Source of the DNA: an uncultured Hoeflea sp.
GTDB taxonomy: Bacteria; Pseudomonadota; Alphaproteobacteria; Rhizobiales; Rhizobiaceae
Reading direction: 5' to 3'
Assembly (NCBI RefSeq): GCF_947501405.1
Contig: NZ_CANMVK010000001.1
Span: 1,054,001 to 1,118,000 of the forward strand
DNA length: 64,000 nucleotides
Under the pieces are notes generated by a model, which did not search any database, had not been told where the DNA came from, and saw only the letters and a program-made list of their open reading frames with translations. The translations under genes and the position numbers were made by a program. Of this stretch, positions 1 to 64,000 are shown piece after piece. How positions within the stretch are numbered: position 1 is the stretch's first letter; every line of letters begins with the position of its first letter.

Positions 1-124
1 CATACTGGCGTCTGAGCCCGTGTCTGGCCACGGACGCAATCAGTCCGATTTGTTCGTAGTAACGCAAGGTCGAGGGGCGCACGCCCGTGGCCGAGACGAC
101 TTCTGCAATATCCAGCAACTTCAT
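1..124 (-). CDS. MerR-family transcriptional regulator, N-terminal part (cut by window edge)
   Basis: The reverse strand opens with ATG at 124 and stays open to the window edge, giving about 41 residues: a winged-helix DNA-binding head with LLDIAEVV, GVRPSTLRYYEQIGLI and GLRRQY. This matches the first half of a MerR/SoxR-type HTH. The effector-binding C-terminus lies outside, so the inducer class cannot be told. It faces the MFS transporter at 193, and the shared 68-base gap carries a MerR-style operator-promoter, so it probably controls that transporter. Confidence 0.85.
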   Translation of the reverse strand, partial: MKLLDIAEVVSATGVRPSTLRYYEQIGLIASVARHGLRRQY

Positions 125-126
125 GC

Positions 127-157
127 TTGACCTCAAGTTGACTTGAATTCGTAGAGT
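127..157 (+). promoter_or_regulatory. MerR/SoxR-type promoter with 19-bp spacer and central dyad
   Basis: A -35 hexamer TTGACC (127-132) and a -10-like TAGAGT (152-157) are separated by exactly 19 bp. Inside the spacer is the perfect inverted repeat TCAAGT-TG-ACTTGA (133-146). An over-long 19-bp spacer with a central dyad is the hallmark of promoters that MerR-family activators untwist, and the sequence resembles SoxR sites. It reads toward the MFS gene at 193 and abuts the regulator's start codon. Confidence 0.75.
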
Positions 158-192
158 GCCGCGATCCGCAACCGGACGCAAGAGGCACTCCG

Positions 193-1413
193 ATGAATTT
201 ACATGAGAATGCGGTTTCAACTCCGCTCTGGCGCGACCCCCGGGCGCTGACGCTTGCTCTGGCAGCGGTGCTGGTGATCATGGCCAATGTCACCATCAGC
301 CCGGCGCTTCCCGGGCTTGAGGCGATGTTTGCCTCCGACCCGGACGCGCGGCTCTGGACCGGATTGCTGGTGCCCGCGCCATCGATTGCGGTCGTGCTTG
401 CCGCACCGCTGGCGGGGCTGGCGGTTGACCGGTGGGGCCGGCGCAGGCTGCTGATTTCAGGATTGCTGCTGTTTGTCATCAGCGGACCGGCCGGGCTCTA
501 TCTGCCGGACCTGGCCACGATTTTTGCAAGCCGGCTGGTGCTGGGCGTTGCGGTGGCGATGATCATGAGCGCGCAGACCGCGCTGATCGGGGATTATTTT
601 CAGGGTGACCGCCGCTCCGGCATGGTGGGACTGCAGATCTCGGCGCGCAATTTTGGCGGCATGATCTGTGTGGCGCTGGCTGGGGTGATTGCAGCGCTGT
701 CGCCACGCGCGCCTTTTGCGCTTTATGGTCTCGCGCTGTTTTTCCTGCCGCTGGTGTGGCTGACGATCCGTGATGCCGGGCCGAAAGCCGCTGACAGGGC
801 CGCGCCAATCAAGGCCGCAAGCGTCGAGCCGCGACAATCATGGCTCGGTGCGGTCATCACGATTGCAGGGCTGCAAGCGGTGACGGCGATGCTGTTTTTT
901 CTCAACCCGACACAGACCCCGTTCTTTTTCGATCATCTGGGCTACGACAGTGCGGCGACCACCGGGCTTTATCTTGGCGCGCTGACGTTTTCAGGGGGCT
1001 GCGTGGCGTTGATGTTTGGCCGCGTCAAGGCCCGGCTGGGCTATGGCGGCGCCTATGCACTGGGTTACGCCTTGATGGCGGCAGGGTTTCTGGCGCTGTC
1101 GATGGGGGAGCAGCCGATATGGCTGCCGGCGGCAAGTTTGATGATCGGCGCGGGCTATGCGGTCGTGACCCCGATCTTCACCGCTCTGGCGCTGCACCTG
1201 GCGCCCGCCCATCGGCGCGGATTTGCTGGCGGGCTGATGATGACTGCGATGGCGCTGGGGCAATTCGCCTCGCCCTTTGCCAGCGTTCCGGCAATCGCTG
1301 CCTTTGGATTTGTGTCCGTGTTCGAGATTATCGCCGCGGCTTTTGCGGCCATCGCCTTGGCTGCCGGTATCACCGCGGCAATCAGGGGGCGATCCGCCAC
1401 CAATATGGCCTGA
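193..1413 (+). CDS. MFS transporter, probable drug/metabolite efflux
   Basis: 406 residues with about 12 hydrophobic segments and the MFS motif A (LAVDRWGRRR) near residues 75-85 between TM2 and TM3, as in drug:H+ antiporters of the inner membrane. The ATG at 193 follows an AGAGG stretch. The gene is divergent from a MerR regulator and sits behind a MerR-type promoter, which suggests inducible export of a toxic or redox-active compound. The substrate cannot be read from the sequence. Confidence 0.85.
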   Translation: MNLHENAVSTPLWRDPRALTLALAAVLVIMANVTISPALPGLEAMFASDPDARLWTGLLVPAPSIAVVLAAPLAGLAVDRWGRRRLLISGLLLFVISGPAGLYLPDLATIFASRLVLGVAVAMIMSAQTALIGDYFQGDRRSGMVGLQISARNFGGMICVALAGVIAALSPRAPFALYGLALFFLPLVWLTIRDAGPKAADRAAPIKAASVEPRQSWLGAVITIAGLQAVTAMLFFLNPTQTPFFFDHLGYDSAATTGLYLGALTFSGGCVALMFGRVKARLGYGGAYALGYALMAAGFLALSMGEQPIWLPAASLMIGAGYAVVTPIFTALALHLAPAHRRGFAGGLMMTAMALGQFASPFASVPAIAAFGFVSVFEIIAAAFAAIALAAGITAAIRGRSATNMA

Positions 1414-1492
1414 GCGCTAGTGGCCGGTTGTCGCCTTGATAAGCTGGCAACCATCGGCGCTGGAGTGCGCCCGCAGGCAAATGCCCGGTTGG

Positions 1493-2410
1493 TCAGCGGG
1501 CCGCCAGCGCCACCGCTATGCGGGCGGCAAGACGGGCATTGTTGAGCACCAGCGCGATGTTGGTTTTGAGGCTTTCGCCGCCGGTCAGTTCGAGGATCTC
1601 GCCCAGCAGGAACGGAGTGACCGCCTTGCCTTCGACCCCGCGCTCGGCGGCGCGGGCGAGTGCGGTCTGAATGTGGACAGCCATGACATCCGCCGAAATC
1701 TCATCGGCTTCGGGCACCGGATTGGCGATCAGCATGCCGCCATGCCCGCCCAACTGCCGGCGGGTGGCTTCAAAAGCGGCGATTTCGGCAGGGCTGTCGA
1801 GCCTGAGCGGTGCGGCCAAACCGGCATCGCGCGACCAGAAGGCGGGCATGGCGTCCTGACCAAAGGCCACCACCGGCACGCCGCGGGTTTCCAGCGCCTC
1901 AAGGGTCTTGGGAATATCGAGAATGGCCTTGGCCCCGGCCGAGACGACGATCACCGATGTGCGGCCAAGCTCGTCGAGATCGGCGGAGATATCGAAACTG
2001 GATTCGGCGCCGCGGTGCACCCCGCCGATGCCGCCGGTGGCGAAGACGGAGATGCCGGCCAGATGCGCGGCCATCATGGTGGCGGCCACGGTGGTGGCGC
2101 CTGTGCGGCGTTCGGAAATGGCAAAGGCGAAATCGGCGCGCGATAGTTTCATCACATCCTTGGTCTGAGCCAGCGCGGTGATCGCCGTTTCATCGAGCCC
2201 GGCGTGCAATCGCCCTTCGATGATGGCGATGGTGGCGGGTACGGCGCCTTCGGAGCGGATGGCGGCCTCGACCTCGAGCGCCATATCGCGATTGCCCGGC
2301 CAGGGCATGCCGTGGGTGATGATGGTGGATTCGAGCGCCACAACAGGGCGGCCCCGGGCCAACGCATCCGCGACTTCGTCTGTGGTTTCGATCTTGGGTG
2401 TCGCGGACAT
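1493..2410 (-). CDS. psuG: pseudouridine-5'-phosphate glycosidase
   Basis: 305 residues starting at MSATPKIETTDEV; this start fits the family length of 300-312, whereas the frame runs open further upstream. PsuG cleaves the C-C glycosidic bond of pseudouridine 5'-phosphate to uracil and ribose 5-phosphate. Recognisable blocks are ALESTIITHGMPWPGN near residues 24-39, ATGGIGGVHRGAE in the middle, and a GGES segment near the C-terminus. It lies 34 bases downstream of psuK on the same strand, so kinase and glycosidase form a two-step pseudouridine catabolic operon. Its 3' end converges on the MFS gene. Confidence 0.92.
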   Translation of the reverse strand: MSATPKIETTDEVADALARGRPVVALESTIITHGMPWPGNRDMALEVEAAIRSEGAVPATIAIIEGRLHAGLDETAITALAQTKDVMKLSRADFAFAISERRTGATTVAATMMAAHLAGISVFATGGIGGVHRGAESSFDISADLDELGRTSVIVVSAGAKAILDIPKTLEALETRGVPVVAFGQDAMPAFWSRDAGLAAPLRLDSPAEIAAFEATRRQLGGHGGMLIANPVPEADEISADVMAVHIQTALARAAERGVEGKAVTPFLLGEILELTGGESLKTNIALVLNNARLAARIAVALAAR

Positions 2411-2444
2411 GAGCAGTGCTCCGTTAAGCGGGAGAAAAAGAGGG

Positions 2445-3422
2445 TTAGAGAGGGCTAGCCTGGGGTGGCATTGGCATGGCGGAACGAGTTTGCGCAAGCA
2501 GGGCGGAGGACAAATCGTGGCGCACCGGGCCGGTAACTTCGAGTGTGAGCCGCGCCAGCGCGATGCCGCGGGCGAGATTTTCCTCGAGCGATCCACCGTT
2601 GAGCAGCCCGTCGATAAAACCGGAGGCCAGCGCGTCGCCCGCGCCGGTGACATCGGTGAGCTGTGCAAGCGGCGGCGGCGCGAGCGTAAGCTGAGCGCCG
2701 GCCTGAAACGCCTGCACGGAACCGCCGCCATCGCTGACAAGGCCGCCGGTGAGCCCGAGCTGCATGAGGGCCTGCAAAGGTGCCTGGGTCATCGCTTCTG
2801 CCGGGACATTGCTATCGGCTTCGCCCGGCGTTGGGGCCGTCAGGGCGACCGCCTCGGCCATATTCATGGCGAGCAAGGTCAGCCGGGGCAGGGAGGCCTT
2901 CCAGCGCACCACCTTGGCCGGCGAAACGGCAATCGCGGCAACGGGGATCGCGCGCTGATGCGCGGCTTTCGTGAGCGCCTCAAGCGCATCGCCGGGCAGA
3001 TTGGCGTCGGCAAGCAGCAAATCGGCCGCCTCAAGCCGCTCCCTGAAGCGCGCGGTCATCAGCCGTCGCGCCGGAACAAAATCATAGAGCGCCATGTCAG
3101 CCAGTGCGGTGACCAGATTGCCATCGGGCTCGAGGATTGCCGTGTAGCTCGGCGTCGCGCGATCGAGGAAGGTCAAAGGGCAATCCTCGATGCCGGCTTC
3201 GCGTGCTGCATCCGCCACCTGACCGGCCAGCGCATCGCCGCCGCGCGGCGCCACCAGCGTGACCTGATGGCCGAGCCGGGCGAGATTGCGCGCCGCGTTG
3301 AAGGCCCCGCCGCCGGGCTCGGAGCGCCAGTGGCCGGGATTTGAGGCGCCGGGCCGGTGGGGCGCGTCAAGCCAGCCCTTGTGGTCGATATGGGCGCCGC
3401 CAACGGCAAGGATCCGGGGCAT
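2445..3422 (-). CDS. psuK: PfkB-family kinase, probable pseudouridine kinase
   Basis: 325 residues of the ribokinase/PfkB fold. The N-terminal glycine-rich substrate loop is near residues 35-42 (EPGGGAFN), and the C-terminal PfkB signature [13 protein letters not shown] carries the catalytic Asp. Family membership is secure; the pseudouridine specificity is inferred from the adjacent psuG. It would phosphorylate pseudouridine in the cytosol to feed PsuG. The ATG at 3422 is the first in frame and starts the typical [14 protein letters not shown] strand. Divergent from recA. Confidence 0.87.
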
Positions 3423-3581
3423 CTTTAAAGCTCCTAGCGCAGGCCGTGACGGCGAATCGCAACCATCGGCGAATTGCCGCAGAAAGTGTGCGCGAGTTTC
3501 GGAATCTCAATCAAAGGTGAATCAAAACAAAAACCGAACATGCTCCATTTTCCTTCGCTTATTCAATCGCTTGACGGGGCC

Positions 3582-3610
3582 TTGCACTAAGAGAACAAAT
3601 AGGGTACAAA
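3582..3610 (+). promoter_or_regulatory. recA promoter with alphaproteobacterial LexA (SOS) box
   Basis: TTGCAC (3582-3587) and TACAAA (3605-3610) are spaced 17 bp and can serve as -35/-10; TTGACG at 3571 is an alternative -35. Overlapping the -10 is GAAC-N7-GTAC (3593-3607), one base off the GAAC-N7-GAAC direct-repeat SOS box known for alphaproteobacteria. LexA bound here would block the -10, so damage-inducible recA expression is expected. Confidence 0.6.
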
Positions 3611-3666
3611 TAGTTCAGCTCGGCATTCATTGCTTGCGGCGGCACGATAACCTAAAGGTGGATGGA

Positions 3667-4755
3667 ATGGCACAGAACTCTTTGCGGCTTGTAGAGGATA
3701 AATCCGTGGACAAAAGCAAGGCGCTCGACGCCGCACTTTCCCAGATCGAACGCTCGTTCGGCAAGGGCTCCATCATGAAGCTCGGCGCCAACGAAAGCGT
3801 GGTTGAAATCGAGACGATTCCGACCGGATCGCTGGGACTCGATATCGCGCTCGGTGTCGGTGGGCTGCCCAAGGGCAGGGTTATCGAAATTTACGGTCCG
3901 GAAAGTTCAGGCAAGACCACATTGGCGCTGCAGACCATTGCCGAAGCGCAGAAGAAGGGCGGCATTTGCGGCTTTATCGACGCTGAACACGCGCTTGACC
4001 CCGTCTATGCCCGCAAGCTGGGCGTCGATCTGGAAAATCTGCTGATTTCGCAGCCCGACACCGGCGAGCAGGCGCTGGAGATCACCGATACGCTGGTTCG
4101 TTCGGGCGCGCTTGATGTGCTGGTGATCGATTCGGTGGCGGCGTTGACGCCGCGCGCGGAAATCGAAGGCGAGATGGGCGACAGTCTGCCGGGCCTGCAG
4201 GCACGGCTGATGAGCCAGGCGCTCAGAAAGCTCACCGCCTCGATCTCGCGGTCGAACTGCATGGTGGTGTTCATCAACCAGATCCGCATGAAGATCGGCG
4301 TGATGTTCGGCTCGCCCGAAACCACGACCGGCGGCAATGCGCTCAAATTCTACGCCTCGGTGCGTCTCGATATCCGCCGCATCGGTTCGGTCAAGGAGCG
4401 CGACGAGGTGACCGGCAACCAGACCCGGGTGAAGGTGGTCAAGAACAAGATGGCGCCGCCCTTCAAACAGGTCGAGTTCGACATCATGTATGGCGAGGGC
4501 GTGTCCAAGATGGGGGAGCTCATCGATCTGGGCGTCAAGGCCGGCATTGTCGAGAAATCCGGCGCCTGGTTCTCCTACAACAGCCAGCGTCTCGGGCAGG
4601 GGCGTGAGAACGCCAAGCAGTTCCTGCGCGACAATCCGCAGCTCGCCGACGAGATTGAACTGGCGCTGAGGCAGAATGCCGGACTGATCGCGGAGAAGTT
4701 CCTGGAGGAAGATCGCAGCACCGTTGAGGACGACGACGACGCCGCTGAAGGCTGA
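3667..4755 (+). CDS. recA: RecA recombinase
   Basis: 362 residues, normal for RecA. The start at [10 protein letters not shown] is chosen because the upstream in-frame extension has no family resemblance and contains the promoter. Walker A is GPESSGKTT (residues 77-85); the Walker B strand LVIDSVAAL and the L2-loop region with [13 protein letters not shown] are present, and the C-terminus is acidic ([14 protein letters not shown]). It forms ATP-dependent filaments on single-stranded DNA for strand exchange and LexA autocleavage. It is followed by a strong hairpin and then alaS, an order common in rhizobia. Confidence 0.98.
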
Positions 4756-4819
4756 GCCCGGCGCTGCGCGCGGTGTCATGACCGCGGGCAAACTCACAAG
4801 ACAGGTGAAAAGACTTTGA

Positions 4820-4849
4820 CCGGCCGTCATCCCATCGGATGACGGCCGG
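4820..4849 (+). terminator. hairpin terminator after recA
   Basis: A perfect 13-bp inverted repeat (4820-4832 and 4837-4849) with a 4-base loop, followed by ATTTGCG. The T-run is weak, but the stem is very strong and sits 65 bases past the recA stop, so it probably ends or attenuates the recA transcript before alaS. Confidence 0.65.
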
Positions 4850-4992
4850 ATTTGCGTTGCCGGACGGCGCAACCATCTGGCGTCTGGACAGGGGCGGAGA
4901 CGGGCGATAAAAGCGGCGATCCGGCCGCGTACAGGCGGCGGATTTCAGACCGGCGCCGTTTCCGGCCCGGCTTATCGGACAAAGGGCTAAGC

Positions 4993-7650
4993 ATGAGCGG
5001 CGTGAACGAAATCCGGTCGGCGTTTCTCGACTATTTCAAGAGCAATGGACATGAGGTCGTGGCCTCGAGCCCGCTGGTGCCGCGCAACGACCCGACGCTG
5101 ATGTTTACCAATGCGGGCATGGTGCAGTTCAAGAATGTGTTCACCGGGCTTGAGCACCGGCCCTACACAACGGCCGCAACCTCGCAAAAATGCGTTCGCG
5201 CCGGCGGCAAGCACAATGATCTCGACAATGTCGGTTACACCGCGCGCCACCACACTTTCTTCGAGATGCTGGGCAATTTTTCCTTTGGAGACTATTTCAA
5301 GGAACGCGCCATCGAGCTTGCCTGGAACCTGCTGACCCGCGATTTCGGGATCAACAAGGAGAGGCTGCTGGTCACCGTCTACCACACCGATGACGATGCC
5401 TTCGATTTGTGGCGCAAGATCGCAGGCCTGCCCGAAAGCCGCATCATCCGCATCGCCACGCATGACAATTTCTGGGCCATGGGCGACACCGGACCCTGCG
5501 GGCCGTGTTCCGAGATATTCTATGATCATGGCGACCACATCTGGGGTGGGCCTCCTGGATCGGCCGAAGAAGATGGCGACCGCTTCATCGAGATCTGGAA
5601 CCTGGTGTTCATGCAGTTTGAGCAGCTCACCGCCGATGAGCGGGTGGATCTGCCGCGGCCGTCGATTGACACCGGCATGGGGCTTGAGCGCATCGCCGCG
5701 TTGCTACAGGGCCAGCATGACAATTACGACATTGACCTGTTCCGCCGTCTGATCACCGCCTCTGAGGAGTTTACGGGCGTAGCTGCGGAGGGTGACCACC
5801 GCGCCAGCCACCGGGTGATTGCCGACCATTTGCGCTCATCGGCGTTCCTGATCGCTGATGGTGTGCTGCCCTCCAATGAGGGGCGCGGCTATGTGCTGCG
5901 CCGTATCATGCGCCGGGCCATGCGCCATGCGCAATTGCTGGGGGCGCGCGAGCCGTTGATGTACCGGTTGCTTCCGACGCTGGTGTCTGAGATGGGCCGC
6001 GCCTATCCCGAGCTCAATCGAGCCGAAGCGCTGATTTCCGAGACTTTGAAACTGGAAGAAACCCGCTTCGGCAAGACGCTGGAGCGCGGGCTGAGCTTGC
6101 TTGATGAGGCCAGCGCCGGACTTGCCGAGGGCGACCGGCTGGCCGGCGAGACGGCGTTCAAGCTCTATGACACCTACGGCTTTCCGCTGGATCTGACCCA
6201 GGACGCGCTCAGACAGCGCGGCGTCGATGTCGATACCGACGGATTCAACGCGGCAATGGAGCGGCAAAAGGCCGAGGCGCGGGCGCATTGGTCGGGCTCG
6301 GGCGACGCCGGGACGGAATTGATCTGGTACGGGATCAAGGACAAGGTCGGCGCCACCGATTTTCTCGGCTATGACACCGAGAACGCCGAGGGCGTGATCC
6401 TGGCGATCGTGCGTGACGGCGCCTCTGTTGTAAGCGCCGAGCCCGGCGATATGGTCGATATCGTTGTCAACCAGACCCCGTTTTACGGCGAATCGGGCGG
6501 CCAGATCGGCGATCAGGGCGTGATCGAAGGCGAGGGTTTCCGGCTGGAAGTAACTGACACACAGAAGCGGGGCGAGGGCCTGTTCGTCCACCGGGCGCGG
6601 GTGGCGGAAGGTTCGGTGAGCGAGGGTGCGGTGGCGCAATTGGCGGTCGATCATGGCCGCCGCGCGAAAATCCGCGCCAATCACTCGGCCACGCATCTGC
6701 TGCATGAGGCGCTGCGTGAAGTGCTGGGCACCCATGTTGCGCAGAAGGGCTCGCTGGTGGCGCCTGACCGGCTGCGCTTCGACATCTCCCATCCCAAGCC
6801 GATGTCGGCGGGAGAACTGGACGAGGTCGAGACCATCGCCAATGAAATCATCTTGCAAAACAGCCCGGTGACCACTCGGCTGATGGCGGTCGACGATGCC
6901 ATTGCCGAGGGCGCCATGGCTTTGTTTGGTGAAAAGTATGGCGACGAAGTGAGGGTGGTCTCGATGGGGACCGCGCTGCGCGGCGCCAAGGCCAACCGGC
7001 CCTATTCGGTGGAGCTGTGCGGGGGCACCCATGTTGGCGCCACCGGCGAGATCGGCCTGGTGCGGGTGCTTTCCGATAGCGCGGTAAGCGCCGGCGTGCG
7101 GCGGATCGAGGCGCTGACCGGGGAGGCGGCGCGGCGGCATCTGGCCGAACAGGATGAGACCCTCAAACAGGCCGCAGGCGCGCTCAAGGCGCAGCCATCA
7201 GATGTGGTTGCGCGCATTGAGGCGCTGATCGACGAGCGGCGCAAGCTCGAGCGCGAATTGTCTGAAACCCGCAAAAAACTGGCTCTGGGTGGCGGCAGCG
7301 GCACGGGCGGCGATGAGACCCGCGACATCGGCGGCGTCAAATATTTGGGCAAGGTCGTCACCGGGGTGCCCGCCAAGGATCTCAAGGGTCTGGTCGACGC
7401 CGCCAAAAGCGCGCTGGGTTCGGGCGTCGCGGCTTTTATTGCTGTGGGCGAGGATGGCAAGGCCAGCGTGGTGGTCGGGGTAACAGAGGATCTGACCGCG
7501 CGGCTGTCGGCCGTGGATCTGGTCCGCGTGGCGTCTGACACGCTCGGCGGCAAGGGCGGCGGAGGCCGCCCGGATATGGCGCAGGCTGGCGGTCCGGATG
7601 GCGGCAGTGCCGATAAGGCGGTCGAGGCCGTGGCGGCTGCGCTCGGCTAG
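4993..7650 (+). CDS. alaS: alanyl-tRNA synthetase
   Basis: 885 residues beginning [15 protein letters not shown], the standard AlaRS N-terminus. The class II catalytic core includes [18 protein letters not shown]; the editing domain carries the zinc motif HSATH (about residues 564-568) and CGGTH (676-680), which clears mis-charged Ser/Gly-tRNA(Ala). A glycine-rich C-Ala domain follows (about 800-885, with [16 protein letters not shown]). Attaches alanine to tRNA(Ala) in the cytosol. Essential housekeeping gene; downstream of recA with its own leader region. Confidence 0.98.
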
Positions 7651-7810
7651 GCCTGTAAAACGTCGATCTTGTGGTCGTGAAATCCCGTCCCGGCTCGCCG
7701 TGCAGAGAAAGCGTCGCGGCCATCGCACAAATCTGTTTCCAGGCTGCAAGTCAGCAAGATTTCTGTGGTCGATGGGTGCTTGTTTCGTCTCGACCGACGG
7801 AGGGACGGGC

Positions 7811-8662
7811 ATGGCGATGAAAGCTGGATTACGGGATTACAGAGCACGGCTCGAACGGGTGCTGGCGCATATCCGCGCCAATCTCGACGGGCCGCTCAAT
7901 CTTGACGATCTGGCCGACATCGCCTGTTTGTCCCGCTTTCACTGGCACCGCACCTATCGCGGCCTGACCGGTGAAACCGTGTGGCAGACGGTCAAGCGTT
8001 TGAGATTGCACAGGGCGGCCGGTGAACTGGTCTACAGTACCGATCCGATCGAGGACATCGCCGCGCGTTCAGGGTACAGTAACGCCCGCGCCTTCTCCCA
8101 GGCTTTCAAAAATGACTACGGTCTGCCACCGATCCGCTACCGCGCCGAGGGCGGTCACCGGCGCTATGACACTCTCTCATGGCAGGAGACCGACATTATG
8201 TATGACGTGCGAATTGACAAGACCGGACCCGCAATCATTGCCGGGTTGGAGTATATTGGCCCCTATATGGAAGTGGGCGCCGCTTTCGAGCGGCTGAGCG
8301 CCGAGATCAGCCGCCAAAACGCCTGGGGCAAATCGGCGGGTATGGCAGCGGTCTGTTTCGACGATCCCGACAGCAAGCCGGCCAACCAGTTGCGCTCGCT
8401 TGCCGGGATCGTGCTGCGGGCGGGGATGGCCGCGCCGGCGGGCTGCGAGGTTTTCGAAATGCCTGCGGGGCGATATGCCATCCTCACCCACAAGGGCCCC
8501 TATGCCGAGCTGTCCAAGGCCTATCACTGGTTTTACGGAGCCTGGCTTGCCGAAAGCGGCGAAACCCCCGCGGCCACTCCGGCAGTGGAATTTTATTTCA
8601 ACTCGCCAATGGACACAGCGCCCACGGATCTCTTGACCGATATCCATATGCGCATCGAGTAA
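7811..8662 (+). CDS. AraC-family regulator with GyrI-like effector domain
   Basis: 283 residues. Two helix-turn-helix motifs occupy about residues 8-110 (LDDLADIACLSRFHWHRTYR and IEDIAARSGYSNARAFSQAF); a GyrI/SOUL-like small-molecule-binding domain fills about 125-283. This head-first order is that of the Rob/SbmC-like subgroup, which senses drugs and hydrophobic compounds. The ATG at 7811 is preceded by GGAGGG at good spacing; an in-frame ATG lies 6 bases later. It stands alone between alaS and a convergent GST, so the target is unknown. Confidence 0.88.
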   Translation: MAMKAGLRDYRARLERVLAHIRANLDGPLNLDDLADIACLSRFHWHRTYRGLTGETVWQTVKRLRLHRAAGELVYSTDPIEDIAARSGYSNARAFSQAFKNDYGLPPIRYRAEGGHRRYDTLSWQETDIMYDVRIDKTGPAIIAGLEYIGPYMEVGAAFERLSAEISRQNAWGKSAGMAAVCFDDPDSKPANQLRSLAGIVLRAGMAAPAGCEVFEMPAGRYAILTHKGPYAELSKAYHWFYGAWLAESGETPAATPAVEFYFNSPMDTAPTDLLTDIHMRIE

Positions 8663-8716
8663 AGCGCCGTCCAGTGTGCGCCCGCACATCCCGAAGAAGG
8701 GCTTTGGAAGCCAATC

Positions 8717-9313
8717 TCAATGTGCGGGCGCAACAGTTGCGGCCCTGTCCCGCCAGGCCTTCAGGCGGGGATAGTTTTCATCAATTTCAGGTGCGATGGC
8801 GCTGTCACGGGCGTAGTCGTAGCACGGTGCGAGATAGAGATCGGCCAGGCTGGCTTCACCCCCGCAAAGCCAAGGCTTTTGCGCCATCCGTTCAAGTTCG
8901 GCAAGCACCAATCGGCCGCGCTCGAGCATGGCGGGGTCGGGAGTGTTTCCCTTCGAGTGCGGCACGTGCAGACCCCACACAAGCACCGGATAAGCCTGGG
9001 TGTCGATGATCGAGATGATCTGGTTCATGCGGGCGCGGTCTATGGGACTGGCGGGGCAGAGCGGCGGGCCGTCGAAAGCCTCATCGATGTAGCGGGTGAT
9101 CGCCAGGGTTTCGTAAATTGTATGCAGGCCATGGCGCAGAACCGGAATCCTGGCGAACGGGTGTCCGGCCTGGCGTGCACGGGCCGGCCCATCGGCGGCA
9201 AAGATGTCGAGCGTTTCAAACCGGTAGGCCAAGCCCTTGAGATTAAGCGCCGAACGCGCGATGCGGGTATAGACGCTGTAATCGGCGCCGATCAATGTGA
9301 GCTGGTCCGCCAT
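8717..9313 (-). CDS. glutathione S-transferase family protein
   Basis: 198 residues: an N-terminal thioredoxin-like domain (about 1-80, with ARIPVLRHG and the cis-Pro region, then YETLAITRYID contacting the glutathione gamma-glutamyl group) and an all-helical C-terminal domain containing GGEASLADLYLAP. Start at MADQLTLIGADYSVY is preferred over an upstream ATG at 9412 because the fold begins there. Substrate unknown. A solitary gene in this window. Confidence 0.85.
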   Translation of the reverse strand: MADQLTLIGADYSVYTRIARSALNLKGLAYRFETLDIFAADGPARARQAGHPFARIPVLRHGLHTIYETLAITRYIDEAFDGPPLCPASPIDRARMNQIISIIDTQAYPVLVWGLHVPHSKGNTPDPAMLERGRLVLAELERMAQKPWLCGGEASLADLYLAPCYDYARDSAIAPEIDENYPRLKAWRDRAATVAPAH

Positions 9314-9646
9314 CCCATTCTCCGATCCATCCCGTCTGCTACGGGACTGCAATCCTGCCCGAATAGTTCCGCCGGTTCCAGCCGGCATCCGCCAAAGTAG
9401 CGGATCCGCCATGCGGCAGGCCTTGGCGCTATTGCCTTAGGACACGGCGGATTTGCGTTTTCGGCCGGTGGTGCGGCGGCTAGATTGCGATGATGCGGGT
9501 CAACCAGTCAGCCAAGGATGCGGGGCAGGAGCTGTTGGTGCCCAAGCCTTCGTACCGCACGAAGATGTTCATCGGTATCATTCAAATTCGCCTGGGGACG
9601 TCAGCCGGGTGAACCTTGGAACGGTCCGGTTCCGTGCCGGGCGGCG
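9314..9646. other. intergenic stretch, no gene seen
   Basis: 333 bases between the start of the GST gene and the end of the diguanylate cyclase gene, both on the reverse strand. The short open frames here resemble nothing and have no convincing ribosome sites. It should hold the GST promoter. Confidence 0.5.
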
Positions 9647-10633
9647 CTAACCGGTGACCGAGTAAATCACGGGTTCCACAGATGTTTCGGCGGGGCGCTC
9701 ATCGGACGCTTCGGTAACCACTGTGGTGCGGTTGCGGCCGGCGTTTTTGGAGTCGTAGAGCGCTGCGTCGGCCTTGGCGTAAAGATCGCCCGGGTCGCGG
9801 GCCAGGGCTGCCATACAAACGCCGAGCGACAACGTCACCTGTCCGCAATCGGTTCCGGTGGCCTCGTCGACAAAGGCGGCTGTTTCGACGGCGCGGCGCA
9901 CTGTCTCCGCCAGATCGCGGGCTTCGGCGACGCTGACGCTTTCGACAATGACCGCGAATTCCTCGCCGCCGGTGCGGGCGGAAAAGGCGTTATCCGGCAG
10001 CGACTGCTGCACGGTGGTGGCGACGATCTTGAGCACGGCATCACCCACGGCGTGGCCATAGGTGTCGTTGAAGGATTTGAAATGGTCGATGTCGGTGATG
10101 ATCAGCGCAGTGGCCGCGCGGGTCTGCGGATCACTGAATATCCCGGACATGCGGGCGTCGAAAGCCCGGCGATTGGCGAGACCAGTCAGCACGTCGGTGT
10201 TGGCGATCTGCTTGTATGTGTTCAACTCGTTCAGGATACGGGTGACCACATGGGCTTCCGAATCGGGCCGGGCACCGGACTCATCAACTGTGACGCCCTG
10301 AACGGCGCCGGAGATTGCGCCGGTTTGGGCGGCGGCGTTCGCAGCACGGGCGCCGTTGGGCACAAGGGCGCGCACATTGGAGTTGGCGAGCGTCTGAAAG
10401 CCAATCTTGTCGACCACCACATGCCAGTTTCCGGACATCGGAATGGTGAGACGGGTGGGCGATTTCTCGATCCGCCCGCCAATGAACTTGTAGGATTTGG
10501 CTTCGGCGTAGCGGGTGAAATTGGCGTGATCCATTAGGCGCACATTGTTGACGCAGGACAGCACGATCTCGATCACCGTTCCCGCCTGCTGCTTGCCCAG
10601 ATCGTAGCGTTTGTACCGTGGATAGGTTTTCAC
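9647..10633 (-). CDS. DUF1883 domain fused to GGDEF diguanylate cyclase
   Basis: 328 residues. Residues 1 to about 95 match the DUF1883 pattern (YDLGKQQAGTVIEIVLSC, VRLMDHANFTRY, GGRIEKSPTRLTIP). A linker leads to a GGDEF domain from about 145 (LTGLANRRAF) with the active-site motif GGEEF at 222-226 and metal-binding DIDHFKSFND, so it should make cyclic di-GMP from GTP. The inhibitory RxxD I-site expected nine residues before the motif is absent (PDNA there). No membrane segment or signal peptide: a cytosolic enzyme with an unusual putative sensor head. Confidence 0.88.
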   Translation of the reverse strand: MKTYPRYKRYDLGKQQAGTVIEIVLSCVNNVRLMDHANFTRYAEAKSYKFIGGRIEKSPTRLTIPMSGNWHVVVDKIGFQTLANSNVRALVPNGARAANAAAQTGAISGAVQGVTVDESGARPDSEAHVVTRILNELNTYKQIANTDVLTGLANRRAFDARMSGIFSDPQTRAATALIITDIDHFKSFNDTYGHAVGDAVLKIVATTVQQSLPDNAFSARTGGEEFAVIVESVSVAEARDLAETVRRAVETAAFVDEATGTDCGQVTLSLGVCMAALARDPGDLYAKADAALYDSKNAGRNRTTVVTEASDERPAETSVEPVIYSVTG

Positions 10634-10892
10634 AGGTCCAACCCGTTGCGCTTGATTTCAATCAAGATGACAGCGGCCGGTTAAGGTTGGGTTTATCACG
10701 CTCAATGAAGGGGTCGAGGCTGCGGTCCGGCCCGTTCGGGTGTTTTTGGTCAACAGATAAAATACCTGCCCCGGTGGTGACCACCAGCGCCGGCAAGACA
10801 GTGAATTGCGAAAACCGAGGCGAACCGTCGATGGCTCCGCTAGGGTCACCGGAGCGCTGCGGCAGACCCGGCAGCGCCCTTGCTCATGGGTC

Positions 10893-12104
10893 TCAGCCCA
10901 TGGCTTTTTGCAGGTTCTCGTCGATCTTGTCGAGGAAGCCGGTGGTCGACAGCCAGGGCTGGTCGGGGCCGATCAGCAGCGCCAGATCCTTGGTCATAAA
11001 ACCGGATTCGACGGTCTGGACGCAGACCTTTTCGAGCGTGTCGGCAAAATTGGCAAGCTCGGTGTTGTCATCGAGTTTGGCGCGGTGCGCCAGGCCACGG
11101 GTCCAGGCAAAGATGGAAGCGATGGAGTTGGTCGAGGTTTCCTCGCCCTTCTGGTGCTGGCGATAGTGGCGGGTCACGGTGCCGTGGGCGGCCTCGGCTT
11201 CCACGGTCTGGCCATCGGGCGTCATCAGCACCGAGGTCATCAGACCAAGCGAACCGAAGCCCTGCGCCACGGTGTCGGACTGGACGTCACCATCGTAGTT
11301 CTTGCAGGCCCAGACGTAGCCGCCCGACCATTTCAGGTTGGAGGCGACCATGTCGTCGATCAGCCGGTGCTCGTACCAGATCTTGGCTTCCTTGAACTTG
11401 TCTTCGAACTCGGCCTCGTAGACCTCCTGGAAGATGTCCTTGAAGCGGCCGTCATAGACTTTCATGATGGTGTTCTTGGTCGACAGATACACCGGCACGC
11501 CGCGCTGCAGGCCGTAATTGAGCGAAGCGCGCGCGAAATCCTCGATCGACTTGTCGAGATTGTACATGCCCATGGCGATGCCAGCAGACGGCGCGTCGTA
11601 GATTTCGTATTCCTGCTCCTTGCCGTCCTCACCGACGAACTTCATGAACAGCTTGCCCTTGCCGGGAAACTTGAAATCGGTGGCGCGGTACTGATCGCCA
11701 AAGGCGTGACGGCCGACGATCACCGGCTTGGTCCAGCCCGGCACCAGCCGTGGCACGTTCTTGCAGATGATCGGCTCGCGGAAGATCACGCCGCCCAGAA
11801 TGTTGCGGATGGTGCCGTTGGGCGAGCGCCACATTTTCTTGAGGCCGAATTCTTCGACACGGGCCTCATCGGGGGTAATGGTGGCGCATTTGACGCCGAC
11901 GCCATGTTCCTTGATGGCGTTGGCCGCATCCACGGTGACCTGATCGTCGGTCTCGTCGCGGTACTCCATGCCGAGGTCGTAATAGTGCAGATCAATGTCA
12001 AGATAAGGGTGGATCAGCTTGTCCTTGATGAACTTCCAGATGATGCGTGTCATCTCGTCGCCATCAAGCTCCACCACGGGGTTCGCGACCTTGATCTTTG
12101 CCAT
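10893..12104 (-). CDS. icd: NADP-dependent isocitrate dehydrogenase
   Basis: 403 residues starting [20 protein letters not shown], the dimeric (eukaryote-like, type II) NADP-IDH found in rhizobia. [13 protein letters not shown] and the metal-binding segment NYDGDVQSD are characteristic. Oxidatively decarboxylates isocitrate to 2-oxoglutarate in the TCA cycle, supplying NADPH and the carbon skeleton for ammonium assimilation. The ATG at 12104 is preceded by AAAGG; the frame is open upstream but that part is unrelated to the family. Confidence 0.97.
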
Positions 12105-12306
12105 TCTGTTCGACCTTTTGTGAAGGGTTGCCGGAGGGCGGCCAGCGGCCTCCCGTTCAGTTGGCGCATCTCTTAACAAAAGCACGGCTGGCGCACAACA
12201 TGCGCAAACGCCGCGACAGCCGGTTCACGACGAAGGTTGAAGGCTGTCCGGCAAGCGGCTTTTCATGCATCGCGCGATATGCAATTGAGGCGGGATTGCG
12301 GATGGA

Positions 12307-13140
12307 ATGGCGGACATGGCGGGCACGGACAGACAACGCGAGAACATCACCGGCGGGCCGGCGATCATTCTGATGGAGCCGCAACTGGGTGAGAATATCG
12401 GCATGGTGGCGCGTGCCATGGCCAATTTCGGCCTGTCCAATCTGCGCATCGTCAATCCGCGTGATGGCTGGCCCAACGAAAAGGCGATCAGCGCCGCCTC
12501 GCGCGCCGACCATGTAATCGACAGCGCAACGGTGTACGAGACGCTGGAAGCGGCGCTGGCCGATTTGAGTTTCGTCTATGCGACCACGGCCCGGCCGCGC
12601 GACGGCCACAAGCCGGTAAAGGGGCCGGTGGAAGCGGGTGAAAGCTTGCGCGCGCGTGAAGATGCGGGCGAGAAGACCGGTATACTGTTCGGCCGCGAGC
12701 GCATCGGCCTCAGGAACGCCGAAGTCGGTCTTGCCGATGAGATCGTCACATTTCCGGTCAATCCTGCCTATGCCTCGCTCAACATTGCACAGGCCGTGCT
12801 GCTGATGTCCTACGAGTGGATGAAATCCGGGCTCGAGGACCACCGGCAGACGGCGTTCGAGGCGCCGGAGTTTTCGCCGGCGCCCAAATCAGACCTTCAC
12901 GGCCTGTTCGCGCAGATCGAGGCGGGGCTTGATGCGCGGGGCTATTTCCGTTCGGAAGACAAGCGGCTGAAAGCCATTGACAATTTGCGTGCGGTGTTGA
13001 CGCGGCCTGCGTTCACGACTGCGGAAATCAACGTGCTGCGCGGTCTTTTCGCCTCATTCGACCGGTTTGATCGCGGCGGCCGGCGCGAGTCCGGCAAAGA
13101 TGTGCCGGATGCGCGGCATGACCCGGGAGACGATGAATGA
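12307..13140 (+). CDS. SpoU/TrmH-superfamily RNA methyltransferase, TrmJ-like
   Basis: 277 residues. The N-terminal SPOUT domain (about 15-170) shows the three family blocks: motif 1 [20 protein letters not shown], motif 2 [13 protein letters not shown], motif 3 [18 protein letters not shown]. The C-terminal helical region (about 185-265) matches TrmJ-type proteins that 2'-O-methylate tRNA position 32; the exact RNA target is inferred. The stop overlaps the murI start by 4 bases (ATGA), so the two are translated together. Confidence 0.88.
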
Positions 13141-13928
13141 GCGATAGACCTGTCCTGGTGTTTGACAGCGGTATTGGCGGGTTAAGCGTGCTGCGCGAGG
13201 CCCGGGTGATCATGCCCGGGCGGCGTTTTGTCTATGTCGCCGATGATGCCGGCTTTCCCTATGGCGCCTGGGAGGAGGGGAAATTGAGCGCGCGGATCGT
13301 GGCGGTGTTTTCCGATCTGATTGCGCGGCATGACCCGGCGATGACGCTGATTGCCTGCAACACCGCCTCGACCATCGTGTTGTCGGCGCTGCGTGCGGCC
13401 TATCCCGCGATGCCCTTTGTGGGCACGGTTCCGGCGATCAAGCCGGCTGCCGAGCGCACCCGCTCAGGCCTGGTCTCGGTGCTGGCCACGCCGGGCACGG
13501 TGAAGCGGCAATACACCCGCGACCTGATCCGTGACTATGCCGACAAGGTGCATGTGCGACTGGTGGGCAGCGAGAACCTGGCCGGGCTTGCCGAGACCTA
13601 TATGCGCCGCGGTTTTGTCGACGAGGCGGCAGTGGCGGCGGAAATCGCGCCGTGTTTTGTCGATCACGAGGGGCAGCAGACTGACATCGTGGTTCTCGCC
13701 TGCACGCATTTCCCGTTTTTGGTCAACCGCATGCGCAAGATGGCGCCCTGGCCGGTGGACTGGATCGACCCGGCGGAGGCGATCGCCCGGCGTGCGCTGG
13801 CCATCGCTGAAACGCTGGAGGGCGGCGAGGCGCTGCCCGACGCCAGGGATCAGGTGGTGTTCACCTCCGGCGCGCCGGAATATGCCCTCCAGCGCCTGAT
13901 GCATGGGTTCGGCCTGACAGTGGCCTAG
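13137..13928 (+). CDS. murI: glutamate racemase
   Basis: 263 residues of the Asp/Glu racemase family. The two catalytic cysteines are Cys74 (IACNTAST) and Cys189 (LACTHFPF); the N-terminal [12 protein letters not shown] loop is typical. Interconverts L- and D-glutamate for peptidoglycan. Translationally coupled to the upstream RNA methyltransferase, a linkage seen in other alphaproteobacteria. It is convergent with an ArsR-type regulator 9 bases away. Confidence 0.95.
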
Positions 13929-13937
13929 GGGGCGGGA

Positions 13938-14651
13938 TTACGGCTCAAGCAGATGCGGTGAGATGCCGAAGAGCTCGCGAAAGCCTGTTTCACCGGCGGG
14001 GGTGATGACCAGTGTCCGGTGGTCGTGACGGGTGCGGCGCACCCAGTTGCGATCCATGAATCCTAAAAGCAGCGAAGCGCCGAGCCGCCCCGCCAGATGC
14101 ATGCGCCGTTCGCTCCAGTCCATGCAGGTCCGGCACAGCGGGCGCCTGGAAGCAGCACCTGCATCAGGATCGATGCCGATCCCGGCCAAGAAGTGTTTGC
14201 CTTCTTCGGTAATCAACCCCGACCGCTCCTCGACGACCAGAAACCGGCGCTCAACCAGTACATCGGTGATCGCCACCGCCATGCGACCAGCCATGTGATC
14301 GTAGCAGGTGCGGGCGTGGCGCATGCTTGCGTCTTTTGGCCCCGTCGGCCGGTGGCGACCGGGGCCTGCAGCGGCCAGACTGGAAAGATTTTCAAAGGCC
14401 TCGGCGACGGCCGGCGATGCCAGGCGGTAGTAGCGGTGCCGGCCCTGTCGTTCGACGGCAATCAATTGCCCGTCGATCAGTTTTGCGAGATGGCCGCTGG
14501 CGGTTTGCGGGCGGACCGATGCGCAGAAGGCAAGCTCGCCCGCCGTCAGCGCCTTGCCGCCCATCAGCGCTAACAGGATGTTGGCCCGCGCCGGATCGCC
14601 GATCAGGGATGCAAGGGACGAAATGGTGTTTGCGTTTGCCACGGTGCTCAT
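13938..14651 (-). CDS. ArsR-family transcriptional regulator
   Basis: 237 residues from MSTVANANTISSLA (an in-frame ATG 14 codons upstream is less likely). Residues 8-85 form an ArsR winged helix (DPARANILLALMGGKALTAG, VRPQTASGHLAKLIDGQLI). The long C-terminal half is helical with a second winged-helix-like stretch and CRTCMDWSERRMHLAG, a feature of the longer ArsR subgroup. No classic CVC metal-binding motif. It faces the DUF1127 gene at 14767 across 115 bases and may regulate it. Confidence 0.85.
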   Translation of the reverse strand: MSTVANANTISSLASLIGDPARANILLALMGGKALTAGELAFCASVRPQTASGHLAKLIDGQLIAVERQGRHRYYRLASPAVAEAFENLSSLAAAGPGRHRPTGPKDASMRHARTCYDHMAGRMAVAITDVLVERRFLVVEERSGLITEEGKHFLAGIGIDPDAGAASRRPLCRTCMDWSERRMHLAGRLGASLLLGFMDRNWVRRTRHDHRTLVITPAGETGFRELFGISPHLLEP

Positions 14652-14766
14652 CGGGCAAGTGTAGCGCCGCGCCACGGCGGCGTCATCAGACAACGCTTCG
14701 GCGACGGCCGAAACATCCTATTGGGAATTGAGGGCAACGTCTGAGTGTTCACAAGGAGAGACCGCA

Positions 14767-15003
14767 ATGACCAATATGCCCCTGGAGCCCAACTCGACTG
14801 AATTCGCTATTGTTTCCAATCCGGACAGTGACATCCGTTCGCGCCCGCTGTTGGCGTCTGTCGCGACGTGCTTCCGGGCTTTGGCCGACTGGTTCGAACG
14901 CCGCAGGCAACGCGGACATCTGGCAGCGCTGGAAGACCACATACTCAGTGATATCGGCGTCAGCAGATGGCAGGCCCGACGCGAGGCAAGCCGCTGGTTC
15001 TGA
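14767..15003 (+). CDS. DUF1127 small protein
   Basis: 78 residues. The C-terminal 45 residues carry the DUF1127 pattern: WFERRRQRGHLAALEDHIL, then DIGVSRWQARREASRWF. DUF1127 proteins are small, Arg-rich and abundant in alphaproteobacteria; some bind RNA and affect phosphate or carbon metabolism and small-RNA turnover. AAGGAGAG at 14752-14759 is an excellent ribosome site for the ATG at 14767. Divergent from the ArsR regulator. Confidence 0.88.
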   Translation: MTNMPLEPNSTEFAIVSNPDSDIRSRPLLASVATCFRALADWFERRRQRGHLAALEDHILSDIGVSRWQARREASRWF

Positions 15004-15186
15004 CGGGGCACGTCAGACATGGTCGAGCAACGCGGGATCCATCCCCGGATCCGGAGGCGGCCCGATAAGCTGTGAATTGTCTGACTGCACAAAACTACCG
15101 CGCACAAAACTTTGCTAGACCGGGCGCGGGCCGGAGCCGGGCGGGAATCGGTTCGGATTGTGTGTTGGTTACGAGGACAGTTGCGC

Positions 15187-16707
15187 GTGAAGGTCGGCAT
15201 CAACATGGGGAATTTGGCCGGCGGTCAGCCGGCTATGCTCGATATCGAGGAACTGCTTGCCACCCGGTTGCTGGTGCAGGGAAATTCCGGCTCCGGCAAA
15301 TCGCATCTGCTCAGGCGACTCCTGGAACAATCGGCCGAATGGGTGCAGCAGGTGATCATTGATCCCGAGGGCGATTTCGTCACGCTGGCCGACAAATACG
15401 GGCATTTGGTGGTCGATGGCGAACGCAGCGAGGCGGAGCTTGCGGGCATTGCCGGCCGGATCAGGCGGCACCGGGTGTCGTGCGTATTGTCACTCGACGG
15501 GCTCGAGGTCGACGACCAGATGCGGGCCGCGGCAATCTTCCTCAATGCCATGTTCGAGGCCGACCACGAATACTGGTACCCGGTGCTGGTGGTGGTCGAT
15601 GAAGCGCAAATGTTTGCGCCATCAGCCGGCGGCGAGGTGGCCGAGGACGCACGCAAAATGTCGCTTGGCGCTATGACCAATCTGATGTGCCGCGGGCGCA
15701 AGCGCGGGCTGGCCGGGGTGATCGCCACGCAGCGGCTTGCCAAACTCGCCAAGAACGTGGCCGCCGAAGCCTCCAATTTTTTGATGGGACGGACCTTTCT
15801 CGACATCGATATGGCCCGTGCCGCCGATCTTTTGGGGATGGACCGGCGGCAGGCGGAAATGTTTCGCGATCTTCAGCGCGGCCATTTCGTGGGTCTCGGT
15901 CCGGCGCTTTCGCGACGGCCAACACCGATCACGATTGGCGATGTCGAAACCAAGGCGCGCTCCTCAAGCCCAAAGCTGATGCCGATGCCTGAAGCTGTTG
16001 ACGATGTCGAGGATCTGATCTTCACGCCCGACATCGAGGAGCTGACTAGACCGGTGACGCGGCGCGCGCGGCCTTCGCCGCGTCCGACGTCCGATATTCT
16101 GGCCGAGCTGTCGACCGCCACGCCGCTGGCCGAAGCTGCGGCGAGCGCGAGTTCCGCAACTGCCGGGTCAGAAGAAACCGCTGAACAGCGTGAGCAAAGG
16201 ATTGCCGGTGTCATGGCCGCGATTCTGGCAGATCCGGAGTCAGGCTACCGAACCGATGCGGCGCTCTACCAGGATTTTCTGGTGCGCTTGCGTATGGCGC
16301 GGCTCTCGGGGGCGCCTATGAGCCTTCCCGAGTTTCGCCGGCGGGTGGCGGTGGCGCGGGCAGGTGTTGATCCTGAAACCGCGCAGGGCGAAGCCTGGGC
16401 GGCGGCGCTGTCGCTGGCTGACCGGGTGTCGGAAGATCTCGCCGGTGTGTTCCTGATGCTTGCCAAGGCCGCAATCAAGCAGGAGCCTTGCCCGTCGGAC
16501 GCACGCATTGCACGGGCCTATGGCACCCATTCCGCACGACGGGCGCGACGGCTGCTTGATTATCTGGAAGAGCAGGGGCTCTTGATCGTGCATGCGGATC
16601 CGGCAGGCAAGCGCATTGTCGGCATTCCCGAGCTGCAGGCCGAAACCGCCCCGGGTGCTGCCGATGCGCCGGACAAGGCTGCCGGCGGTGCGCAAGCCGC
16701 CGAATGA
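15187..16707 (+). CDS. HerA/DUF87-type ATPase
   Basis: About 506 residues. Walker A is GNSGSGKSH near residue 35, Walker B VLVVVDEAQMFAP near 135, with an Arg-rich CRGRKRGLAGVIATQR sensor strand: the FtsK/HerA P-loop branch related to DNA translocases. The C-terminal 250 residues are low-complexity, then helical, ending in an acidic Ala-rich tail. Start is uncertain: GTG 15187 (MKVGINMGN) is preferred, with ATG 15205 next. No NurA partner nearby, so any role in DNA processing is only inferred. Confidence 0.8.
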   Translation: MKVGINMGNLAGGQPAMLDIEELLATRLLVQGNSGSGKSHLLRRLLEQSAEWVQQVIIDPEGDFVTLADKYGHLVVDGERSEAELAGIAGRIRRHRVSCVLSLDGLEVDDQMRAAAIFLNAMFEADHEYWYPVLVVVDEAQMFAPSAGGEVAEDARKMSLGAMTNLMCRGRKRGLAGVIATQRLAKLAKNVAAEASNFLMGRTFLDIDMARAADLLGMDRRQAEMFRDLQRGHFVGLGPALSRRPTPITIGDVETKARSSSPKLMPMPEAVDDVEDLIFTPDIEELTRPVTRRARPSPRPTSDILAELSTATPLAEAAASASSATAGSEETAEQREQRIAGVMAAILADPESGYRTDAALYQDFLVRLRMARLSGAPMSLPEFRRRVAVARAGVDPETAQGEAWAAALSLADRVSEDLAGVFLMLAKAAIKQEPCPSDARIARAYGTHSARRARRLLDYLEEQGLLIVHADPAGKRIVGIPELQAETAPGAADAPDKAAGGAQAAE

Positions 16708-16876
16708 GGCGGAGGGACTGCCAGATTCTTACCGGTTCGACATCTTTTGCCCGTTTTCACGCGAGGCGCTCCGGTGAGGGCTTGTCGGCCTCGGCCTGCA
16801 AATGAGGGATTCGCCCCATGTTAGGGCGGAGAAGGGCGCGGCATTGTCTGGTCATCAATTACTGAGGACCAGAAAC

Positions 16877-17329
16877 ATGCATACAAAACAGATCAATCGC
16901 CTGAGCATTTGCGTGCTACTCGGATCATTTGCGCTTGCCGGATGCACAGTCACCGTGCCGGAAAACGGGGGATACCCGCAGCCCATCATCCAGCCGGGCC
17001 CAGGGCCGGGTCCACAGCCCCAGCCGCAACCGCAGCCCCAACCGCAACCCCAGCCGGCGCCCCAACCGGCGCCTTCGGGCCCCAGCGTGGAATTGCAGTC
17101 GCAGTCATTTTACAATGGCAGGGACAGTTCGGGAAAAAGGATCAGGGCATTCGTTGCCCGCGCCGGTAAAGTGATCCGGGTGGATTCAAAAACCGGACGG
17201 AATTTCTCGAATTCCTATCGTTATGCCAGTGGCAACACATACCGGTCCGGTCGATACACCATCACCGTCACCTCCCGCCGCAGTTTCGTTTGGAACGGAC
17301 CCTTTGGCCGGGTCACGATGAACGACTGA
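16877..17329 (+). CDS. lipoprotein with Pro-Gln repeat
   Basis: 150 residues with a lipoprotein signal peptide (CVLLGSFALAGC, lipidated Cys near residue 22), then a Pro-Gly and PQPQPQ spacer (about 32-65), then a compact domain with SRRSFVWNGPFGRV near the C-terminus. The Pro-rich spacer probably lifts the domain from the membrane. No family recognised beyond lipoprotein. Solitary. Confidence 0.75.
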   Translation: MHTKQINRLSICVLLGSFALAGCTVTVPENGGYPQPIIQPGPGPGPQPQPQPQPQPQPQPAPQPAPSGPSVELQSQSFYNGRDSSGKRIRAFVARAGKVIRVDSKTGRNFSNSYRYASGNTYRSGRYTITVTSRRSFVWNGPFGRVTMND

Positions 17330-17458
17330 AGCTGGTTTGACCCTTGCCCCGGAACATTCTTCCGGGGCACTTCATCCGGTCATGGCTGAATGCGGCAAAC
17401 AAACCAGGATCGTCAGGGCAGAGGCCCGCCTTCAAAATCCAAGGGCTCATGCTATAGG

Positions 17459-18076
17459 CTAAACATCGACAATTCTGTCGCGAATAGCGCGAACCAGAAG
17501 AGTGGCAGTCGAATGTACCTTAAGTTTGCGCATCAGATTTGTCCGGTGATTGTCGACTGTCTTCGGGCTTATGCCCAGATGCTCTGCGATCATGTTGTTG
17601 GACATTCCGCGCGCAATCGAATTGAGGACTTCTATCTCGCGTTGCGTGAGATTGTCGCCGGCAGTCTCCTGCTCCAGATAGCGTTTGGCAGGCGGGCTAA
17701 TATGCTTCCTTCCGGCGCAAATCTCACGCAAGCCGTCGCTGAATTCGGCGATGGTTCCGGTCTTGAGGAAAATGCCGTCCGCGCCCGCGTCAATCAGTTG
17801 CTGAAGCGCCTTTGCCTTGGGGCTTCCGGTCACGATGGCGATTTTGGTGTCCGGACTCCAGCGGCGCGCCTCGATGAGAACTTCAAGTCCGGATGCGCCG
17901 GGCATGACGAGATCAAGCACCGCGCAGTCGGGCGAAAGCCGCTTGATCATGGCGATGGCGTCTATGCCGTTTGTGGCGACGCCGACAACATCGAACCCAT
18001 TCAGGGATTCGACAACCGAACGGGTGCCATCGACGGTCAGGGCGTGATCATCGGCGATCACCATTCGGATCGGCAT
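17459..18076 (-). CDS. NarL/LuxR-type response regulator
   Basis: 205 residues. The receiver domain (1-120) has acidic Asp9/Asp10, phospho-acceptor Asp55 (VLDLVMPG), the Thr of TGSP and Lys near 105 (IFLKTG). The LuxR-type HTH near 145-200 reads LTQREIEVLNSIARGMSNNMIAEHLGISPKTVDNH. The ATG at 18076 has an ideal AGGAGGG ribosome site. It is divergent from a histidine kinase, its likely partner, with almost no DNA between them. Confidence 0.93.
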   Translation of the reverse strand: MPIRMVIADDHALTVDGTRSVVESLNGFDVVGVATNGIDAIAMIKRLSPDCAVLDLVMPGASGLEVLIEARRWSPDTKIAIVTGSPKAKALQQLIDAGADGIFLKTGTIAEFSDGLREICAGRKHISPPAKRYLEQETAGDNLTQREIEVLNSIARGMSNNMIAEHLGISPKTVDNHRTNLMRKLKVHSTATLLVRAIRDRIVDV

Positions 18077-20080
18077 TTTCCCTCCTGGGCGGATGTCCGC
18101 AATCGAAAACGGCGGGCGGCCCGGGTAACCCTTGCATGTCTCATTTTCATTTTCCAGACGTCCATCGCGTTGGCGCAGGACACAGGCTTTGATCGGACCC
18201 TGATCCTGAAAGGTCCGGTGGACGTGGAAACAGTGGGCCGGCACATCGACCTTATGCTTGATCCCGCCCGAACAATGGAATTGCCCGATGTAATGGGGGA
18301 CCATGCGTCGGGGTTTTCGCCGATCACCGGCCGTGTCGTGGACGTCGGGTACACGGACGCGATGGTTTGGCTCAGGCTCAATCTGGAAAACGCAGGTAGC
18401 GAAGCCGTCGACTGGCGTCTCCATTTTCAGGAAAATTTCAAACAGGTCTTTCATGTTTATGTCGTGGATGCGGCTGGAATTGTCAGCCATCCGATGGCGC
18501 AGAATGCTGATTCACCGTTTTCCGCGCGCCCGATCTCATATCCCCAAATTGTCGTGCCGTTGGCGTTGGGACCGGGAGACCGAGCCACCGTATATGTTCG
18601 TTTCTGGACCGAGGCCTTGACCAGGCTGCCGCTGAGCATCGAGACAGTCGAGAGTTTCACAGCCATATCGATCGCGAATGCGGCCAAGCAGTCAATCTTC
18701 TATGGCATGATGATCATCATGATCGGATTTGCGGTTGTTGCCGGGCTCGTGCTGCGGCATCCCGTCCTGGCCGCCTATATCGGCTACGCGTCGGCCACGC
18801 TGATTTACATCATGCATGTCGATGGCTTCGCATTTCAGTATCTGTGGCCGAATCTGCCCGTATTGAACTGGCATGTCGCGACGCTCGCCGGAGGTTTCTA
18901 CGGCCTGTTCGGAGTGATATTCTGCCGCATATTTCTCAGCACAGCCAAACATCACCCGATCATCGACAAATTGCTTGTTGGAATGATTGTTGTGTTTGTG
19001 GGCTTGATGATCGCCGCGCAGGTGGGCGATCAGCGGATCATCAAGAAATACATGTTGCTGGCTGTGCTGTGCGCGATGCTTCTTTACACGCTCGCCGCGC
19101 TGCTGGCCGCACGCAACCGCTTCAAGCCTGTCCGCTTTTACCTGGCCGCGTGGCTGGTGGCGGTTGGTTCAGGCCTTCTCATGACGCTGCGTCACTGGTT
19201 CGGGCTTGATGTGTCGGAACAGTTTCAGCACGACACCCAGCGCGCGGTGATGATCTTCGATGCCTTCATGCTCGGGCTTGCCATCATCGACCGCTTCAAT
19301 CAGGTGCGTGAAAGCCGGCAGAAGGCGCTGCGGCTCTCCTTGAAACAGGCGCAGCGCAATCTTGAAATGAGCACGCGCCTCCGCAATCTCGAAACCCGCT
19401 ATGAACTGGCGCTGCAGACCACAAACCGGCACCGTGAGCACATGGAAAATGCCATCCATGACATCCGTCAGCCGCTTCATGCGCTCCGATTGGTGGTGCA
19501 AGGCAGCGTAAGCGACGCCAGTTCCGGTACCGACAAGCACTATCGGGAAATCAACGAAAGCTTCGATTACCTCGAGGGGCTGTTTGGCGATTTCCTCAAC
19601 CCTGAAGGTTCTCGATCCAGCGATGCGCAAGGCGATTTGTCGGATATCAGATTGGGCGAGATACTTGGCAGCATTCACGAGATGTTTGTGCCCGATGCCA
19701 AGGCGAAGGGGCTGATGTTCACCTATGTGCCAACCAGCGTTGCTGTGCCGGTGGAACCGCTTGTGATGATGCGCATTGTCTCGAACCTAGTGTCCAATGC
19801 GATCAAATATACACCATCGGGCAGGATTTTGCTGGGGGTTCGCCGGCGTGGCGATGCCGTGCGCATTGAAATACATGACAGCGGCCCCGGTCTGACCATG
19901 GAGGAATTTCAGAAGGCCTGCGGGCGAGGGGAGCGGCTCCCCTCGGCGCAGACAACCGATGCTAGCCATGGTTTTGGGCTTGCGATCGTGATCGACCTTG
20001 CAAGACAGCATGGCTACCGGCTGGAGCTTCTCGGCGAACGCGACGGCGGGACTTCCATCGGTCTGATTGTTCCGATGTAA
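18044..20080 (+). CDS. 7TMR-DISM sensor histidine kinase (start uncertain)
   Basis: About 678 residues. A signal peptide (RVTLACLIFIFQTSIALAQ) precedes a periplasmic 7TMR-DISM extracellular domain (about 45-200), seven membrane segments (about 215-405), a coiled stretch, then the kinase: H-box HDIRQPLHAL (His472), N-box IVSNLVSNAIKYTPSG, DSGPGL and GFGLAI. No ATG precedes the signal peptide in frame. GTG 18044 is the best candidate, though its ribosome site is poor and it would overlap the divergent regulator by 33 bases; a rarer start nearer 18090 is possible. Likely phosphorylates the adjacent NarL-type regulator. Confidence 0.85.
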   Translation: MIIGDHHSDRHFPSWADVRNRKRRAARVTLACLIFIFQTSIALAQDTGFDRTLILKGPVDVETVGRHIDLMLDPARTMELPDVMGDHASGFSPITGRVVDVGYTDAMVWLRLNLENAGSEAVDWRLHFQENFKQVFHVYVVDAAGIVSHPMAQNADSPFSARPISYPQIVVPLALGPGDRATVYVRFWTEALTRLPLSIETVESFTAISIANAAKQSIFYGMMIIMIGFAVVAGLVLRHPVLAAYIGYASATLIYIMHVDGFAFQYLWPNLPVLNWHVATLAGGFYGLFGVIFCRIFLSTAKHHPIIDKLLVGMIVVFVGLMIAAQVGDQRIIKKYMLLAVLCAMLLYTLAALLAARNRFKPVRFYLAAWLVAVGSGLLMTLRHWFGLDVSEQFQHDTQRAVMIFDAFMLGLAIIDRFNQVRESRQKALRLSLKQAQRNLEMSTRLRNLETRYELALQTTNRHREHMENAIHDIRQPLHALRLVVQGSVSDASSGTDKHYREINESFDYLEGLFGDFLNPEGSRSSDAQGDLSDIRLGEILGSIHEMFVPDAKAKGLMFTYVPTSVAVPVEPLVMMRIVSNLVSNAIKYTPSGRILLGVRRRGDAVRIEIHDSGPGLTMEEFQKACGRGERLPSAQTTDASHGFGLAIVIDLARQHGYRLELLGERDGGTSIGLIVPM

Positions 20081-20440
20081 ATCCATCCGTTGTAGGCCAG
20101 CACCGGTTGAAATCGGTCGAACCAAGGGCGCGGAGTGTGGCGTTCTTTTCAAGCCTCCAAAACCTGATTTTCAGGAGTTCGGCAACCTGTGACAACGCTT
20201 TCGCGGATTGGTGATGGTCGGCCACCGATCAATTGCGACCGGGATGGCAGGTGTGGACGGGGGAGAGCCTGTCGTGGACGACTAGCACCGGCCATTGGTG
20301 CGTCCGCGACAGCGTTTCACGACCTATTTGCTGCCTACATGGTGGGCAGATTGTGTGGGCTGCCAAAATTTCGGGCTGTTTGCGGCGGATGAATGGCTAT
20401 CGCTGGCGAAAAACTGAGGCGAAATCAGCAAGACGAGCCT
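20081..20440. other. long upstream region of the guanidine operon, no gene seen
   Basis: Short open frames here resemble no protein. The stretch lies upstream of the sigma54-type promoter, where enhancer-binding sites would be expected. The one clear structure is a nested dyad at 20270-20311. Confidence 0.5.
20270..20311. repeat. nested inverted repeat, candidate enhancer site
   Basis: Outer arms TGTCGTGGACG (20270-20280) and CGTCCGCGACA (20301-20311) match at 10 of 11 positions as an inverted repeat. Inside is a second perfect dyad, GCACC-N7-GGTGC (20285-20301). The inner dyad resembles an NtrC box (GCACC-N5-GGTGC) but is two bases wider. It lies about 180 bases before the predicted transcription start, a typical distance for a sigma54 activator. 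Confidence 0.5.
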
Positions 20441-20451
20441 TTGTGGAAGGC

Positions 20452-20467
20452 TGGCACGGCCCTTGCT
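20452..20467 (+). promoter_or_regulatory. sigma54 (RpoN) promoter of the guanidine operon
   Basis: TGGCACG-N4-TTGCT is an exact match to the RpoN -24/-12 consensus TGGCACG-N4-TTGCW, with correct GG-to-GC spacing. Transcription would begin near 20478, just before the riboswitch aptamer at about 20484. This implies dependence on an enhancer-binding activator, most simply nitrogen control by NtrC. Confidence 0.8.
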
Positions 20468-20483
20468 TGGTTGTTGGGGTGCA

Positions 20484-20580
20484 GCGCGCCTAGGGTTCCG
20501 GTTTCATCTTTGAAACGCTGGTCCGAGAGGCGCAAGCCACTTTCGGGTGGTGACACGGCGGGCCAAAATCCCGGGAGAAC
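20484..20580 (+). promoter_or_regulatory. guanidine-I (ykkC) riboswitch
   Basis: All conserved aptamer blocks appear in order: CTAGGGTTCCG (20490-20500), a small hairpin GTTTCA...TGAAAC (20501-20516), CTGGTCCGAGAG (20518-20529), a hairpin CCAC...GGTGG (20537-20550), ACACGG (20553-20558), then AAAATCCCGGGAGA (20565-20578). This class binds free guanidinium and turns on guanidine transport and degradation genes. It sits 117 bases upstream of an ABC-importer/guanidine-hydrolase operon. The following segment supplies the expression platform. Confidence 0.95.
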
Positions 20581-20592
20581 ACTGCACAGGTT

Positions 20593-20623
20593 TGCGCACG
20601 CAGACCTCCTCCCGGTGTGCGCA
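20593..20623 (+). promoter_or_regulatory. candidate riboswitch expression-platform hairpin
   Basis: TGCGCAC (20593-20599) pairs with GTGCGCA (20617-20623) around a 17-base loop holding CCTCCTCCC, a pyrimidine run that could mask purine-rich elements. No T-run follows, so translational control, or an anti-terminator not visible to me, is more likely than simple termination. Role inferred. Confidence 0.4.
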
Positions 20624-20696
20624 TTCCAAGGTTGAAAACCGTTCTTGACGACGGTGCAACGGGGCCGAACCGGCGCCCAAACAACAGGAAAGGCGT

Positions 20697-21767
20697 ATGC
20701 ACATGTTCCTCAAATCCCTCAAAGCGATGGGTCTGGCCGCCATGATGGCGCTGCCGGCCGCACAAATGTCGACTGCCGCGGCCGAGACCAAAAGCGAGTT
20801 CAAGGTTTGCTGGTCAATCTATGTCGGCTGGATGCCATGGGGCTATCTGCAGGACAGCGGCATCATGAAGAAATGGGCCGACAAATACGACATCAGCGTC
20901 GATATCGTTCAGATCAACGACTATGTGGAATCCATCAACCAGTACACCGCGGGCGGCTATGACGGCTGCTCGATGACCAATATGGATGCGCTGTCGATTC
21001 CGGCTGGCGGCGGCGTCGACACCACGGCGCTGATTGTCGGCGACTTCTCCAACGGCAATGACGGGATCGTGCTCAAGGACAAGGCCGCGCTGGCCGACAT
21101 CAAAGGCCAGAATGTCAATCTGGTCGAGCTCTCGGTGTCGCATTACCTCCTGGCGCGCGCGCTTGAAGGCGCGGGCATGTCCGAACGCGACGTAACGGTG
21201 GTCAATACATCTGACGCCGACATGGTTGCCGCCTATTCGACGCCGGATGTCACATCCGTGGTGACATGGAATCCGCTTTTGTCTGAGATCGAGGCAATGC
21301 CTGGATCCACCAAGGTTTTCGACTCCTCGAAGATCCCGGGCGAAATCATCGACGTGATGATGGTCAACACCGAGACCCTGGCGGACAATCCGGATTTCGG
21401 AAAGGCGCTCACCGGGGCCTGGTATGAGGTGATGGGATTGCTGGCAGCCGAAGACGCGACCGCGCTGGAGGCCATGGCAACGGCATCGGGCACCGATGTG
21501 GCCGGCTTCAAGGCGCAGCTGGCGACCACCAAGATGTTCTACACGCCGGCGGACGCGGTGGCTTTCACCCAGGATGCGCAACTGCCGCTCACCACCAAAT
21601 TCGTGGCCGAGTTCCTGTTCGACAAGGGCATTTTGGGCGAGGGCGCGCCGAGCCCCGAATTTGTCGGTGTGGCGTTTCCAGATGGCTCGATTTACGGCGA
21701 CGCCCAAAATGTGAAGCTGCGGTTTGACGCCACCTACATGCAGATGGCTGCCGACGGCGCGCTCTAG
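20697..21767 (+). CDS. ABC transporter substrate-binding protein, probable guanidine uptake
   Basis: 356 residues with a signal peptide (cleaved near residue 28, AAAETKSEF) and a NitT/TauT (NMT1/SsuA-like) binding-protein body: VCWSIYVGWMPWGY, GGYDGCSMTNMDALSIPAGG, SVSHYLLARALEGAG. This family serves nitrate, taurine and sulfonate importers. Here the guanidine-I riboswitch and downstream hydrolase point to guanidine or a guanidino compound. AGGAAAGG precedes the start; ATG 20697 and ATG 20703 are both usable. First gene of the operon. Confidence 0.88.
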   Translation: MHMFLKSLKAMGLAAMMALPAAQMSTAAAETKSEFKVCWSIYVGWMPWGYLQDSGIMKKWADKYDISVDIVQINDYVESINQYTAGGYDGCSMTNMDALSIPAGGGVDTTALIVGDFSNGNDGIVLKDKAALADIKGQNVNLVELSVSHYLLARALEGAGMSERDVTVVNTSDADMVAAYSTPDVTSVVTWNPLLSEIEAMPGSTKVFDSSKIPGEIIDVMMVNTETLADNPDFGKALTGAWYEVMGLLAAEDATALEAMATASGTDVAGFKAQLATTKMFYTPADAVAFTQDAQLPLTTKFVAEFLFDKGILGEGAPSPEFVGVAFPDGSIYGDAQNVKLRFDATYMQMAADGAL

Positions 21768-21791
21768 CCCATTTTCGGCCATCCCCTGACA

Positions 21792-21816
21792 CCTGCCGGG
21801 TAAACGGCCCGGCAGG
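21792..21816 (+). promoter_or_regulatory. intercistronic hairpin after the binding-protein gene
   Basis: A perfect 9-bp stem (CCTGCCGGG / CCCGGCAGG) with a 7-base loop, 24 bases past the stop of the binding-protein gene and without a T-run. Such hairpins commonly stabilise the upstream mRNA so that the periplasmic protein is made in excess over permease and ATPase. Confidence 0.6.
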
Positions 21817-21843
21817 TTCAGCCCCAATACAGGCGTCGTGCTC

Positions 21844-22665
21844 ATGCGCATCATCAATCGCAGACCCTCGAGGTTTTCCGGCTTCTTTCTCGCCGCGATC
21901 CCCTTCATCGCCGTGGTCGTCGTCTACATGATCGCCAGCAGGCAGCGGCTTGCCGAAAATCCGGCGGACAAGTTGCTGCCTTCGTTTCAAAGCATGGGAT
22001 CGGCGTTTTGGCGCATGGCTTTCGAGCCGGACAGGCGCTCGGGCGACTATCTGTTGTGGCTGGACACGCTGGACAGCCTCTGGCGGCTCGGCATCGGCAT
22101 GGCGATCGCCACCGCTCTGGCGCTTGTAATCGGGCTGCTGATCGGTTTCATTCCGCATGTCCGCTCGGCGCTTGCACCTTTCGTGGCGACATTTTCGCTA
22201 ATTCCGCCGATCACCATCTTGCCGATCCTGTTCATCGTGTTCGGGCTTGGTGAGGCGGCCAAGGTCGCGTTGATCGTGGCCGGGACTGCGCCGGTAATGA
22301 TCCGCTCGACCGCGCAGGCGGTGATGACCATCCCGCGTGAGATGATCATCAAGGCGGAAACCCTCGGCGCCAGCGTCTGGCAAATGTTGACGCGCCTGGT
22401 GTTGCCGCAGACGTTGCCGGGATTGATCAACTCGATCCGGCTGGCGCTGGTGCCGGCCTGGATTTTCCTGATTTCGGCGGAGGCGATCGCGTCTACCACC
22501 GGGCTCGGCTACAGGATCTTTCTGGTCCGCCGCTATCTGGCGATGGATGTGATCCTACCTTACGTGATCTGGATTACGCTCCTGGCCTTCATCCTCGACC
22601 GGCTGCTGCTGGTGATCTCGCGCCGCGCCTTCCCGTGGTTCCATCTTAATGGGGAGAGCCTGTGA
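21844..22665 (+). CDS. ABC transporter permease, probable guanidine uptake
   Basis: 273 residues, about six membrane segments. The EAA loop that contacts the ATPase is near residues 170-190 (KAETLGASVWQMLTRLVLP). NitT/TauT-type (SsuC/TauC-like) permease, matching its binding protein. Start ATG 21844; a GTG two codons earlier is possible. The last codon overlaps the ATPase start (GTGA), so the two are translationally coupled. Inner-membrane channel subunit. Confidence 0.88.
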   Translation: MRIINRRPSRFSGFFLAAIPFIAVVVVYMIASRQRLAENPADKLLPSFQSMGSAFWRMAFEPDRRSGDYLLWLDTLDSLWRLGIGMAIATALALVIGLLIGFIPHVRSALAPFVATFSLIPPITILPILFIVFGLGEAAKVALIVAGTAPVMIRSTAQAVMTIPREMIIKAETLGASVWQMLTRLVLPQTLPGLINSIRLALVPAWIFLISAEAIASTTGLGYRIFLVRRYLAMDVILPYVIWITLLAFILDRLLLVISRRAFPWFHLNGESL

Positions 22666-23483
22666 GCGCGCCCGATCCCCAGGTTCCGCCGCAGGTGGTG
22701 GTGCGCAACCTTGGCAAGTCCTACGGCGATACCCTGGTGCTCGAGCGCGTGAACCTTGAGATCGCGCCCAACAGTTTTTGCACCATCGTCGGCGCGTCGG
22801 GCTGCGGCAAGTCGACATTCCTGCGCATGCTGTTGTCGCAGGAAGCGCCGACCCGTGGCAGCATCCTGGTCGATGGCGAGCCATTGCCGCGCGAACCGAC
22901 GCCGGATCGCGGCATTGTGTTTCAGCGTTACTCGGTGTTCTCCCATCTCACGGTCGAGGACAATCTGCTGCTGGCGGCCGAATTCGAAGCTTCTCCCGCA
23001 ATCGGCAGGCTGTTTGGCGCCGCCCGCCGGACCGCGATGCAGGAAATTGAAGAGACGCTGGAGAAAATCGGGCTTGCGCCGGCGCGCAAGCGCTACCCAT
23101 CACAGCTCTCGGGCGGCATGCAGCAACGCCTGGCCATCGCCCAGGCGCTACTCAAGAAACCGAAGATCCTGCTGCTCGACGAACCGTTCGGCGCGCTCGA
23201 TCCCGGCATTCGCGCTGACATGCATGAGCTTCTCGACCAGTTGTGGAAAGAGCTTGGCATGACGGTTTTCATGGTGACCCACGACATCAACGAAGCCTTC
23301 AAACTCGGCACCCGCATGCTGGTGTTCGACAAGACCCGCCATGATCCGCATGCGCCGGATCGCTACGGCGCCACCATCACCTATGACCTTCCGCTCAATG
23401 CCGGAGCAAAGGGGCGGGCGCCTCCGGTCTCCGAACTCTTTGCCAATCCCAAACAGCCTCTCCACAAAGGAACAAGACCATGA
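22662..23483 (+). CDS. ABC transporter ATP-binding protein, probable guanidine uptake
   Basis: 273 residues. Walker A GASGCGKST (about 43-51), Q-loop VFQRYSVFSHLTVEDN, signature LSGGMQQRLAIAQAL, Walker B ILLLDEPFGALD, switch His in VTHDINEAF. It begins with GTG inside the permease stop and ends in an ATGA overlap with the hydrolase gene. Powers the NitT/TauT-type importer from the cytosolic face. The unbroken coupling to the hydrolase implies that import and hydrolysis are made together. Confidence 0.92.
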   Translation: MSAPDPQVPPQVVVRNLGKSYGDTLVLERVNLEIAPNSFCTIVGASGCGKSTFLRMLLSQEAPTRGSILVDGEPLPREPTPDRGIVFQRYSVFSHLTVEDNLLLAAEFEASPAIGRLFGAARRTAMQEIEETLEKIGLAPARKRYPSQLSGGMQQRLAIAQALLKKPKILLLDEPFGALDPGIRADMHELLDQLWKELGMTVFMVTHDINEAFKLGTRMLVFDKTRHDPHAPDRYGATITYDLPLNAGAKGRAPPVSELFANPKQPLHKGTRP

Positions 23484-24742
23484 AAGATCTTCTGCCAACC
23501 GGTCCCGCGCGCGCCTCGCGAAAGGCGGGGTCCGTCGACCGCGCGGCGCCCGTCCGGCGCCATCACCCCGATTTCGACAAGCTGAACATGCGCGGCTGGA
23601 AGGCCGCTGAGAAAGAGGCCGAACTTCCTTCGGCCGCGTGGCAGAAGGAAAAGCAATGGGCCTTGCGCATGGGCTTGACCGGTTCCCAGTCGCTGACCGA
23701 CAAGTCGATCCCGACGTTCGCGCGCGGCGAACTGCCCCATTATGCAGGCATAAACACCTTCCTCAAGGCGCCTTACATCGAGGATGTGACAAAGGTCGGG
23801 GCCTATGATGCCGCGATCATCGGCATCCCGTTTGATGGCGGGACGACCTACCGGCCAGGCACCCGGTTCGGCCCCCAGGGGGTGCGCAAGATTTCGGCGC
23901 TCTACACGCCCTATAATTACGAGATGGGCGTCGATCTGCGCGAGCAGATGACGCTCTGCGATGTCGGCGATGTGTTCACCATCCCGGCCAATATCGAAAA
24001 GACCTTCGACCAGATCACGCGGGCGGTCAGCCATGTGGTGTCTTCGGGCGCCTTGCCGATCATGATCGGCGGCGATCACTCGATCGGCTTTCCTTGCGTG
24101 CGCGGGATTGCCAATTGCACATCCAAACGTATCGGCATCGTCCATTTCGACCGTCACATCGACATCCAGGAAAAGGATCTCGACGAACGCATGCACACCA
24201 CGCCGTGGTTTCACGCGACCGATCTCGTCAATGTGCCGGCGGTCAATCTGGTCCAGGTCGGCATCGGCGGCTGGCAGGTGCCGCGCGAGGGTGTGGAAAT
24301 CGCCCGGCAACGCAACACCAACATCTTCACCATGCGCGACATCGAGGAACTTGGGCTTGCCGAGACCGCCGCCCGGGCGCTCGAACTGGCCTGGAAGGAT
24401 GCGGACGCCGTCTATATTTCATTTGACATCGACAGTGTGGATTGCGGCTTCGTGCCCGGGACCGGATGGCCGGAGCCCGGCGGGTTCCTGCCGCGCGAAG
24501 CGCTGGAGCTGGTGTCACTGGTCGCCAAGGAAGGGATTTGCGGACTGGAAGTGGTTGAGGTGTCGCCGCCCTATGATCAGTCGGAGATCACCGCATTGCT
24601 GGCCACCCGGGTCATTGTCGATGTGCTTGGCACGCTGGTGAGCCACGGCAAGATGGGCGCCCACAAGCACATCATCGATAAGCCGGTCTCGATCCCCGCC
24701 GGGCCGGATGTCGACGGTCAGGGATGGGGGACGAACCCATGA
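23480..24742 (+). CDS. gdmH: guanidine hydrolase-like ureohydrolase (agmatinase/arginase fold)
   Basis: 420 residues, longer than agmatinases by an N-terminal extension of about 100 residues. Likely dinuclear-metal ligands: His200 (GGDHSIG), Asp224/His226/Asp228 (HFDRHIDIQ) and Asp316/Asp318 (SFDIDSVD). GTGWPEPGG and HTTPWFHAT recall the Ni2+-dependent guanidine hydrolase GdmH of cyanobacteria, which makes urea and ammonia from guanidine. The riboswitch upstream and the His-rich neighbour support this over agmatinase. DRHID replaces the usual DAHxD of ureohydrolases. Symbol by inference. Coupled by ATGA overlaps on both sides. Confidence 0.82.
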   Translation: MKDLLPTGPARASRKAGSVDRAAPVRRHHPDFDKLNMRGWKAAEKEAELPSAAWQKEKQWALRMGLTGSQSLTDKSIPTFARGELPHYAGINTFLKAPYIEDVTKVGAYDAAIIGIPFDGGTTYRPGTRFGPQGVRKISALYTPYNYEMGVDLREQMTLCDVGDVFTIPANIEKTFDQITRAVSHVVSSGALPIMIGGDHSIGFPCVRGIANCTSKRIGIVHFDRHIDIQEKDLDERMHTTPWFHATDLVNVPAVNLVQVGIGGWQVPREGVEIARQRNTNIFTMRDIEELGLAETAARALELAWKDADAVYISFDIDSVDCGFVPGTGWPEPGGFLPREALELVSLVAKEGICGLEVVEVSPPYDQSEITALLATRVIVDVLGTLVSHGKMGAHKHIIDKPVSIPAGPDVDGQGWGTNP

Positions 24743-25209
24743 CGCCTGATCGCCACAGCGATGATCACGCCCGGGACCATACGCATCATGACCATGATCA
24801 TGATCACGCGCATGGACCCGGACACAATCATGCTCACGGCCATGATCACCTGCATTCACATCTGCATGGCGACAGCGCCTATGAGCGATCGCAGGAGATC
24901 AAGGTTCTGGCGACCGCCTTTGTCGAGGGATTCCGCGCCGCGCAGGACAAGAACAGCTACCTGCGGCTGGCGAACATCCCGTTTCAGCGCACCGGCAGTG
25001 ATGGGCTGAGGATGCATCTGGTCGACGCCATCATCGTCTCGAACTGGCAGATCGGCACCGCTTCGCCGGCGTTCGGTTCGCGCGAGCTGTCTTACATGGC
25101 CTATCCCGGCAACATGGTGAGCGAGCGCGAAACCATGACCTTTACCTATGTCTCGCTCAGCGAACGGGCGGACATAGACCTTGTCGACATCCTGAAAACC
25201 CGAACATGA
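24739..25209 (+). CDS. His-rich protein of unknown family, candidate nickel chaperone for the hydrolase
   Basis: 156 residues; ATG overlaps the hydrolase stop by 4 bases. Residues 1-43 contain 17 histidines, mostly as HD/HG/HA pairs, a clear metal-binding tail like those of nickel storage or delivery proteins. The rest (about 46-156: AERSQ-type helix, LRLANIPFQRTG, MHLVDAIIVSNWQIGTA, SYMAYPGNMVS) is a compact alpha/beta domain I do not recognise; it has no P-loop and no HypA zinc motif. Position suggests it loads or stores Ni2+ for the hydrolase. An in-frame ATG at 24724 is an alternative start. Confidence 0.8.
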   Translation: MTPDRHSDDHARDHTHHDHDHDHAHGPGHNHAHGHDHLHSHLHGDSAYERSQEIKVLATAFVEGFRAAQDKNSYLRLANIPFQRTGSDGLRMHLVDAIIVSNWQIGTASPAFGSRELSYMAYPGNMVSERETMTFTYVSLSERADIDLVDILKTRT

Positions 25210-25226
25210 CCCTGAAAGGACCATCG

Positions 25227-25481
25227 ATGAAACTCAATCTTGTCACGCTCTCGACCCCGCTTGCCTTGCTGACCCCGGCCACGGCGCTGGCCCATCCCGG
25301 TGAACACGGCGCTCATGATCTCGGCGGCATGCTCGTCCACATCGCCGGATCACCGTTTCATGTGGTGATGTTGGTGTCGGTTCCGGTGCTCGCCCTGTTG
25401 GTTTGGCGGCTGTTCGCTCGCCGCTCCTCGCAACCAGCGCGCTCACGGACGCCGCGGGGCCGCGATCTTCCGCGGCGTTGA
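25227..25481 (+). CDS. small His-bearing membrane protein
   Basis: 84 residues: a signal peptide (LALLTPATALA) exposing HPGEHGAH at the mature N-terminus, then a membrane segment (about 43-62, FHVVMLVSVPVLALLVW), then an Arg-rich cytosolic tail. The HPGxH start recalls HupE/UreJ nickel permeases, but the protein is far shorter. ATG 25227 has AAGGA at good spacing; an in-frame ATG at 25206 overlaps the previous stop. Last gene of the operon; a periplasmic metal-binding role is a guess. Confidence 0.65.
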   Translation: MKLNLVTLSTPLALLTPATALAHPGEHGAHDLGGMLVHIAGSPFHVVMLVSVPVLALLVWRLFARRSSQPARSRTPRGRDLPRR

Positions 25482-25517
25482 AAGCAGGGCCAAGCGACCT
25501 CGCCGGGATCCCCGATG

Positions 25518-25548
25518 GCAAAAGCGGGCGGCATCGGAATGCCGCCCG
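25518..25548 (-). terminator. terminator of ribH2
   Basis: CGGGCGGCAT (25525-25534) and ATGCCGCCCG (25539-25548) form a perfect 10-bp stem with a 4-base loop. On the reverse strand the stem is followed by CTTTTG, so it fits rho-independent termination of ribH2; it may also slow readthrough from the convergent guanidine operon. Confidence 0.75.
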
Positions 25549-25556
25549 GCAGGATG

Positions 25557-25991
25557 TTACGCGGCAATGCCGGTTCGCGCATTGGTCAGCATCAGTGCGG
25601 CTTCCGCGGCCTCGCGGCCCTTGAGGACAAAATGATCCCGGTAGATTGCAATGTGGTGCTCGGTCTCCTGATAGTGATGCGGTGTCAGCGAGATGGAAAG
25701 CACCGGCACGTTGGTTTCCAGGCCTGCCTGCATCAGGCCGTTGACGACCGCCTGGGCAACGAAATCATGGCGGTAGATGCCGCCGTCGACCACCAGAGCC
25801 GCGGCCGCGACGGCGAGATAGCGCCCGGATTTTGCCAGGTTGCGCGCCATCAGCGGCAATTCGAAGGCACCGGGCGCGTCGAAGACGTCGATCCGGTCTG
25901 CCGGTATGGTGTGCTGAAAGCCGACCAAGGCCTGGCTGACAATGTCTGAATGCCAGTTTGCCTTGATGAAAGCATATCGGGTGGGTGTCAT
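25557..25991 (-). CDS. ribH2: 6,7-dimethyl-8-ribityllumazine synthase, type II
   Basis: 144 residues: start MTPTRYAFIKANWHSDIV, conserved FDAPGAFELPLMARNLA and the catalytic-loop segment SISLTPHHYQE. It condenses the ribityl pyrimidine with dihydroxybutanone phosphate in riboflavin synthesis. The sequence resembles the decameric RibH2 of Brucella and Mesorhizobium rather than the icosahedral RibH1. AAAGGAG precedes the ATG, and an FMN riboswitch lies 79 bases upstream. It stands apart from any other rib gene here. Confidence 0.93.
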   Translation of the reverse strand: MTPTRYAFIKANWHSDIVSQALVGFQHTIPADRIDVFDAPGAFELPLMARNLAKSGRYLAVAAAALVVDGGIYRHDFVAQAVVNGLMQAGLETNVPVLSISLTPHHYQETEHHIAIYRDHFVLKGREAAEAALMLTNARTGIAA

Positions 25992-26041
25992 GATGATCTC
26001 CTTTCGCAACGACACGTCACCCAAGGCGATCACATGCAAAG

Positions 26042-26063
26042 CGATCCGCTGTGAGGCGGATCG
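26042..26063 (-). promoter_or_regulatory. hairpin between FMN aptamer and ribH2
   Basis: CGATCCGC and GCGGATCG form an 8-bp stem with a 6-base loop immediately downstream (reverse strand) of the FMN aptamer, followed by CTTTG. It is the likely expression platform, either as a weak terminator or part of a switch controlling ribH2. Confidence 0.55.
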
Positions 26064-26069
26064 GCTGCA

Positions 26070-26209
26070 CGTTCTCTTTCATCCGGACTTTAACCGTCGG
26101 CTCAGGAGTTTCACCTGATCTGCTGGACCCTTGCCGGAGCAAGGCGCTCGCGGGCTTGCGATTCACACCGCTTACCGCCGGTGGGGAATTTCGCCCCGCC
26201 CTGAGAACG
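26070..26209 (-). promoter_or_regulatory. FMN riboswitch (RFN element)
   Basis: On the reverse strand the terminal stem GAGAAC...GTTCTC encloses conserved RFN blocks: GGGCGGGGCGAAATTCCC, ACCGGCGGTA, ATCAGGTGAAACTCCTGA and GCCGACGGTTAAAGTCCGGATG. Binding of FMN should lower ribH2 expression. Confidence 0.95.
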
Positions 26210-26472
26210 GGATCATCCTTGACCCAAAGCGACCGGCGATGCAACGGCTGAAACCGTGATCTCACAGCTCAATCGGACGGTTTATCCGCATCCAGTTCGG
26301 TTTGTTTTTGGGCGACGCGGTTGCGGACCGTTTCCGGGTCGGCATTCTGCTGAGCGGAAACTCCGACGCCATGTGGCTTCACAAGCGTTCCGGCGCCCGG
26401 GATTTTCGGTCTCCAGGATGGGAGGCCACGCGGAAAAATCCGCCGGCGCCCGAAATTTCAATACCTTGGTGC

Positions 26473-26808
26473 TTAGTGCACGGCGAAATCGGACATTGAA
26501 TTGATCACAATGATCCCGGCGGTAATCAGCGCCAGTCCGACAATGGCTGCGAGGTCAAGCCGCTGCCCGAAGAAGAGGAGGCCCGCCAGCACGACGACGA
26601 TGATGCCAAGCCCTGAAGCCAGCGCATAGGTTATGCCCATCGGCATGTGTTTGAGCGCAAGGGCGAGGAAATAGAACGAACTCGCAAAGCCTGCCACCAC
26701 CAGCAATGAGGGCCACAGCCGGGTCATTTGCGCGCTGGCATTGAGTGCGGAATACCCTACGGCCTCAGTGATGACGGAGGCGATGAGGTAGAAGTAGTGT
26801 GTCGGCAA
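26473..26808 (-). CDS. small multidrug resistance (SMR) family transporter
   Basis: 111 residues, four membrane helices, EmrE-length. The membrane glutamate is present (VITEAVG, as EmrE Glu14), and TRLWPSLL and FGQRLDLAAIVGLALI match EmrE closely, placing it in the Qac rather than the guanidinium-exporting Gdx branch. The position of EmrE Trp63 (AIWSGVG) is Ala here (YALASGLG). The preferred start is TTG 26808, with AGGAG about 9 bases upstream; ATG 26850 would add 14 non-family residues. Divergent from a LytTR membrane regulator. Confidence 0.8.
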   Translation of the reverse strand: MPTHYFYLIASVITEAVGYSALNASAQMTRLWPSLLVVAGFASSFYFLALALKHMPMGITYALASGLGIIVVVLAGLLFFGQRLDLAAIVGLALITAGIIVINSMSDFAVH

Positions 26809-26940
26809 AATAATGGTCTCCTGTGTGGGTGATAAGGCGGCAGCGCTCACGTGGTCTTCCGGCGCCAGCTTCGTTGCGGGTTCGACGCTGCATCGCTAGC
26901 ATTCAGGCGGAGCTTGAGAAACGGGTTTGGCGTCAACGAC

Positions 26941-27738
26941 ATGGCAAAAGTCGCGAACAACAGCATTGTCAGTGAAGTCCTGTCGGAAGCCCGTGAGTTG
27001 GCTGGTCAGAGACGATTCTGGCTGACACTTGTAACCGCCGGCCTGGTGATCGGCCTGACCGGACCTTTTGGCACCTATGACACGCTGCCGGTGGTGGTGC
27101 GTATCGGCTATTGGCTGGCGGTCGTCTGCCTGACCTACTGGCTTGGGTATCTGGTGTCCTTCGCGGTCGCATCGCTTGCCGAAGATCGCGGCATGGATCC
27201 GCGCCTGAGCCTGGCGATCGGCGCCCTGGTCGCAGCGCTGCCGGTGACGGCCGGGTTGGCGGGCCTGCACATGCTGGTGCTCGATGTCCCTTTCTGGGCG
27301 GATGCGAAACGGCTTTTGCCCTATGTGGCGATCATCACGCTCACACTGGCGGCGCTGTCGGAGGGCCTGGCCAACTCCGGCGCGCATCCGGCGACTTTGA
27401 CCAAGGCCAAGCTGGCCGGGGCGGCACCCGACAGCGCCTGGCTCGATGAGTTGCCCGCGCATTTGGGGCGGGAGCTGATCCTGCTTCAGGCGCAGGACCA
27501 TTATGTCAGGGCCAGGACGGACCGCGGCGAAACGCTGATCCGGACCACGCTGCAGGATGCAGCAAGGGATCTGGGCGATTACGGGGTCCGGGTGCATCGA
27601 TCCTGGTGGGTGGCGCGACATGCCATCCGCGGCTTTCGGTACCGTGCAGGCATGCCCGTCGTGGTCCTCCATGACGGGCTCGAGCTGCCGGTGGGCCGCA
27701 GCTACCGGCGGGCGCTCAGACAGGCGCTTGAGCCGTAG
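26941..27738 (+). CDS. membrane-bound LytTR transcriptional regulator
   Basis: 265 residues. Four hydrophobic segments (about 28-140: LVTAGLVIGLTGPFG, IGYWLAVVCLTYWLGYLV, LAIGALVAALPVTAG, LLPYVAIITLTLAAL) precede a LytTR DNA-binding domain (about 170-262: LILLQAQDHYVRARTDRGETLIRTTL, VHRSWWVARHAI). Such one-component regulators sense a membrane signal without a kinase. It faces the SMR transporter gene across about 130 bases and may control it. Start ATG 26941. Confidence 0.85.
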   Translation: MAKVANNSIVSEVLSEARELAGQRRFWLTLVTAGLVIGLTGPFGTYDTLPVVVRIGYWLAVVCLTYWLGYLVSFAVASLAEDRGMDPRLSLAIGALVAALPVTAGLAGLHMLVLDVPFWADAKRLLPYVAIITLTLAALSEGLANSGAHPATLTKAKLAGAAPDSAWLDELPAHLGRELILLQAQDHYVRARTDRGETLIRTTLQDAARDLGDYGVRVHRSWWVARHAIRGFRYRAGMPVVVLHDGLELPVGRSYRRALRQALEP

Positions 27739-27804
27739 TGCGTTTCCCGAGATGCGAGCGGCCAGTCCATGGTCTGCCGGAAGCTCAGCCGGTTCGGGCC
27801 GATC

Positions 27805-29037
27805 TCAGGCCCGCTTCTCCCAGACCTTGATCAGTTCGACGATGGTTTCGACCGATTTCTCCATGTCCTGAACACTGATCCATTCCAGCGGCGAATGGTA
27901 GGCGTGGCCGCCGGTGTAGATGTTGGGGCAGGGCAGCCCCATGAAGGACAGGCGTGAACCATCGGTACCGCCACGGATTGCTGCCGTGACCGGTGTGAGG
28001 CCGACCCGGCGAACGGCCTCCTCAAGGTTGCCGACCACATCCGGATGACGGTCAAGCACTTCCTTCATGTTGCGATATTGTTCCATGATTTCGAAGGTCA
28101 TGGTGGAGCCGGGGTAGCCGGTCATCACGTCATCCGCGATGCCTTTGAGCAGCACTTCTTTCTCGACAAGTCCATCATTGTCGAAATCTCGGATGATGAA
28201 TTCGAGATTGGCTGCGTCCATCGACCCCCTGATCTGGGTTGGATGGATGAAGCCCTGGCGGCCGTCGGTGGTTTCCGGCGCCAGATCCCGGGGCAGGCGG
28301 GCGATGATCTCGCCCGCGATCTTGATCGCGTTCTCCATCACACCTTTGGCGGTGCCGGGATGCATGGCGACACCGGTGATGTCGATCTTGACGGCGTCGG
28401 CGGAGAAGGTTTCGTTTTCGATCTCACCGATGGTGCTGCCGTCGAGCGTGTAGCCAAAGGCTGCGCCGAGCTTGTCGAGGTCGACCTTGTCCGCGCCGCG
28501 GCCGATTTCCTCGTCGGTGGTGAACAATACTTTCACATCTCCGTGGGGGATGTCCGGGGTCTCGACCAGATGCTGGATCGCGGCCATGATTTCGGCGATA
28601 CCCGCCTTGTCGTCGGCGCCGAGCAAGGTTGTGCCATCTGTGGTGACGATGTCGTGGCCGATCTGATTGGCAAGGTCCGGATGCTCGCTCACCCGGATAA
28701 CCTGGTTCATATCACCGGTGAGCCGGATGTCGCCGCCCTGGTAGTTGCGCACAACATTGGGTTTGACACCGGTACCGGTGAAATCGGGCGCGGTGTCCAT
28801 ATGCGAGCAGAAGCAGATAACCGGCACAGCTTTGGCGGTGTTGGCGGGAAGTGTCGCATAGACATTGCCATGCTCATCCATGTGGGCGTCGGACAGACCC
28901 AAAGCCAGCAGTTCCGCGACCAATACGCAACCCAGATCTTTCTGCTTTTCGGTCGATGGCTGGGCTGACGATGCGGGATCTGATTGCGTGTCGATCACGA
29001 CATAACGCAAAAGGCGGTCGAGAACGGTGTCGGTCAT
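27805..29037 (-). CDS. pepT: peptidase T (tripeptide aminopeptidase)
   Basis: 410 residues, M20 family, starting MTDTVLDRLLRYVVIDTQSD like E. coli PepT (408). Zinc-site segments: CSHMDTAPD, TTLLGADDKAGIAEI, LFTTDEEIGRGAD, and a C-terminal GGTDGSRLSFMGLPCPNI with GGHAYHSPLEW. Removes the N-terminal residue from tripeptides in the cytosol. Convergent with the LytTR gene; no operon partner. Confidence 0.95.
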   Translation of the reverse strand: MTDTVLDRLLRYVVIDTQSDPASSAQPSTEKQKDLGCVLVAELLALGLSDAHMDEHGNVYATLPANTAKAVPVICFCSHMDTAPDFTGTGVKPNVVRNYQGGDIRLTGDMNQVIRVSEHPDLANQIGHDIVTTDGTTLLGADDKAGIAEIMAAIQHLVETPDIPHGDVKVLFTTDEEIGRGADKVDLDKLGAAFGYTLDGSTIGEIENETFSADAVKIDITGVAMHPGTAKGVMENAIKIAGEIIARLPRDLAPETTDGRQGFIHPTQIRGSMDAANLEFIIRDFDNDGLVEKEVLLKGIADDVMTGYPGSTMTFEIMEQYRNMKEVLDRHPDVVGNLEEAVRRVGLTPVTAAIRGGTDGSRLSFMGLPCPNIYTGGHAYHSPLEWISVQDMEKSVETIVELIKVWEKRA

Positions 29038-29410
29038 GGGGGTGATTCCTCGTCTTGGGCTGCGATTTCTATAGCGGTCTGCCGTCCGCACGGGAATGGG
29101 GCATATTCGGCAATGGCAACCGCCCCGCGGGATTGAGAGCGAGACGGATGAGAGCCGCTACATATTGTTGATGCTGAACAGCCATCGCTGATGGACCGCC
29201 AAACCTGTTGACTTCCAGCGATTTCCCGCTTAGAGACCCGACACGCGCGGGAGACATGGTTTCCCGCGTTTCTTACGTGTCCCGTGGACGGTTTGTCACA
29301 AAGCGTGCGTGAACCGTCCTGTCAGGTCTCGAAAACGGGGGCCAGAGGAGGGCGCGTTTCCTTCATCCGGTTTGGCAGCGAACCGGATCAACCTTTTGAA
29401 AGGAAATGCG
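29038..29410. other. intergenic region and rpsD leader
   Basis: About 370 bases between the divergent pepT and rpsD starts. It should hold both promoters. The only clear structure is an 8-bp hairpin, GGACGGTT (29286-29293) with AACCGTCC (29312-29319), about 90 bases before rpsD; it could be an RNA leader for S4 feedback or an operator. AAAGGAAA before 29411 is the S4 ribosome site. Confidence 0.5.
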
Positions 29411-30028
29411 ATGAGCAAGCGCGAATCCGCAAAATACAAACTCGATCGCCGTATGGGCGAAAACATCTGGGGCCGTCCGAAATCGCCGGTCAACCGCCGC
29501 GAATACGGACCCGGTCAGCATGGTCAGCGCCGCAAAGGCAAGCTGTCCGACTTCGGCGTGCAGCTGCGCGCCAAGCAGAAGCTGAAGGGCTATTACGGCG
29601 ATATCTCGGAAAAGCAGTTCCGCAAGATTTACGACGAAGCCAACCGGATGAAGGGCGATACGCCCGAAAACCTGATCGGCCTGCTGGAATCGCGTCTCGA
29701 TGCGATCGTCTACCGCGCCAAATTCGTGCCGACGATCTTTGCCGCACGCCAGTTCGTCAACCACGGCCATGTCCAGGTCAACGGCCGCCGGGTCAATATC
29801 GGCTCTTTCCGTTGCAAGCCGGGCGATGTGGTTGAGGTCAAGGAAAAGTCGAAACAGCTCGTTATCGTGCTGGAATCGGTTGGCCTGGCCGAGCGTGACG
29901 TACCCGAATATGTCGAGGCCGATCACAACAAGATGACTGCGACCTACACCCGCGTGCCCAACCTGTCGGACGTTCCTTACGCCGTGCAGATGGAGCCGAA
30001 CCTGGTGGTCGAATTCTATTCGCGCTGA
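29411..30028 (+). CDS. rpsD: 30S ribosomal protein S4
   Basis: 205 residues starting [20 protein letters not shown], the standard alphaproteobacterial S4. The S4 RNA-binding domain is near residues 95-155 ([36 protein letters not shown]). Binds 16S rRNA early in 30S assembly and helps decoding fidelity. Monocistronic here, with a strong terminator 25 bases downstream. Confidence 0.98.
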
Positions 30029-30053
30029 TCCTGACCGGATCGTTACAGTTCGA

Positions 30054-30078
30054 GGCCGTCCTTCGGGGCGGCCTTTTT
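30054..30078 (+). terminator. rho-independent terminator after rpsD
   Basis: GGCCGTCC-TTCG-GGGCGGCC (one G-T pair) followed directly by TTTTT: a textbook tetraloop terminator ending the rpsD transcript. Confidence 0.92.
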
Positions 30079-30162
30079 CATATCCGGATCAATGATGCAT
30101 GCTGGATGGGACGGGCAGGGCGACCTAGGCTTGATCGCGAGGCAAGGTGATGGAGGCTCGAC

Positions 30163-31092
30163 ATGGCTGATCTGCAAAGCGTGCTTGACGATGTGGCGCG
30201 CGAAGCGATCGAGGCAACAGACCGCGGGGCTGTCGCAAACTATATTCCCGAGCTCGCCAAGGTCGATCCCGGCCGGTTCGGCATCGCGGTGGCGCTGCCT
30301 GATGGCCAGGTGCATTGTGCCGGCGACGCGCAGATGGCGTTTTCAATCCAGAGCGTGTCAAAAGTGTTCACACTGACGATGGCGCTCGGCAAACACGGCG
30401 ACAACATGTGGTCGCGCGTGGGGCGAGAGCCGTCGGGCAATCCGTTCAACTCGATCGTTCAGCTTGAGCAGGAGCAGGGACGGCCGCGTAATCCGTTTAT
30501 CAATGCCGGTGCGATTGCGGTTGCAGATCTCATTTTGTCGGGTCATCAGCCGCGCGAGGCGATCGGCGAGATCCTGCGCTTCATCCGCGATCTGGCCGAT
30601 GATGGCAGTATCACGATTGACGAACGGGTGGCGCGTTCCGAGACCGCCCACGGCGACCGCAACGCGTCGCTGGCGCATTTCATGAAGTCCTTCGGCTGTA
30701 TCGATCACCCGGTCGACCACGTGCTCGGCGTCTATTTCCATCAATGCGCCATCGCCATGAGTTGCCGGCAACTGGCGCGCGCCGGGCTTTATCTGGCCGG
30801 CGAGGGCCGTGATCCGGCCTCCGGCGCCCAGGTGATTACCTCGCAGCGCGCCCGCCGTATCAACGCCATCATGCTGATGTGCGGCCACTATGACGGCTCC
30901 GGCGAATTCGCCTACAGGGTTGGCCTTCCGGGCAAGAGCGGCGTCGGTGGCGGGATCCTGGCGATCGCGCCCGGCAAAGCGTCGATCGCCGCCTGGTCGC
31001 CGGGGCTGGATGCTGCCGGAAACTCCAAACTTGGCAGTACAGCGCTTGAGCATCTGACCCGGCGGATGGGCTGGTCGGTGTTCGGGTCTTGA
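30163..31092 (+). CDS. glsA: glutaminase
   Basis: 309 residues of the serine-dependent beta-lactamase-like glutaminase family; the Ser64-x-x-Lys67 pair lies in SIQSVSK. Other marks are [19 protein letters not shown] and [14 protein letters not shown]. Hydrolyses glutamine to glutamate and ammonium in the cytosol. GGAGG precedes the ATG. The stop overlaps a possible TTG start of ttcA, so co-transcription with ttcA and the phosphatase gene is likely. Confidence 0.95.
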
Positions 31093-31124
31093 CGCGGGCC
31101 GGCAAAGCCATCATCCCCGATGCC

Positions 31125-32081
31125 ATGAGCGACCTGACCGAATCCATCGCGACGCCAGAGCAGCGCAGCCCCGATACCGAGGCTAGTTCTAGCGTAAACA
31201 AGCTGAGCGCCGATGCATCGTTTGACACCGCTGAACGCGGCCCCTCGATCTATGCGGATGCGCCATCGTCGGTGTCGTTCAACAAACTCAGGAAACGGCT
31301 GATCCGCAACACACGCCAGGCGATCGAGGATTTCTCGATGCTGGCGCCAAACGGGCTTCACGCTGGCAAACCGCGCCGCTGGCTGGTGGCTTTGTCGGGC
31401 GGCAAGGACTCTTACGGACTGCTGGCGCTGCTGATGGATCTGCAATGGCGCGGCATGCTGCCGGTCGAGCTGATCGCTTGCAATCTCGATCAGGGCCAGC
31501 CGAACTTTCCCAAACATGTGCTGCCCGACTACCTCTCGACGCTCGGGGTCGCGCACCGGATCGAGTATCGTGACACCTATTCGGTGGTCACCGACAAGGT
31601 GCCGGAAGGGGGAACCTATTGTGCGCTGTGCTCGCGGCTGCGGCGCGGGCATCTCTACCGCATCGCGCGGGAAGAGGGCTGCGAGGCGCTGGTGCTCGGC
31701 CATCACCGCGATGATATTCTGGAGACGTTTTTTCTCAACTTCTTCCATGGCGGCAGGCTGGCGGCGATGCCGCCCAAGCTTCTCAATGACGAGGGCGATG
31801 TGATGGTGTTCCGGCCGCTCGCTCTTTGCGCCGAGGAGGACCTGGCGCGGTTTGCCGAGGCGATGAAGTTTCCCATCATCCCGTGTGATCTGTGCGGTTC
31901 GCAGGACGGGCTACAGCGCAATGCCATGAAGGCGATGATCGGCGAGATCGAGCGGCGGATGCCTGGCCGCAAGGATTCGATGATCCGGGCGCTCGGCCAT
32001 GCCCGGCCGTCGCATCTGCTTGACCGGTCGCTGTTTGATTTCGCCAGTCTTTCCCCCGATTCCGAAAAGGCCCAGCCATGA
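31125..32081 (+). CDS. ttcA: tRNA 2-thiocytidine biosynthesis protein TtcA
   Basis: 318 residues from [10 protein letters not shown]; a TTG at 31089 overlapping the glsA stop would add 12. The PP-loop SGGKDS starts at residue 91; two CxxC motifs (Cys166/169 in YCALC, Cys254/257 in PCDLC) bind the [4Fe-4S] cluster used to thiolate C32 of certain tRNAs. The first 50 residues are a polar extension beyond the family core. The stop overlaps the next gene by ATGA. Confidence 0.94.
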
Positions 32082-32914
32082 CCAGTCTTACATCCGCCGA
32101 CGTCGATTGGCTCGCCAATTTGCTCAAGGAGGTGGCGGCAGCGGAAATCATGCCCCGGTTCCGCAATCTGGGCGACGATGCGATCGCGCAGAAAACCTCG
32201 GCTGCCGATCTGGTGACGGAGGCCGATGTGAAGGCTGAAAGGGCAATCACCGAGGCGCTGCTTTCACGGTTTTCGGATGCGGTGGTGATCGGCGAGGAAG
32301 CGGTGTCGGACACGCCGCGATTGCTTGATGGCTGGAGCAGCGGCGATGGGCTTGCCTTTGTGATCGATCCGATCGACGGCACCTTCAATTTCGCCAGCGG
32401 TGTTGCCTCTTTCGGGGTAATGCTGGCGGTGGTCAAGGATGGCGAAACCATCGCCGGGATCATCCACGATCCGGTTGGCGGCGACTGGATCATGGCCGAG
32501 CAGGGCGGCGGCGCGGTGTTGCGGCGGCCCGATGGCAGCGAAAATCCGCTTCATGTCGGGAGCCCGGCGGGCTCGGTCGGTCAGATGATCGGCTCGGCAT
32601 CCTGGCAGTATATGCCCGAACCCGAGCGTAGCCGGGTGGCGCGCAACCAGGCGCTGTGTCTGGGCAGCGTTGCCTACCGCTGTGCGGCGCAGGAGTATCG
32701 GTTGCTGGCCGGCGGCCACATCCATTTCACACTCTATCACAATCTGATGCCCTGGGATCATCTGGCCGGGTCGCTGATCCTCAATGAAGCGGGCGGTTAT
32801 GCGCGTCGTCTCGATGGCAGCGTCTATCAGCCCGCGCATGTCGATGGCGGGCTGCTGTCGACGACCGATCCAGATAGTTGGCACATGCTGCGCGAAGCGC
32901 TGTTTCGCGCCTAA
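32078..32914 (+). CDS. inositol monophosphatase family protein
   Basis: 278 residues of the Mg2+-dependent, lithium-sensitive phosphatase family. Metal-site motifs: GEEAVSDTP near 70, [12 protein letters not shown] near 92-103, and [17 protein letters not shown] near 225. The true substrate (inositol phosphate, PAP or another small phosphate ester) cannot be told by sequence. Start ATG overlaps the ttcA stop. Confidence 0.9.
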
Positions 32915-32941
32915 TGCCAGGCGTGACCGGCCGATTGCGGC

Positions 32942-34195
32942 CTATTTTGCGTCAGGTTCGCCAACGCCGAACAGCCGGCCTTTCTCGGCGATCAGCACCA
33001 TGATGACAGCGATGGCCGAAACCAGGGCATAACCTGCGGCCAGCGGCAGGATGGTGCCGTCATAGGCCTGGCCGATGGCCGCGCCGACCAGCCCGCCGCC
33101 CACGGTCTGGGCAAAGCCCAAGGTGGAGGAGGCGGTGCCGGCAATGGCGCCGAGCGGCTCCATGGCGATCGAATTGAAGTTGGAGCCGACAAAACCGAAC
33201 AGCGGCATCATCAGCATCGAGATCGCGAAGAACAGCCAGAACGGAACCGGCCCGAGTGCTGCCAGCAAAGCCAGCAAGAGGGAAAAGCCGAGATAGGCGA
33301 GGAGTGCTGTGTGGGACAAACGCCGTTGACCGAAACGGCCGACCAGCCGCGCGTTTAGAAAGGATGATCCGGCCATCACCACCGCGACGGCGGCAAAGGC
33401 TACGGGGAAATAGCTGCCGAGATCGTAAATGCCGACATAGATCGGTTGCGCGACATTGAGAAAGCCGAACAGCGAGCCGAAATAGAAACTGGTCGCCAGC
33501 GTGTAAAACAGCGCGATGCGGTTGGTCAGAATGATTGCGAATGCCTGAGCGATGCTGGCGAGTGTCAGCGGCCGTCGGTGTTCAGGTTTCAGGGTTTCCG
33601 GTAGCCGCAGCATCGCCCATACACCGACGGTGAGCGCGATCACCGCCATGAACACGAAGATCCAGTGCCAGTCGCCACCCAAAATGATGATCTGCCCGAT
33701 CATCGGCGCAAACACCGGCACCACCATGAACACCATCATGACAAGCGACATGGTGGCCGCCATGGCGCGACCGGAATGGGTGTCGCGCACCACCGACAGG
33801 GCGATGACCCGGGTGCCGGCGGCGCCGACGCCTTGCAGGAGGCGGGCGGCCAGCAGGAATTCGAAACTTGGTGCAAAAGCGCCGGCGATGGCGCAGGCGG
33901 CGTAAAGCACGATGCCGAAAAACAGCGGTGCGCGACGGCCGAACCTGTCGGACACCGGCCCGAAAAACAGTTGCGCGCCGCCAAACCCGATAATGTAGGA
34001 CAGAAGCACGAATTGAACACGGTTGGCGTCGTCGACGCCCAGGCTTGAGGCGATGTTGGGGAAGGCGGGCAGCATGACATCAATCGCCAGCGCATTAAGC
34101 GCCATCATCGAGGCGACGATGGCGATGAACTGGACGCGTCCGATGCCGCCAATGCGGGCGGGCTGAGGTGCGGCGGCGGCCTGTTGTCCATGCAT
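32942..34195 (-). CDS. Bcr/CflA-type MFS drug-resistance transporter
   Basis: 417 residues, 12 membrane segments. Motif A appears as GPVSDRFGRRAPLFFG after TM2; TM1 carries ALAIDVMLPAFPNIA, the Bcr/CflA pattern, and TM5 carries the motif C-like VVPVFAPMIGQ. Start ATG 34195 (MHGQQ) is the first consistent with family length. An efflux pump of the inner membrane; substrate unknown. It overlaps nothing and converges on the phosphatase gene. Confidence 0.88.
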   Translation of the reverse strand: MHGQQAAAAPQPARIGGIGRVQFIAIVASMMALNALAIDVMLPAFPNIASSLGVDDANRVQFVLLSYIIGFGGAQLFFGPVSDRFGRRAPLFFGIVLYAACAIAGAFAPSFEFLLAARLLQGVGAAGTRVIALSVVRDTHSGRAMAATMSLVMMVFMVVPVFAPMIGQIIILGGDWHWIFVFMAVIALTVGVWAMLRLPETLKPEHRRPLTLASIAQAFAIILTNRIALFYTLATSFYFGSLFGFLNVAQPIYVGIYDLGSYFPVAFAAVAVVMAGSSFLNARLVGRFGQRRLSHTALLAYLGFSLLLALLAALGPVPFWLFFAISMLMMPLFGFVGSNFNSIAMEPLGAIAGTASSTLGFAQTVGGGLVGAAIGQAYDGTILPLAAGYALVSAIAVIMVLIAEKGRLFGVGEPDAK

Positions 34196-34466
34196 CAAAC
34201 TGTCATCCTGTCGGCAACGGAGAGCGGGCGCATCCATTGAGTGGCGAAGCTGAACCGGCAAGGAACTCCTGTCACGAGTTGCAATGCATGGACGGTCATG
34301 TCCGGGGATCAGAAGGCGCGGCCATTTTGGCCGGGGCCGGTTCGTTCATAGACCCGGCTTACCGGTCGGGCAACCCGCACAATCTTGCATGAAGGTTTGT
34401 AAGTGGGCCGGCATTTGGGCTTAAAGGAGCGATCGTTCGCCGGGGTGTGTCCGGAGGATCGCGTCG

Positions 34467-35507
34467 CTAGCGATTGTCAAAGACCAGCGGATAGGAAGCG
34501 GGATCGGTTTCAATACCGTCACAGGTCTCTTTCTCGCGAATCTCCCGCAGCGCAAACTCAACGGTTTCGCCTTCCGCGTCCCGGAGTTCGAATTTCTCAT
34601 AGACGCCGCAATCACCGCGGCTGTCGAGCGAAACGGAAGTGACTGTCGCAGTGGCGGGATCGACAGTCGCGTTCAGAAGGTCAGGATGTTCGGCCGGATC
34701 AGACCCTGGCGTGGCAGGAAACAGCAGTACCGATGCATGATCGGGAGAATAGGTCCAACTGACCGCAAACACGCTCGATGCGTTCCTGGCATAGAGAACG
34801 CAAGGGACCTGCCAAAGCGTCATCTCGTCATTGATGGCGTAAGCTGATGACAAACCCGCGGTGTTTTCAGGCTCGCATTCGGGCGCATCGGCGGCAATCG
34901 CCCGCATCACCGGTGCCGGGACCTGATCGAGACTGTCGATATCGACCGTATCGCCAAGCGAGAGTCCGCTATGCCAACCGGAAGGGCTGGGTTGAGCTGA
35001 TTCGGCCTGGGTGCCGGGGCAGCCCCGAAATCCCTTCACCCGAACGGTGAAGGGGAATTTGTCGTCCATCAAAAAGGTCAGCCTGGCATCACCGATATCG
35101 ATGCCGTCGCCGGACCGTTGCTGCGCCAGGATTTCCATCATCACGGTCAGCTCGCCATCGCCACTGCGGTAAAGCCGGAACGGTTCGAGCATGCCGGTGT
35201 CGGCGGAGCCAATGTCCATACGGCTGATCTCACGCACATCATCGCCGAGTTTGACCCAGGCCGGCAATTCCTCGCCATCGGGAATAGGTGCGTAAAACAC
35301 ATAAGCGAAGCGGTCTTCTGCGGGATCGCGATTGGCCTGCCACAGTCCTGTCCGGCAGCCTTTCCAACCCTGAATGACATTCTCGCCGAACAGGCGCAGA
35401 TCGATGTCGTGGGCGTCTTCGGCGTGCAATGGGCCTGGGAAGAGGCCGGCCGTCAGCGCCGCGATCAAGGTGAAGGCAGCGGGCGATCGGGAGAAGGGGA
35501 TGGGCAT
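34467..35507 (-). CDS. DUF1176 family periplasmic protein
   Basis: 346 residues with a signal peptide (FTLIAALTAGLFPGPLHAED, cut near 29). The body matches the DUF1176 type: an exported protein of unknown role, with YAINDEMTLWQVPCVLYARN in the middle and GDCGVYEKFELRD plus an acidic C-terminus. Four or more Cys suggest disulfides. Starts 14 bases after the end of the DUF2461 gene, so it could be the last member of that operon. Confidence 0.75.
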   Translation of the reverse strand: MPIPFSRSPAAFTLIAALTAGLFPGPLHAEDAHDIDLRLFGENVIQGWKGCRTGLWQANRDPAEDRFAYVFYAPIPDGEELPAWVKLGDDVREISRMDIGSADTGMLEPFRLYRSGDGELTVMMEILAQQRSGDGIDIGDARLTFLMDDKFPFTVRVKGFRGCPGTQAESAQPSPSGWHSGLSLGDTVDIDSLDQVPAPVMRAIAADAPECEPENTAGLSSAYAINDEMTLWQVPCVLYARNASSVFAVSWTYSPDHASVLLFPATPGSDPAEHPDLLNATVDPATATVTSVSLDSRGDCGVYEKFELRDAEGETVEFALREIREKETCDGIETDPASYPLVFDNR

Positions 35508-35520
35508 GGTGTCTTCCGTT

Positions 35521-36234
35521 TCAGGCCGTGGCGTCGTCACCGGCGGCGCGAACCGGATCGATCACCCGCCATCCGAAATTCAGAAACGGCAGAGCGGTCC
35601 GGGCCAATTCGACCAAGTCGTCGAGCAACTTTACGCCGTCGAGCCGCTCCGGGCCAAAGCGGCGTGACAGGGTGAGATGCCGCAGCTTGATCAGGCTTAG
35701 CAGATCCGGGTCGGTGACGTGCTCGAAGCCGCGCGGCGTGCGCTTGAGGCTGTTGTCGGTGTCAAACACATAGCCAGCCGCCAGCAGCGGGGCGATTGCT
35801 GCGTCATATTCGGGCTTGCGATTGACGATGGCCTCGCGGAACGCGCGCAGTTCGTCGGTTTCCATGGCGTAGAAACCCACCGCCAGATAGCTGTCATCGG
35901 GCGACACATGGAAGTAAAGAAGCCCCTGGTCCTTCTTGGTTCCGGTGCGGGTGACGACCGCGCTCAAATGGGTGTTGTAGGGGTGCTTTTCCTTGGTGAA
36001 GCGCACATCGCGATTGATGCGGAAGGTGGAGGTCTTGCGCGCGCAGGTGAGCGGAATTTGCTCTTGGGCCAGACGCTCGGCCAGATCGTCGATCAGGCGG
36101 CCGCGCGGCTCGTTGAGGTGTTCCTCGAAGATCGCCTTGTTTTCATGAAACCACTCGCGGCTCTGATGAAACCCAAGCGCCTTGAGGAAGGGCAGCGCCT
36201 TGTCGCCAAAGCCCTGATAGCGGCTCTGCGTCAT
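35521..36234 (-). CDS. DUF2461 (TIGR02453) family protein
   Basis: 237 residues: FLKALGFHQSREWFHENKAI, STFRINRDVRFTKEKHPYNT, GLLYFHVSPDDSYLAVGFY mark the family, which has no established function. Cytosolic. Coupled to the upstream YtoQ-family gene by an ATGA overlap. Confidence 0.88.
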   Translation of the reverse strand: MTQSRYQGFGDKALPFLKALGFHQSREWFHENKAIFEEHLNEPRGRLIDDLAERLAQEQIPLTCARKTSTFRINRDVRFTKEKHPYNTHLSAVVTRTGTKKDQGLLYFHVSPDDSYLAVGFYAMETDELRAFREAIVNRKPEYDAAIAPLLAAGYVFDTDNSLKRTPRGFEHVTDPDLLSLIKLRHLTLSRRFGPERLDGVKLLDDLVELARTALPFLNFGWRVIDPVRAAGDDATA

Positions 36235-36713
36235 TGAGCGGCGTCACGGGCGTCGGTGTAGCCTGAAAGCTCGCCCTCGATGACATAGCGCAGGATGGCC
36301 ACCACCTGTTCGGGGGTTTTGGCGACGGCTAGCGCTGCGGCATCGACTTCTTTCAGCGCATGGGCGTGCTCATCGGGATGCAGCACGATCAACGGCTTGG
36401 AAAGTGCTGTGGCGTAGCCCGCATCGAACGCGGCGTTCCATTGCTTGTACTTCTCGCCAAATCGGACCACCACGACGTCAGCCTTGCCGATCAGCGTTCG
36501 GGTGCGGATGGCGTTGATCTGGGCGCCTCTGTGATCGTGCCAGAATTTGTCGGGTTCAGCCCCCAGGATCGAGACACCGACATCATCGGAGGCTTCATGA
36601 TGGGTGACAGGTGCGGTGAATGCGACCGGCAGGCCTGCATCCCGGGCGCCGGTTTCCACCTGCTCGCGCCAGTCAGTGTGGATTTCGCCGGAAAGATAGA
36701 TGGTCCAGGTCAT
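36231..36713 (-). CDS. YtoQ family protein
   Basis: 160 residues beginning MTWTIYLSGEIHTDWRE. The pattern (IYLSGEIH, FTAPVTHHEASD, VRFGEKYKQWNAAFDAGYA) is the YtoQ family, related to nucleoside 2-deoxyribosyltransferase-like folds; activity unproven. Stop overlaps the DUF2461 start. An upstream in-frame extension lacks family similarity. Confidence 0.85.
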   Translation of the reverse strand: MTWTIYLSGEIHTDWREQVETGARDAGLPVAFTAPVTHHEASDDVGVSILGAEPDKFWHDHRGAQINAIRTRTLIGKADVVVVRFGEKYKQWNAAFDAGYATALSKPLIVLHPDEHAHALKEVDAAALAVAKTPEQVVAILRYVIEGELSGYTDARDAAQ

Positions 36714-36819
36714 GGGGTGTTCTCCATATTGGGGGCGGTGGCGGGCGCGCGCGATGACACGTCCGCGCGAGTTTATGGCATAAGCGGCCGGGGGTGCAAA
36801 CGGCCTGGATGCGGTGCGA

Positions 36820-37905
36820 TCAGCCGCACCAGTCGATCCAGCGGCCGTGAAAATCGCCGCGGCCGAGGCAGGTGCTGATGCCGTCGTCCGCACCACCGGA
36901 CCAGGTGGTCACATGGATGCCGCCACCCGGCATCGCGTCATCGGCCTCAAACCGCAACCAGGAGAGTGGCGACCCGGCAGAGGCGCTGCGCCCGTGACGG
37001 CGGATCAAGGCTTCGGCGCGGGCTTTTTCGATGTCCGGCATATATTGCCACATGACGGTGTGAAAGATGACGCGATGGGCGCTCGCGGAAGTCCCGGGAA
37101 GCCGGGCGGCCAGCCAGTCTGCCGCGCCGCAGCGCTCGACCTTGGGCGGATGGGAAGCAGCCACGGCAAGGGCTGCATCGAGCCGTTGCAACCGCGCCGG
37201 TTGGTCGGGCCAGAGATAGGATTTGAGCCGTTTGCGGTCTTCGCTGGTTAAAATCGAAACCGGATCGATGTCACATCCGGATGTGGCGGTGACTGTGAAC
37301 GCCGCGTCGCGCTCGCGCGGCGGGCAGCTGCTGCGCCATTCACAAGCGATCCGCACGGGCGAGGCGGGATCGCCTGCCTGCCAGACACCATAGTCGGCGT
37401 GGTAACGGGCGAGATTCTGGTTGAGCCCTGCGCTGGCGCCGAGTTCGAGCAGCTCGAAGCGTGCGGGATGGCGGGCCGCCAGCCAAAGCAGCGCCGGCCA
37501 GAGCAGCGCCGCACGCCCGACCTCGTTGGTTTGCGGCGGCTGATCCAGATAGGTGTCGATGAAACCGGCGTGCCGGATGATTGCGGCACGGACCGCATCG
37601 AGCAGCTTTTTGCGATCCGGCCGGTGCGGCGGATAGACGGAGGCAAGATCGGGGTCGGCGTGGTCAAGAACCAGCCGGTGCAGCGCGCCGGTGAGACGGA
37701 GCGGAAGTGCGTCCCCGCGGTTGTTTGCGAGCCCGGGCCAGCACGAGATCCGGTCGTAAACCCGGCCGCGCGGCAGCCCGTCTTCGGCCACCGCGCCGCA
37801 GATCAGGGCGGTAAAGGGTGAGCCCATGGCGCGGCAGGCCTCTTGCTGCCGCTTGAAGGCGGCAGCAATTGCCTTAGGCAACGCGATCAGGTCGCGACCA
37901 CTCAC
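36820..37905 (-). CDS. DUF2332 family protein
   Basis: 361 residues if GTG 37905 is used (VSGRDLIALPKAI); ATG 37828 is a shorter choice. Conserved blocks: FELLELGASAGLNQNLARY, GCDIDPVSI and VIFHTVMWQYM. The ELGASAGLN segment looks like a SAM-binding loop, so a methyltransferase-like fold is plausible, but no activity is known. Lies 13 bases after grxD on the same strand. Confidence 0.8.
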   Translation of the reverse strand: MSGRDLIALPKAIAAAFKRQQEACRAMGSPFTALICGAVAEDGLPRGRVYDRISCWPGLANNRGDALPLRLTGALHRLVLDHADPDLASVYPPHRPDRKKLLDAVRAAIIRHAGFIDTYLDQPPQTNEVGRAALLWPALLWLAARHPARFELLELGASAGLNQNLARYHADYGVWQAGDPASPVRIACEWRSSCPPRERDAAFTVTATSGCDIDPVSILTSEDRKRLKSYLWPDQPARLQRLDAALAVAASHPPKVERCGAADWLAARLPGTSASAHRVIFHTVMWQYMPDIEKARAEALIRRHGRSASAGSPLSWLRFEADDAMPGGGIHVTTWSGGADDGISTCLGRGDFHGRWIDWCG

Positions 37906-37918
37906 GGGAAATGCAGAA

Positions 37919-38251
37919 TCAGGCAGCCTTGACCGGAACGCCGGCTTCGGTGAAGTGCTGCTGCAATTCGCTCGACTGGAACATCTCGCGGATGATATCG
38001 CATCCGCCAATGAACTCGCCCTTGACGTAAAGCTGCGGGATGGTCGGCCAGTTGGAATAATCCTTGATGCCGTTGCGCAGCGAATCATCAGCTAGCACAT
38101 TGATGCCCTTGTAGGGCACGCCGAGATAATCAAGAATCTGCACAACCTGACCGGAAAACCCGCATTGCGGGAACTGCGGGGTGCCTTTCATGAACAGCAC
38201 CACATCATTGGTCTTTACTTCATTGTCGATGAAATCATTGATGCCGGACAT
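37919..38251 (-). CDS. grxD: monothiol glutaredoxin (Grx4/GrxD type)
   Basis: 110 residues with the monothiol active site CGFS at 30-33, the WPTIPQLYVKGEFIGGCDI glutathione-binding segment and the family start MSGINDFIDNEVKTND. Binds and transfers [2Fe-2S] clusters, usually with BolA. A bolA gene is on the same strand but 4.4 kb upstream, with other genes in between. Confidence 0.96.
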   Translation of the reverse strand: MSGINDFIDNEVKTNDVVLFMKGTPQFPQCGFSGQVVQILDYLGVPYKGINVLADDSLRNGIKDYSNWPTIPQLYVKGEFIGGCDIIREMFQSSELQQHFTEAGVPVKAA

Positions 38252-38351
38252 CTCGGGATCCTTTCACAGGGTGTGAATTCGGGGCTTTCTTGACCCTGAG
38301 ATAATGCACCGGGCATGACAAGACAAGCTGGGCCGCACTATAAGTCTGGCC

Positions 38352-39245
38352 ATGAAGAGATGGCGCGCCGGATCACTGATGGGTTTGTTGGCCGCAGCCG
38401 GCTTTGTTGCCCTATTGTGGATGCAGGGTGAGCCCGGCCCGGGCGCCGAAATACCAGTGGCGGCGCCTGCTGGACCGGTGGCGACCGCACCGAACGAAGC
38501 GGGCGCATCCAAAGCGGGGGAGAAGATGGCGAGCGACGGGACGGACAGGCCCGATATATGCCGGGATATCGTGTTTGAAGGCGTACGCGCCGTTCTCTGC
38601 GTCATCCAACCCGCGACCCATGCGGTGCGGCTTGCCTATCGCGACGCTGCGGGTGCGCCGTTCGGCTCGGTGACCCGTGCTGCAAAGGCGTTGGCAGAGG
38701 ACCGGCAGACCAATGGCAGCCTTGCTTTGGCGATGAATGCGGGCATGTATCACGCCGATCTGACGCCGGTGGGGCTATATGTCGAGGACAGTGTCGAGAT
38801 CGCGCCTCTGACCACCGAGGAGGGCTTCGGCAATTTCTTTCTCAAGCCCAACGGAGTGTTCTTCATCGGAGGCGACGGACGCGCGGGCGTGATGGAAACG
38901 ATGGCCTATCAGGCCGCCGGAATCGCCCCCGCCTTCGCCACCCAATCGGGCCCGATGTTGGTGATCGGCGGCGACATTCATCCACGTTTTTTACCAGATG
39001 GGACCTCAAAACACATCCGTAACGGGGTGGGCGTGCGTGCCGATGGACAGATCGTGCTGGCGATCACCCGCGATCCGGTCAGTCTCGGGGCATTCGCACG
39101 GCTGTTTCGCGACGCGGCGGACTGTCCGGATGCGTTGTTTTTCGATGGCGCGGTGTCGAGCCTTGCTTTTGGAGACCGGATGGAGATCGATTCGGGCGAT
39201 CCTGCCGGGCCGATTGTGGCCGTGTTAGAGAAGGCTGTGGACTGA
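38352..39245 (+). CDS. phosphodiester glycosidase (NAGPA/DUF2233) family protein
   Basis: 297 residues. One N-terminal membrane anchor or signal (GLLAAAGFVALLWM), a low-complexity Ala/Pro linker, then the domain from about 75: LALAMNAGMYHADLTPVGLY, FLKPNGVFFIGG, FATQSGPMLVIGG, IRNGVGVRADGQIVLAIT, DALFFDGAVSSLAFG. This matches the family of GlcNAc-1-phosphodiester glycosidase; bacterial substrates are unknown. Its last 85 bases are repeated 570 bases downstream. Confidence 0.82.
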   Translation: MKRWRAGSLMGLLAAAGFVALLWMQGEPGPGAEIPVAAPAGPVATAPNEAGASKAGEKMASDGTDRPDICRDIVFEGVRAVLCVIQPATHAVRLAYRDAAGAPFGSVTRAAKALAEDRQTNGSLALAMNAGMYHADLTPVGLYVEDSVEIAPLTTEEGFGNFFLKPNGVFFIGGDGRAGVMETMAYQAAGIAPAFATQSGPMLVIGGDIHPRFLPDGTSKHIRNGVGVRADGQIVLAITRDPVSLGAFARLFRDAADCPDALFFDGAVSSLAFGDRMEIDSGDPAGPIVAVLEKAVD

Positions 39246-39612
39246 AGTTTGGCAATGAAGGTCTGTTTGGGATCAGCGCTTTTTGGGATGCTGAATGCCC
39301 AGCACATATCCGGCTCTACCCATTTCACTCCTGTGTTTGCTTCGCTGTTGACGTGGTGCAAACAGGTGATCGTAAGTTGCAATTATTATCAATGTAATTA
39401 GTTTTCGAAAAAGCCTAAAAACCTTGACGAGGGCTTGAAAAAACAATTCGCAAAAAACATACCGCAAAACACAGGTTACAAATTCTATAACCGTATCTGA
39501 CATGTTTCACATTACCTGATGTCTCGTATTATGTTCGAGAATCATATGGTGTCCTCAGTGCTGTCTTGCAAGTTTGCAATCCCGTGCAGCCAATACTTAC
39601 GCATGAGTCTCT
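39246..39612. other. AT-rich noncoding patch
   Basis: No gene seen. From about 39360 to 39540 the DNA is unusually AT-rich for this genome, with A-runs such as GAAAAAAC and CAAAAAAC. It directly precedes a duplicated relic and probably marks recently acquired or rearranged DNA. Confidence 0.55.
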
Positions 39613-39803
39613 TCGTCCTGCGCCGGCTGTTACAGCTAGTCTTGCGGCGAGATTTGGCGCAGGTTCGTGTCGGCTTCGAGCCGGTCGGCGTATTAAGCAG
39701 GAACTTCTCGATGGTTGAAGGCGCGGTATCGAGCCTGGCTTTCGGAGACCGGATGGAGATTGATTCGGACGACCCTGCCGGGCCGATTGTGGCCGTGTTT
39801 GAG
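39613..39803. pseudogene. chimeric relic of two neighbouring genes
   Basis: Bases 39613-39725 resemble 42332-42443, the 3' half of the Arg-rich gene (reverse strand). Bases 39720-39803 match 39147-39230, the 3' end of the phosphodiester-glycosidase gene, with about 6 differences in 80. The two halves join at a shared GGCGCG. No intact frame of its own survives. It looks like the scar of a duplication followed by deletion. Confidence 0.75.
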
Positions 39804-39837
39804 CGGCGGGACGGCCCGCCAGCTTAAGAGAGATCGT

Positions 39838-41250
39838 CTACAACCAAGGCTCGGTATACTCCGGGCCGGCGTCGAGCAGGCTTTTCAGGATAGTGAGTCC
39901 GCTTTCGACCCTGGCCGTATCGGCTTCATGGCCGAGAGATATGCGAACCGCATTCGTGCCGCTGGCGGGGGTGCCCGAACCTGCGGGCGCCGGAACGGCG
40001 AACGCCGTGCCATTGGCGAGGAGAACTCCACGCCGGGCGGCGCGCATGCACATCAGGTCCGCCGTCCAACCTTCGGGCAGGGTGAGCCACAAATGCAGGC
40101 CCGCAGCGGGCGTTGCCGGCAGGTAGTCTTTCAAGATGCGCTTTGCCAGCGCTTGCCGTTCAACGGAAGCGGAGATCTGTGCGTCGGCCAGTTGACTGGC
40201 GGTTCCATCGCGCATCCAGCGCGATACGATGTCCGCGGTGATCGGCGGCGTCATCCACACTGTCAGGTTTATGGCGGCGCGAAGTCTGGCGGCCACTGCT
40301 TGCGGCGCGTGGACAAACCCCACCCGCAAGCCCGGCGCCAGGCATTTCGACACGCTGGTGACATAGATGGTCTGCTCGGGCACCAGTGTGGCGATGGGCG
40401 CGGGGCGCTCGGGCTGGTAAAGCGCGAAGACATCGTCTTCGATCAGACATGCCCCGTGAGCGCGTATCACCTCCGCGAGGTCGGCGCGCCGCGCTGCGGA
40501 CATGGTGCGTCCGGTGGGAGTGTCCAGTGTCGGCGTGAGATAGATCGCACTGACCATGCGTTCGCGGCAGAGGCGGTCAAGATCTTGCGGGCAGGGGCCA
40601 TCGGCGTCGCAGGCAAGCGTCGCCAGCTTGAGGCCCAGATTCCTGGCCATGGCGATGACCGGTTGATAGCACAGCGGTTGGACGAGCAGCAGTCCGCTCG
40701 GCTCGGTCAGCGCTGTCAATGCGCAGAAGATGCCGTGCTGGGCGCCGTTGGTGGTCATCACCTCCTCGCACGTTTCCAGGCCGTGGTGCGCAATCCAGGT
40801 GCGCGCGGCTGCCTGATGGCGTTCCAGATCGGCGTCGGTCTGGTAATCGGCCAGCGCCTCGAGCCCGCCCGAAGCCCCCATGGCTGCGCAGCTTCTCGTC
40901 AGTGCGGCGCCGGCGAGGCCGGGCAGCGGCAGGTTGCGCGACAGGTCGATCGGGCCGTCCGCGACGCGCCTGAGATCCGCCCTGTCTTTCCAGACCGGCG
41001 GCGAAGATGGGCCGCGAACGAATGTGCCCCGGCCGATCTCGCCGCGGATCAGCGCGCGGTTGACGGCCTCTCCATAGGCGCGGCTGGTGGTGTTGGGCGA
41101 TAATCCCAGTTGATAGGCCAACTCGCGGTGCGGCGGCAGCCGGTCGCCCGGACGCAGGGCGCCCGCGGTGATGCTCTCCGTCAGAGCCTCGACGATCTGC
41201 AGATATTTCGGACCGCGTCGGCCGCCAAGCTCCGGAACCCATATTGCCAT
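39838..41250 (-). CDS. MocR-family (GntR-HTH plus aminotransferase) regulator
   Basis: 470 residues. GntR winged helix at about 10-80 (YLQIVEALTESITAGALRPG, LSPNTTSRAYGEAV), linker, then a fold-type I aminotransferase domain with EDDVFALYQ and the PLP-binding Lys302 (SVSKCLAPGLRVG). MocR proteins sense PLP or an amino compound and control a divergent gene. Here that gene is the EamA transporter at 41331, and phased direct repeats fill the gap. Start MAIWVPELGG; the frame continues upstream but only through the operator. Confidence 0.92.
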   Translation of the reverse strand: MAIWVPELGGRRGPKYLQIVEALTESITAGALRPGDRLPPHRELAYQLGLSPNTTSRAYGEAVNRALIRGEIGRGTFVRGPSSPPVWKDRADLRRVADGPIDLSRNLPLPGLAGAALTRSCAAMGASGGLEALADYQTDADLERHQAAARTWIAHHGLETCEEVMTTNGAQHGIFCALTALTEPSGLLLVQPLCYQPVIAMARNLGLKLATLACDADGPCPQDLDRLCRERMVSAIYLTPTLDTPTGRTMSAARRADLAEVIRAHGACLIEDDVFALYQPERPAPIATLVPEQTIYVTSVSKCLAPGLRVGFVHAPQAVAARLRAAINLTVWMTPPITADIVSRWMRDGTASQLADAQISASVERQALAKRILKDYLPATPAAGLHLWLTLPEGWTADLMCMRAARRGVLLANGTAFAVPAPAGSGTPASGTNAVRISLGHEADTARVESGLTILKSLLDAGPEYTEPWL

Positions 41251-41253
41251 CAG

Positions 41254-41314
41254 TGCAATGATTTCCTTGATAGATGCAATTATCAACGCCATTTTCCCGG
41301 CAATCGATGCAATT
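41254..41314. promoter_or_regulatory. direct repeats, probable MocR operator
   Basis: GATGCAATT occurs at 41273-41281 and again at 41306-41314 in the same orientation, 33 bases apart (close to three helical turns). A shorter copy, TGCAAT, lies at 41255-41260. Same-face direct repeats between a MocR gene and its divergent target are typical of MocR/PdxR binding sites. Confidence 0.65.
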
Positions 41315-41330
41315 TGCAAGCAGGAGCGGG

Positions 41331-42311
41331 ATGGTGATCAAGCCCAATGCTGCCAGCGGGATCACGCTGGCACTTGTCTGTCTGAGCATTCTGGCGGTGA
41401 TGCCGGTTATTTCGAACAGCCGGCCGGAGGGGTTCGGAGCTCTGAGCTTCGCGTTCCACCTGTCGCTGTGGCAAAGTATGTTTGCAGTTCCGCTGCTGTT
41501 TTGGGAATGGCGGCGCGGCGAGCGCGGCGTTTTTGCGGCCGGGCTCGACCGTCGCGGTGTTGTCCGCAGCCTGGCGGTGGCACTGGCGACGGGCGCGATG
41601 TTCGGCCTGTCGACCTATCTCTATGTACTGGGTGTGGAAAAGGCTGGCGCGGTCAGCGCCGCGGTCGCTATACAGTCCTATCCGCTGTTTGCGATCCTGT
41701 GGGAAACGCTGTTTCTCAAACGCCGAAAGACCCCGGTAGAGCTGGGTCTGACAGCGGTTTTGATCGGCGCGCTCTACTATTTGGGCACCGGCGGCACGCT
41801 GAGGGTCGACGGTGTTTCAATCTGGTTTCTGGTGTCGCTCGGCGTGCCGTTTCTGTGGAGCATCGCCCATGTGGTGATCAAGGAAGAGTTCGGCCGCACA
41901 CCGATCACGCCGGCACAGGTGACATTCTTCCGGGTGACGATCTCGACGCTGTTTCTGGCCGTTGCGCTGGCGATTGTGGAACCGGAAGGCTTTTCCGCTG
42001 GGGTGATGCGGTCGGAACTTCTGATCTTCGCGGTGATCATGGGGCTGGTCTATTACACGGAGCTGATTGTCTGGTTTTACGCCGTGCGGCATATCGATGT
42101 CTCGCTGGCCAGTTCCATCACCACGCCCTGGCCGGCCTTTACCATGGTGCTGGCGGCCGTCGTTCTGGGCGATCAAATCGCGCTTTATCAGGTGTTGGCC
42201 TTCGCCGTGGTGGCGCTGTCGATCTATGGCCTGACGCTGGCAGGTCTCGACAAGGCACGGGCGGCCGGTGAGGCCAAAGTACAGGAGTTGAACGGTACGA
42301 AAGCGGACTAG
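41331..42311 (+). CDS. EamA-family (DMT) transporter
   Basis: 326 residues, ten membrane segments in two EamA repeats (about 10-150 and 165-300), with VLGVEKAGAVSAAVAIQSYPLFAIL in the first and SSITTPWPAFTMVLAAVVLGD in the second. AGGAG (41322-41326) serves the ATG at 41331. Probably exports or imports an amine or amino acid under control of the divergent MocR regulator. The stop overlaps the convergent Arg-rich gene by 4 bases. Confidence 0.87.
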   Translation: MVIKPNAASGITLALVCLSILAVMPVISNSRPEGFGALSFAFHLSLWQSMFAVPLLFWEWRRGERGVFAAGLDRRGVVRSLAVALATGAMFGLSTYLYVLGVEKAGAVSAAVAIQSYPLFAILWETLFLKRRKTPVELGLTAVLIGALYYLGTGGTLRVDGVSIWFLVSLGVPFLWSIAHVVIKEEFGRTPITPAQVTFFRVTISTLFLAVALAIVEPEGFSAGVMRSELLIFAVIMGLVYYTELIVWFYAVRHIDVSLASSITTPWPAFTMVLAAVVLGDQIALYQVLAFAVVALSIYGLTLAGLDKARAAGEAKVQELNGTKAD

Positions 42312-42610
42312 CTGCGGCGTTTGCGCGAGGTGGTCCTGCGCCGGGTGGTGCGGCTTGTCTTGCGGCGCGATTTGGCGCGGGATCGGGTCGGCTTCTTGCC
42401 GGTCAACGCCTCGAGCAGGATCTTCTCGATGGTTGAGGGCGCGGGCTTGCGCCTGCGCCGGGTCGCGGATCTGCGGCGGGCGGTGGCGCGGCGTCTGCGG
42501 CGGGTTATTCTGGTGCGACGGCGACGGGTTTTGGTCCGCGCGCCCTGAGCCGCGCCTTCCATCACGCCATCGATGACGTCCTGGAGCAAGCCCTCGAGAA
42601 AACCCGCCAT
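42308..42610 (-). CDS. Arg-rich small basic protein
   Basis: 100 residues. Residues 1-25 are an amphipathic helix (GFLEGLLQDVIDGVMEGAAQ). The rest is extremely Arg/Lys/Thr-rich (RRRRTRITRRRRRATARR), interrupted by STIEKILLEALTG (about 59-71). It resembles histone H1-like or nucleic-acid-binding tails. No domain recognised. Its 3' half has a degenerate copy at 39613. Lies 8 bases downstream of bolA. Confidence 0.65.
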   Translation of the reverse strand: MAGFLEGLLQDVIDGVMEGAAQGARTKTRRRRTRITRRRRRATARRRSATRRRRKPAPSTIEKILLEALTGKKPTRSRAKSRRKTSRTTRRRTTSRKRRS

Positions 42611-42618
42611 GCTTCAGT

Positions 42619-42852
42619 TCACTCGGGCACGCTGGTCTGCAGCGCCAGCGCGTGCAGCACGCCGCCCATTTTGCCCTGCAGCGCCTCATAGACCATCTTG
42701 TGCTGCTGCACCCGGCTCTTGCCGCGGAAGCTTTCAGACACCACCTCGGCGGCATAATGATCACCGTCGCCGGCCAGATCACGAATGGTGACCTGAGCGT
42801 CGGGCAGCGCCTCCTTGATAAGTCTTTCAATGTCGCCTGAATTCATCGGCAT
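42619..42852 (-). CDS. bolA: BolA family protein
   Basis: 77 residues of the BolA/YrbA type: IERLIKEALPDAQVTIRDL, then HYAAEVVSESFRGKSRVQQHKMVYEAL with the class-defining His. Partners monothiol glutaredoxins in Fe-S cluster handling. AGGAG lies 8 bases before ATG 42852 (a second ATG is 2 codons on). Directly downstream of purL, 18 bases apart, so probably co-transcribed. Confidence 0.93.
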   Translation of the reverse strand: MPMNSGDIERLIKEALPDAQVTIRDLAGDGDHYAAEVVSESFRGKSRVQQHKMVYEALQGKMGGVLHALALQTSVPE

Positions 42853-42870
42853 TCGGGGAACTCCTGATTG

Positions 42871-45102
42871 CTATTCCGCAGCCATTGCGGCGGGGCTGTC
42901 CATGAAGGCAGGGAACCATGATTCATGGGCGTCGCGCAATGCGCTCAGCGGCACGGACATCAGCCCTTCGATGCTCAAACTGGTTCCCGCCATCACGCCG
43001 AGACGGCGGAAGGGGACGCCTGCGCCCTCGGCGCTGGCCATTATGTAGTTTGCCAGATCGGAGGTCACGGTGACAACATAGCGCGCCTGATCCTCGCCGA
43101 ACAGCAGCGCATGGGCGGGACCATGGCTGCCGCTTGGATCGATCTCCATTCCGTGGCCCGACGCGAGCGCCATTTCGGCCAGCGCCAGCGCCAATCCGCC
43201 CGAAGAAATATCGTGGCAGGAGGTGACCAGGGCGTTGCGGATGGCGGCACGGATGAAATCGCCATTGCGGCGCTCGACCATCAGGTCGACGGGCGGGGGG
43301 GCGCCGTCGGCCCGTCCCAGGCAATCCCTGAGCCAGGCGGTCTGGCCGAGATGGGTTCCGTCACCGCCGATCAGGATGACAACATCGCCGGGGCTGGCGC
43401 CGCCGATCCGCGCCATCTGGTTCCAGTCCGGAATCAGGCCGACGCCGCCGATGGTGGGGGTCGGCAAAATCGCCTCGCCATTGGTTTCGTTGTAAAGCGA
43501 GACATTGCCTGAGACGATCGGGAAGTCGAGTGCCCGGCAGGCTTCGCCGATGCCCTCGATGGCCATCACCAGCTGGCCCATGATCTCGGGCCGTTCGGGA
43601 TTGCCGAAATTGAGATTGTCGGTGGCGGCCAGCGGTTCGGCGCCCACGGCGCTCAAATTGCGCCAGCATTCGGCGACCGCCTGTTTGCCGCCCTCATAAG
43701 GGTCGGCCTCGACGTAGCGCGGGGTGACGTCGGAGGAAAAGGCAAGCGCCTTGGAGGCGTGACCTTCGACCCGGACCACGCCAGCGTCGCCGCCCGGGAT
43801 CTGCAGCGAGTTGCCCTGAATCAAGGTGTCATACTGCTCCCAGACCCAGCGTCGGGAGGCGTTGTTGGGCGCGCCCAGAAGATCAAGCAGCGACTTGCCG
43901 TAATCTTCCGGCTCCTCGACATCGGCAGCCAACAAGGGCGAGAATTTGCCGATTTCACGCCAAGGGCGGTCATATTCGGGGGCCTCGTCGCCAAGGTCCT
44001 TGATCGGAAGATTGGCGACCTCTTCACCCTTGTGCAGGATGCGGAAGCGCAGATCATCGGTGGTGCGTCCGACAATGGCGAAATCGAGGCCCCATTTGAC
44101 AAAGATGGCCTTGGCCTCGGCTTCCTTTTCGGGCTCCAGAACCATGAGCATACGCTCCTGGCTTTCTGAAAGCATCATCTCATAGGCGCTCATGTTTTCT
44201 TCGCGCACCGGCACCTGATCGAGATCGAGTTCAATGCCGAGATCGCCCTTGGCGCCCATTTCGACGGCCGAGCAGGTGAGGCCCGCAGCCCCCATGTCCT
44301 GAATGGCGATGACGGCACCGGTCTGCATCAGTTCCAGGCAGGCCTCGAGCAGGCATTTCTCGGTGAACGGATCGCCGACCTGCACGGTGGGACGCTTTTC
44401 CTCGATGTCCTCGTCGAATTCGGCGGACGCCATGGTGGCGCCGCCGACGCCGTCTCGCCCGGTCTTGGCGCCGAGATAGACCACGGGAAGCCCCACACCC
44501 TTGGCCTCGGACAGGAAGATCGCGTCGGTCTTGGCGAGCCCGGCGGCAAAGGCATTGACCAGGCAATTGCCATTGTAGCGCGGATCGAATTCGACCTCTC
44601 CGCCCACGGTCGGCACGCCGAAGCAGTTGCCGTAACCGCCGACGCCGGCCACCACGCCCGATACCAGATGGCGGGTTTTCGGGTGGTCGGGTTCGCCAAA
44701 GCGCAGCGCGTTCATGGCGGCTATCGGCCGCGCCCCCATGGTAAAGACGTCCCGGAGAATGCCGCCGACCCCGGTCGCGGCACCCTGATAGGGCTCGATG
44801 TAGGACGGGTGATTGTGGCTCTCCATCTTGAAGACCACGCAATCGCCGTCCCCGATATCGACAACACCGGCATTTTCGCCCGGACCCTGCAGCACCCGGG
44901 GGCCTTCGGTGGGCAGGGTGCGCAACCATTTCTTGGAGGATTTGTAGGAACAGTGCTCGTTCCACATGGCCGAAAAGATGCCCAGTTCGGTGAAGCTCGG
45001 TTCACGCCCGATCAGTTCGAGAATGCGCTCATATTCCTCGGGCTTGAGCCCATGGGCGGCAATCAGCTCATCGGTGATGGGAATGGTGTTGGGAATGGTC
45101 AT
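42871..45102 (-). CDS. purL: phosphoribosylformylglycinamidine synthase subunit II
   Basis: 743 residues, the small-form PurL used with separate PurQ and PurS. ATP-grasp-like AIRS-fold repeats with [16 protein letters not shown], the ATP-site [32 protein letters not shown] and [17 protein letters not shown]. Converts FGAR plus glutamine-derived ammonia to FGAM in purine synthesis. Its partners purS/purQ are 2.8 kb upstream on the same strand, separated by a lipoprotein, a monooxygenase and a hydrolase. Confidence 0.98.
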
Positions 45103-45266
45103 GGCGCGCTTCGCCCTCGTCTTTTCCGGGAGTGGCCAGCTTATAGTGCAATGGCGGCGCCGATGGCACCTTTAATCTGCGGTGAGGGGGCTCGATCCAT
45201 ACTAATTGTGTGGATGTTCCTGCCGCCGCGAGCGGTTCAACGACAACACGGCGCGGGATGCCGGCG

Positions 45267-45641
45267 TCAGCATCCCGACGCGCCCCCGGCCCAGCGCGAG
45301 ATGTCATCCTGGATGCGGGTGCTCAGCGGCGAGGCTGCGAGCGGTCCGTAAAACTGGGCGCTGTCCGCGGAGGCGACGATGACGGCCTTCGGCAATGCCT
45401 GCGGTTTGCCGCGCGGAACCACCAGCAGCCGTGGCGTGCTGGTGGTGTCGAGTTCGGGCACCAGGCCGTAGTCCCGGAAATCGGAATCCTTGAGCCAGCA
45501 GGTATGCGCCCGGGCGTTGACCCGTTGCAGCGTGGCTACGGCCCGGGCATGGGCGCCTGCACCCGATTGCGGCGCGGGCGCCGCGCAGCCGGCGAGGCCA
45601 ATGACCGCGCCAAAAACCAACAAGCGTTGAAAAGTTAGCAT
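45267..45641 (-). CDS. small lipoprotein, unknown family
   Basis: 124 residues from MLTFQRLLVFGAVIGLAGC with the lipidated Cys at 19. The mature part contains ARAHTCWLKDSDFRDYGLVPELD, RLLVVPRGKPQALPKAVIVA and a C-terminal Cys; a pair of cysteines may form a disulfide. Function unknown. The frame is open far upstream but overlaps the monooxygenase gene, so the lipoprotein start is preferred. Confidence 0.72.
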   Translation of the reverse strand: MLTFQRLLVFGAVIGLAGCAAPAPQSGAGAHARAVATLQRVNARAHTCWLKDSDFRDYGLVPELDTTSTPRLLVVPRGKPQALPKAVIVASADSAQFYGPLAASPLSTRIQDDISRWAGGASGC

Positions 45642-45827
45642 GCGCAGTCTCCGGAACGGCTCGGTGCAAAGCGGGGCGATGATCGGTGTGAATAGCCTTT
45701 GGGTAGGCGATAGCACGATTCCCGCCCGGTGCGCAGCGTGGCCGGACGGGGCAGGCGCGGTTGACGAGAACGGGTTAGGTGCTATTGCTGCTGCCGAGGT
45801 GTTGGGTGGCAAGATGTGGGCGTAGGC

Positions 45828-47132
45828 GTGAGTGTAGACCATTTCCGTGTTTGTGTGATCGGGGCCGGGCCCACCGGACTGACAACGCTCAAGAATTTCG
45901 CCGAAGCGGGGATTACCGACATGGTCTGCCACGAGGCGCAGGCCGAAAGCGGAGGCATCTGGGTCTATAGCTCTGATCCGGAGCGGCCCAGCGTCTATGA
46001 GCACGCCCATACGATCAGCTCCAAACGTTTGTCGCAGTTTCCCGACTTTCCGATGCCGGACGTCTATCCGGACTATCCCTCGAACCGCCAGATCCTTGCC
46101 TATATGCGTGCCTATGAGGCGCATTTTGAGCTTTCGGGCTATATCCGCTTCAATTCGCGGGTTGAGACGGTGACCCGCGAAGCGAGCGGGCGATGGCGGA
46201 TTGTCGTGATCCGCGATGGCGTGCGCCTGGAGCACACCGCCGATGTTCTGGTGATCTGTTCGGGTCATCATCGCAGCCCTTCAATCCCGGATCTGCCCGG
46301 AACATTCTGCGGAGAGCAAATCCATTCGGCCCGCTACAAGAGCCCCCGGGATTTCAAGGGGAAACGTGTGCTGGTAGTGGGGGGCGGCAACTCGGCTTGC
46401 GACATCGCGGCTGCGCTGGGAGATGTTGCCGATCACGTCAGCCTGAGCATCCGCAGCCCGCAGGTGATTACGCCGAAACTGGTCATGGGGCGGCCGCTCG
46501 ACGTGCAGTTCGCCAAGCTGCACAGACCCTATTTTCGCTGGGCCCGCGACCAGATTCTGAAATTGTTGCTGCCGATCGTGGTCGGTCCCTATGCCCGTTA
46601 CGGGCTGCAGCAACCCAGATATCCCGTCCTAAGCCGCCACCCGACGCTCAACACCATGATCCTTGAGCAGCTCAGGCATGGCAAGGTTACGCCGCGGGTT
46701 GGTATCTCTAAAGCCGCAGGCAATATTGTCGGCTTCAAAGATGGCACGGAAGGGGAGTTCGACACCATCATCTGGGCCACGGGCTTCCGGATCGAGGTGC
46801 CGTTCTTGAAGGATGTGCTGCCCGATTGGGGCGAGGCGACACAGGTGCCGCTCTATCTGCGCATGATCCCGCCTGGCCAGCGGGGGCTGTATTTTATCGG
46901 TTTGGTCCAGCCGGTCGGCTGCATCTGGGTGGCCGCGGATCTGCAAGCTAGGCTGGCCGCAGCCGAAGTGGCAGGCACCTGGCGGCGTCCGGACGACATG
47001 GCTGCGCGGGTCGAACGCGATCTCAAACGCGACGCCCGGCGCTACAAGTCGAGCCACCGTCACGCCATCCAGATCGATATGCATGAGTATTGCGGCAAGG
47101 TCCGCGGTGAATTGCGCAGATCCACCGGTTGA
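45828..47132 (+). CDS. flavin-containing monooxygenase-like protein
   Basis: About 434 residues from GTG 45828 (GTG 45816 also possible; no in-frame ATG). FAD-binding GAGPTG at 12-17, NADPH-binding GGGNSACD near 184, and the ATG-motif IIWATGFRIE near 320 place it among class B flavoprotein monooxygenases that oxygenate N, S or ketone substrates. YPSNRQILAYMRAYEAHFEL is typical. The canonical FMO fingerprint is not exact, so substrate class is open. Flanked by purine genes; no clear partner. Confidence 0.85.
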   Translation: MSVDHFRVCVIGAGPTGLTTLKNFAEAGITDMVCHEAQAESGGIWVYSSDPERPSVYEHAHTISSKRLSQFPDFPMPDVYPDYPSNRQILAYMRAYEAHFELSGYIRFNSRVETVTREASGRWRIVVIRDGVRLEHTADVLVICSGHHRSPSIPDLPGTFCGEQIHSARYKSPRDFKGKRVLVVGGGNSACDIAAALGDVADHVSLSIRSPQVITPKLVMGRPLDVQFAKLHRPYFRWARDQILKLLLPIVVGPYARYGLQQPRYPVLSRHPTLNTMILEQLRHGKVTPRVGISKAAGNIVGFKDGTEGEFDTIIWATGFRIEVPFLKDVLPDWGEATQVPLYLRMIPPGQRGLYFIGLVQPVGCIWVAADLQARLAAAEVAGTWRRPDDMAARVERDLKRDARRYKSSHRHAIQIDMHEYCGKVRGELRRSTG

Positions 47133-47145
47133 AGCGCCTGGGAAG

Positions 47146-47841
47146 CTAGCGCAGTGCGGTCTTGACGGCGGAGAGTATCTCGCGCTGAACGGCGGCATTG
47201 TGGGTCACTGTCCAGTGGTCATCGCCTGCGCTGGCGACATCGACATGCTTGCGCATGTCGATGTTTTTGATGCGTTTGTTGAGTGCGCCATTTACGTTGA
47301 GCTTAGCGCCAAGACCATTGCCCGGGAAATAGTAGTTTACATACCGTCGGACATTGTCGGAGACCGGACCGGAGCGGGTCGGATCAACGGTGACGATCAG
47401 ATCGACCTTGATGTCTTGAGCGCGGAGCTGTTTGGCGATCGCAAGCGCTGCATTGCCCCCGAAAGAATGGCCGACCAGCACCAGTTTCGGCCGCTTACGC
47501 GTCGACTGTGTGCGCTGGCGCAGGATTTTGGCGCGAATGCCGGAGCCATTGAGATGGCCGTGTACTTCCGCCTTGATGCGGATCTTTGCGAGGTCCTTGG
47601 CCATGCGGTCGAGGCCGGTGGAGAAAATCCCCATGAATCCGCGTATGAGATAGACCTGCGTGACCGGCTCGCTCTTGCCGGGCTTCTTGGAGGCGGCTTG
47701 CGCGGCGAGCGGCAGGGTGCCGGCAAGCAGCAGGGCCAACACCCAGCGGATGATCACCGACCGGATATTTCCGGCCTTGATGGCGTACTCGACGACATAT
47801 CGAAATAGCGGCAACCGGACCGGACCAACACAATTCCACAT
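47146..47841 (-). CDS. exported alpha/beta-hydrolase-like protein
   Basis: About 231 residues. A hydrophobic export or anchor segment (WVLALLLAGTLPLAAQAASKK) precedes an alpha/beta-hydrolase-like core with nucleophile elbow GHSFGG, acid candidate VTVDPTRSG and His in ASAGDDHWTVTHNA. Start is uncertain: three consecutive ATGs (47847, 47844, 47841) follow a GGGGGG run; GTG 47757 would give a cleaner signal peptide. Lies directly after purQ. Confidence 0.72.
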   Translation of the reverse strand: MWNCVGPVRLPLFRYVVEYAIKAGNIRSVIIRWVLALLLAGTLPLAAQAASKKPGKSEPVTQVYLIRGFMGIFSTGLDRMAKDLAKIRIKAEVHGHLNGSGIRAKILRQRTQSTRKRPKLVLVGHSFGGNAALAIAKQLRAQDIKVDLIVTVDPTRSGPVSDNVRRYVNYYFPGNGLGAKLNVNGALNKRIKNIDMRKHVDVASAGDDHWTVTHNAAVQREILSAVKTALR

Positions 47842-47897
47842 CATCATTTCCCCCCGGCTACCAAGTACCCACCGGCCATCCTGGCTCAGGCGGTTGT

Positions 47898-48572
47898 TCA
47901 AGCCGACACCACACCAAGTGCGCTTTCAAACAATCCTCGTCCGTCGACGCCGCCATGGGCCGCTTCGATCAGGTTTTCGGGATGCGGCATCATCCCGAGC
48001 ACATTGCCTTGTTTGTTAACGATGCCGGCGATGTCATTGATCGAGCCATTCGGATTGGTTCCCCTGGCGTAACGAAAGGCAACCTGATCGTTGTTCTCAA
48101 GTGCGGCCAGTGTCTGCGGGTCGGCGAAATAGTTGCCATCATGATGGGCGACCGGGCAGCGGATGATCTGGCCCTGGCTATAGCTACGCGTAAACGCGGT
48201 CTGCGCGTTGGTCACTTCAAGCAGCACCTCGCGGCAGACGAATTTCAATGAGGCGTTGCGCATCAGCGCGCCGGGCAAAAGCCCGCATTCGAGCAGGATC
48301 TGGAAACCGTTGCAGACGCCGATGACGCGCACGCCCTTTTCGGCTTTGGCGCGCACCGCCTGCATCACCGGCATGCGGGCCGCAATCGCCCCGCAGCGCA
48401 GATAATCGCCATAGGAAAAGCCGCCGGGAACGACGATCAGATCGATGTCGTCGGGGATCGAGGTTTCAGTCTGCCAGACGGTGAGGGGCGGTGTTCCGCA
48501 AACCGCAGTCAGTGCGGCGATCATGTCGCGGTCACGATTGAGCCCGGGAAGCAGGATGACGGCGGCTTTCAT
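47898..48572 (-). CDS. purQ: phosphoribosylformylglycinamidine synthase subunit I (glutaminase)
   Basis: 224 residues, class I glutamine amidotransferase. Catalytic Cys87 in VIGVCNGFQ; the His-Glu pair lies near the C-terminus ([10 protein letters not shown]). Supplies ammonia to PurL. Three bases downstream of purS, same strand. Confidence 0.97.
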
Positions 48573-48575
48573 GGC

Positions 48576-48818
48576 TTAAATCACCTCGACCGAAAAGTCC
48601 TCGATCACCGTGTTGGCCAGCAGCTTTTCGCTCATCGCCTTGAGTTCCGCTTCCGCGGCGGCGCGGTCCGAGGTTTCGAGTTCGATGTCGAACACCTTGC
48701 CTTGACGCACCAGCCCGACGCCGGAAAACCCCAAACCATCAAGCGCATGGCCGATCGCCTTGCCCTGCGGATCGAGAACGCCGTTTTTCAACGTGACGGT
48801 TACGCGTGCCTTGATCAT
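48576..48818 (-). CDS. purS: phosphoribosylformylglycinamidine synthase subunit PurS
   Basis: 80 residues starting MIKARVTVTLKNGVLDPQGKAI, the typical PurS length and fold; it bridges PurQ and PurL in the FGAM synthase complex. In-frame sequence upstream overlaps purC and is not part of the family. Confidence 0.96.
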   Translation of the reverse strand: MIKARVTVTLKNGVLDPQGKAIGHALDGLGFSGVGLVRQGKVFDIELETSDRAAAEAELKAMSEKLLANTVIEDFSVEVI

Positions 48819-48840
48819 CTGCTTACAATTTCCCGCGGGT

Positions 48841-49605
48841 TTACTTGACCAGAACCGGCCCGGTGGGGCGGGTCGGCTCGTTCTCATTCATGATGCCGAG
48901 GCGGCGCGCTACTTCCTGATAGGCTTCGACCAGATTGCCAAGATCGCGGCGGAACACGTCCTTGTCGAACTTCTCATTGGTGTTGACATCCCACAGGCGG
49001 CAGGAATCGGGTGAGATCTCGTCGGCGACGATGATGCGCATCATGTCGCCCTCGAACAGGCGGCCGCATTCGATCTTGAAATCGACGAGCTGGATGCCAA
49101 CACCCAAAAACAGGCCGGATAGGAAATCATTGACGCGGATGGCAAGCGCCATGATGTCGTCGATTTCCTGAGGGCTGGCCCAGCCGAATGCCGTGACATG
49201 CTCTTCGGAGACCATCGGATCGTCGAGCGCATCGGCCTTGTAGTAGAACTCAATGATCGAGCGGGGCAGCACCGTGCCTTCCTCGATGCCCAGGCGCTTG
49301 GATAGCGAGCCGGCGGCGACATTGCGCACCACCACTTCGAGCGGGATGATTTCGACTTCCTTGATCAACTGTTCGCGCATGTTGACCCGCCGGATGAAAT
49401 GCGTGGGAATGCCGATCCTGTTCAAATGCGAGAATATGAACTCGGAAATGCGGTTGTTGAGCACGCCCTTGCCATCAACCACGTCATGCTTCTTTTTGTT
49501 GAAGGCGGTGGCATCGTCCTTGAAGAACTGGATCAGCGTGCCGGGCTCGGGGCCTTCGTAGAGGATCTTGGCCTTGCCTTCGTAAATACGGCGGCGACGA
49601 TTCAT
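48841..49605 (-). CDS. purC: SAICAR synthetase (phosphoribosylaminoimidazole-succinocarboxamide synthase)
   Basis: 254 residues: [56 protein letters not shown] are the PurC signatures. Joins aspartate to CAIR using ATP. First gene of purC-purS-purQ, divergent from the ATPase-inhibitor gene at 49832, with about 225 bases between for promoters. Confidence 0.98.
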
Positions 49606-49831
49606 CGGGTATCTCTGTCTAATTGCGCCGGCTGAGGCCGCGACGCTTCGGCTTGAAGTCGGATTTGAGCCGTGCTTATCCGATTGCCCGGCGTTTCACA
49701 ACGCCGTTGATGGCGGTGTCCCCGAAATTGCACCCGCAAGGCTCCGGTTTACATTGCACTTTAGGTGGGCTTTTGGTTTATGGAGCAGACCCCCATATAG
49801 GGATTATCGATTCACCTTCGGGAGCGAGCCC

Positions 49832-50152
49832 ATGAGCAGCATGAAAGACCGCGAAAACGCATTTGAGAACAAGTTTGCCCATGACGAGGAGCTGAAATTC
49901 AAGGCTGAGGCGCGCCGTAACAAGCTCCTGGGTCTGTGGGCAGCTGAGTTGCTCGGAAAATCCGGCGACGACGCCGAAGCTTACGCCAAGACCGTCGTGC
50001 TTGCTGATTTCGAGGAAGCCGGCGACGATGATGTGTTCCGCAAGGTACGCGGCGATTTCGACGCTGGCGGCGTCGAGCAGTCCGATCACCAGTTGCGCCG
50101 CAAGATGGACGAGCTGCTCTCCGTCGCCGTCGAGCAGATCCAGAACAGCTAA
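49832..50152 (+). CDS. DUF1476 protein, F1-ATPase inhibitor zeta subunit
   Basis: 106 residues: SSMKDRENAFENKFAHDEELKFKAEARRNKLLGLWAAELL is the DUF1476 N-terminus; the zeta inhibitor of Paracoccus and other alphaproteobacteria belongs here. The N-terminal helix is thought to enter F1 and stop ATP hydrolysis. The C-terminal four-helix part includes ADFEEAGDDDVFRKV. Solitary, divergent from purC as commonly seen in rhizobia. Confidence 0.92.
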   Translation: MSSMKDRENAFENKFAHDEELKFKAEARRNKLLGLWAAELLGKSGDDAEAYAKTVVLADFEEAGDDDVFRKVRGDFDAGGVEQSDHQLRRKMDELLSVAVEQIQNS

Positions 50153-50312
50153 GCCGGACAAGAGCGACGGAAGGACTGGCGGCGCTAATGCGTTTGGCGG
50201 TCAACCAGCGCGCTCCGGTTCTCTTGGATTTCCGACCGTCCGTGGCATGCTGCGGGCGGTTTTTTGGTGAATGGACATGGGCAGCAACGGGTGAGGCCGG
50301 AAGGATGAGCGG

Positions 50313-51074
50313 ATGCGACTGAGAGACAATCTGGATCGGGACGCCGCGCTGATCACCGCCTGGTCAACGTCACCATCGGCGGATATGGCGGGCGCGCTTG
50401 CTGATTGCAGCTTCGATGCGGTGACGGTGGATATGCAGCATGGCGCACATGACGAGGCCTCCGCCTTTGCGTCCGCAAGAGCTGTCCACGCAAAAGGCAA
50501 ACCGGCGTTGCTGCGCATCCCGGTCGGCCGCAATGACCTCGCCAGCCGGGCGCTGGACATGGGATTTGAGGCGGTGATCGCGCCGATGATCGATTCGAGC
50601 GAGCAGGCGCGCGATTTTGCCCAGGCGATGAAATATCCGCCGCTTGGAAGCCGGTCCTGGGGGCCGCTCAGGGCCTTGGATATGCATAGCGAGCATACCG
50701 CGGAAAGCTATTTCCGCGAGGCCAACCGGCAAACGCTGTCGATCGCCATGATCGAGACCCGCACCGCGTTCAAGGCGCTCGACGGTATTCTGGCGGTTGA
50801 TGGCATTGACGGGATTTTCGTGGGTCCGTCGGACCTGTCGATTTCCTGGTCGAAGGGCGAAGGTGTGGATCCCGATCGCGCCGACATGCAGGATGCACTT
50901 GCCGAAATGGCCAGGCGGGCGCGTGCGGCAGGCAAGTTCGCCGCAATTTTTGCGGTCGATCCGGCAGCGACGCCGCTGTTTGCAAAAATGGGCTACCGGC
51001 TTTGCGCGCTCAATACTGATCCCGGCGCGATTCGCGCCGGCGCGGAATTGATGCTCGGCCAGGCGCGAGGCTGA
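50313..51074 (+). CDS. HpcH/HpaI aldolase family protein
   Basis: 253 residues: an (alpha/beta)8 class II aldolase with VTVDMQHGAHDE, PLGSRSWGPLRAL, MIETRTAFKALDGILAVDGIDGIFVGPSDLS. The Glu in MIET and the later Asp bind the divalent metal. Family members cleave 2-keto-3-deoxy acids such as 4-hydroxy-2-oxoheptanedioate; the substrate here is unknown. No pathway neighbours. Confidence 0.88.
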   Translation: MRLRDNLDRDAALITAWSTSPSADMAGALADCSFDAVTVDMQHGAHDEASAFASARAVHAKGKPALLRIPVGRNDLASRALDMGFEAVIAPMIDSSEQARDFAQAMKYPPLGSRSWGPLRALDMHSEHTAESYFREANRQTLSIAMIETRTAFKALDGILAVDGIDGIFVGPSDLSISWSKGEGVDPDRADMQDALAEMARRARAAGKFAAIFAVDPAATPLFAKMGYRLCALNTDPGAIRAGAELMLGQARG

Positions 51075-51109
51075 GCCGTACGTCGCGCCTGATTACTTCA
51101 TCACCGGCC

Positions 51110-51664
51110 TCAGGCCGGCAGCCGCGACAGGAAGCGGGCGAACACCATGGTGCCCTCCGGCCAGGGGCCGTGACCCGATTCGGGATTGAGGTGTCCGGCC
51201 TCGCCGGCGTCGATGAACATAGCGCCCCAGGCATTTGCAATGTCGCCGGCGTGCTCAAAGGCGCCGAATGGATCGTTGCGGCTCGCCACCACAATCGAGG
51301 GAAACGGCAGCGGATCGCGCGGATAGGGGCCGAAGGTCATCAAATGTCGTGGCCGGATGGCCGGGTTCGCCACTTCCGGCGGAGCCACCAGAAACGCGCC
51401 GGCGATCGGCTTTCGGCATTGCGGCAGCGCCTGGATCGCGGTGGCAACGCCGAGCGAATGGGCGATGATAACAACAGGCCTTTCGGCCTCGTTGACACAT
51501 TGGGCGAAGCGCTCGGTCCAGTCCTCGCGCACGGGCTTGGACCAGGCGTCCTGCTCGACCCGGCGCGCGGTCGACAGTTTTTGCTGCCAGCGGGACTGCC
51601 AGTGATCGGGACCGGAATTGGTGTAGCCCGGCACAATGAGAATATCAGCTTCGGAGACTTTCAT
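51110..51664 (-). CDS. RBBP9/YdeN-family alpha/beta hydrolase
   Basis: 184 residues: ILIVPGYTNSGPDHWQSRW, nucleophile Ser in IAHSLGVATA, Asp in ASRNDPFG, His in AGHLNPESGHGPWPEG. The HW and GHLN marks define RBBP9/YdeN serine hydrolases. Physiological substrate unknown. Convergent with the aldolase gene. Start MKVSEADILIVP is preferred over an ATG 12 codons earlier. Confidence 0.88.
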   Translation of the reverse strand: MKVSEADILIVPGYTNSGPDHWQSRWQQKLSTARRVEQDAWSKPVREDWTERFAQCVNEAERPVVIIAHSLGVATAIQALPQCRKPIAGAFLVAPPEVANPAIRPRHLMTFGPYPRDPLPFPSIVVASRNDPFGAFEHAGDIANAWGAMFIDAGEAGHLNPESGHGPWPEGTMVFARFLSRLPA

Positions 51665-51870
51665 AGCGCCGGAGTTGGGCAAGAGCGGCGCAAATGTCAA
51701 CCGTGCGTCGACGGCATTGGCTCTTGGTATGCGGTGCCAGTCATATGGGCTTCCGGCTCCGTGGTTGTCTCGTCATACCTGCCGCCTCGCATGGATGTCT
51801 TCCATGAGTTCTTTGGACGCTCTTTCAGGCGGCGGTGCGCATACGCGCTGAGTTTACGCGTACTTGGCGC

Positions 51871-52104
51871 CTACAGCCCGCCATTGGGGGCGGCCGTCAG
51901 GTCGCTGGACGGGGTAATAACGAAAGGCGCACCGCCGTTGCGGACCTCGTTATGACCAAACAGCGACAACCCCGCGACGATGAGAAGAATCACCGCAGCG
52001 GCGATCCACAAAGTGGCTCCGGTCTCCGAGATGTCGGGCGGTTCATATCCGTTTTCGCGCCGCCGGCGGCTCTGGTTTGTTGTGTAATCCGGCAGGTCTG
52101 CCAT
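51871..52104 (-). CDS. small membrane protein, unknown family
   Basis: 77 residues from MADLPDYTTNQSRRRRENGY, with GGAGA seven bases before; MEKA four codons earlier is an alternative. A polar, Arg-rich N-terminus precedes one membrane helix (about 31-48, ATLWIAAAVILLIVAGLSLF) and a short outside tail. Conserved-looking but unassigned. Confidence 0.65.
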   Translation of the reverse strand: MADLPDYTTNQSRRRRENGYEPPDISETGATLWIAAAVILLIVAGLSLFGHNEVRNGGAPFVITPSSDLTAAPNGGL

Positions 52105-52302
52105 TGCTTTCTCCATGATGACGGTTTGGACGTCTTTATGGCGCAAAACAGCGGCAGGATGGCGGCGGCAAATTGGCAAGACCGGGGCAGGTTGTTCACA
52201 TGCGGTGACAGATTGACATCAATCTTGCCATTGCATTTGGTGCGCAATGGTGGAAGGCGCCTCTGCCGGTTGCGCAGTCACAGGCTCCCGGCTGACCCCG
52301 AT

Positions 52303-53637
52303 TTAAGCTTGGTTTTCGGCAAACACCCGGGCGAAAATCGTGTCGACATGTTTGGTGTGGTAGCCGAGGTCGAAACGGTCGCGGATTTCCGCTTCGGACA
52401 GATAGTTGCGCACATCCTCGTCGGCGAGCAGCTCATCGAGGAAGTCAACGCCGGAATCGCCCGAGACCTGATAGCTGTTCCAGACCTTCATGGCGTTGCG
52501 CTGCACCAGCCGGTAGGCGTCTTCGCGCGATGAGCCTGCCTGGGTCAGCGCCAGCAGGATGCGTTGCGAATGCACCAGTCCGCCCAGCCGATCCATGTTG
52601 CCGATCATGCGTTCGGGATAGACCAGCAGCTTGTCGATCACACCGGTCAGCCGCGCAATCGCGAAATCCAGCGTGACGGTGGTGTCAGGGCCGATCATTC
52701 GCTCGACCGAGGAGTGCGAAATGTCGCGTTCGTGCCAAAGGGCCACGTTTTCCATAGCCGGGGTAACCGCCATGCGCACCAGCCGGGCGAGGCCGGTGAG
52801 ATTTTCGGTGAGCACCGGATTGCGCTTGTGCGGCATTGCCGACGAGCCCTTCTGGCCCTTGGAGAAAAACTCCTCGGCTTCCAATACCTCGGTGCGCTGC
52901 AGGTGGCGGATTTCGGTGGCCAAGCGCTCGATCGAGGAGGCGATAACGCCAAGCGTGGCGAAATACATCGCGTGCCGGTCGCGCGGGATCACCTGGGTGG
53001 AGACTGGCTCCGCGGTCAGGCCCATGGCCTTGGCGACATGCTCTTCGACGTGCGGGTCGATATTGGCGAAAGTGCCGACCGCGCCGGAGATGGCGCAAGT
53101 GGCAATTTCGGCCCGGGCATCGACCAGCCGGGCGCGGCAGCGGTCGAACTCGGCATACGCCTGGGCCATTTTCAGCCCGAAGGTCACAGGTTCCGCATGG
53201 ATGCCGTGCGAGCGGCCGATGCAGATTGTGTTCTTGTGCTCATAGGCGCGGCGCTTGATGGCGGCGAGAAGCTTGTCCATACCGGCAAGCAGCAGATCGG
53301 TGGCCTTGACCAGTTGCACATTGAAGCAGGTGTCGAGCACATCTGAGGAGGTCATGCCCTGATGCACGAAGCGGGCGTCCTCGCCGACGATTTCCGCCAG
53401 ATGGGTGAGGAAAGCAATGACGTCATGCTTGGTTTCGCGTTCGATCTCGTCAATGCGATCAACATCGAAGGTGGCCGCGCCGCCACGCTCCCAGATGGTC
53501 CTGGCCGCTTCCGCCGGGATCACCCCGAGTTCGGCCAGGGCGTCGCAGGCGTGGGCCTCGATCTCGAACCAGATGCGAAACTTGGATTCGGGCGACCAGA
53601 TGTCGACCATTGCCGGGCGGGAGTAGCGGGGGATCAT
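52303..53637 (-). CDS. purB: adenylosuccinate lyase
   Basis: 444 residues starting MIPRYSRPAMVDIWSPESKF. Fumarase/aspartase superfamily: catalytic-loop signature GSSAMPHKRNPV, plus THLAEIVGEDARFVHQGMTSSDVLDT and GRSHGIHAEP. Releases fumarate from SAICAR and adenylosuccinate. On the same strand as, but 2.7 kb away from, the purC-S-Q group. Confidence 0.98.
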   Translation of the reverse strand: MIPRYSRPAMVDIWSPESKFRIWFEIEAHACDALAELGVIPAEAARTIWERGGAATFDVDRIDEIERETKHDVIAFLTHLAEIVGEDARFVHQGMTSSDVLDTCFNVQLVKATDLLLAGMDKLLAAIKRRAYEHKNTICIGRSHGIHAEPVTFGLKMAQAYAEFDRCRARLVDARAEIATCAISGAVGTFANIDPHVEEHVAKAMGLTAEPVSTQVIPRDRHAMYFATLGVIASSIERLATEIRHLQRTEVLEAEEFFSKGQKGSSAMPHKRNPVLTENLTGLARLVRMAVTPAMENVALWHERDISHSSVERMIGPDTTVTLDFAIARLTGVIDKLLVYPERMIGNMDRLGGLVHSQRILLALTQAGSSREDAYRLVQRNAMKVWNSYQVSGDSGVDFLDELLADEDVRNYLSEAEIRDRFDLGYHTKHVDTIFARVFAENQA

Positions 53638-53725
53638 GGCAGGTCCGTCAGTGGGTTGGCGTTGCCGCGTGTCTAGACCATCATGCCTGCAAAGCAAACG
53701 CCCGCCGTCGCCGGATCTGGCCGGA

Positions 53726-54322
53726 TCAGGGAAGAAACGGTGTTTTTGCCGGCTTTTGTGGATCATGCTGACGCGCCAGAAGCAGGGAAGCTATCAACAG
53801 GAAGCCGATCCCCAGCGGCAGATAGAGCCGCAACCCCATCACCGCGAACTGGTAGAGCGCGGATGCGACGGTGAAAACAAGTTGGATGACCCACAATTTT
53901 GTAAACGGGTCGCCATGCCATTGGGCGTAGAACTGGCGGAAAATGAAAGCAAACAGCGTTGCGGTGATGCCGATCGTCAACACGGTGAGGCACAGGAACG
54001 CGGCGGCGAAAGCTGTCTGACGGGGGCGGCCGAAGCTGAGAAAGCGGAAGGCGGCCAGGCTCGGCGGCCAAGCCAGAGCTGCACCGGCGAAGATGAGCGC
54101 CGTGAGGCTCCAGTAATGGGTGGTGATTGCCGCATTGGAGAGCCACAGCGAGGCTTGCGCGGACAGCGCCATCGCAGCCCCCCAGCCAAGCGCGCCCGTC
54201 AGGCTTTCGCGCCAGCCAATCCGTGCCGCGCCCAGCCGGTCGCGCAGGTTCGAATTGTCATTGGCGGGCCGGGGTTTCGGACCTTTATGCTTTTTGAGCG
54301 GCGTTTTCATTCCATCCGTCAC
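53726..54322 (-). CDS. small integral membrane protein
   Basis: 198 residues: a basic N-terminus with KKHKGPKPRPANDN, then about four membrane helices (near 48-65, 70-90, 103-125, 165-185). No family recognised. Start ATG 54322 overlaps the DUF2259 stop by 4 bases; ATG 54310 is an alternative. Likely works with, or is merely co-expressed with, the DUF2259 protein. Confidence 0.72.
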   Translation of the reverse strand: MTDGMKTPLKKHKGPKPRPANDNSNLRDRLGAARIGWRESLTGALGWGAAMALSAQASLWLSNAAITTHYWSLTALIFAGAALAWPPSLAAFRFLSFGRPRQTAFAAAFLCLTVLTIGITATLFAFIFRQFYAQWHGDPFTKLWVIQLVFTVASALYQFAVMGLRLYLPLGIGFLLIASLLLARQHDPQKPAKTPFLP

Positions 54323-55050
54323 TCAAACCGGCGTGTCACCGCGATCCAGCGACCGTCTTCGCCCTCAAAGCCGAAGGAGCGGATCAGCACCAGGATCACA
54401 TGGGTCCATACACCGTCTGCATAGTGGGTGACCGCGCCTCCCAGCCGGTAGGCGGTCGGGCAGCCGCGGCTCTTGGGCACCGATTTGTCGTCGTGAAGCT
54501 GGATCGAGACCGATTGGCCATTGTGCTCGCTCAGATCGAGCCTGAAGCCGACCGCTTCCGGCGTGACGGCTGCGCACAGGTCTGATGGCGCGAGCGGCTT
54601 TTCAATGAGACGCGCGGTGGTGGGGCCGAGCGGCTGCGGCACCATCGAGAACGGCTCGTACCGCAACAAATGCGCCGCGGCATCGCGTTCCGACAGCGGA
54701 TTGAAGGCCGCGATGATGCCGGGATTGCCGGAAAAATCATATTGATCTTCCAATGCCGCGGATTGCTCGGCTGCCTGGCTCCGCGCCGCGGCGAGGCCAG
54801 CGGTTTCATCCTCGATGACAACGCGGATAGTCGCGCCGGGCAGAAAACTGTCGTTGGCCGTGTCGATGAAAAAGCGGTTGGCGAAGGGGAAGCCGGAGCC
54901 ATCCTGAATGCCGAATTCCTCAAAGGCGAAAACCTTGCCGTCGGCGGAAAATCCAAGCGGGCGGAACTCGGCGAAGGTTCCGGCCTGAAGTGAGCCGGTG
55001 GCGGCCAACACAGCGAACAGGGTGGCCAGCGCGTATCGCAAAATCAACAT
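54319..55050 (-). CDS. DUF2259 family periplasmic protein
   Basis: 243 residues with signal peptide (ALATLFAVLAATGSLQAG, cut near 23). The start of the mature protein (TFAEFRPLGFSADGKVFAFEEFGIQDGSGFPF) is the DUF2259 pattern. Two Cys may pair. Function unknown; coupled to the membrane protein gene. Confidence 0.82.
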   Translation of the reverse strand: MLILRYALATLFAVLAATGSLQAGTFAEFRPLGFSADGKVFAFEEFGIQDGSGFPFANRFFIDTANDSFLPGATIRVVIEDETAGLAAARSQAAEQSAALEDQYDFSGNPGIIAAFNPLSERDAAAHLLRYEPFSMVPQPLGPTTARLIEKPLAPSDLCAAVTPEAVGFRLDLSEHNGQSVSIQLHDDKSVPKSRGCPTAYRLGGAVTHYADGVWTHVILVLIRSFGFEGEDGRWIAVTRRFE

Positions 55051-55121
55051 GGTTGCCTCCCCGCAGTTTGTTCGCCCTCCGGGTATCATTGCGGCCGTTA
55101 CGGGGCAACCGTCGCGATGGC

Positions 55122-56132
55122 TCAATCTTGGAGCGTCGACCAGGCCGGCATCAGATCACGCGGATCGGGCCGGGCGGCATGGATGCCCCGTGCAATCGCC
55201 CGGCTCATGGTCGAAGCCGCCGCTGCACCGAGATCGATAAAGGCATCGGGCGAGGGCTTGCGTTGCGAGGCGCCGGTGGCGAGTGCGAACACCAGATCGC
55301 CGTCAAGCGGCGTGTGGCTTGGCCAGATGGCGCGGGCAAATCCGGCATGTGCGGCGATCGCCAGCCGCTTGGCCTCGGCCTTTGTCAGCACCGCGTCGGT
55401 TGCGATGACGGCGATGGTGGTGTTGGCCGCGCCGCGCGCGAGTTCGCGGAATTTGATGCGCAGATCGCTGGCGTCGCCGGGCATCGGGGATGGCAGGCCG
55501 AGACCGCCGAATTCGGATCCGATTTCGAAGGGCGCCGCCCAGAAATGTCGGGTGCCGCCGATGGTGGCCGTTCCCAGCGGATTGGCGGCAACCAGCGCGC
55601 CAACGATGTGCCCGTCGGCGGTGACGCTTGACGCCGAGCCAAGCCCGCCCTTGACGGTGGCGGTGAGTGCGCCGAGCCCCGCACCGTGAGAACCGATGGC
55701 GAAATCCGGTGCCGCGACAGCTGCGGCCTGATAGCCGAGCTCGCGATAGGGCGGGTAGCGCCCCCAATCCTTGTCGCCGCCATTGATCAGGTCGAACAGG
55801 ATGGCCGCCGGCAGGATAGGAATGCGGTGTGGACCGACCTCGAAGCCCTTGCCCTGTTCGCGCAAGAAGGCTTGCGCGCCGCTGGCCGCGTCAAGCCCGA
55901 ACGCGGAGCCTCCCGACAGAACCAGACCGTTGACGGTGTCGACGGTGTTGTGCGGTTCGAGCAGATCAGTTTCGCGGGTGCCTGGCGCTCCGCCCAGCAC
56001 CTGCACGGCGGCGCTCGCCGGGGGATCGCACAGGATTGCGGTGACACCGGAGTTGATTTTTTGGTCATTGGCATTGCCGACATACAGGCCTTCGACATCG
56101 GTGATCAGATTGCGCGGTCCGGTCTTCATCAC
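55122..56132 (-). CDS. P1-family (S58, DmpA-like) peptidase
   Basis: 336 residues. N-terminal nucleophile-type family: ITDVEGLYVGNANDQKINSGVTAI, NGLVLSGGSAFGLDAASG, and the probable self-cleavage and nucleophile site in ANTTIAVIATDA near residue 244. DmpA relatives release N-terminal D- or beta-amino residues from small peptides or amides. The start (ATG 56132 or 56129) overlaps the stop of the binding-protein gene, implying joint expression. Confidence 0.88.
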   Translation of the reverse strand: MMKTGPRNLITDVEGLYVGNANDQKINSGVTAILCDPPASAAVQVLGGAPGTRETDLLEPHNTVDTVNGLVLSGGSAFGLDAASGAQAFLREQGKGFEVGPHRIPILPAAILFDLINGGDKDWGRYPPYRELGYQAAAVAAPDFAIGSHGAGLGALTATVKGGLGSASSVTADGHIVGALVAANPLGTATIGGTRHFWAAPFEIGSEFGGLGLPSPMPGDASDLRIKFRELARGAANTTIAVIATDAVLTKAEAKRLAIAAHAGFARAIWPSHTPLDGDLVFALATGASQRKPSPDAFIDLGAAAASTMSRAIARGIHAARPDPRDLMPAWSTLQD

Positions 56133-57247
56133 TGGCTCTGGTCCATGAGGCTTGCGGCGTCTTCCACGCTCAGCCGTTCAAATGCGCCGTTGCGCAAAAC
56201 TGTAAGCACGAAGCCCGGCTGCTCGCGTTCGCCGCTGGCTGCGAAGCTGACCTGTCCCAGCGCGGTGGTAAAGCTTGATTGCCGAAGCAGGTCCTCAAAC
56301 GCAGTCTCGCCATAGGTAAGCCGTGTCGCCACAGCGCCCAGAATCTCCGCTGCCGCATAGGCGGGGAGGCGCAGGCCTTCGAGCGGTAGCTCACGGGCCT
56401 GAAACGCGTTCGCGGCGGCCTGGGCTTCGGGGCCGGGGATGGCGCTGTCGGACAAGATCGCCATGGTTCCTTCCGGCAGCGGGACCTCGCCCACCGGCGC
56501 GTGCAGCGCATCGCCGCCCATGAAGCCCAGCGCCACGCCCTGAAGCTCGGCTTCACGGGCGATAACCGCCAGGTCGGCGCGATCACCACCGACAAAGACA
56601 CGGGATACGCCTGCCGATTTGAGACGGCGCAGCAGGCTGGGCTGGGTCGCCTGTCCGGGGCGGTAATTGTCGACAAAGGCAGGTTTGAGACCGCGCTCTT
56701 CAAGCGTCGTGCGGATCGACTGCACCAGTTCACGGCCGGCAATGGCGCCGTCCTCGATGAGCGCGAATGGCCGGTCCGCCCAAAGCCGGAAAATTGCGTC
56801 GGCGGCGAACCCGGCCTCCGAACCGGCGCGGGGCGCCAGCCGGAAGAAGCGCCAGCCCAGCCGCCCGGCTTCCTCGCCGATAATGTCGGCGCGCACGGTC
56901 AAAGTCATGACCGGGATGCCTTCGGCCGTCAGCAACGGCAATGCCCGCGCCAGGCTCTCGGCGCACAGGAACCCGACCACGATATCCACCCCGGCCTCGC
57001 TCATGGCGGCTGCGGCGTCGATACCCGATTCGACGGTGCAACCATCATCGCCCTCGACGAGATCGGCGAAGACGCCGGGATTGGCCTCATCCCACAGTGC
57101 AAACGCCTCGCGAACATGATCGCCGAGCAAGGCGAACTGGCCCGATTGCGGCACAATCAGACCGACGCGCAAAGATTCCGCGCGCGCGGGTCCGGTGGCC
57201 AGCAGCAGGACCAGGGCAAGGCAGGAAAGGAGACCATGTCGCGTCAT
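56129..57247 (-). CDS. LivJ-type periplasmic binding protein, no permease nearby
   Basis: 372 residues with a signal peptide (LLSCLALVLLLATGPARAES). Type I periplasmic-binding fold of branched-chain-amino-acid transporters: RVGLIVPQSGQFALLGDHVREAF, VDIVVGFLCAESLARALPLL, SRVFVGGDRADLAVIAREAE. No permease or ATPase is near, so it may share another transporter or act as a sensor. Coupled to the P1-family peptidase, which suggests a peptide or amide ligand. Confidence 0.82.
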   Translation of the reverse strand: MTRHGLLSCLALVLLLATGPARAESLRVGLIVPQSGQFALLGDHVREAFALWDEANPGVFADLVEGDDGCTVESGIDAAAAMSEAGVDIVVGFLCAESLARALPLLTAEGIPVMTLTVRADIIGEEAGRLGWRFFRLAPRAGSEAGFAADAIFRLWADRPFALIEDGAIAGRELVQSIRTTLEERGLKPAFVDNYRPGQATQPSLLRRLKSAGVSRVFVGGDRADLAVIAREAELQGVALGFMGGDALHAPVGEVPLPEGTMAILSDSAIPGPEAQAAANAFQARELPLEGLRLPAYAAAEILGAVATRLTYGETAFEDLLRQSSFTTALGQVSFAASGEREQPGFVLTVLRNGAFERLSVEDAASLMDQSQ

Positions 57248-57408
57248 GCTGCGTATTTAGACCCCGCCAGAAGACAACTCCAAGCAAAAACCGTCACTTC
57301 GAAGCCCCGAGCGGGCCCAGCGGGGAGAAAAAGTCCTGGCCGCGGGTTTCAAATTGCCGCCCGGCCTTTATGTATGAGGCCGGTATCAAGCGATGCAGAG
57401 GCCAAGGC

Positions 57409-57903
57409 GTGTTGAAACGGCAGACCATAGATTCCCGGGAGTACCGCGACGCGATGGCGCGCTATGCCGGTCACGTGCAGATCGTCACGACCGCCCATGA
57501 GGGCGTCAGACGCGGAGTGACGGTCACCGCCGCCTGTTCAGTGTCGGACAATCCGGGCACGGTGCTTGTCTGCCTCAACCATTCCAATCCGCTTAACGGG
57601 ATCTTCCTGGATGCGGGCGTGTTTGCGCTCAACACCTTGAATGCTAGGCAAGAGCCCTTGGCGGTGGCGTTTTCGGGGCTGGATCATCTCGAGGTCGAAG
57701 CCCGTTTCGGGCTCGCAAAGTGGGATACGATCGCAACGGGCGCGCCGGCGCTGGTGGATGCGGCGGCGGTGTTTGACTGCCGGTTGATCGAGGCCAAGCC
57801 GGTGGCGACCCATACCATCATCATTGGTGAGGTGGTGGGATTGCGCACCGGCGATCCCGAGCCAGCGCTTTTGTATCTGGACCGGGGCTACAGATCGCTT
57901 TAG
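57409..57903 (+). CDS. flavin reductase-like protein
   Basis: 164 residues from GTG 57409 (GAGG seven bases upstream). FMN-binding split-barrel of the RutF/HpaC type: YRDAMARYAGHVQIVTTAHEG, GVTVTAACSVSDNPGTVLVCLN, GIFLDAGVFALNTL, and LLYLDRGYRSL at the C-terminus. Reduces FMN/FAD with NAD(P)H for a partner monooxygenase. First gene of the MoxR-CoxE-XdhC run but 31 bases from MoxR, so it may belong to the same transcript. Confidence 0.88.
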   Translation: MLKRQTIDSREYRDAMARYAGHVQIVTTAHEGVRRGVTVTAACSVSDNPGTVLVCLNHSNPLNGIFLDAGVFALNTLNARQEPLAVAFSGLDHLEVEARFGLAKWDTIATGAPALVDAAAVFDCRLIEAKPVATHTIIIGEVVGLRTGDPEPALLYLDRGYRSL

Positions 57904-57934
57904 CCTCGCCTTCCAAGCCATTGTTGGAGTTATG

Positions 57935-58858
57935 ATGTCCGCTTCACGTTCCCTGCCTGCCTCGATCGACGAAACGCTGGATCTGCTTGGCGAGGGGGAC
58001 TATGTCGCGGGCCGGGCGCTGGCCACGGTGCTGTTTTTGAGCCTGAAGATGCAGCGGCCCTTGTTTCTGGAAGGCGAGGCCGGTGTCGGCAAGACCGAAA
58101 TCGCCAAGGTGCTGGCCAAGGGGCTCGACCGGCCGCTGATCCGGCTGCAATGCTATGAGGGGCTGGATGTCTCCTCGGCGGTCTATGAGTGGAATTACCC
58201 CGCCCAGATGCTCGAAATCCGTTTGGCAGAAGCCACCGGCGAAGATGACCGTTCGGCGATCGAGCGCACCATCTTTTCAGAAAAGCACCTGATCCGCCGT
58301 CCGGTGCTGCAGGCGCTGGAAGGCGCAGGCGGGCGCGCGCCGGTGTTCCTGATTGACGAGCTGGACCGGACCGACGAGGCCTTCGAGGCGTTTTTGCTGG
58401 AAATCCTGTCGGATTACCAGGTGACGATCCCGGAACTCGGCACCATCAAGGCCGAGGAGCCGCCGATCGTCATCATCACCACCAACCGCACGCGCGAAAT
58501 TCATGACGCGCTGAAACGGCGCTGCCTGTATCACTGGGTGGACTATCCTAGCGCCGAGGTGGAGCTGGAGATCGTCCGCCGCAAGGCGCCAGGTTGCCAT
58601 GAGGACCTGTCGCGGCAGGTGGTGGCCTATGTGCAAAAACTCAGGCAGATGGATCTGTTCAAGAGCCCGGGCGTGGCCGAGACCATTGACTGGGCGACGG
58701 CGCTGACGGAACTCGACCGGCTGGCGCTTGATCCTGAAACCGTGTCCGATACGCTCGGCACGCTGCTCAAATATCAAGATGACATCGCCCGCATCGAAGG
58801 CAGCGCCGGCCGCGAGCTGCTGGCCGAAGTGAAGGCCGATCTGGCCGCGGCGGTGTGA
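57935..58858 (+). CDS. MoxR-family AAA+ ATPase (CoxD-like)
   Basis: 307 residues. Walker A GEAGVGKT (47-54), Walker B APVFLIDELDRTDEAFEAF, sensor 1 IVIITTNRTREIHDALKRRC. CoxD-type MoxR ATPases act with a VWA protein to mature the Mo/Cu site of CO dehydrogenase. ATG 57935 is preferred (GGAG at 5 bases) over 57932. Stop overlaps the VWA gene start (TGATG). Confidence 0.9.
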   Translation: MSASRSLPASIDETLDLLGEGDYVAGRALATVLFLSLKMQRPLFLEGEAGVGKTEIAKVLAKGLDRPLIRLQCYEGLDVSSAVYEWNYPAQMLEIRLAEATGEDDRSAIERTIFSEKHLIRRPVLQALEGAGGRAPVFLIDELDRTDEAFEAFLLEILSDYQVTIPELGTIKAEEPPIVIITTNRTREIHDALKRRCLYHWVDYPSAEVELEIVRRKAPGCHEDLSRQVVAYVQKLRQMDLFKSPGVAETIDWATALTELDRLALDPETVSDTLGTLLKYQDDIARIEGSAGRELLAEVKADLAAAV

Positions 58859-60099
58859 TGGCCGGTGAGGGCATGGCCCAAGCCGGAAATGCTTCCTCCG
58901 CCGGCGACGGGGGCGGCCGGATTGTTGACAACATCGTTTACTTCGCGCGGGTGTTGCGCAAGGCTGGGATGAAGGTCGGCCCGGCGGCGGTGCGCGATGC
59001 GGTGGAAGCGGTGCGGATCGCCGGTGTGGGCAGCCGCGAGGAATTCTACTGGGTGCTGCATTCGGTCTTCGTCAAACGCCGGGAGGATCGTGAAGTCTTC
59101 GATCAGGCGTTCAAACTGTTCTGGCGCACCCGCGATCTGGTTGAGAAGATGATCGCCATGTTCTCGCCGGTGGCGATGGAAACCCAGCGCAAGGAAAAGC
59201 TCAAGGCCGGCGAAACCCGGGTCAGCCAGGCGCTGTTCGAAGGGCACGAAAAGAGTCGCCCGCCCGAGGAAAAGCCGATCATCGACATCGATGCGCGCCA
59301 GACCAGTTCGGGCAACGAAGTGCTTCGGCAGCAGGACTTCGCGCAAATGACTGCGCTGGAGCTCGCCCAGGCCAAGCGCGCCATAGCGGAACTGACGCTG
59401 CCTTTCGATCAGGTTGAGACACGGCGATACCGGCCGTCATCGGCGCCGCGGCGGATCGATCCGCGCGCCACCATGCGCGCCGCGATGCGCACTGGCGGCG
59501 ATCTCATCCTGCCGCGCTTCCGCAAGAAGCGGAAGGTGCATCCACCGCTGGTGATCATTGCCGACATCTCCGGCTCGATGAGCCAGTACACGCGGATTTT
59601 TCTACATTTCATGCATGTTATCAGCGAAAAGCGCCGCGGTGTGCACACATTCCTGTTTGGCACCCGGCTGACCAACATCACCAGGCAGATGCGCAACAAG
59701 GACCCTGATGAGGCGGTCGACCAATGTGCGGGCGCGGTGAAAGACTGGTCGGGCGGCACCCGCATTGGCGAGGCGTTGCGGGTCTTCAACCGGCTGTGGT
59801 CGCGGCGGGTGCTGGGGCAGGGGGCGATTGTCATTCTGATCACTGACGGGCTGGAACGCGATTCGATCGAAGAGCTTGACGCGGAGATCGACCGGCTGCA
59901 CCGGTCCTGCCGCCGGCTGATCTGGCTGAACCCTCTGCTGCGGTTTGATGGGTTCGAGGCCCGCGCCCGCGGGGTGCGCACCATGCTCGGCCATGTCGAC
60001 GAGTTTCGCGCCGTTCACAACATCGAGGCAATGGCTGATCTGGTGACGGCGCTGGGCGACAGAGACGCGGCGCGGTCCGATCCGCGGCGATATCTCTGA
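58858..60099 (+). CDS. VWA-domain protein (CoxE-like)
   Basis: 413 residues. N-terminal helical region (VYFARVLRKAGMKVGPAAVRDAVEAV) followed by a VWA domain with MIDAS DISGSMS (Asp236, Ser238, Ser240) and ILITDGLERDS. CoxE-type partner of the upstream MoxR ATPase; together they act as a metal-insertion chaperone for molybdenum hydroxylases. GTG 58855 lies one codon earlier. Confidence 0.9.
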   Translation: MAGEGMAQAGNASSAGDGGGRIVDNIVYFARVLRKAGMKVGPAAVRDAVEAVRIAGVGSREEFYWVLHSVFVKRREDREVFDQAFKLFWRTRDLVEKMIAMFSPVAMETQRKEKLKAGETRVSQALFEGHEKSRPPEEKPIIDIDARQTSSGNEVLRQQDFAQMTALELAQAKRAIAELTLPFDQVETRRYRPSSAPRRIDPRATMRAAMRTGGDLILPRFRKKRKVHPPLVIIADISGSMSQYTRIFLHFMHVISEKRRGVHTFLFGTRLTNITRQMRNKDPDEAVDQCAGAVKDWSGGTRIGEALRVFNRLWSRRVLGQGAIVILITDGLERDSIEELDAEIDRLHRSCRRLIWLNPLLRFDGFEARARGVRTMLGHVDEFRAVHNIEAMADLVTALGDRDAARSDPRRYL

Positions 60100-60171
60100 T
60101 AAGCGCATTCGCGCCCTTGAACTTGACCGCCCCGGGCGGTCATACTCGCACCGGCAGAAGTGGAGGCCGCT

Positions 60172-60507
60172 ATGACCCAGACAAGCGCTGAAATGCCGAC
60201 CGATCCGCTGATGATCGCCGAGCGCTGGATGCTTGACGGCCGCGAGGTCGCGCTGGCGACAGTGATTTCGACCTGGGGGTCGGCGCCAAGGCCCGTGGGC
60301 AGCCATCTGGTGATCGACGAGACAGGGAATTTCGAAGGTTCGGTCTCCGGCGGGTGCGTGGAAGGCGCGGTGATTTCCGAGGCCGCCGACGTGATCGCCA
60401 CGGGCAAGCCGAAAATGCTTGAGTTCGGGGTGGCCGATGAAACCGCCTGGCGGGTGGGCTTGTCTTGCGGCGGCAAGATCGAAGTCTATCTCGAGCGGGT
60501 CGGCTGA
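60172..60507 (+). CDS. XdhC/CoxI-family protein, N-terminal half
   Basis: 111 residues that form only the first (CoxI) domain of XdhC: LATVISTWGSAPRPVGSHLVID and SVSGGCVEGAVISEA. The Rossmann half is encoded by the next gene, which overlaps by one base (TGATG). Together they equal one XdhC, which sulfurates or inserts molybdenum cofactor. The split may be ancient, as both parts look intact. Confidence 0.88.
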   Translation: MTQTSAEMPTDPLMIAERWMLDGREVALATVISTWGSAPRPVGSHLVIDETGNFEGSVSGGCVEGAVISEAADVIATGKPKMLEFGVADETAWRVGLSCGGKIEVYLERVG

Positions 60508-61202
60508 TGGATCCGCATCTGCTCAAGAAGCTCAACGCGGCGCGGCGCGCGCGCCAGGCGGTGGTGCTGGTGACGGATCTGGAAGATGGCCGCGACCGGC
60601 TTGCGATGATAGACGACACGGTGGCCGGCGATCTCGGCGCGGCGATCCTGAAAGCCTTTGCGACCGGCAAATCCGGCTCTGTGGAGGCGGAAGGGCGGCG
60701 GTTTTTCCTCAACGTGCATGTGCCGTCGCCGCGCATGGTGATCATTGGCGCAGTGCATATCTCGCAGGCGCTAGCGCCGATGGCGGCGACCGCCGGATTT
60801 GACGTGCGGGTGATTGATCCGCGGACGGCTTTCGCGTCCGACGAACGTTTTGAGGGCATAGATCTGGTGGCCGATTGGCCGGAAGACGCCCTCAAGGACC
60901 GGCCAATCGATGCGTTTACGGCACTGGTGGCCGTCACCCATGATCCGAAGATCGACGATTGGCCGCTGATTTCGGCGCTGAACACCGGGGCGTTCTATGT
61001 GGGCGCGCTGGGGTCGCGCAAGACCCACGCCAGGCGGGTGGAGCGGCTTCAGGCCGAAGGGGTATCCGACGCTGACCTGGCCCGGATCGCAGCACCCATC
61101 GGGCTGGCAATCGGGGCGCAGAGCCCTGCTGAAATCGCCGTGGCGATCCTGGCCCAGGCAATCTCGGCGCTCAGGCAAGCCGACCCCTCTGGCGGGGGCT
61201 GA
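60507..61202 (+). CDS. XdhC-family protein, Rossmann half
   Basis: 231 residues: a short CoxI-like remnant, then the XdhC Rossmann domain (MVIIGAVHISQALAPMAAT, VIDPRTAFAS, VAVTHDPKIDDWPL, YVGALGSRKTHARRVERL, PIGLAIGAQSPAEIAVAILA). Works with the previous small protein in molybdenum-cofactor delivery. Confidence 0.9.
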   Translation: MDPHLLKKLNAARRARQAVVLVTDLEDGRDRLAMIDDTVAGDLGAAILKAFATGKSGSVEAEGRRFFLNVHVPSPRMVIIGAVHISQALAPMAATAGFDVRVIDPRTAFASDERFEGIDLVADWPEDALKDRPIDAFTALVAVTHDPKIDDWPLISALNTGAFYVGALGSRKTHARRVERLQAEGVSDADLARIAAPIGLAIGAQSPAEIAVAILAQAISALRQADPSGGG

Positions 61203-61205
61203 GCG

Positions 61206-62834
61206 GTGCGGTTTGGCCGGGTTCCTCTCGATCAGGCGGAAGGCGCGATCCTGGCGCATTCCCTGTCAGAGGGTACCCTCAGGCTGAAGAAAGGCCACCT
61301 GCTTACCGCCACTGATCTGATGCTGCTTGCGCAAGGCGGGGTCGAGACCCTGATCGTGGCGCGGCTTGATCCCGGCGATATCGGTGAGGATGAAGCAGCG
61401 CAGGCCCTGGCGGAGGCTTTTGCCGGCTCGCATATCCGTGCCGGCCCTGCAGCCACCGGCAGGGTCAATCTGTTTGCGACAAGGGCGGGACTGTTGCGCG
61501 CCGACCGGCTGGCGGTCGACGATCTCAACGGGATTGACCCGGCGATCACATTTGCCTGCCTGGCGGACCGGACCCAGGTTGATGCGGGCGACATGGTGGC
61601 GACCATCAAGATCATTCCGCTGGCCGTTTCGGCCGTAGCGCTCAAACAGGCCAAGACGACCATCGCCACGCCGGGGCTTGCGCGGATAGCGGTGTTCAGG
61701 CCGGTGCGCGCAGGGTTGATCGCCACGGAACTGCCGCAGCTCAAGCAAAGCGTGATGGACAAGACCCGCGATCTGCTGGCGCAGCGGCTGGCGCGATCCG
61801 GGTCGCGCCTGATGGAGGAGGTCAGGGTTCCGCATTCGGTCGAAGCCGTGGCCGCTGAAATCACTCGCCTGGCGGACAAATGCGACATGGTCATCATATT
61901 CGGGGCCTCGGCGGTCACCGATGCGGAAGATGTTATTCCGGCTGCCATCGACGCAGCCGGTGGCGCGGTTGAACAGGTCGGGATGCCAGTCGATCCCGGC
62001 AATCTGCTGGTTCTGGGCTCAGTCGGGCAGGCCGGGGTGATCGGCGCACCGGGTTGCGCCCGCAGCCCCAAGGAAAACGGCTTCGACTGGGTGCTTGCGC
62101 GGATGCTGGCGGGCGAAACGCCGTCGGCGCGCGACATATCGCGGATGGGTGTCGGTGGTCTGCTCAAAGAAATCCCCAACCGTCCGCAGCCGCGTCAGAG
62201 TGCGCGGGGTAAGGAGGAGACGGGATTCAAAGTGGGAACGGTGCTTCTTGCGGCGGGCCGGGCCAGCCGCATGGGGGAGGCGGCCGGGCACAAGCTGATG
62301 GCCGAATTCGATGGCGAGCCGCTGGTGCGCAAGATGGCGCGCACTGCGCTGGCCTCAAAGACCGCGCAGACGGTGGTGGTGACCGGCCACCGGGCCGGCG
62401 ATATTGCGGCAGCGCTTGCAGGTCTGGATATCGATCTTGTCGACAATCCGGCCTATGGCTCCGGCATGGCCTCGTCGCTGCAGGCGGGGCTGCGGGCGCT
62501 CGATGGCGAGATCGCTGGCGCGCTGGTGCTGCTTGGCGATATGCCGGCGCTGACCAGTGACCATCTCGACAGGCTGATTGAGGCTTTTGCCGCGGCCGGC
62601 GGTGAAGCCATCGTGCGTGCTTGCGATGGCGGGATCCGGGGCAATCCGGTGATCCTGCCGCGCGCAGCATTCGATGATGCGATGGCGCTGTCAGGCGATG
62701 TCGGCGCACGGACGCTCGTGGAAAGCGGCGCCTGGCCGGTGCGCGATGTCGACATCGGACCGGCGGCACGGCTCGATGTCGACACAGCCGAGGCAGTCCG
62801 CCAGGCTGGCGGGACAACCGAACGCAGCGGCTGA
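61206..62834 (+). CDS. MoeA-like / MocA-like fusion for molybdenum cofactor
   Basis: 542 residues from GTG 61206. Residues 1 to about 330 resemble a MoeA/MogA molybdopterin-binding module (VVHS-type start GAILAHSLSEGTLRLKKGH, MVIIFGASAVTDAEDVIP). Residues about 342-540 are a MobA/MocA nucleotidyltransferase: VLLAAGRASRMG, PAYGSGMASSLQAGL, VLLGDMPALTSDHL, GIRGNPVILPR. It probably makes molybdopterin cytosine dinucleotide for a CO-dehydrogenase-type hydroxylase. The 3-base spacing to XdhC implies the same operon. Confidence 0.9.
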   Translation: MRFGRVPLDQAEGAILAHSLSEGTLRLKKGHLLTATDLMLLAQGGVETLIVARLDPGDIGEDEAAQALAEAFAGSHIRAGPAATGRVNLFATRAGLLRADRLAVDDLNGIDPAITFACLADRTQVDAGDMVATIKIIPLAVSAVALKQAKTTIATPGLARIAVFRPVRAGLIATELPQLKQSVMDKTRDLLAQRLARSGSRLMEEVRVPHSVEAVAAEITRLADKCDMVIIFGASAVTDAEDVIPAAIDAAGGAVEQVGMPVDPGNLLVLGSVGQAGVIGAPGCARSPKENGFDWVLARMLAGETPSARDISRMGVGGLLKEIPNRPQPRQSARGKEETGFKVGTVLLAAGRASRMGEAAGHKLMAEFDGEPLVRKMARTALASKTAQTVVVTGHRAGDIAAALAGLDIDLVDNPAYGSGMASSLQAGLRALDGEIAGALVLLGDMPALTSDHLDRLIEAFAAAGGEAIVRACDGGIRGNPVILPRAAFDDAMALSGDVGARTLVESGAWPVRDVDIGPAARLDVDTAEAVRQAGGTTERSG

Positions 62835-63240
62835 CATCGTAGTCAGACCCGGCGACTGCTGAACGATATAGGCAACCGGTTAAGCACCGGAATGTCGATC
62901 TGGGGGCATCATCCAAGGTGCGCCGAAGAAGAACCAGCTTGTGATCAGGCTTTGGAACCGGTCCTGGTTTCGGCGGGCGGGACGCGTCTGGATCGGGTGC
63001 GGCAACGCCGGAAGCGGTACTTCACAGCCTCCCAGTCCCTGGACCATTTCCGTCGCCACGCGATAGGTCTTCCGCAACAGGCACAGGGTTTTTGCGGCGG
63101 TTCGGAATTGGCGATGTGCTTGGCGATGGGAAAACATGGTGCGCATTGGCTGGCAGGCAAAGCTTGCGCGGCGGGTTTGATCGGGGGACAATCACGGCGA
63201 TATTGAAGCCTCGTGACCTCATCGAACGGATTGACCAACC
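62835..63240. other. intergenic stretch, no gene seen
   Basis: 406 bases between the MoeA-MocA fusion and the TfoX-N gene. Overlapping short frames occur on both strands without recognisable family or ribosome sites; possibly decayed coding sequence. The tfoX promoter should lie at its right end. Confidence 0.45.
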
Positions 63241-63558
63241 ATGGACAATGAACGCATCCACGAACTGTTCGACAGCCTGGGCGCGGTGACGATCAAGCGC
63301 ATGTTTGGCGGTAAGGGGATCTACCATCAGGGGCATATTCTGGCGCTGGAAGTGGATGGCGAGATCCTGCTTAAGGCCGATGCGCAAAGCGCGGCGCAAT
63401 TCGCCGATGCCGGCGCCAGCCAATGGGTTTATGAGGGCAAGTCCAAGCCTGTGGCAATGCCTTACTGGTCGATCCCCGACGCGGCGCTCGACGATCCCGA
63501 TGAGATGGCGAAATGGGTTCGCCTGGCCTGGGATGCAGCGCTCAGGGCCAAGAAGTAA
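63241..63558 (+). CDS. TfoX N-terminal domain protein
   Basis: 105 residues matching the TfoX/Sxy N-terminal domain: ELFDSLGAVTIKRMFGGKGIYHQGHILAL, YWSIPDAALDDPDEMAKWV. The C-terminal HhH-like domain of true Sxy competence regulators is absent, as in most alphaproteobacterial versions, so a competence role should not be assumed. Confidence 0.9.
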   Translation: MDNERIHELFDSLGAVTIKRMFGGKGIYHQGHILALEVDGEILLKADAQSAAQFADAGASQWVYEGKSKPVAMPYWSIPDAALDDPDEMAKWVRLAWDAALRAKK

Positions 63559-63590
63559 CTGTTCGACCGGAGCCAATGCGGTCCTGAAGC

Positions 63591-63628
63591 ATACAAAAAA
63601 GCCGCCGGCGGTGAAGCGGGCGGCTTTT
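63591..63628. terminator. bidirectional terminator between tfoX-like and helicase-tail genes
   Basis: A-rich CAAAAAA precedes GCCGCC (63601-63606), which pairs with GGCGGC (63619-63624) followed by TTTT. The A-run on one side and T-run on the other serve both convergent genes. Confidence 0.85.
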
Positions 63629-63652
63629 GATCAACGGATTCGGTCCGCGCGG

Positions 63653-64000
63653 TTACTGACCGGCGCCGATCATCATGAAAGCGGGGATTTCATCGCCGAA
63701 GCCGACCGGGGTCGGGTCGCGATCCTCGTTGTTGCGCCCGCGCCGGCCGCGATTGCGATCATCATTGGCGGGTTGCGGCGTCTCCTGCGGTTCGGGGCGC
63801 TTGCTGCGATCCTGTCGCGCGGGTTTCGCCCGGGCGGCCTTTGCCTGCTCCGGTTCGGGGGCGGCATTTTCCGATGCCCGCTCGGCGATGTTTGCGACAT
63901 CGGTTGGTGCGGCTACAGCCGCATCCATTTTCTCGTCTACGAGCTGTGCGGGTGCTTGCTCGTCGCTGTCCGCCTTGCCGCGCTTGTTGTCCCGGCCGGA
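63653..64000 (-). CDS. C-terminal tail of a probable DEAD/DEAH-box RNA helicase (cut by window edge)
   Basis: The frame is open from the edge to TAA at 63653: 115 residues, all low-complexity, rich in Ala, Glu, Lys, Arg, Pro and Asn (GRDNKRGKADSD, RNRGRRGRNNEDRD), ending PVGFGDEIPAFMMIGAGQ. A basic, disordered tail with a GFGDxxPAF end recalls rhizobial DEAD-box helicases; the catalytic core is outside the window, so the call is tentative. Confidence 0.5.
   Translation of the reverse strand, partial: SGRDNKRGKADSDEQAPAQLVDEKMDAAVAAPTDVANIAERASENAAPEPEQAKAARAKPARQDRSKRPEPQETPQPANDDRNRGRRGRNNEDRDPTPVGFGDEIPAFMMIGAGQ

Follow-up and report, generated by a model that had tools for sequence, protein, structure and literature searches.

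The locus examined here lies in the window, the whole 64,000-nucleotide stretch of DNA from an uncultured Hoeflea sp. that was analysed, and consists of a riboswitch leader followed by six genes. Its features, with coordinates in the window, are listed below.

20479..20579, + strand: Guanidine-I riboswitch aptamer (RF00442), by Rfam cmscan
20571..20705, + strand: probable translational expression platform, proposed from conserved complementarity
20571-20577, + strand: 3' aptamer strand
20583-20588, + strand: UGCACA
20609-20615, + strand: anti-aptamer CUCCCGG
20616-20622, + strand: UGUGCGC
20693-20699, + strand: RBS-to-start strand GCGUAUG
20697..21767, + strand: periplasmic substrate-binding protein, TIGR03427 type (551.5 bits)
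21838..22665, + strand: ABC transporter permease, BPD_transp_1 family match
22662..23483, + strand: ABC transporter ATPase, ABC_tran family match
23480..24742, + strand: GdmH-like guanidinase, 420 aa, by chain comparison and active-site alignment
24724..25209, + strand: P5, candidate GdmH-dedicated nickel-loading factor; start possibly 24739
25206..25481, + strand: P6, small membrane protein; start possibly 25227

The initial annotation had described a Guanidine-I aptamer 117 bases ahead of six tightly packed genes. The aptamer was confirmed by cmscan of the whole window, in a refutation test set beforehand: RF00442 was matched over its full length (model positions 1-107) with 78.5 bits, well above the gathering score of 63, and an E value of 2.7e-12. 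A whole-genome search reported this match as the sole Guanidine-I match. The distance of 117 bases to the first ATG (20697) is as claimed, and the tight packing is borne out by the ORF coordinates, which leave one 70-base gap, the remaining junctions being overlaps. The aptamer would bind guanidine and switch the expression of these genes. A consensus scan of positions 20200-21900 gave no sigma-70-like promoter. An EmrE/Qac-like gene outside the operon was considered as a guanidine exporter and was set aside; its top matches were Qac and EmrE models, all below cut-off.

The leader resembles a translational switch. A transcription terminator was rejected because there is no terminator-like site on the + strand of 20200-21900 (the - strand of this region has three such sites, against a shuffle mean of 1.6). 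Given this and the conserved complementarity, an arrangement that sequesters the start site fits better, though with limited support. The shuffle control covered the start-site helix and not the upstream (ON) helix; leader by leader, the start-site helix was matched by fractions of 0 to 0.345 of the shuffles, with 0.88 and 1.0 for two poor leaders, one of them (L115) evaluated on the wrong stretch. Compared with shuffles, the leader folds gain only a little stability (z -1.3 and -1.8). At minimum energy the full leader does not take up the textbook aptamer.

The first three genes encode an ABC importer. The binding protein passes the equivalog cut-off of TIGR03427 (551.5 versus 333.9 bits), and guanidine is the presumed ligand.

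The fourth gene product matches the Arginase family (261.9 bits) and, by sequence and active-site residues, belongs to GdmH. It shares 64.6% identity (228/353) with the Synechocystis guanidinase chain and 60.3% (217/360) with that of the comammox guanidinase, and it scores 542 and 523 bits to these two solved guanidinases, compared with at most 177 bits to all other chains. Alignment gives H200, D224, H226, D228, D316 and D318 as metal ligands and T123, H239, W330 and E360 as specificity residues, so that 10/10 of the metal and specificity residues published for the N. inopinata guanidinase are kept. The same six ligands and the specificity Thr, His, Trp and Glu were kept in 82/82 aligned GdmH rows linked to P5; the guanidine-specificity Trp, present in all of these, is replaced by Thr or Ser in five alphaproteobacterial rows without P5. 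The GdmH-like assignment of the initial annotation was thus supported, again in a refutation test set beforehand. The substrate is presumed to be guanidine, and the two-metal site is expected to hold Ni2+.

Two other readings of this enzyme were weighed. An ordinary agmatinase or guanidinobutyrase operon is hardly credible: annotated records do name the enzyme as agmatinase family, and its best NCBIfam matches are agmatinase models, but the match to TIGR01230 is only 1 bit above the cut-off (175.3 versus 174.3 bits), that to PRK02190 is below cut-off, and guanidinobutyrase reaches 171 bits against 542 and 523 for the two guanidinases; the specificity residues, the riboswitch and the importer also speak against it. 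The enzyme might instead act mainly on another guanidino compound, e.g. methylguanidine, with guanidine serving as the signal only, as related Ni2+-dependent members hydrolyse metformin and dimethylguanidine according to the available text of PMC11399263. We consider this very improbable, since all ten residues published for guanidinase, Thr and Trp among them, are kept and the riboswitch and the TIGR03427 importer suggest guanidine.

The fifth gene product, P5, carries a His-rich N-terminal tail followed by a core of about 110 residues; its alternative ATG at 24739 overlaps the hydrolase stop as ATGA. The tail is variable and very rich in His: across 60 members its median length is 45 residues and its median His count 16. 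It holds at least four His in every member examined, while the core is the conserved part and is His-poor (median 2). HypA has a Cys zinc site; Cys is absent from 72/80 named P5 proteins, which therefore have no HypA-like site of this kind. P5 matched no family above cut-off, the weak matches being Zip (E 0.38), ZrgA (E 0.83) and a nickel/cobalt efflux model (E 0.083). At E values up to 1, the HypA, HypB and UreE models gave no Pfam match to P5 among 60 members and no NCBIfam match to the P5 of the window. The predicted structure of the core is confident, and comparison with the PDB gave no useful fold match. Against a loader role, tails rich in His are likewise found in proteins of metal storage, efflux and zinc handling, which are also the kinds of protein that P5 weakly matches.

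The linkage between P5 and GdmH is tight. In a draw of 297 genomes of the order, the P5 core was present in 31, and GdmH (at least 72% identity) was present in those same 31; in all 30 mapped loci, and in the window too, P5 comes after GdmH in the same orientation. Among 80 named loci, at least nine of which come from genomes of the order draw, GdmH lies no more than about 0.5 kb upstream of P5, with both on one strand, in 79; in the 80th (L148, Jiella endophytica) it lies about 7 kb off on the same contig. A draw of 385 genomes of the class contained GdmH in 13, P5 in 13 and both in 11, and the two genomes with P5 but without GdmH look like cases of remnants. In a draw of 279 genomes of the phylum, both were found in the same four genomes, but the share from outside the class is not given and the draw therefore hardly tests the absence of P5 elsewhere. 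On plasmids, the seven records with P5 are the seven with a close GdmH. Genomes that have an operon in common through descent or transfer do not count as independent. The pairing was seen in the Alphaproteobacteria examined, including the laboratory strain Sinorhizobium fredii NGR234, and in the genome draws P5 was not found beside a GdmH-like subfamily of 52-57% identity. The permease was not found in 8/80 loci, each with flank on both sides (three further loci without a permease match were left aside, being truncated by contig ends or split like L148); GdmH and P5 are present in these eight, so P5 tracks the enzyme rather than the importer.

The sixth gene product, P6, has a signal-peptide-like start, one hydrophobic stretch and the motif AHPGxH...H...SPFH, and it takes the place that a HupE/UreJ-type permease holds in relatives of the other subtype. 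It matched no family above cut-off (CbiM weakly, E 0.2); PF04955 did not match the protein of the window and matched 2/15 members weakly, the best with E 0.006. Like HupE, P6 has a signal peptide ending ahead of an AH-x-G stretch, but its length of about 60-90 residues, with a single hydrophobic stretch, falls short of a multi-helix permease. The idea that P6 is a shortened HupE was dropped: the hhalign probability of 82% falls to 7% without the signal peptide, and homology is therefore not claimed. Weak Pfam matches of P6 members to TrbC, DUF6732 and HupE_UreJ were not trusted.

The nickel genes of these genomes were compared with those of the operon. HypA (PF01155) had no match in the genome of the window or in 24/31 P5 genomes, and in the remaining seven it lies on another contig or more than 250 kb from GdmH; overall, 9/35 genomes have a HypA-family gene, which adjoins GdmH in none. 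In family searches of the operon, no gene matched HypB. The earlier proposal that the metal partners of this operon differ from the HypA/HypB pair is thus strengthened by the genome comparison, and their function would be as suggested below. In 16/80 named loci a HupE-type nickel permease comes after P5, and in 4/80 it lies upstream. A point against a loader is that some guanidinases manage without one, as at the comammox loci described below; likewise, within 4 kb of two Rubrobacter plasmid guanidinase genes, neither HypA/HypB nor P5 was seen in incomplete gene tables. The operon had also been called a self-contained module. This holds only partly: the import and hydrolysis genes are present, but urea requires urease, for which an alpha subunit match was found in the same genome away from the operon.

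Taken together, we regard it as likely that the locus is a guanidine-induced nitrogen-scavenging operon with P5 as a nickel loader dedicated to GdmH. Guanidine would bind the aptamer and free the RBS of the first gene, the ABC transporter would import guanidine, and the GdmH-like enzyme would split it into urea and ammonia, with the urease encoded elsewhere completing urea breakdown. The His-rich tail of P5 may collect Ni2+, and its conserved core may dock on GdmH and pass on the metal, the operon encoding no GTPase. P5 would thereby replace, in Alphaproteobacteria, the cyanobacterial HypA/HypB-like pair, and P6, or the HupE/UreJ-type permease in relatives, may aid nickel supply at the membrane.

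In our reading, P5 probably serves GdmH as its own nickel loader in place of HypA/HypB. For the stronger statement, that it represents a GTPase-free nickel metallochaperone not described before, whose fold is absent from the PDB, specific to alphaproteobacterial guanidinases and doing the job of both HypA and HypB, we see an even chance. P5 could also be a nickel buffer or store, providing a local pool or protecting the cell, rather than a loader docking on GdmH; the variable, very His-rich tail and the lack of a GTPase partner would suit such a role. However, a general store would be expected in genomes without GdmH as well, where P5 was seen only as apparent remnants (2/385 genomes of the class), and the conserved part of the protein is the core with its few His, so we judge this unlikely. 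Alternatively, P5 could be an accessory subunit that stabilises or complements GdmH and binds metal only secondarily; this would give an equally tight linkage and would account for a conserved core whose confident predicted structure has no match. It is nevertheless improbable, as the solved guanidinases are each deposited under one molecule name, the comammox enzyme is active without such a partner in the available text of PMC11410670, and every P5 tail examined retains at least four His.

As a nickel loader, P5 would have a task like that of UreE, HypA and HypB, although its sequence matches none of them; UreE also has His-rich tails. P5 is what is new at this locus, as operons that combine the riboswitch with an ABC importer and a guanidinase had been described before (in available parts of PMC8390497 and PMC12186494). 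In the literature searched, no paper combined guanidinase, nickel and histidine-rich, and the text covered named no such protein. In the annotated record examined, the enzyme is entered under the agmatinase family and P5 as a hypothetical protein, so guanidine use is easily missed in these bacteria. The metformin/dimethylguanidine hydrolase operons (hypA, hypB, two ureohydrolases and hupE) likewise join a Ni-dependent ureohydrolase with dedicated nickel helpers and have an adjoining HupE, as do a fifth of P5 loci; they differ in their heteromeric enzyme and in having the HypA/HypB pair, as far as the consulted portions of PMC11399263 and PMC11271267 describe them. The Nitrospira inopinata comammox locus resembles the present one in its Guanidine-I riboswitch, a guanidinase of 60% identity and no adjoining HypA/HypB, but it has an APC permease instead of an ABC importer; in the available text of PMC11410670, comammox guanidinase loci are without a dedicated nickel loader, and the mechanism of nickel loading of the N. 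inopinata enzyme is unclear. There is also a likeness to the gdmH (sll1077) operon of Synechocystis PCC 6803, with its Guanidine-I riboswitch, ABC importer and a GdmH that is 65% identical and has the same specificity Thr and Trp; HypA/HypB-like nickel chaperones are present there, whereas P5 and P6 lie downstream in this operon instead. A P5 family tied to guanidinase bears on the nickel supply of guanidinases without HypA/HypB.

The Guanidine-I aptamer is complete at 20479-20579 (+; 78.5 bits, gathering score 63), and six genes on the same strand follow it with one 70-base gap and overlaps at the remaining junctions. The nearly complete ykkC aptamer and the six tightly coupled genes proposed in the initial annotation were thus both confirmed. 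A genome-wide search reported no second Guanidine-I match in the window's genome. The binding protein of gene 1 matched TIGR03427 with 551.5 bits, far over the cut-off of 333.9, and the permease and ATPase were ordinary ABC components by family search. The neighbouring elements are as follows:

25557-26039, minus strand, lumazine synthase gene, downstream of the FMN riboswitch (NF009084, 216 bits, cut-off 160)
26067-26212, minus strand, FMN riboswitch RF00050 (117.7 bits)
26473-26850, minus strand, small multidrug-resistance family exporter (Qac/EmrE models nearest, below cut-offs)

The exporter lies about 1 kb past the guanidine operon, and the window search showed no guanidine riboswitch of its own.

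The 420-residue hydrolase (gene 4, 23480-24742, +) belongs to the arginase superfamily by family search and clears the cut-off of NCBIfam's general agmatinase model by a single bit. Among all solved structures, its best matches were 7esr/7oi1 (542 bits; 64.6% identity, 228/353) and 9fek (523 bits; 60.3%, 217/360), followed by proclavaminate amidinohydrolase (177 bits) and guanidinobutyrase (171 bits). We take 7esr/7oi1 to be the guanidinase GdmH of Synechocystis and 9fek the guanidinase of Nitrospira inopinata, which fits because the published residue numbers match the letters with a constant offset of 2 in both. PMC11410670 describes ten residues for the N. inopinata enzyme, six as metal ligands and four for specificity, and Thr97 and Trp305 for that of Synechocystis. 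In our alignments the window hydrolase keeps all of them, and the ten N. inopinata residues are kept in 82/82 GdmH rows linked to P5, the product of gene 5. The bit scores and these ten residues bear out the GdmH-like ureohydrolase claimed initially. Urease alpha is encoded elsewhere in the window's genome. The urea/guanidine carboxylase model gave 16 matches in this genome, all short of its cut-off, with several parts of the model matched in one stretch, C2:843789-846998. The GdmH-like enzyme is therefore the only guanidine-degrading route recognised, of the two sought.

P5 (24724-25209, +) has a tail rich in His and a conserved core. Over 60 members, the tail has a median length of 45 residues with a median of 16 His and never fewer than 4, and the core, about 110 residues long, has a median of 2 His. 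No Pfam family exceeded its cut-off for the window protein, the best being Zip (E 0.38) and ZrgA (E 0.83), both on the His-rich stretch, where the sole NCBIfam match, a nickel/cobalt efflux model (E 0.083), also fell, far below its cut-off. None of the 60 members matched a Pfam family better than E 0.014, and ZrgA and Zip were the commonest weak matches (5 members each).

In the order draw of 297 genomes, the P5 core was present in 31 and GdmH, at E 1e-80 or better, in 35. The 31 genomes with GdmH of at least 72% identity are exactly those bearing P5, and the remaining 4 carry a homologue 52-54% identical and no P5. P5 followed GdmH in the same orientation in 30/30 (34 loci mapped), the window being the 31st. 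Guanidine-I was found in 30/31 genomes with P5 versus 0/4 without; its adjacency to GdmH is not demonstrable in G072, G214, G215 and G232, genomes in which the two are on different contigs. The class draw of 385 genomes gave GdmH (E 1e-80) in 13 and P5 in 13, with 11 in common, including the window's genome, all with the two genes adjacent by coordinates. Two genomes had only GdmH homologues, 52-56% identical, and in the two with only P5 it is seemingly a remnant, in one case the start of a binding protein fused into the P5 end and in the other an isolated partial core. The apparent guanidine-operon remnants are:

L183, 8781-9394, a binding-protein start leading into a P5 end
L182, 7103-7348, an isolated piece of P5

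In the phylum draw of 279 genomes (share outside the class not given), GdmH and P5 occurred together in the same 4, of which 3 were already in other counts. Among 72,556 plasmids, 11 records matched GdmH (E 1e-100). Seven of them, in which it is 72-76% identical, are also the 7 records with P5, and there the two genes adjoin by coordinates; the remaining 4 are actinobacterial and lack P5. No HypA/HypB was listed within 4 kb of two annotated actinobacterial plasmid GdmH genes, whose gene tables are incomplete. On a Rubrobacter indicoceani plasmid (L191, 4055-9245), a guanidinase-like agmatinase-family gene that keeps the Trp adjoins sodium:solute symporter, formamidase and urease genes, possibly another guanidine-to-ammonia cluster.

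From the 146 relatives found in a contig scan, the best 80 were retained as named loci; 79 are assigned to Alphaproteobacteria, and for the remaining one, a Bosea sp., the table lists no assignment. At least nine are genomes also in the order draw. Since the 80 were chosen by a short P5 motif, the invariance of that motif among them is partly selection. GdmH was upstream of P5, on the same strand and within about 0.5 kb, in 79/80. In L148 (Jiella endophytica), GdmH is about 7 kb from P5 on the same contig and opposite strand, together with the importer; the two stretches examined there share an overlap that is identical over 5,729 bases. The permease was present in 69/80; the 11 loci lacking it comprise two cut by contig ends (L099, L103), the split L148, and 8 with GdmH and P5 but no importer in the DNA examined, so P5 tracks the enzyme, not the importer. 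The riboswitch was found in 69/80 with a covariance model from 25 aptamers, two being cut by the locus edge. Plasmid pNGR234b of S. fredii NGR234 carries riboswitch, importer, GdmH, P5 and HupE consecutively.

In the enzyme tree of 93 rows, a single branch (support 100/99) divides 82 P5-linked GdmH rows from 9 P5-less GdmH-like rows; with the two very-long-branch agmatinase-like rows included, two changes were counted, and the program warned of long branches meeting. The specificity Trp is replaced by Thr or Ser in 5/5 alphaproteobacterial P5-less rows and kept in 3/4 actinobacterial ones; a sixth alphaproteobacterial P5-less genome (L184) is cut before this site and stands outside the tree. 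P5 therefore accompanies guanidinases with the complete set of specificity residues in the Alphaproteobacteria examined. A LysR-like regulator lies near some of the P5-less homologues, and two adjoin a HupE or another nickel-permease-like gene (one tblastn match, the rest by sequence reading). Five loci (L093, L094, L095, L096, L185) form a GdmH-like subfamily of 52-56% identity with neither P5 nor the specificity Trp, and no riboswitch was found in the four of these five genomes searched.

Within 120 bases after the aptamer, 36/61 leaders have at least 7 bases complementary to its 3' strand, compared with 3.8% of mononucleotide shuffles, related leaders inflating the former count. In 20/20 leaders of the window's subtype, the UGCAC that immediately follows the aptamer is able to form 5-8 bp (G-U allowed) with (C/U)GUGCG; the outer pair is A-U in 10 leaders and G-C in 9, and is mismatched in the remaining one. 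Alternatively, GUGCGC pairs with GCGCAC or GCGUAC, located between the Shine-Dalgarno sequence and the start codon, over at least 6 bp in 16/20. Without guanidine, CUCCCGG would capture the aptamer strand and GUGCGC would cover the start; with guanidine, GUGCGC would pair upstream and free it. These pairings suggest that the leader acts as a start-site switch. According to PMC11410670, the Guanidine-I class acts on transcription, so a translational mode here would be a difference.

A P6-like small protein (62-87 residues, AHxGxH; gene 6 in the window, 25206-25481, +) follows P5 in 17/80 named loci, all of the window's subtype, with a PFH motif in 16/17. In the other subtype, a HupE/UreJ-type permease lies directly behind P5 in 16/80 and upstream in 4/80; the searches used found neither P6 nor HupE in the other named loci. 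Position and His content suggest that P6 and HupE share a nickel-supply role. Their common ancestry was unsupported after signal peptide removal.

The HypA family (PF01155) was found in 9/35 GdmH genomes of the order draw (7/31 with P5, 2/4 without), none of which has HypA beside GdmH. The guanidine operon type itself is already known: PMC8390497 reports that Sll1077 homologues under riboswitch control occur with hypA, hypB and ABC genes. Synechocystis GdmH requires two HypA/HypB-like chaperones according to PMC11271267 and PMC12186494, whereas the window's genome has no PF01155 match and P5 adjoins GdmH, in support of the initial claim of metal partners unlike that pair. What is new is the close partnership of GdmH with P5, an unnamed family probably standing in place of HypA/HypB; it offers an explanation, open to direct test, of how such guanidinases may obtain nickel.
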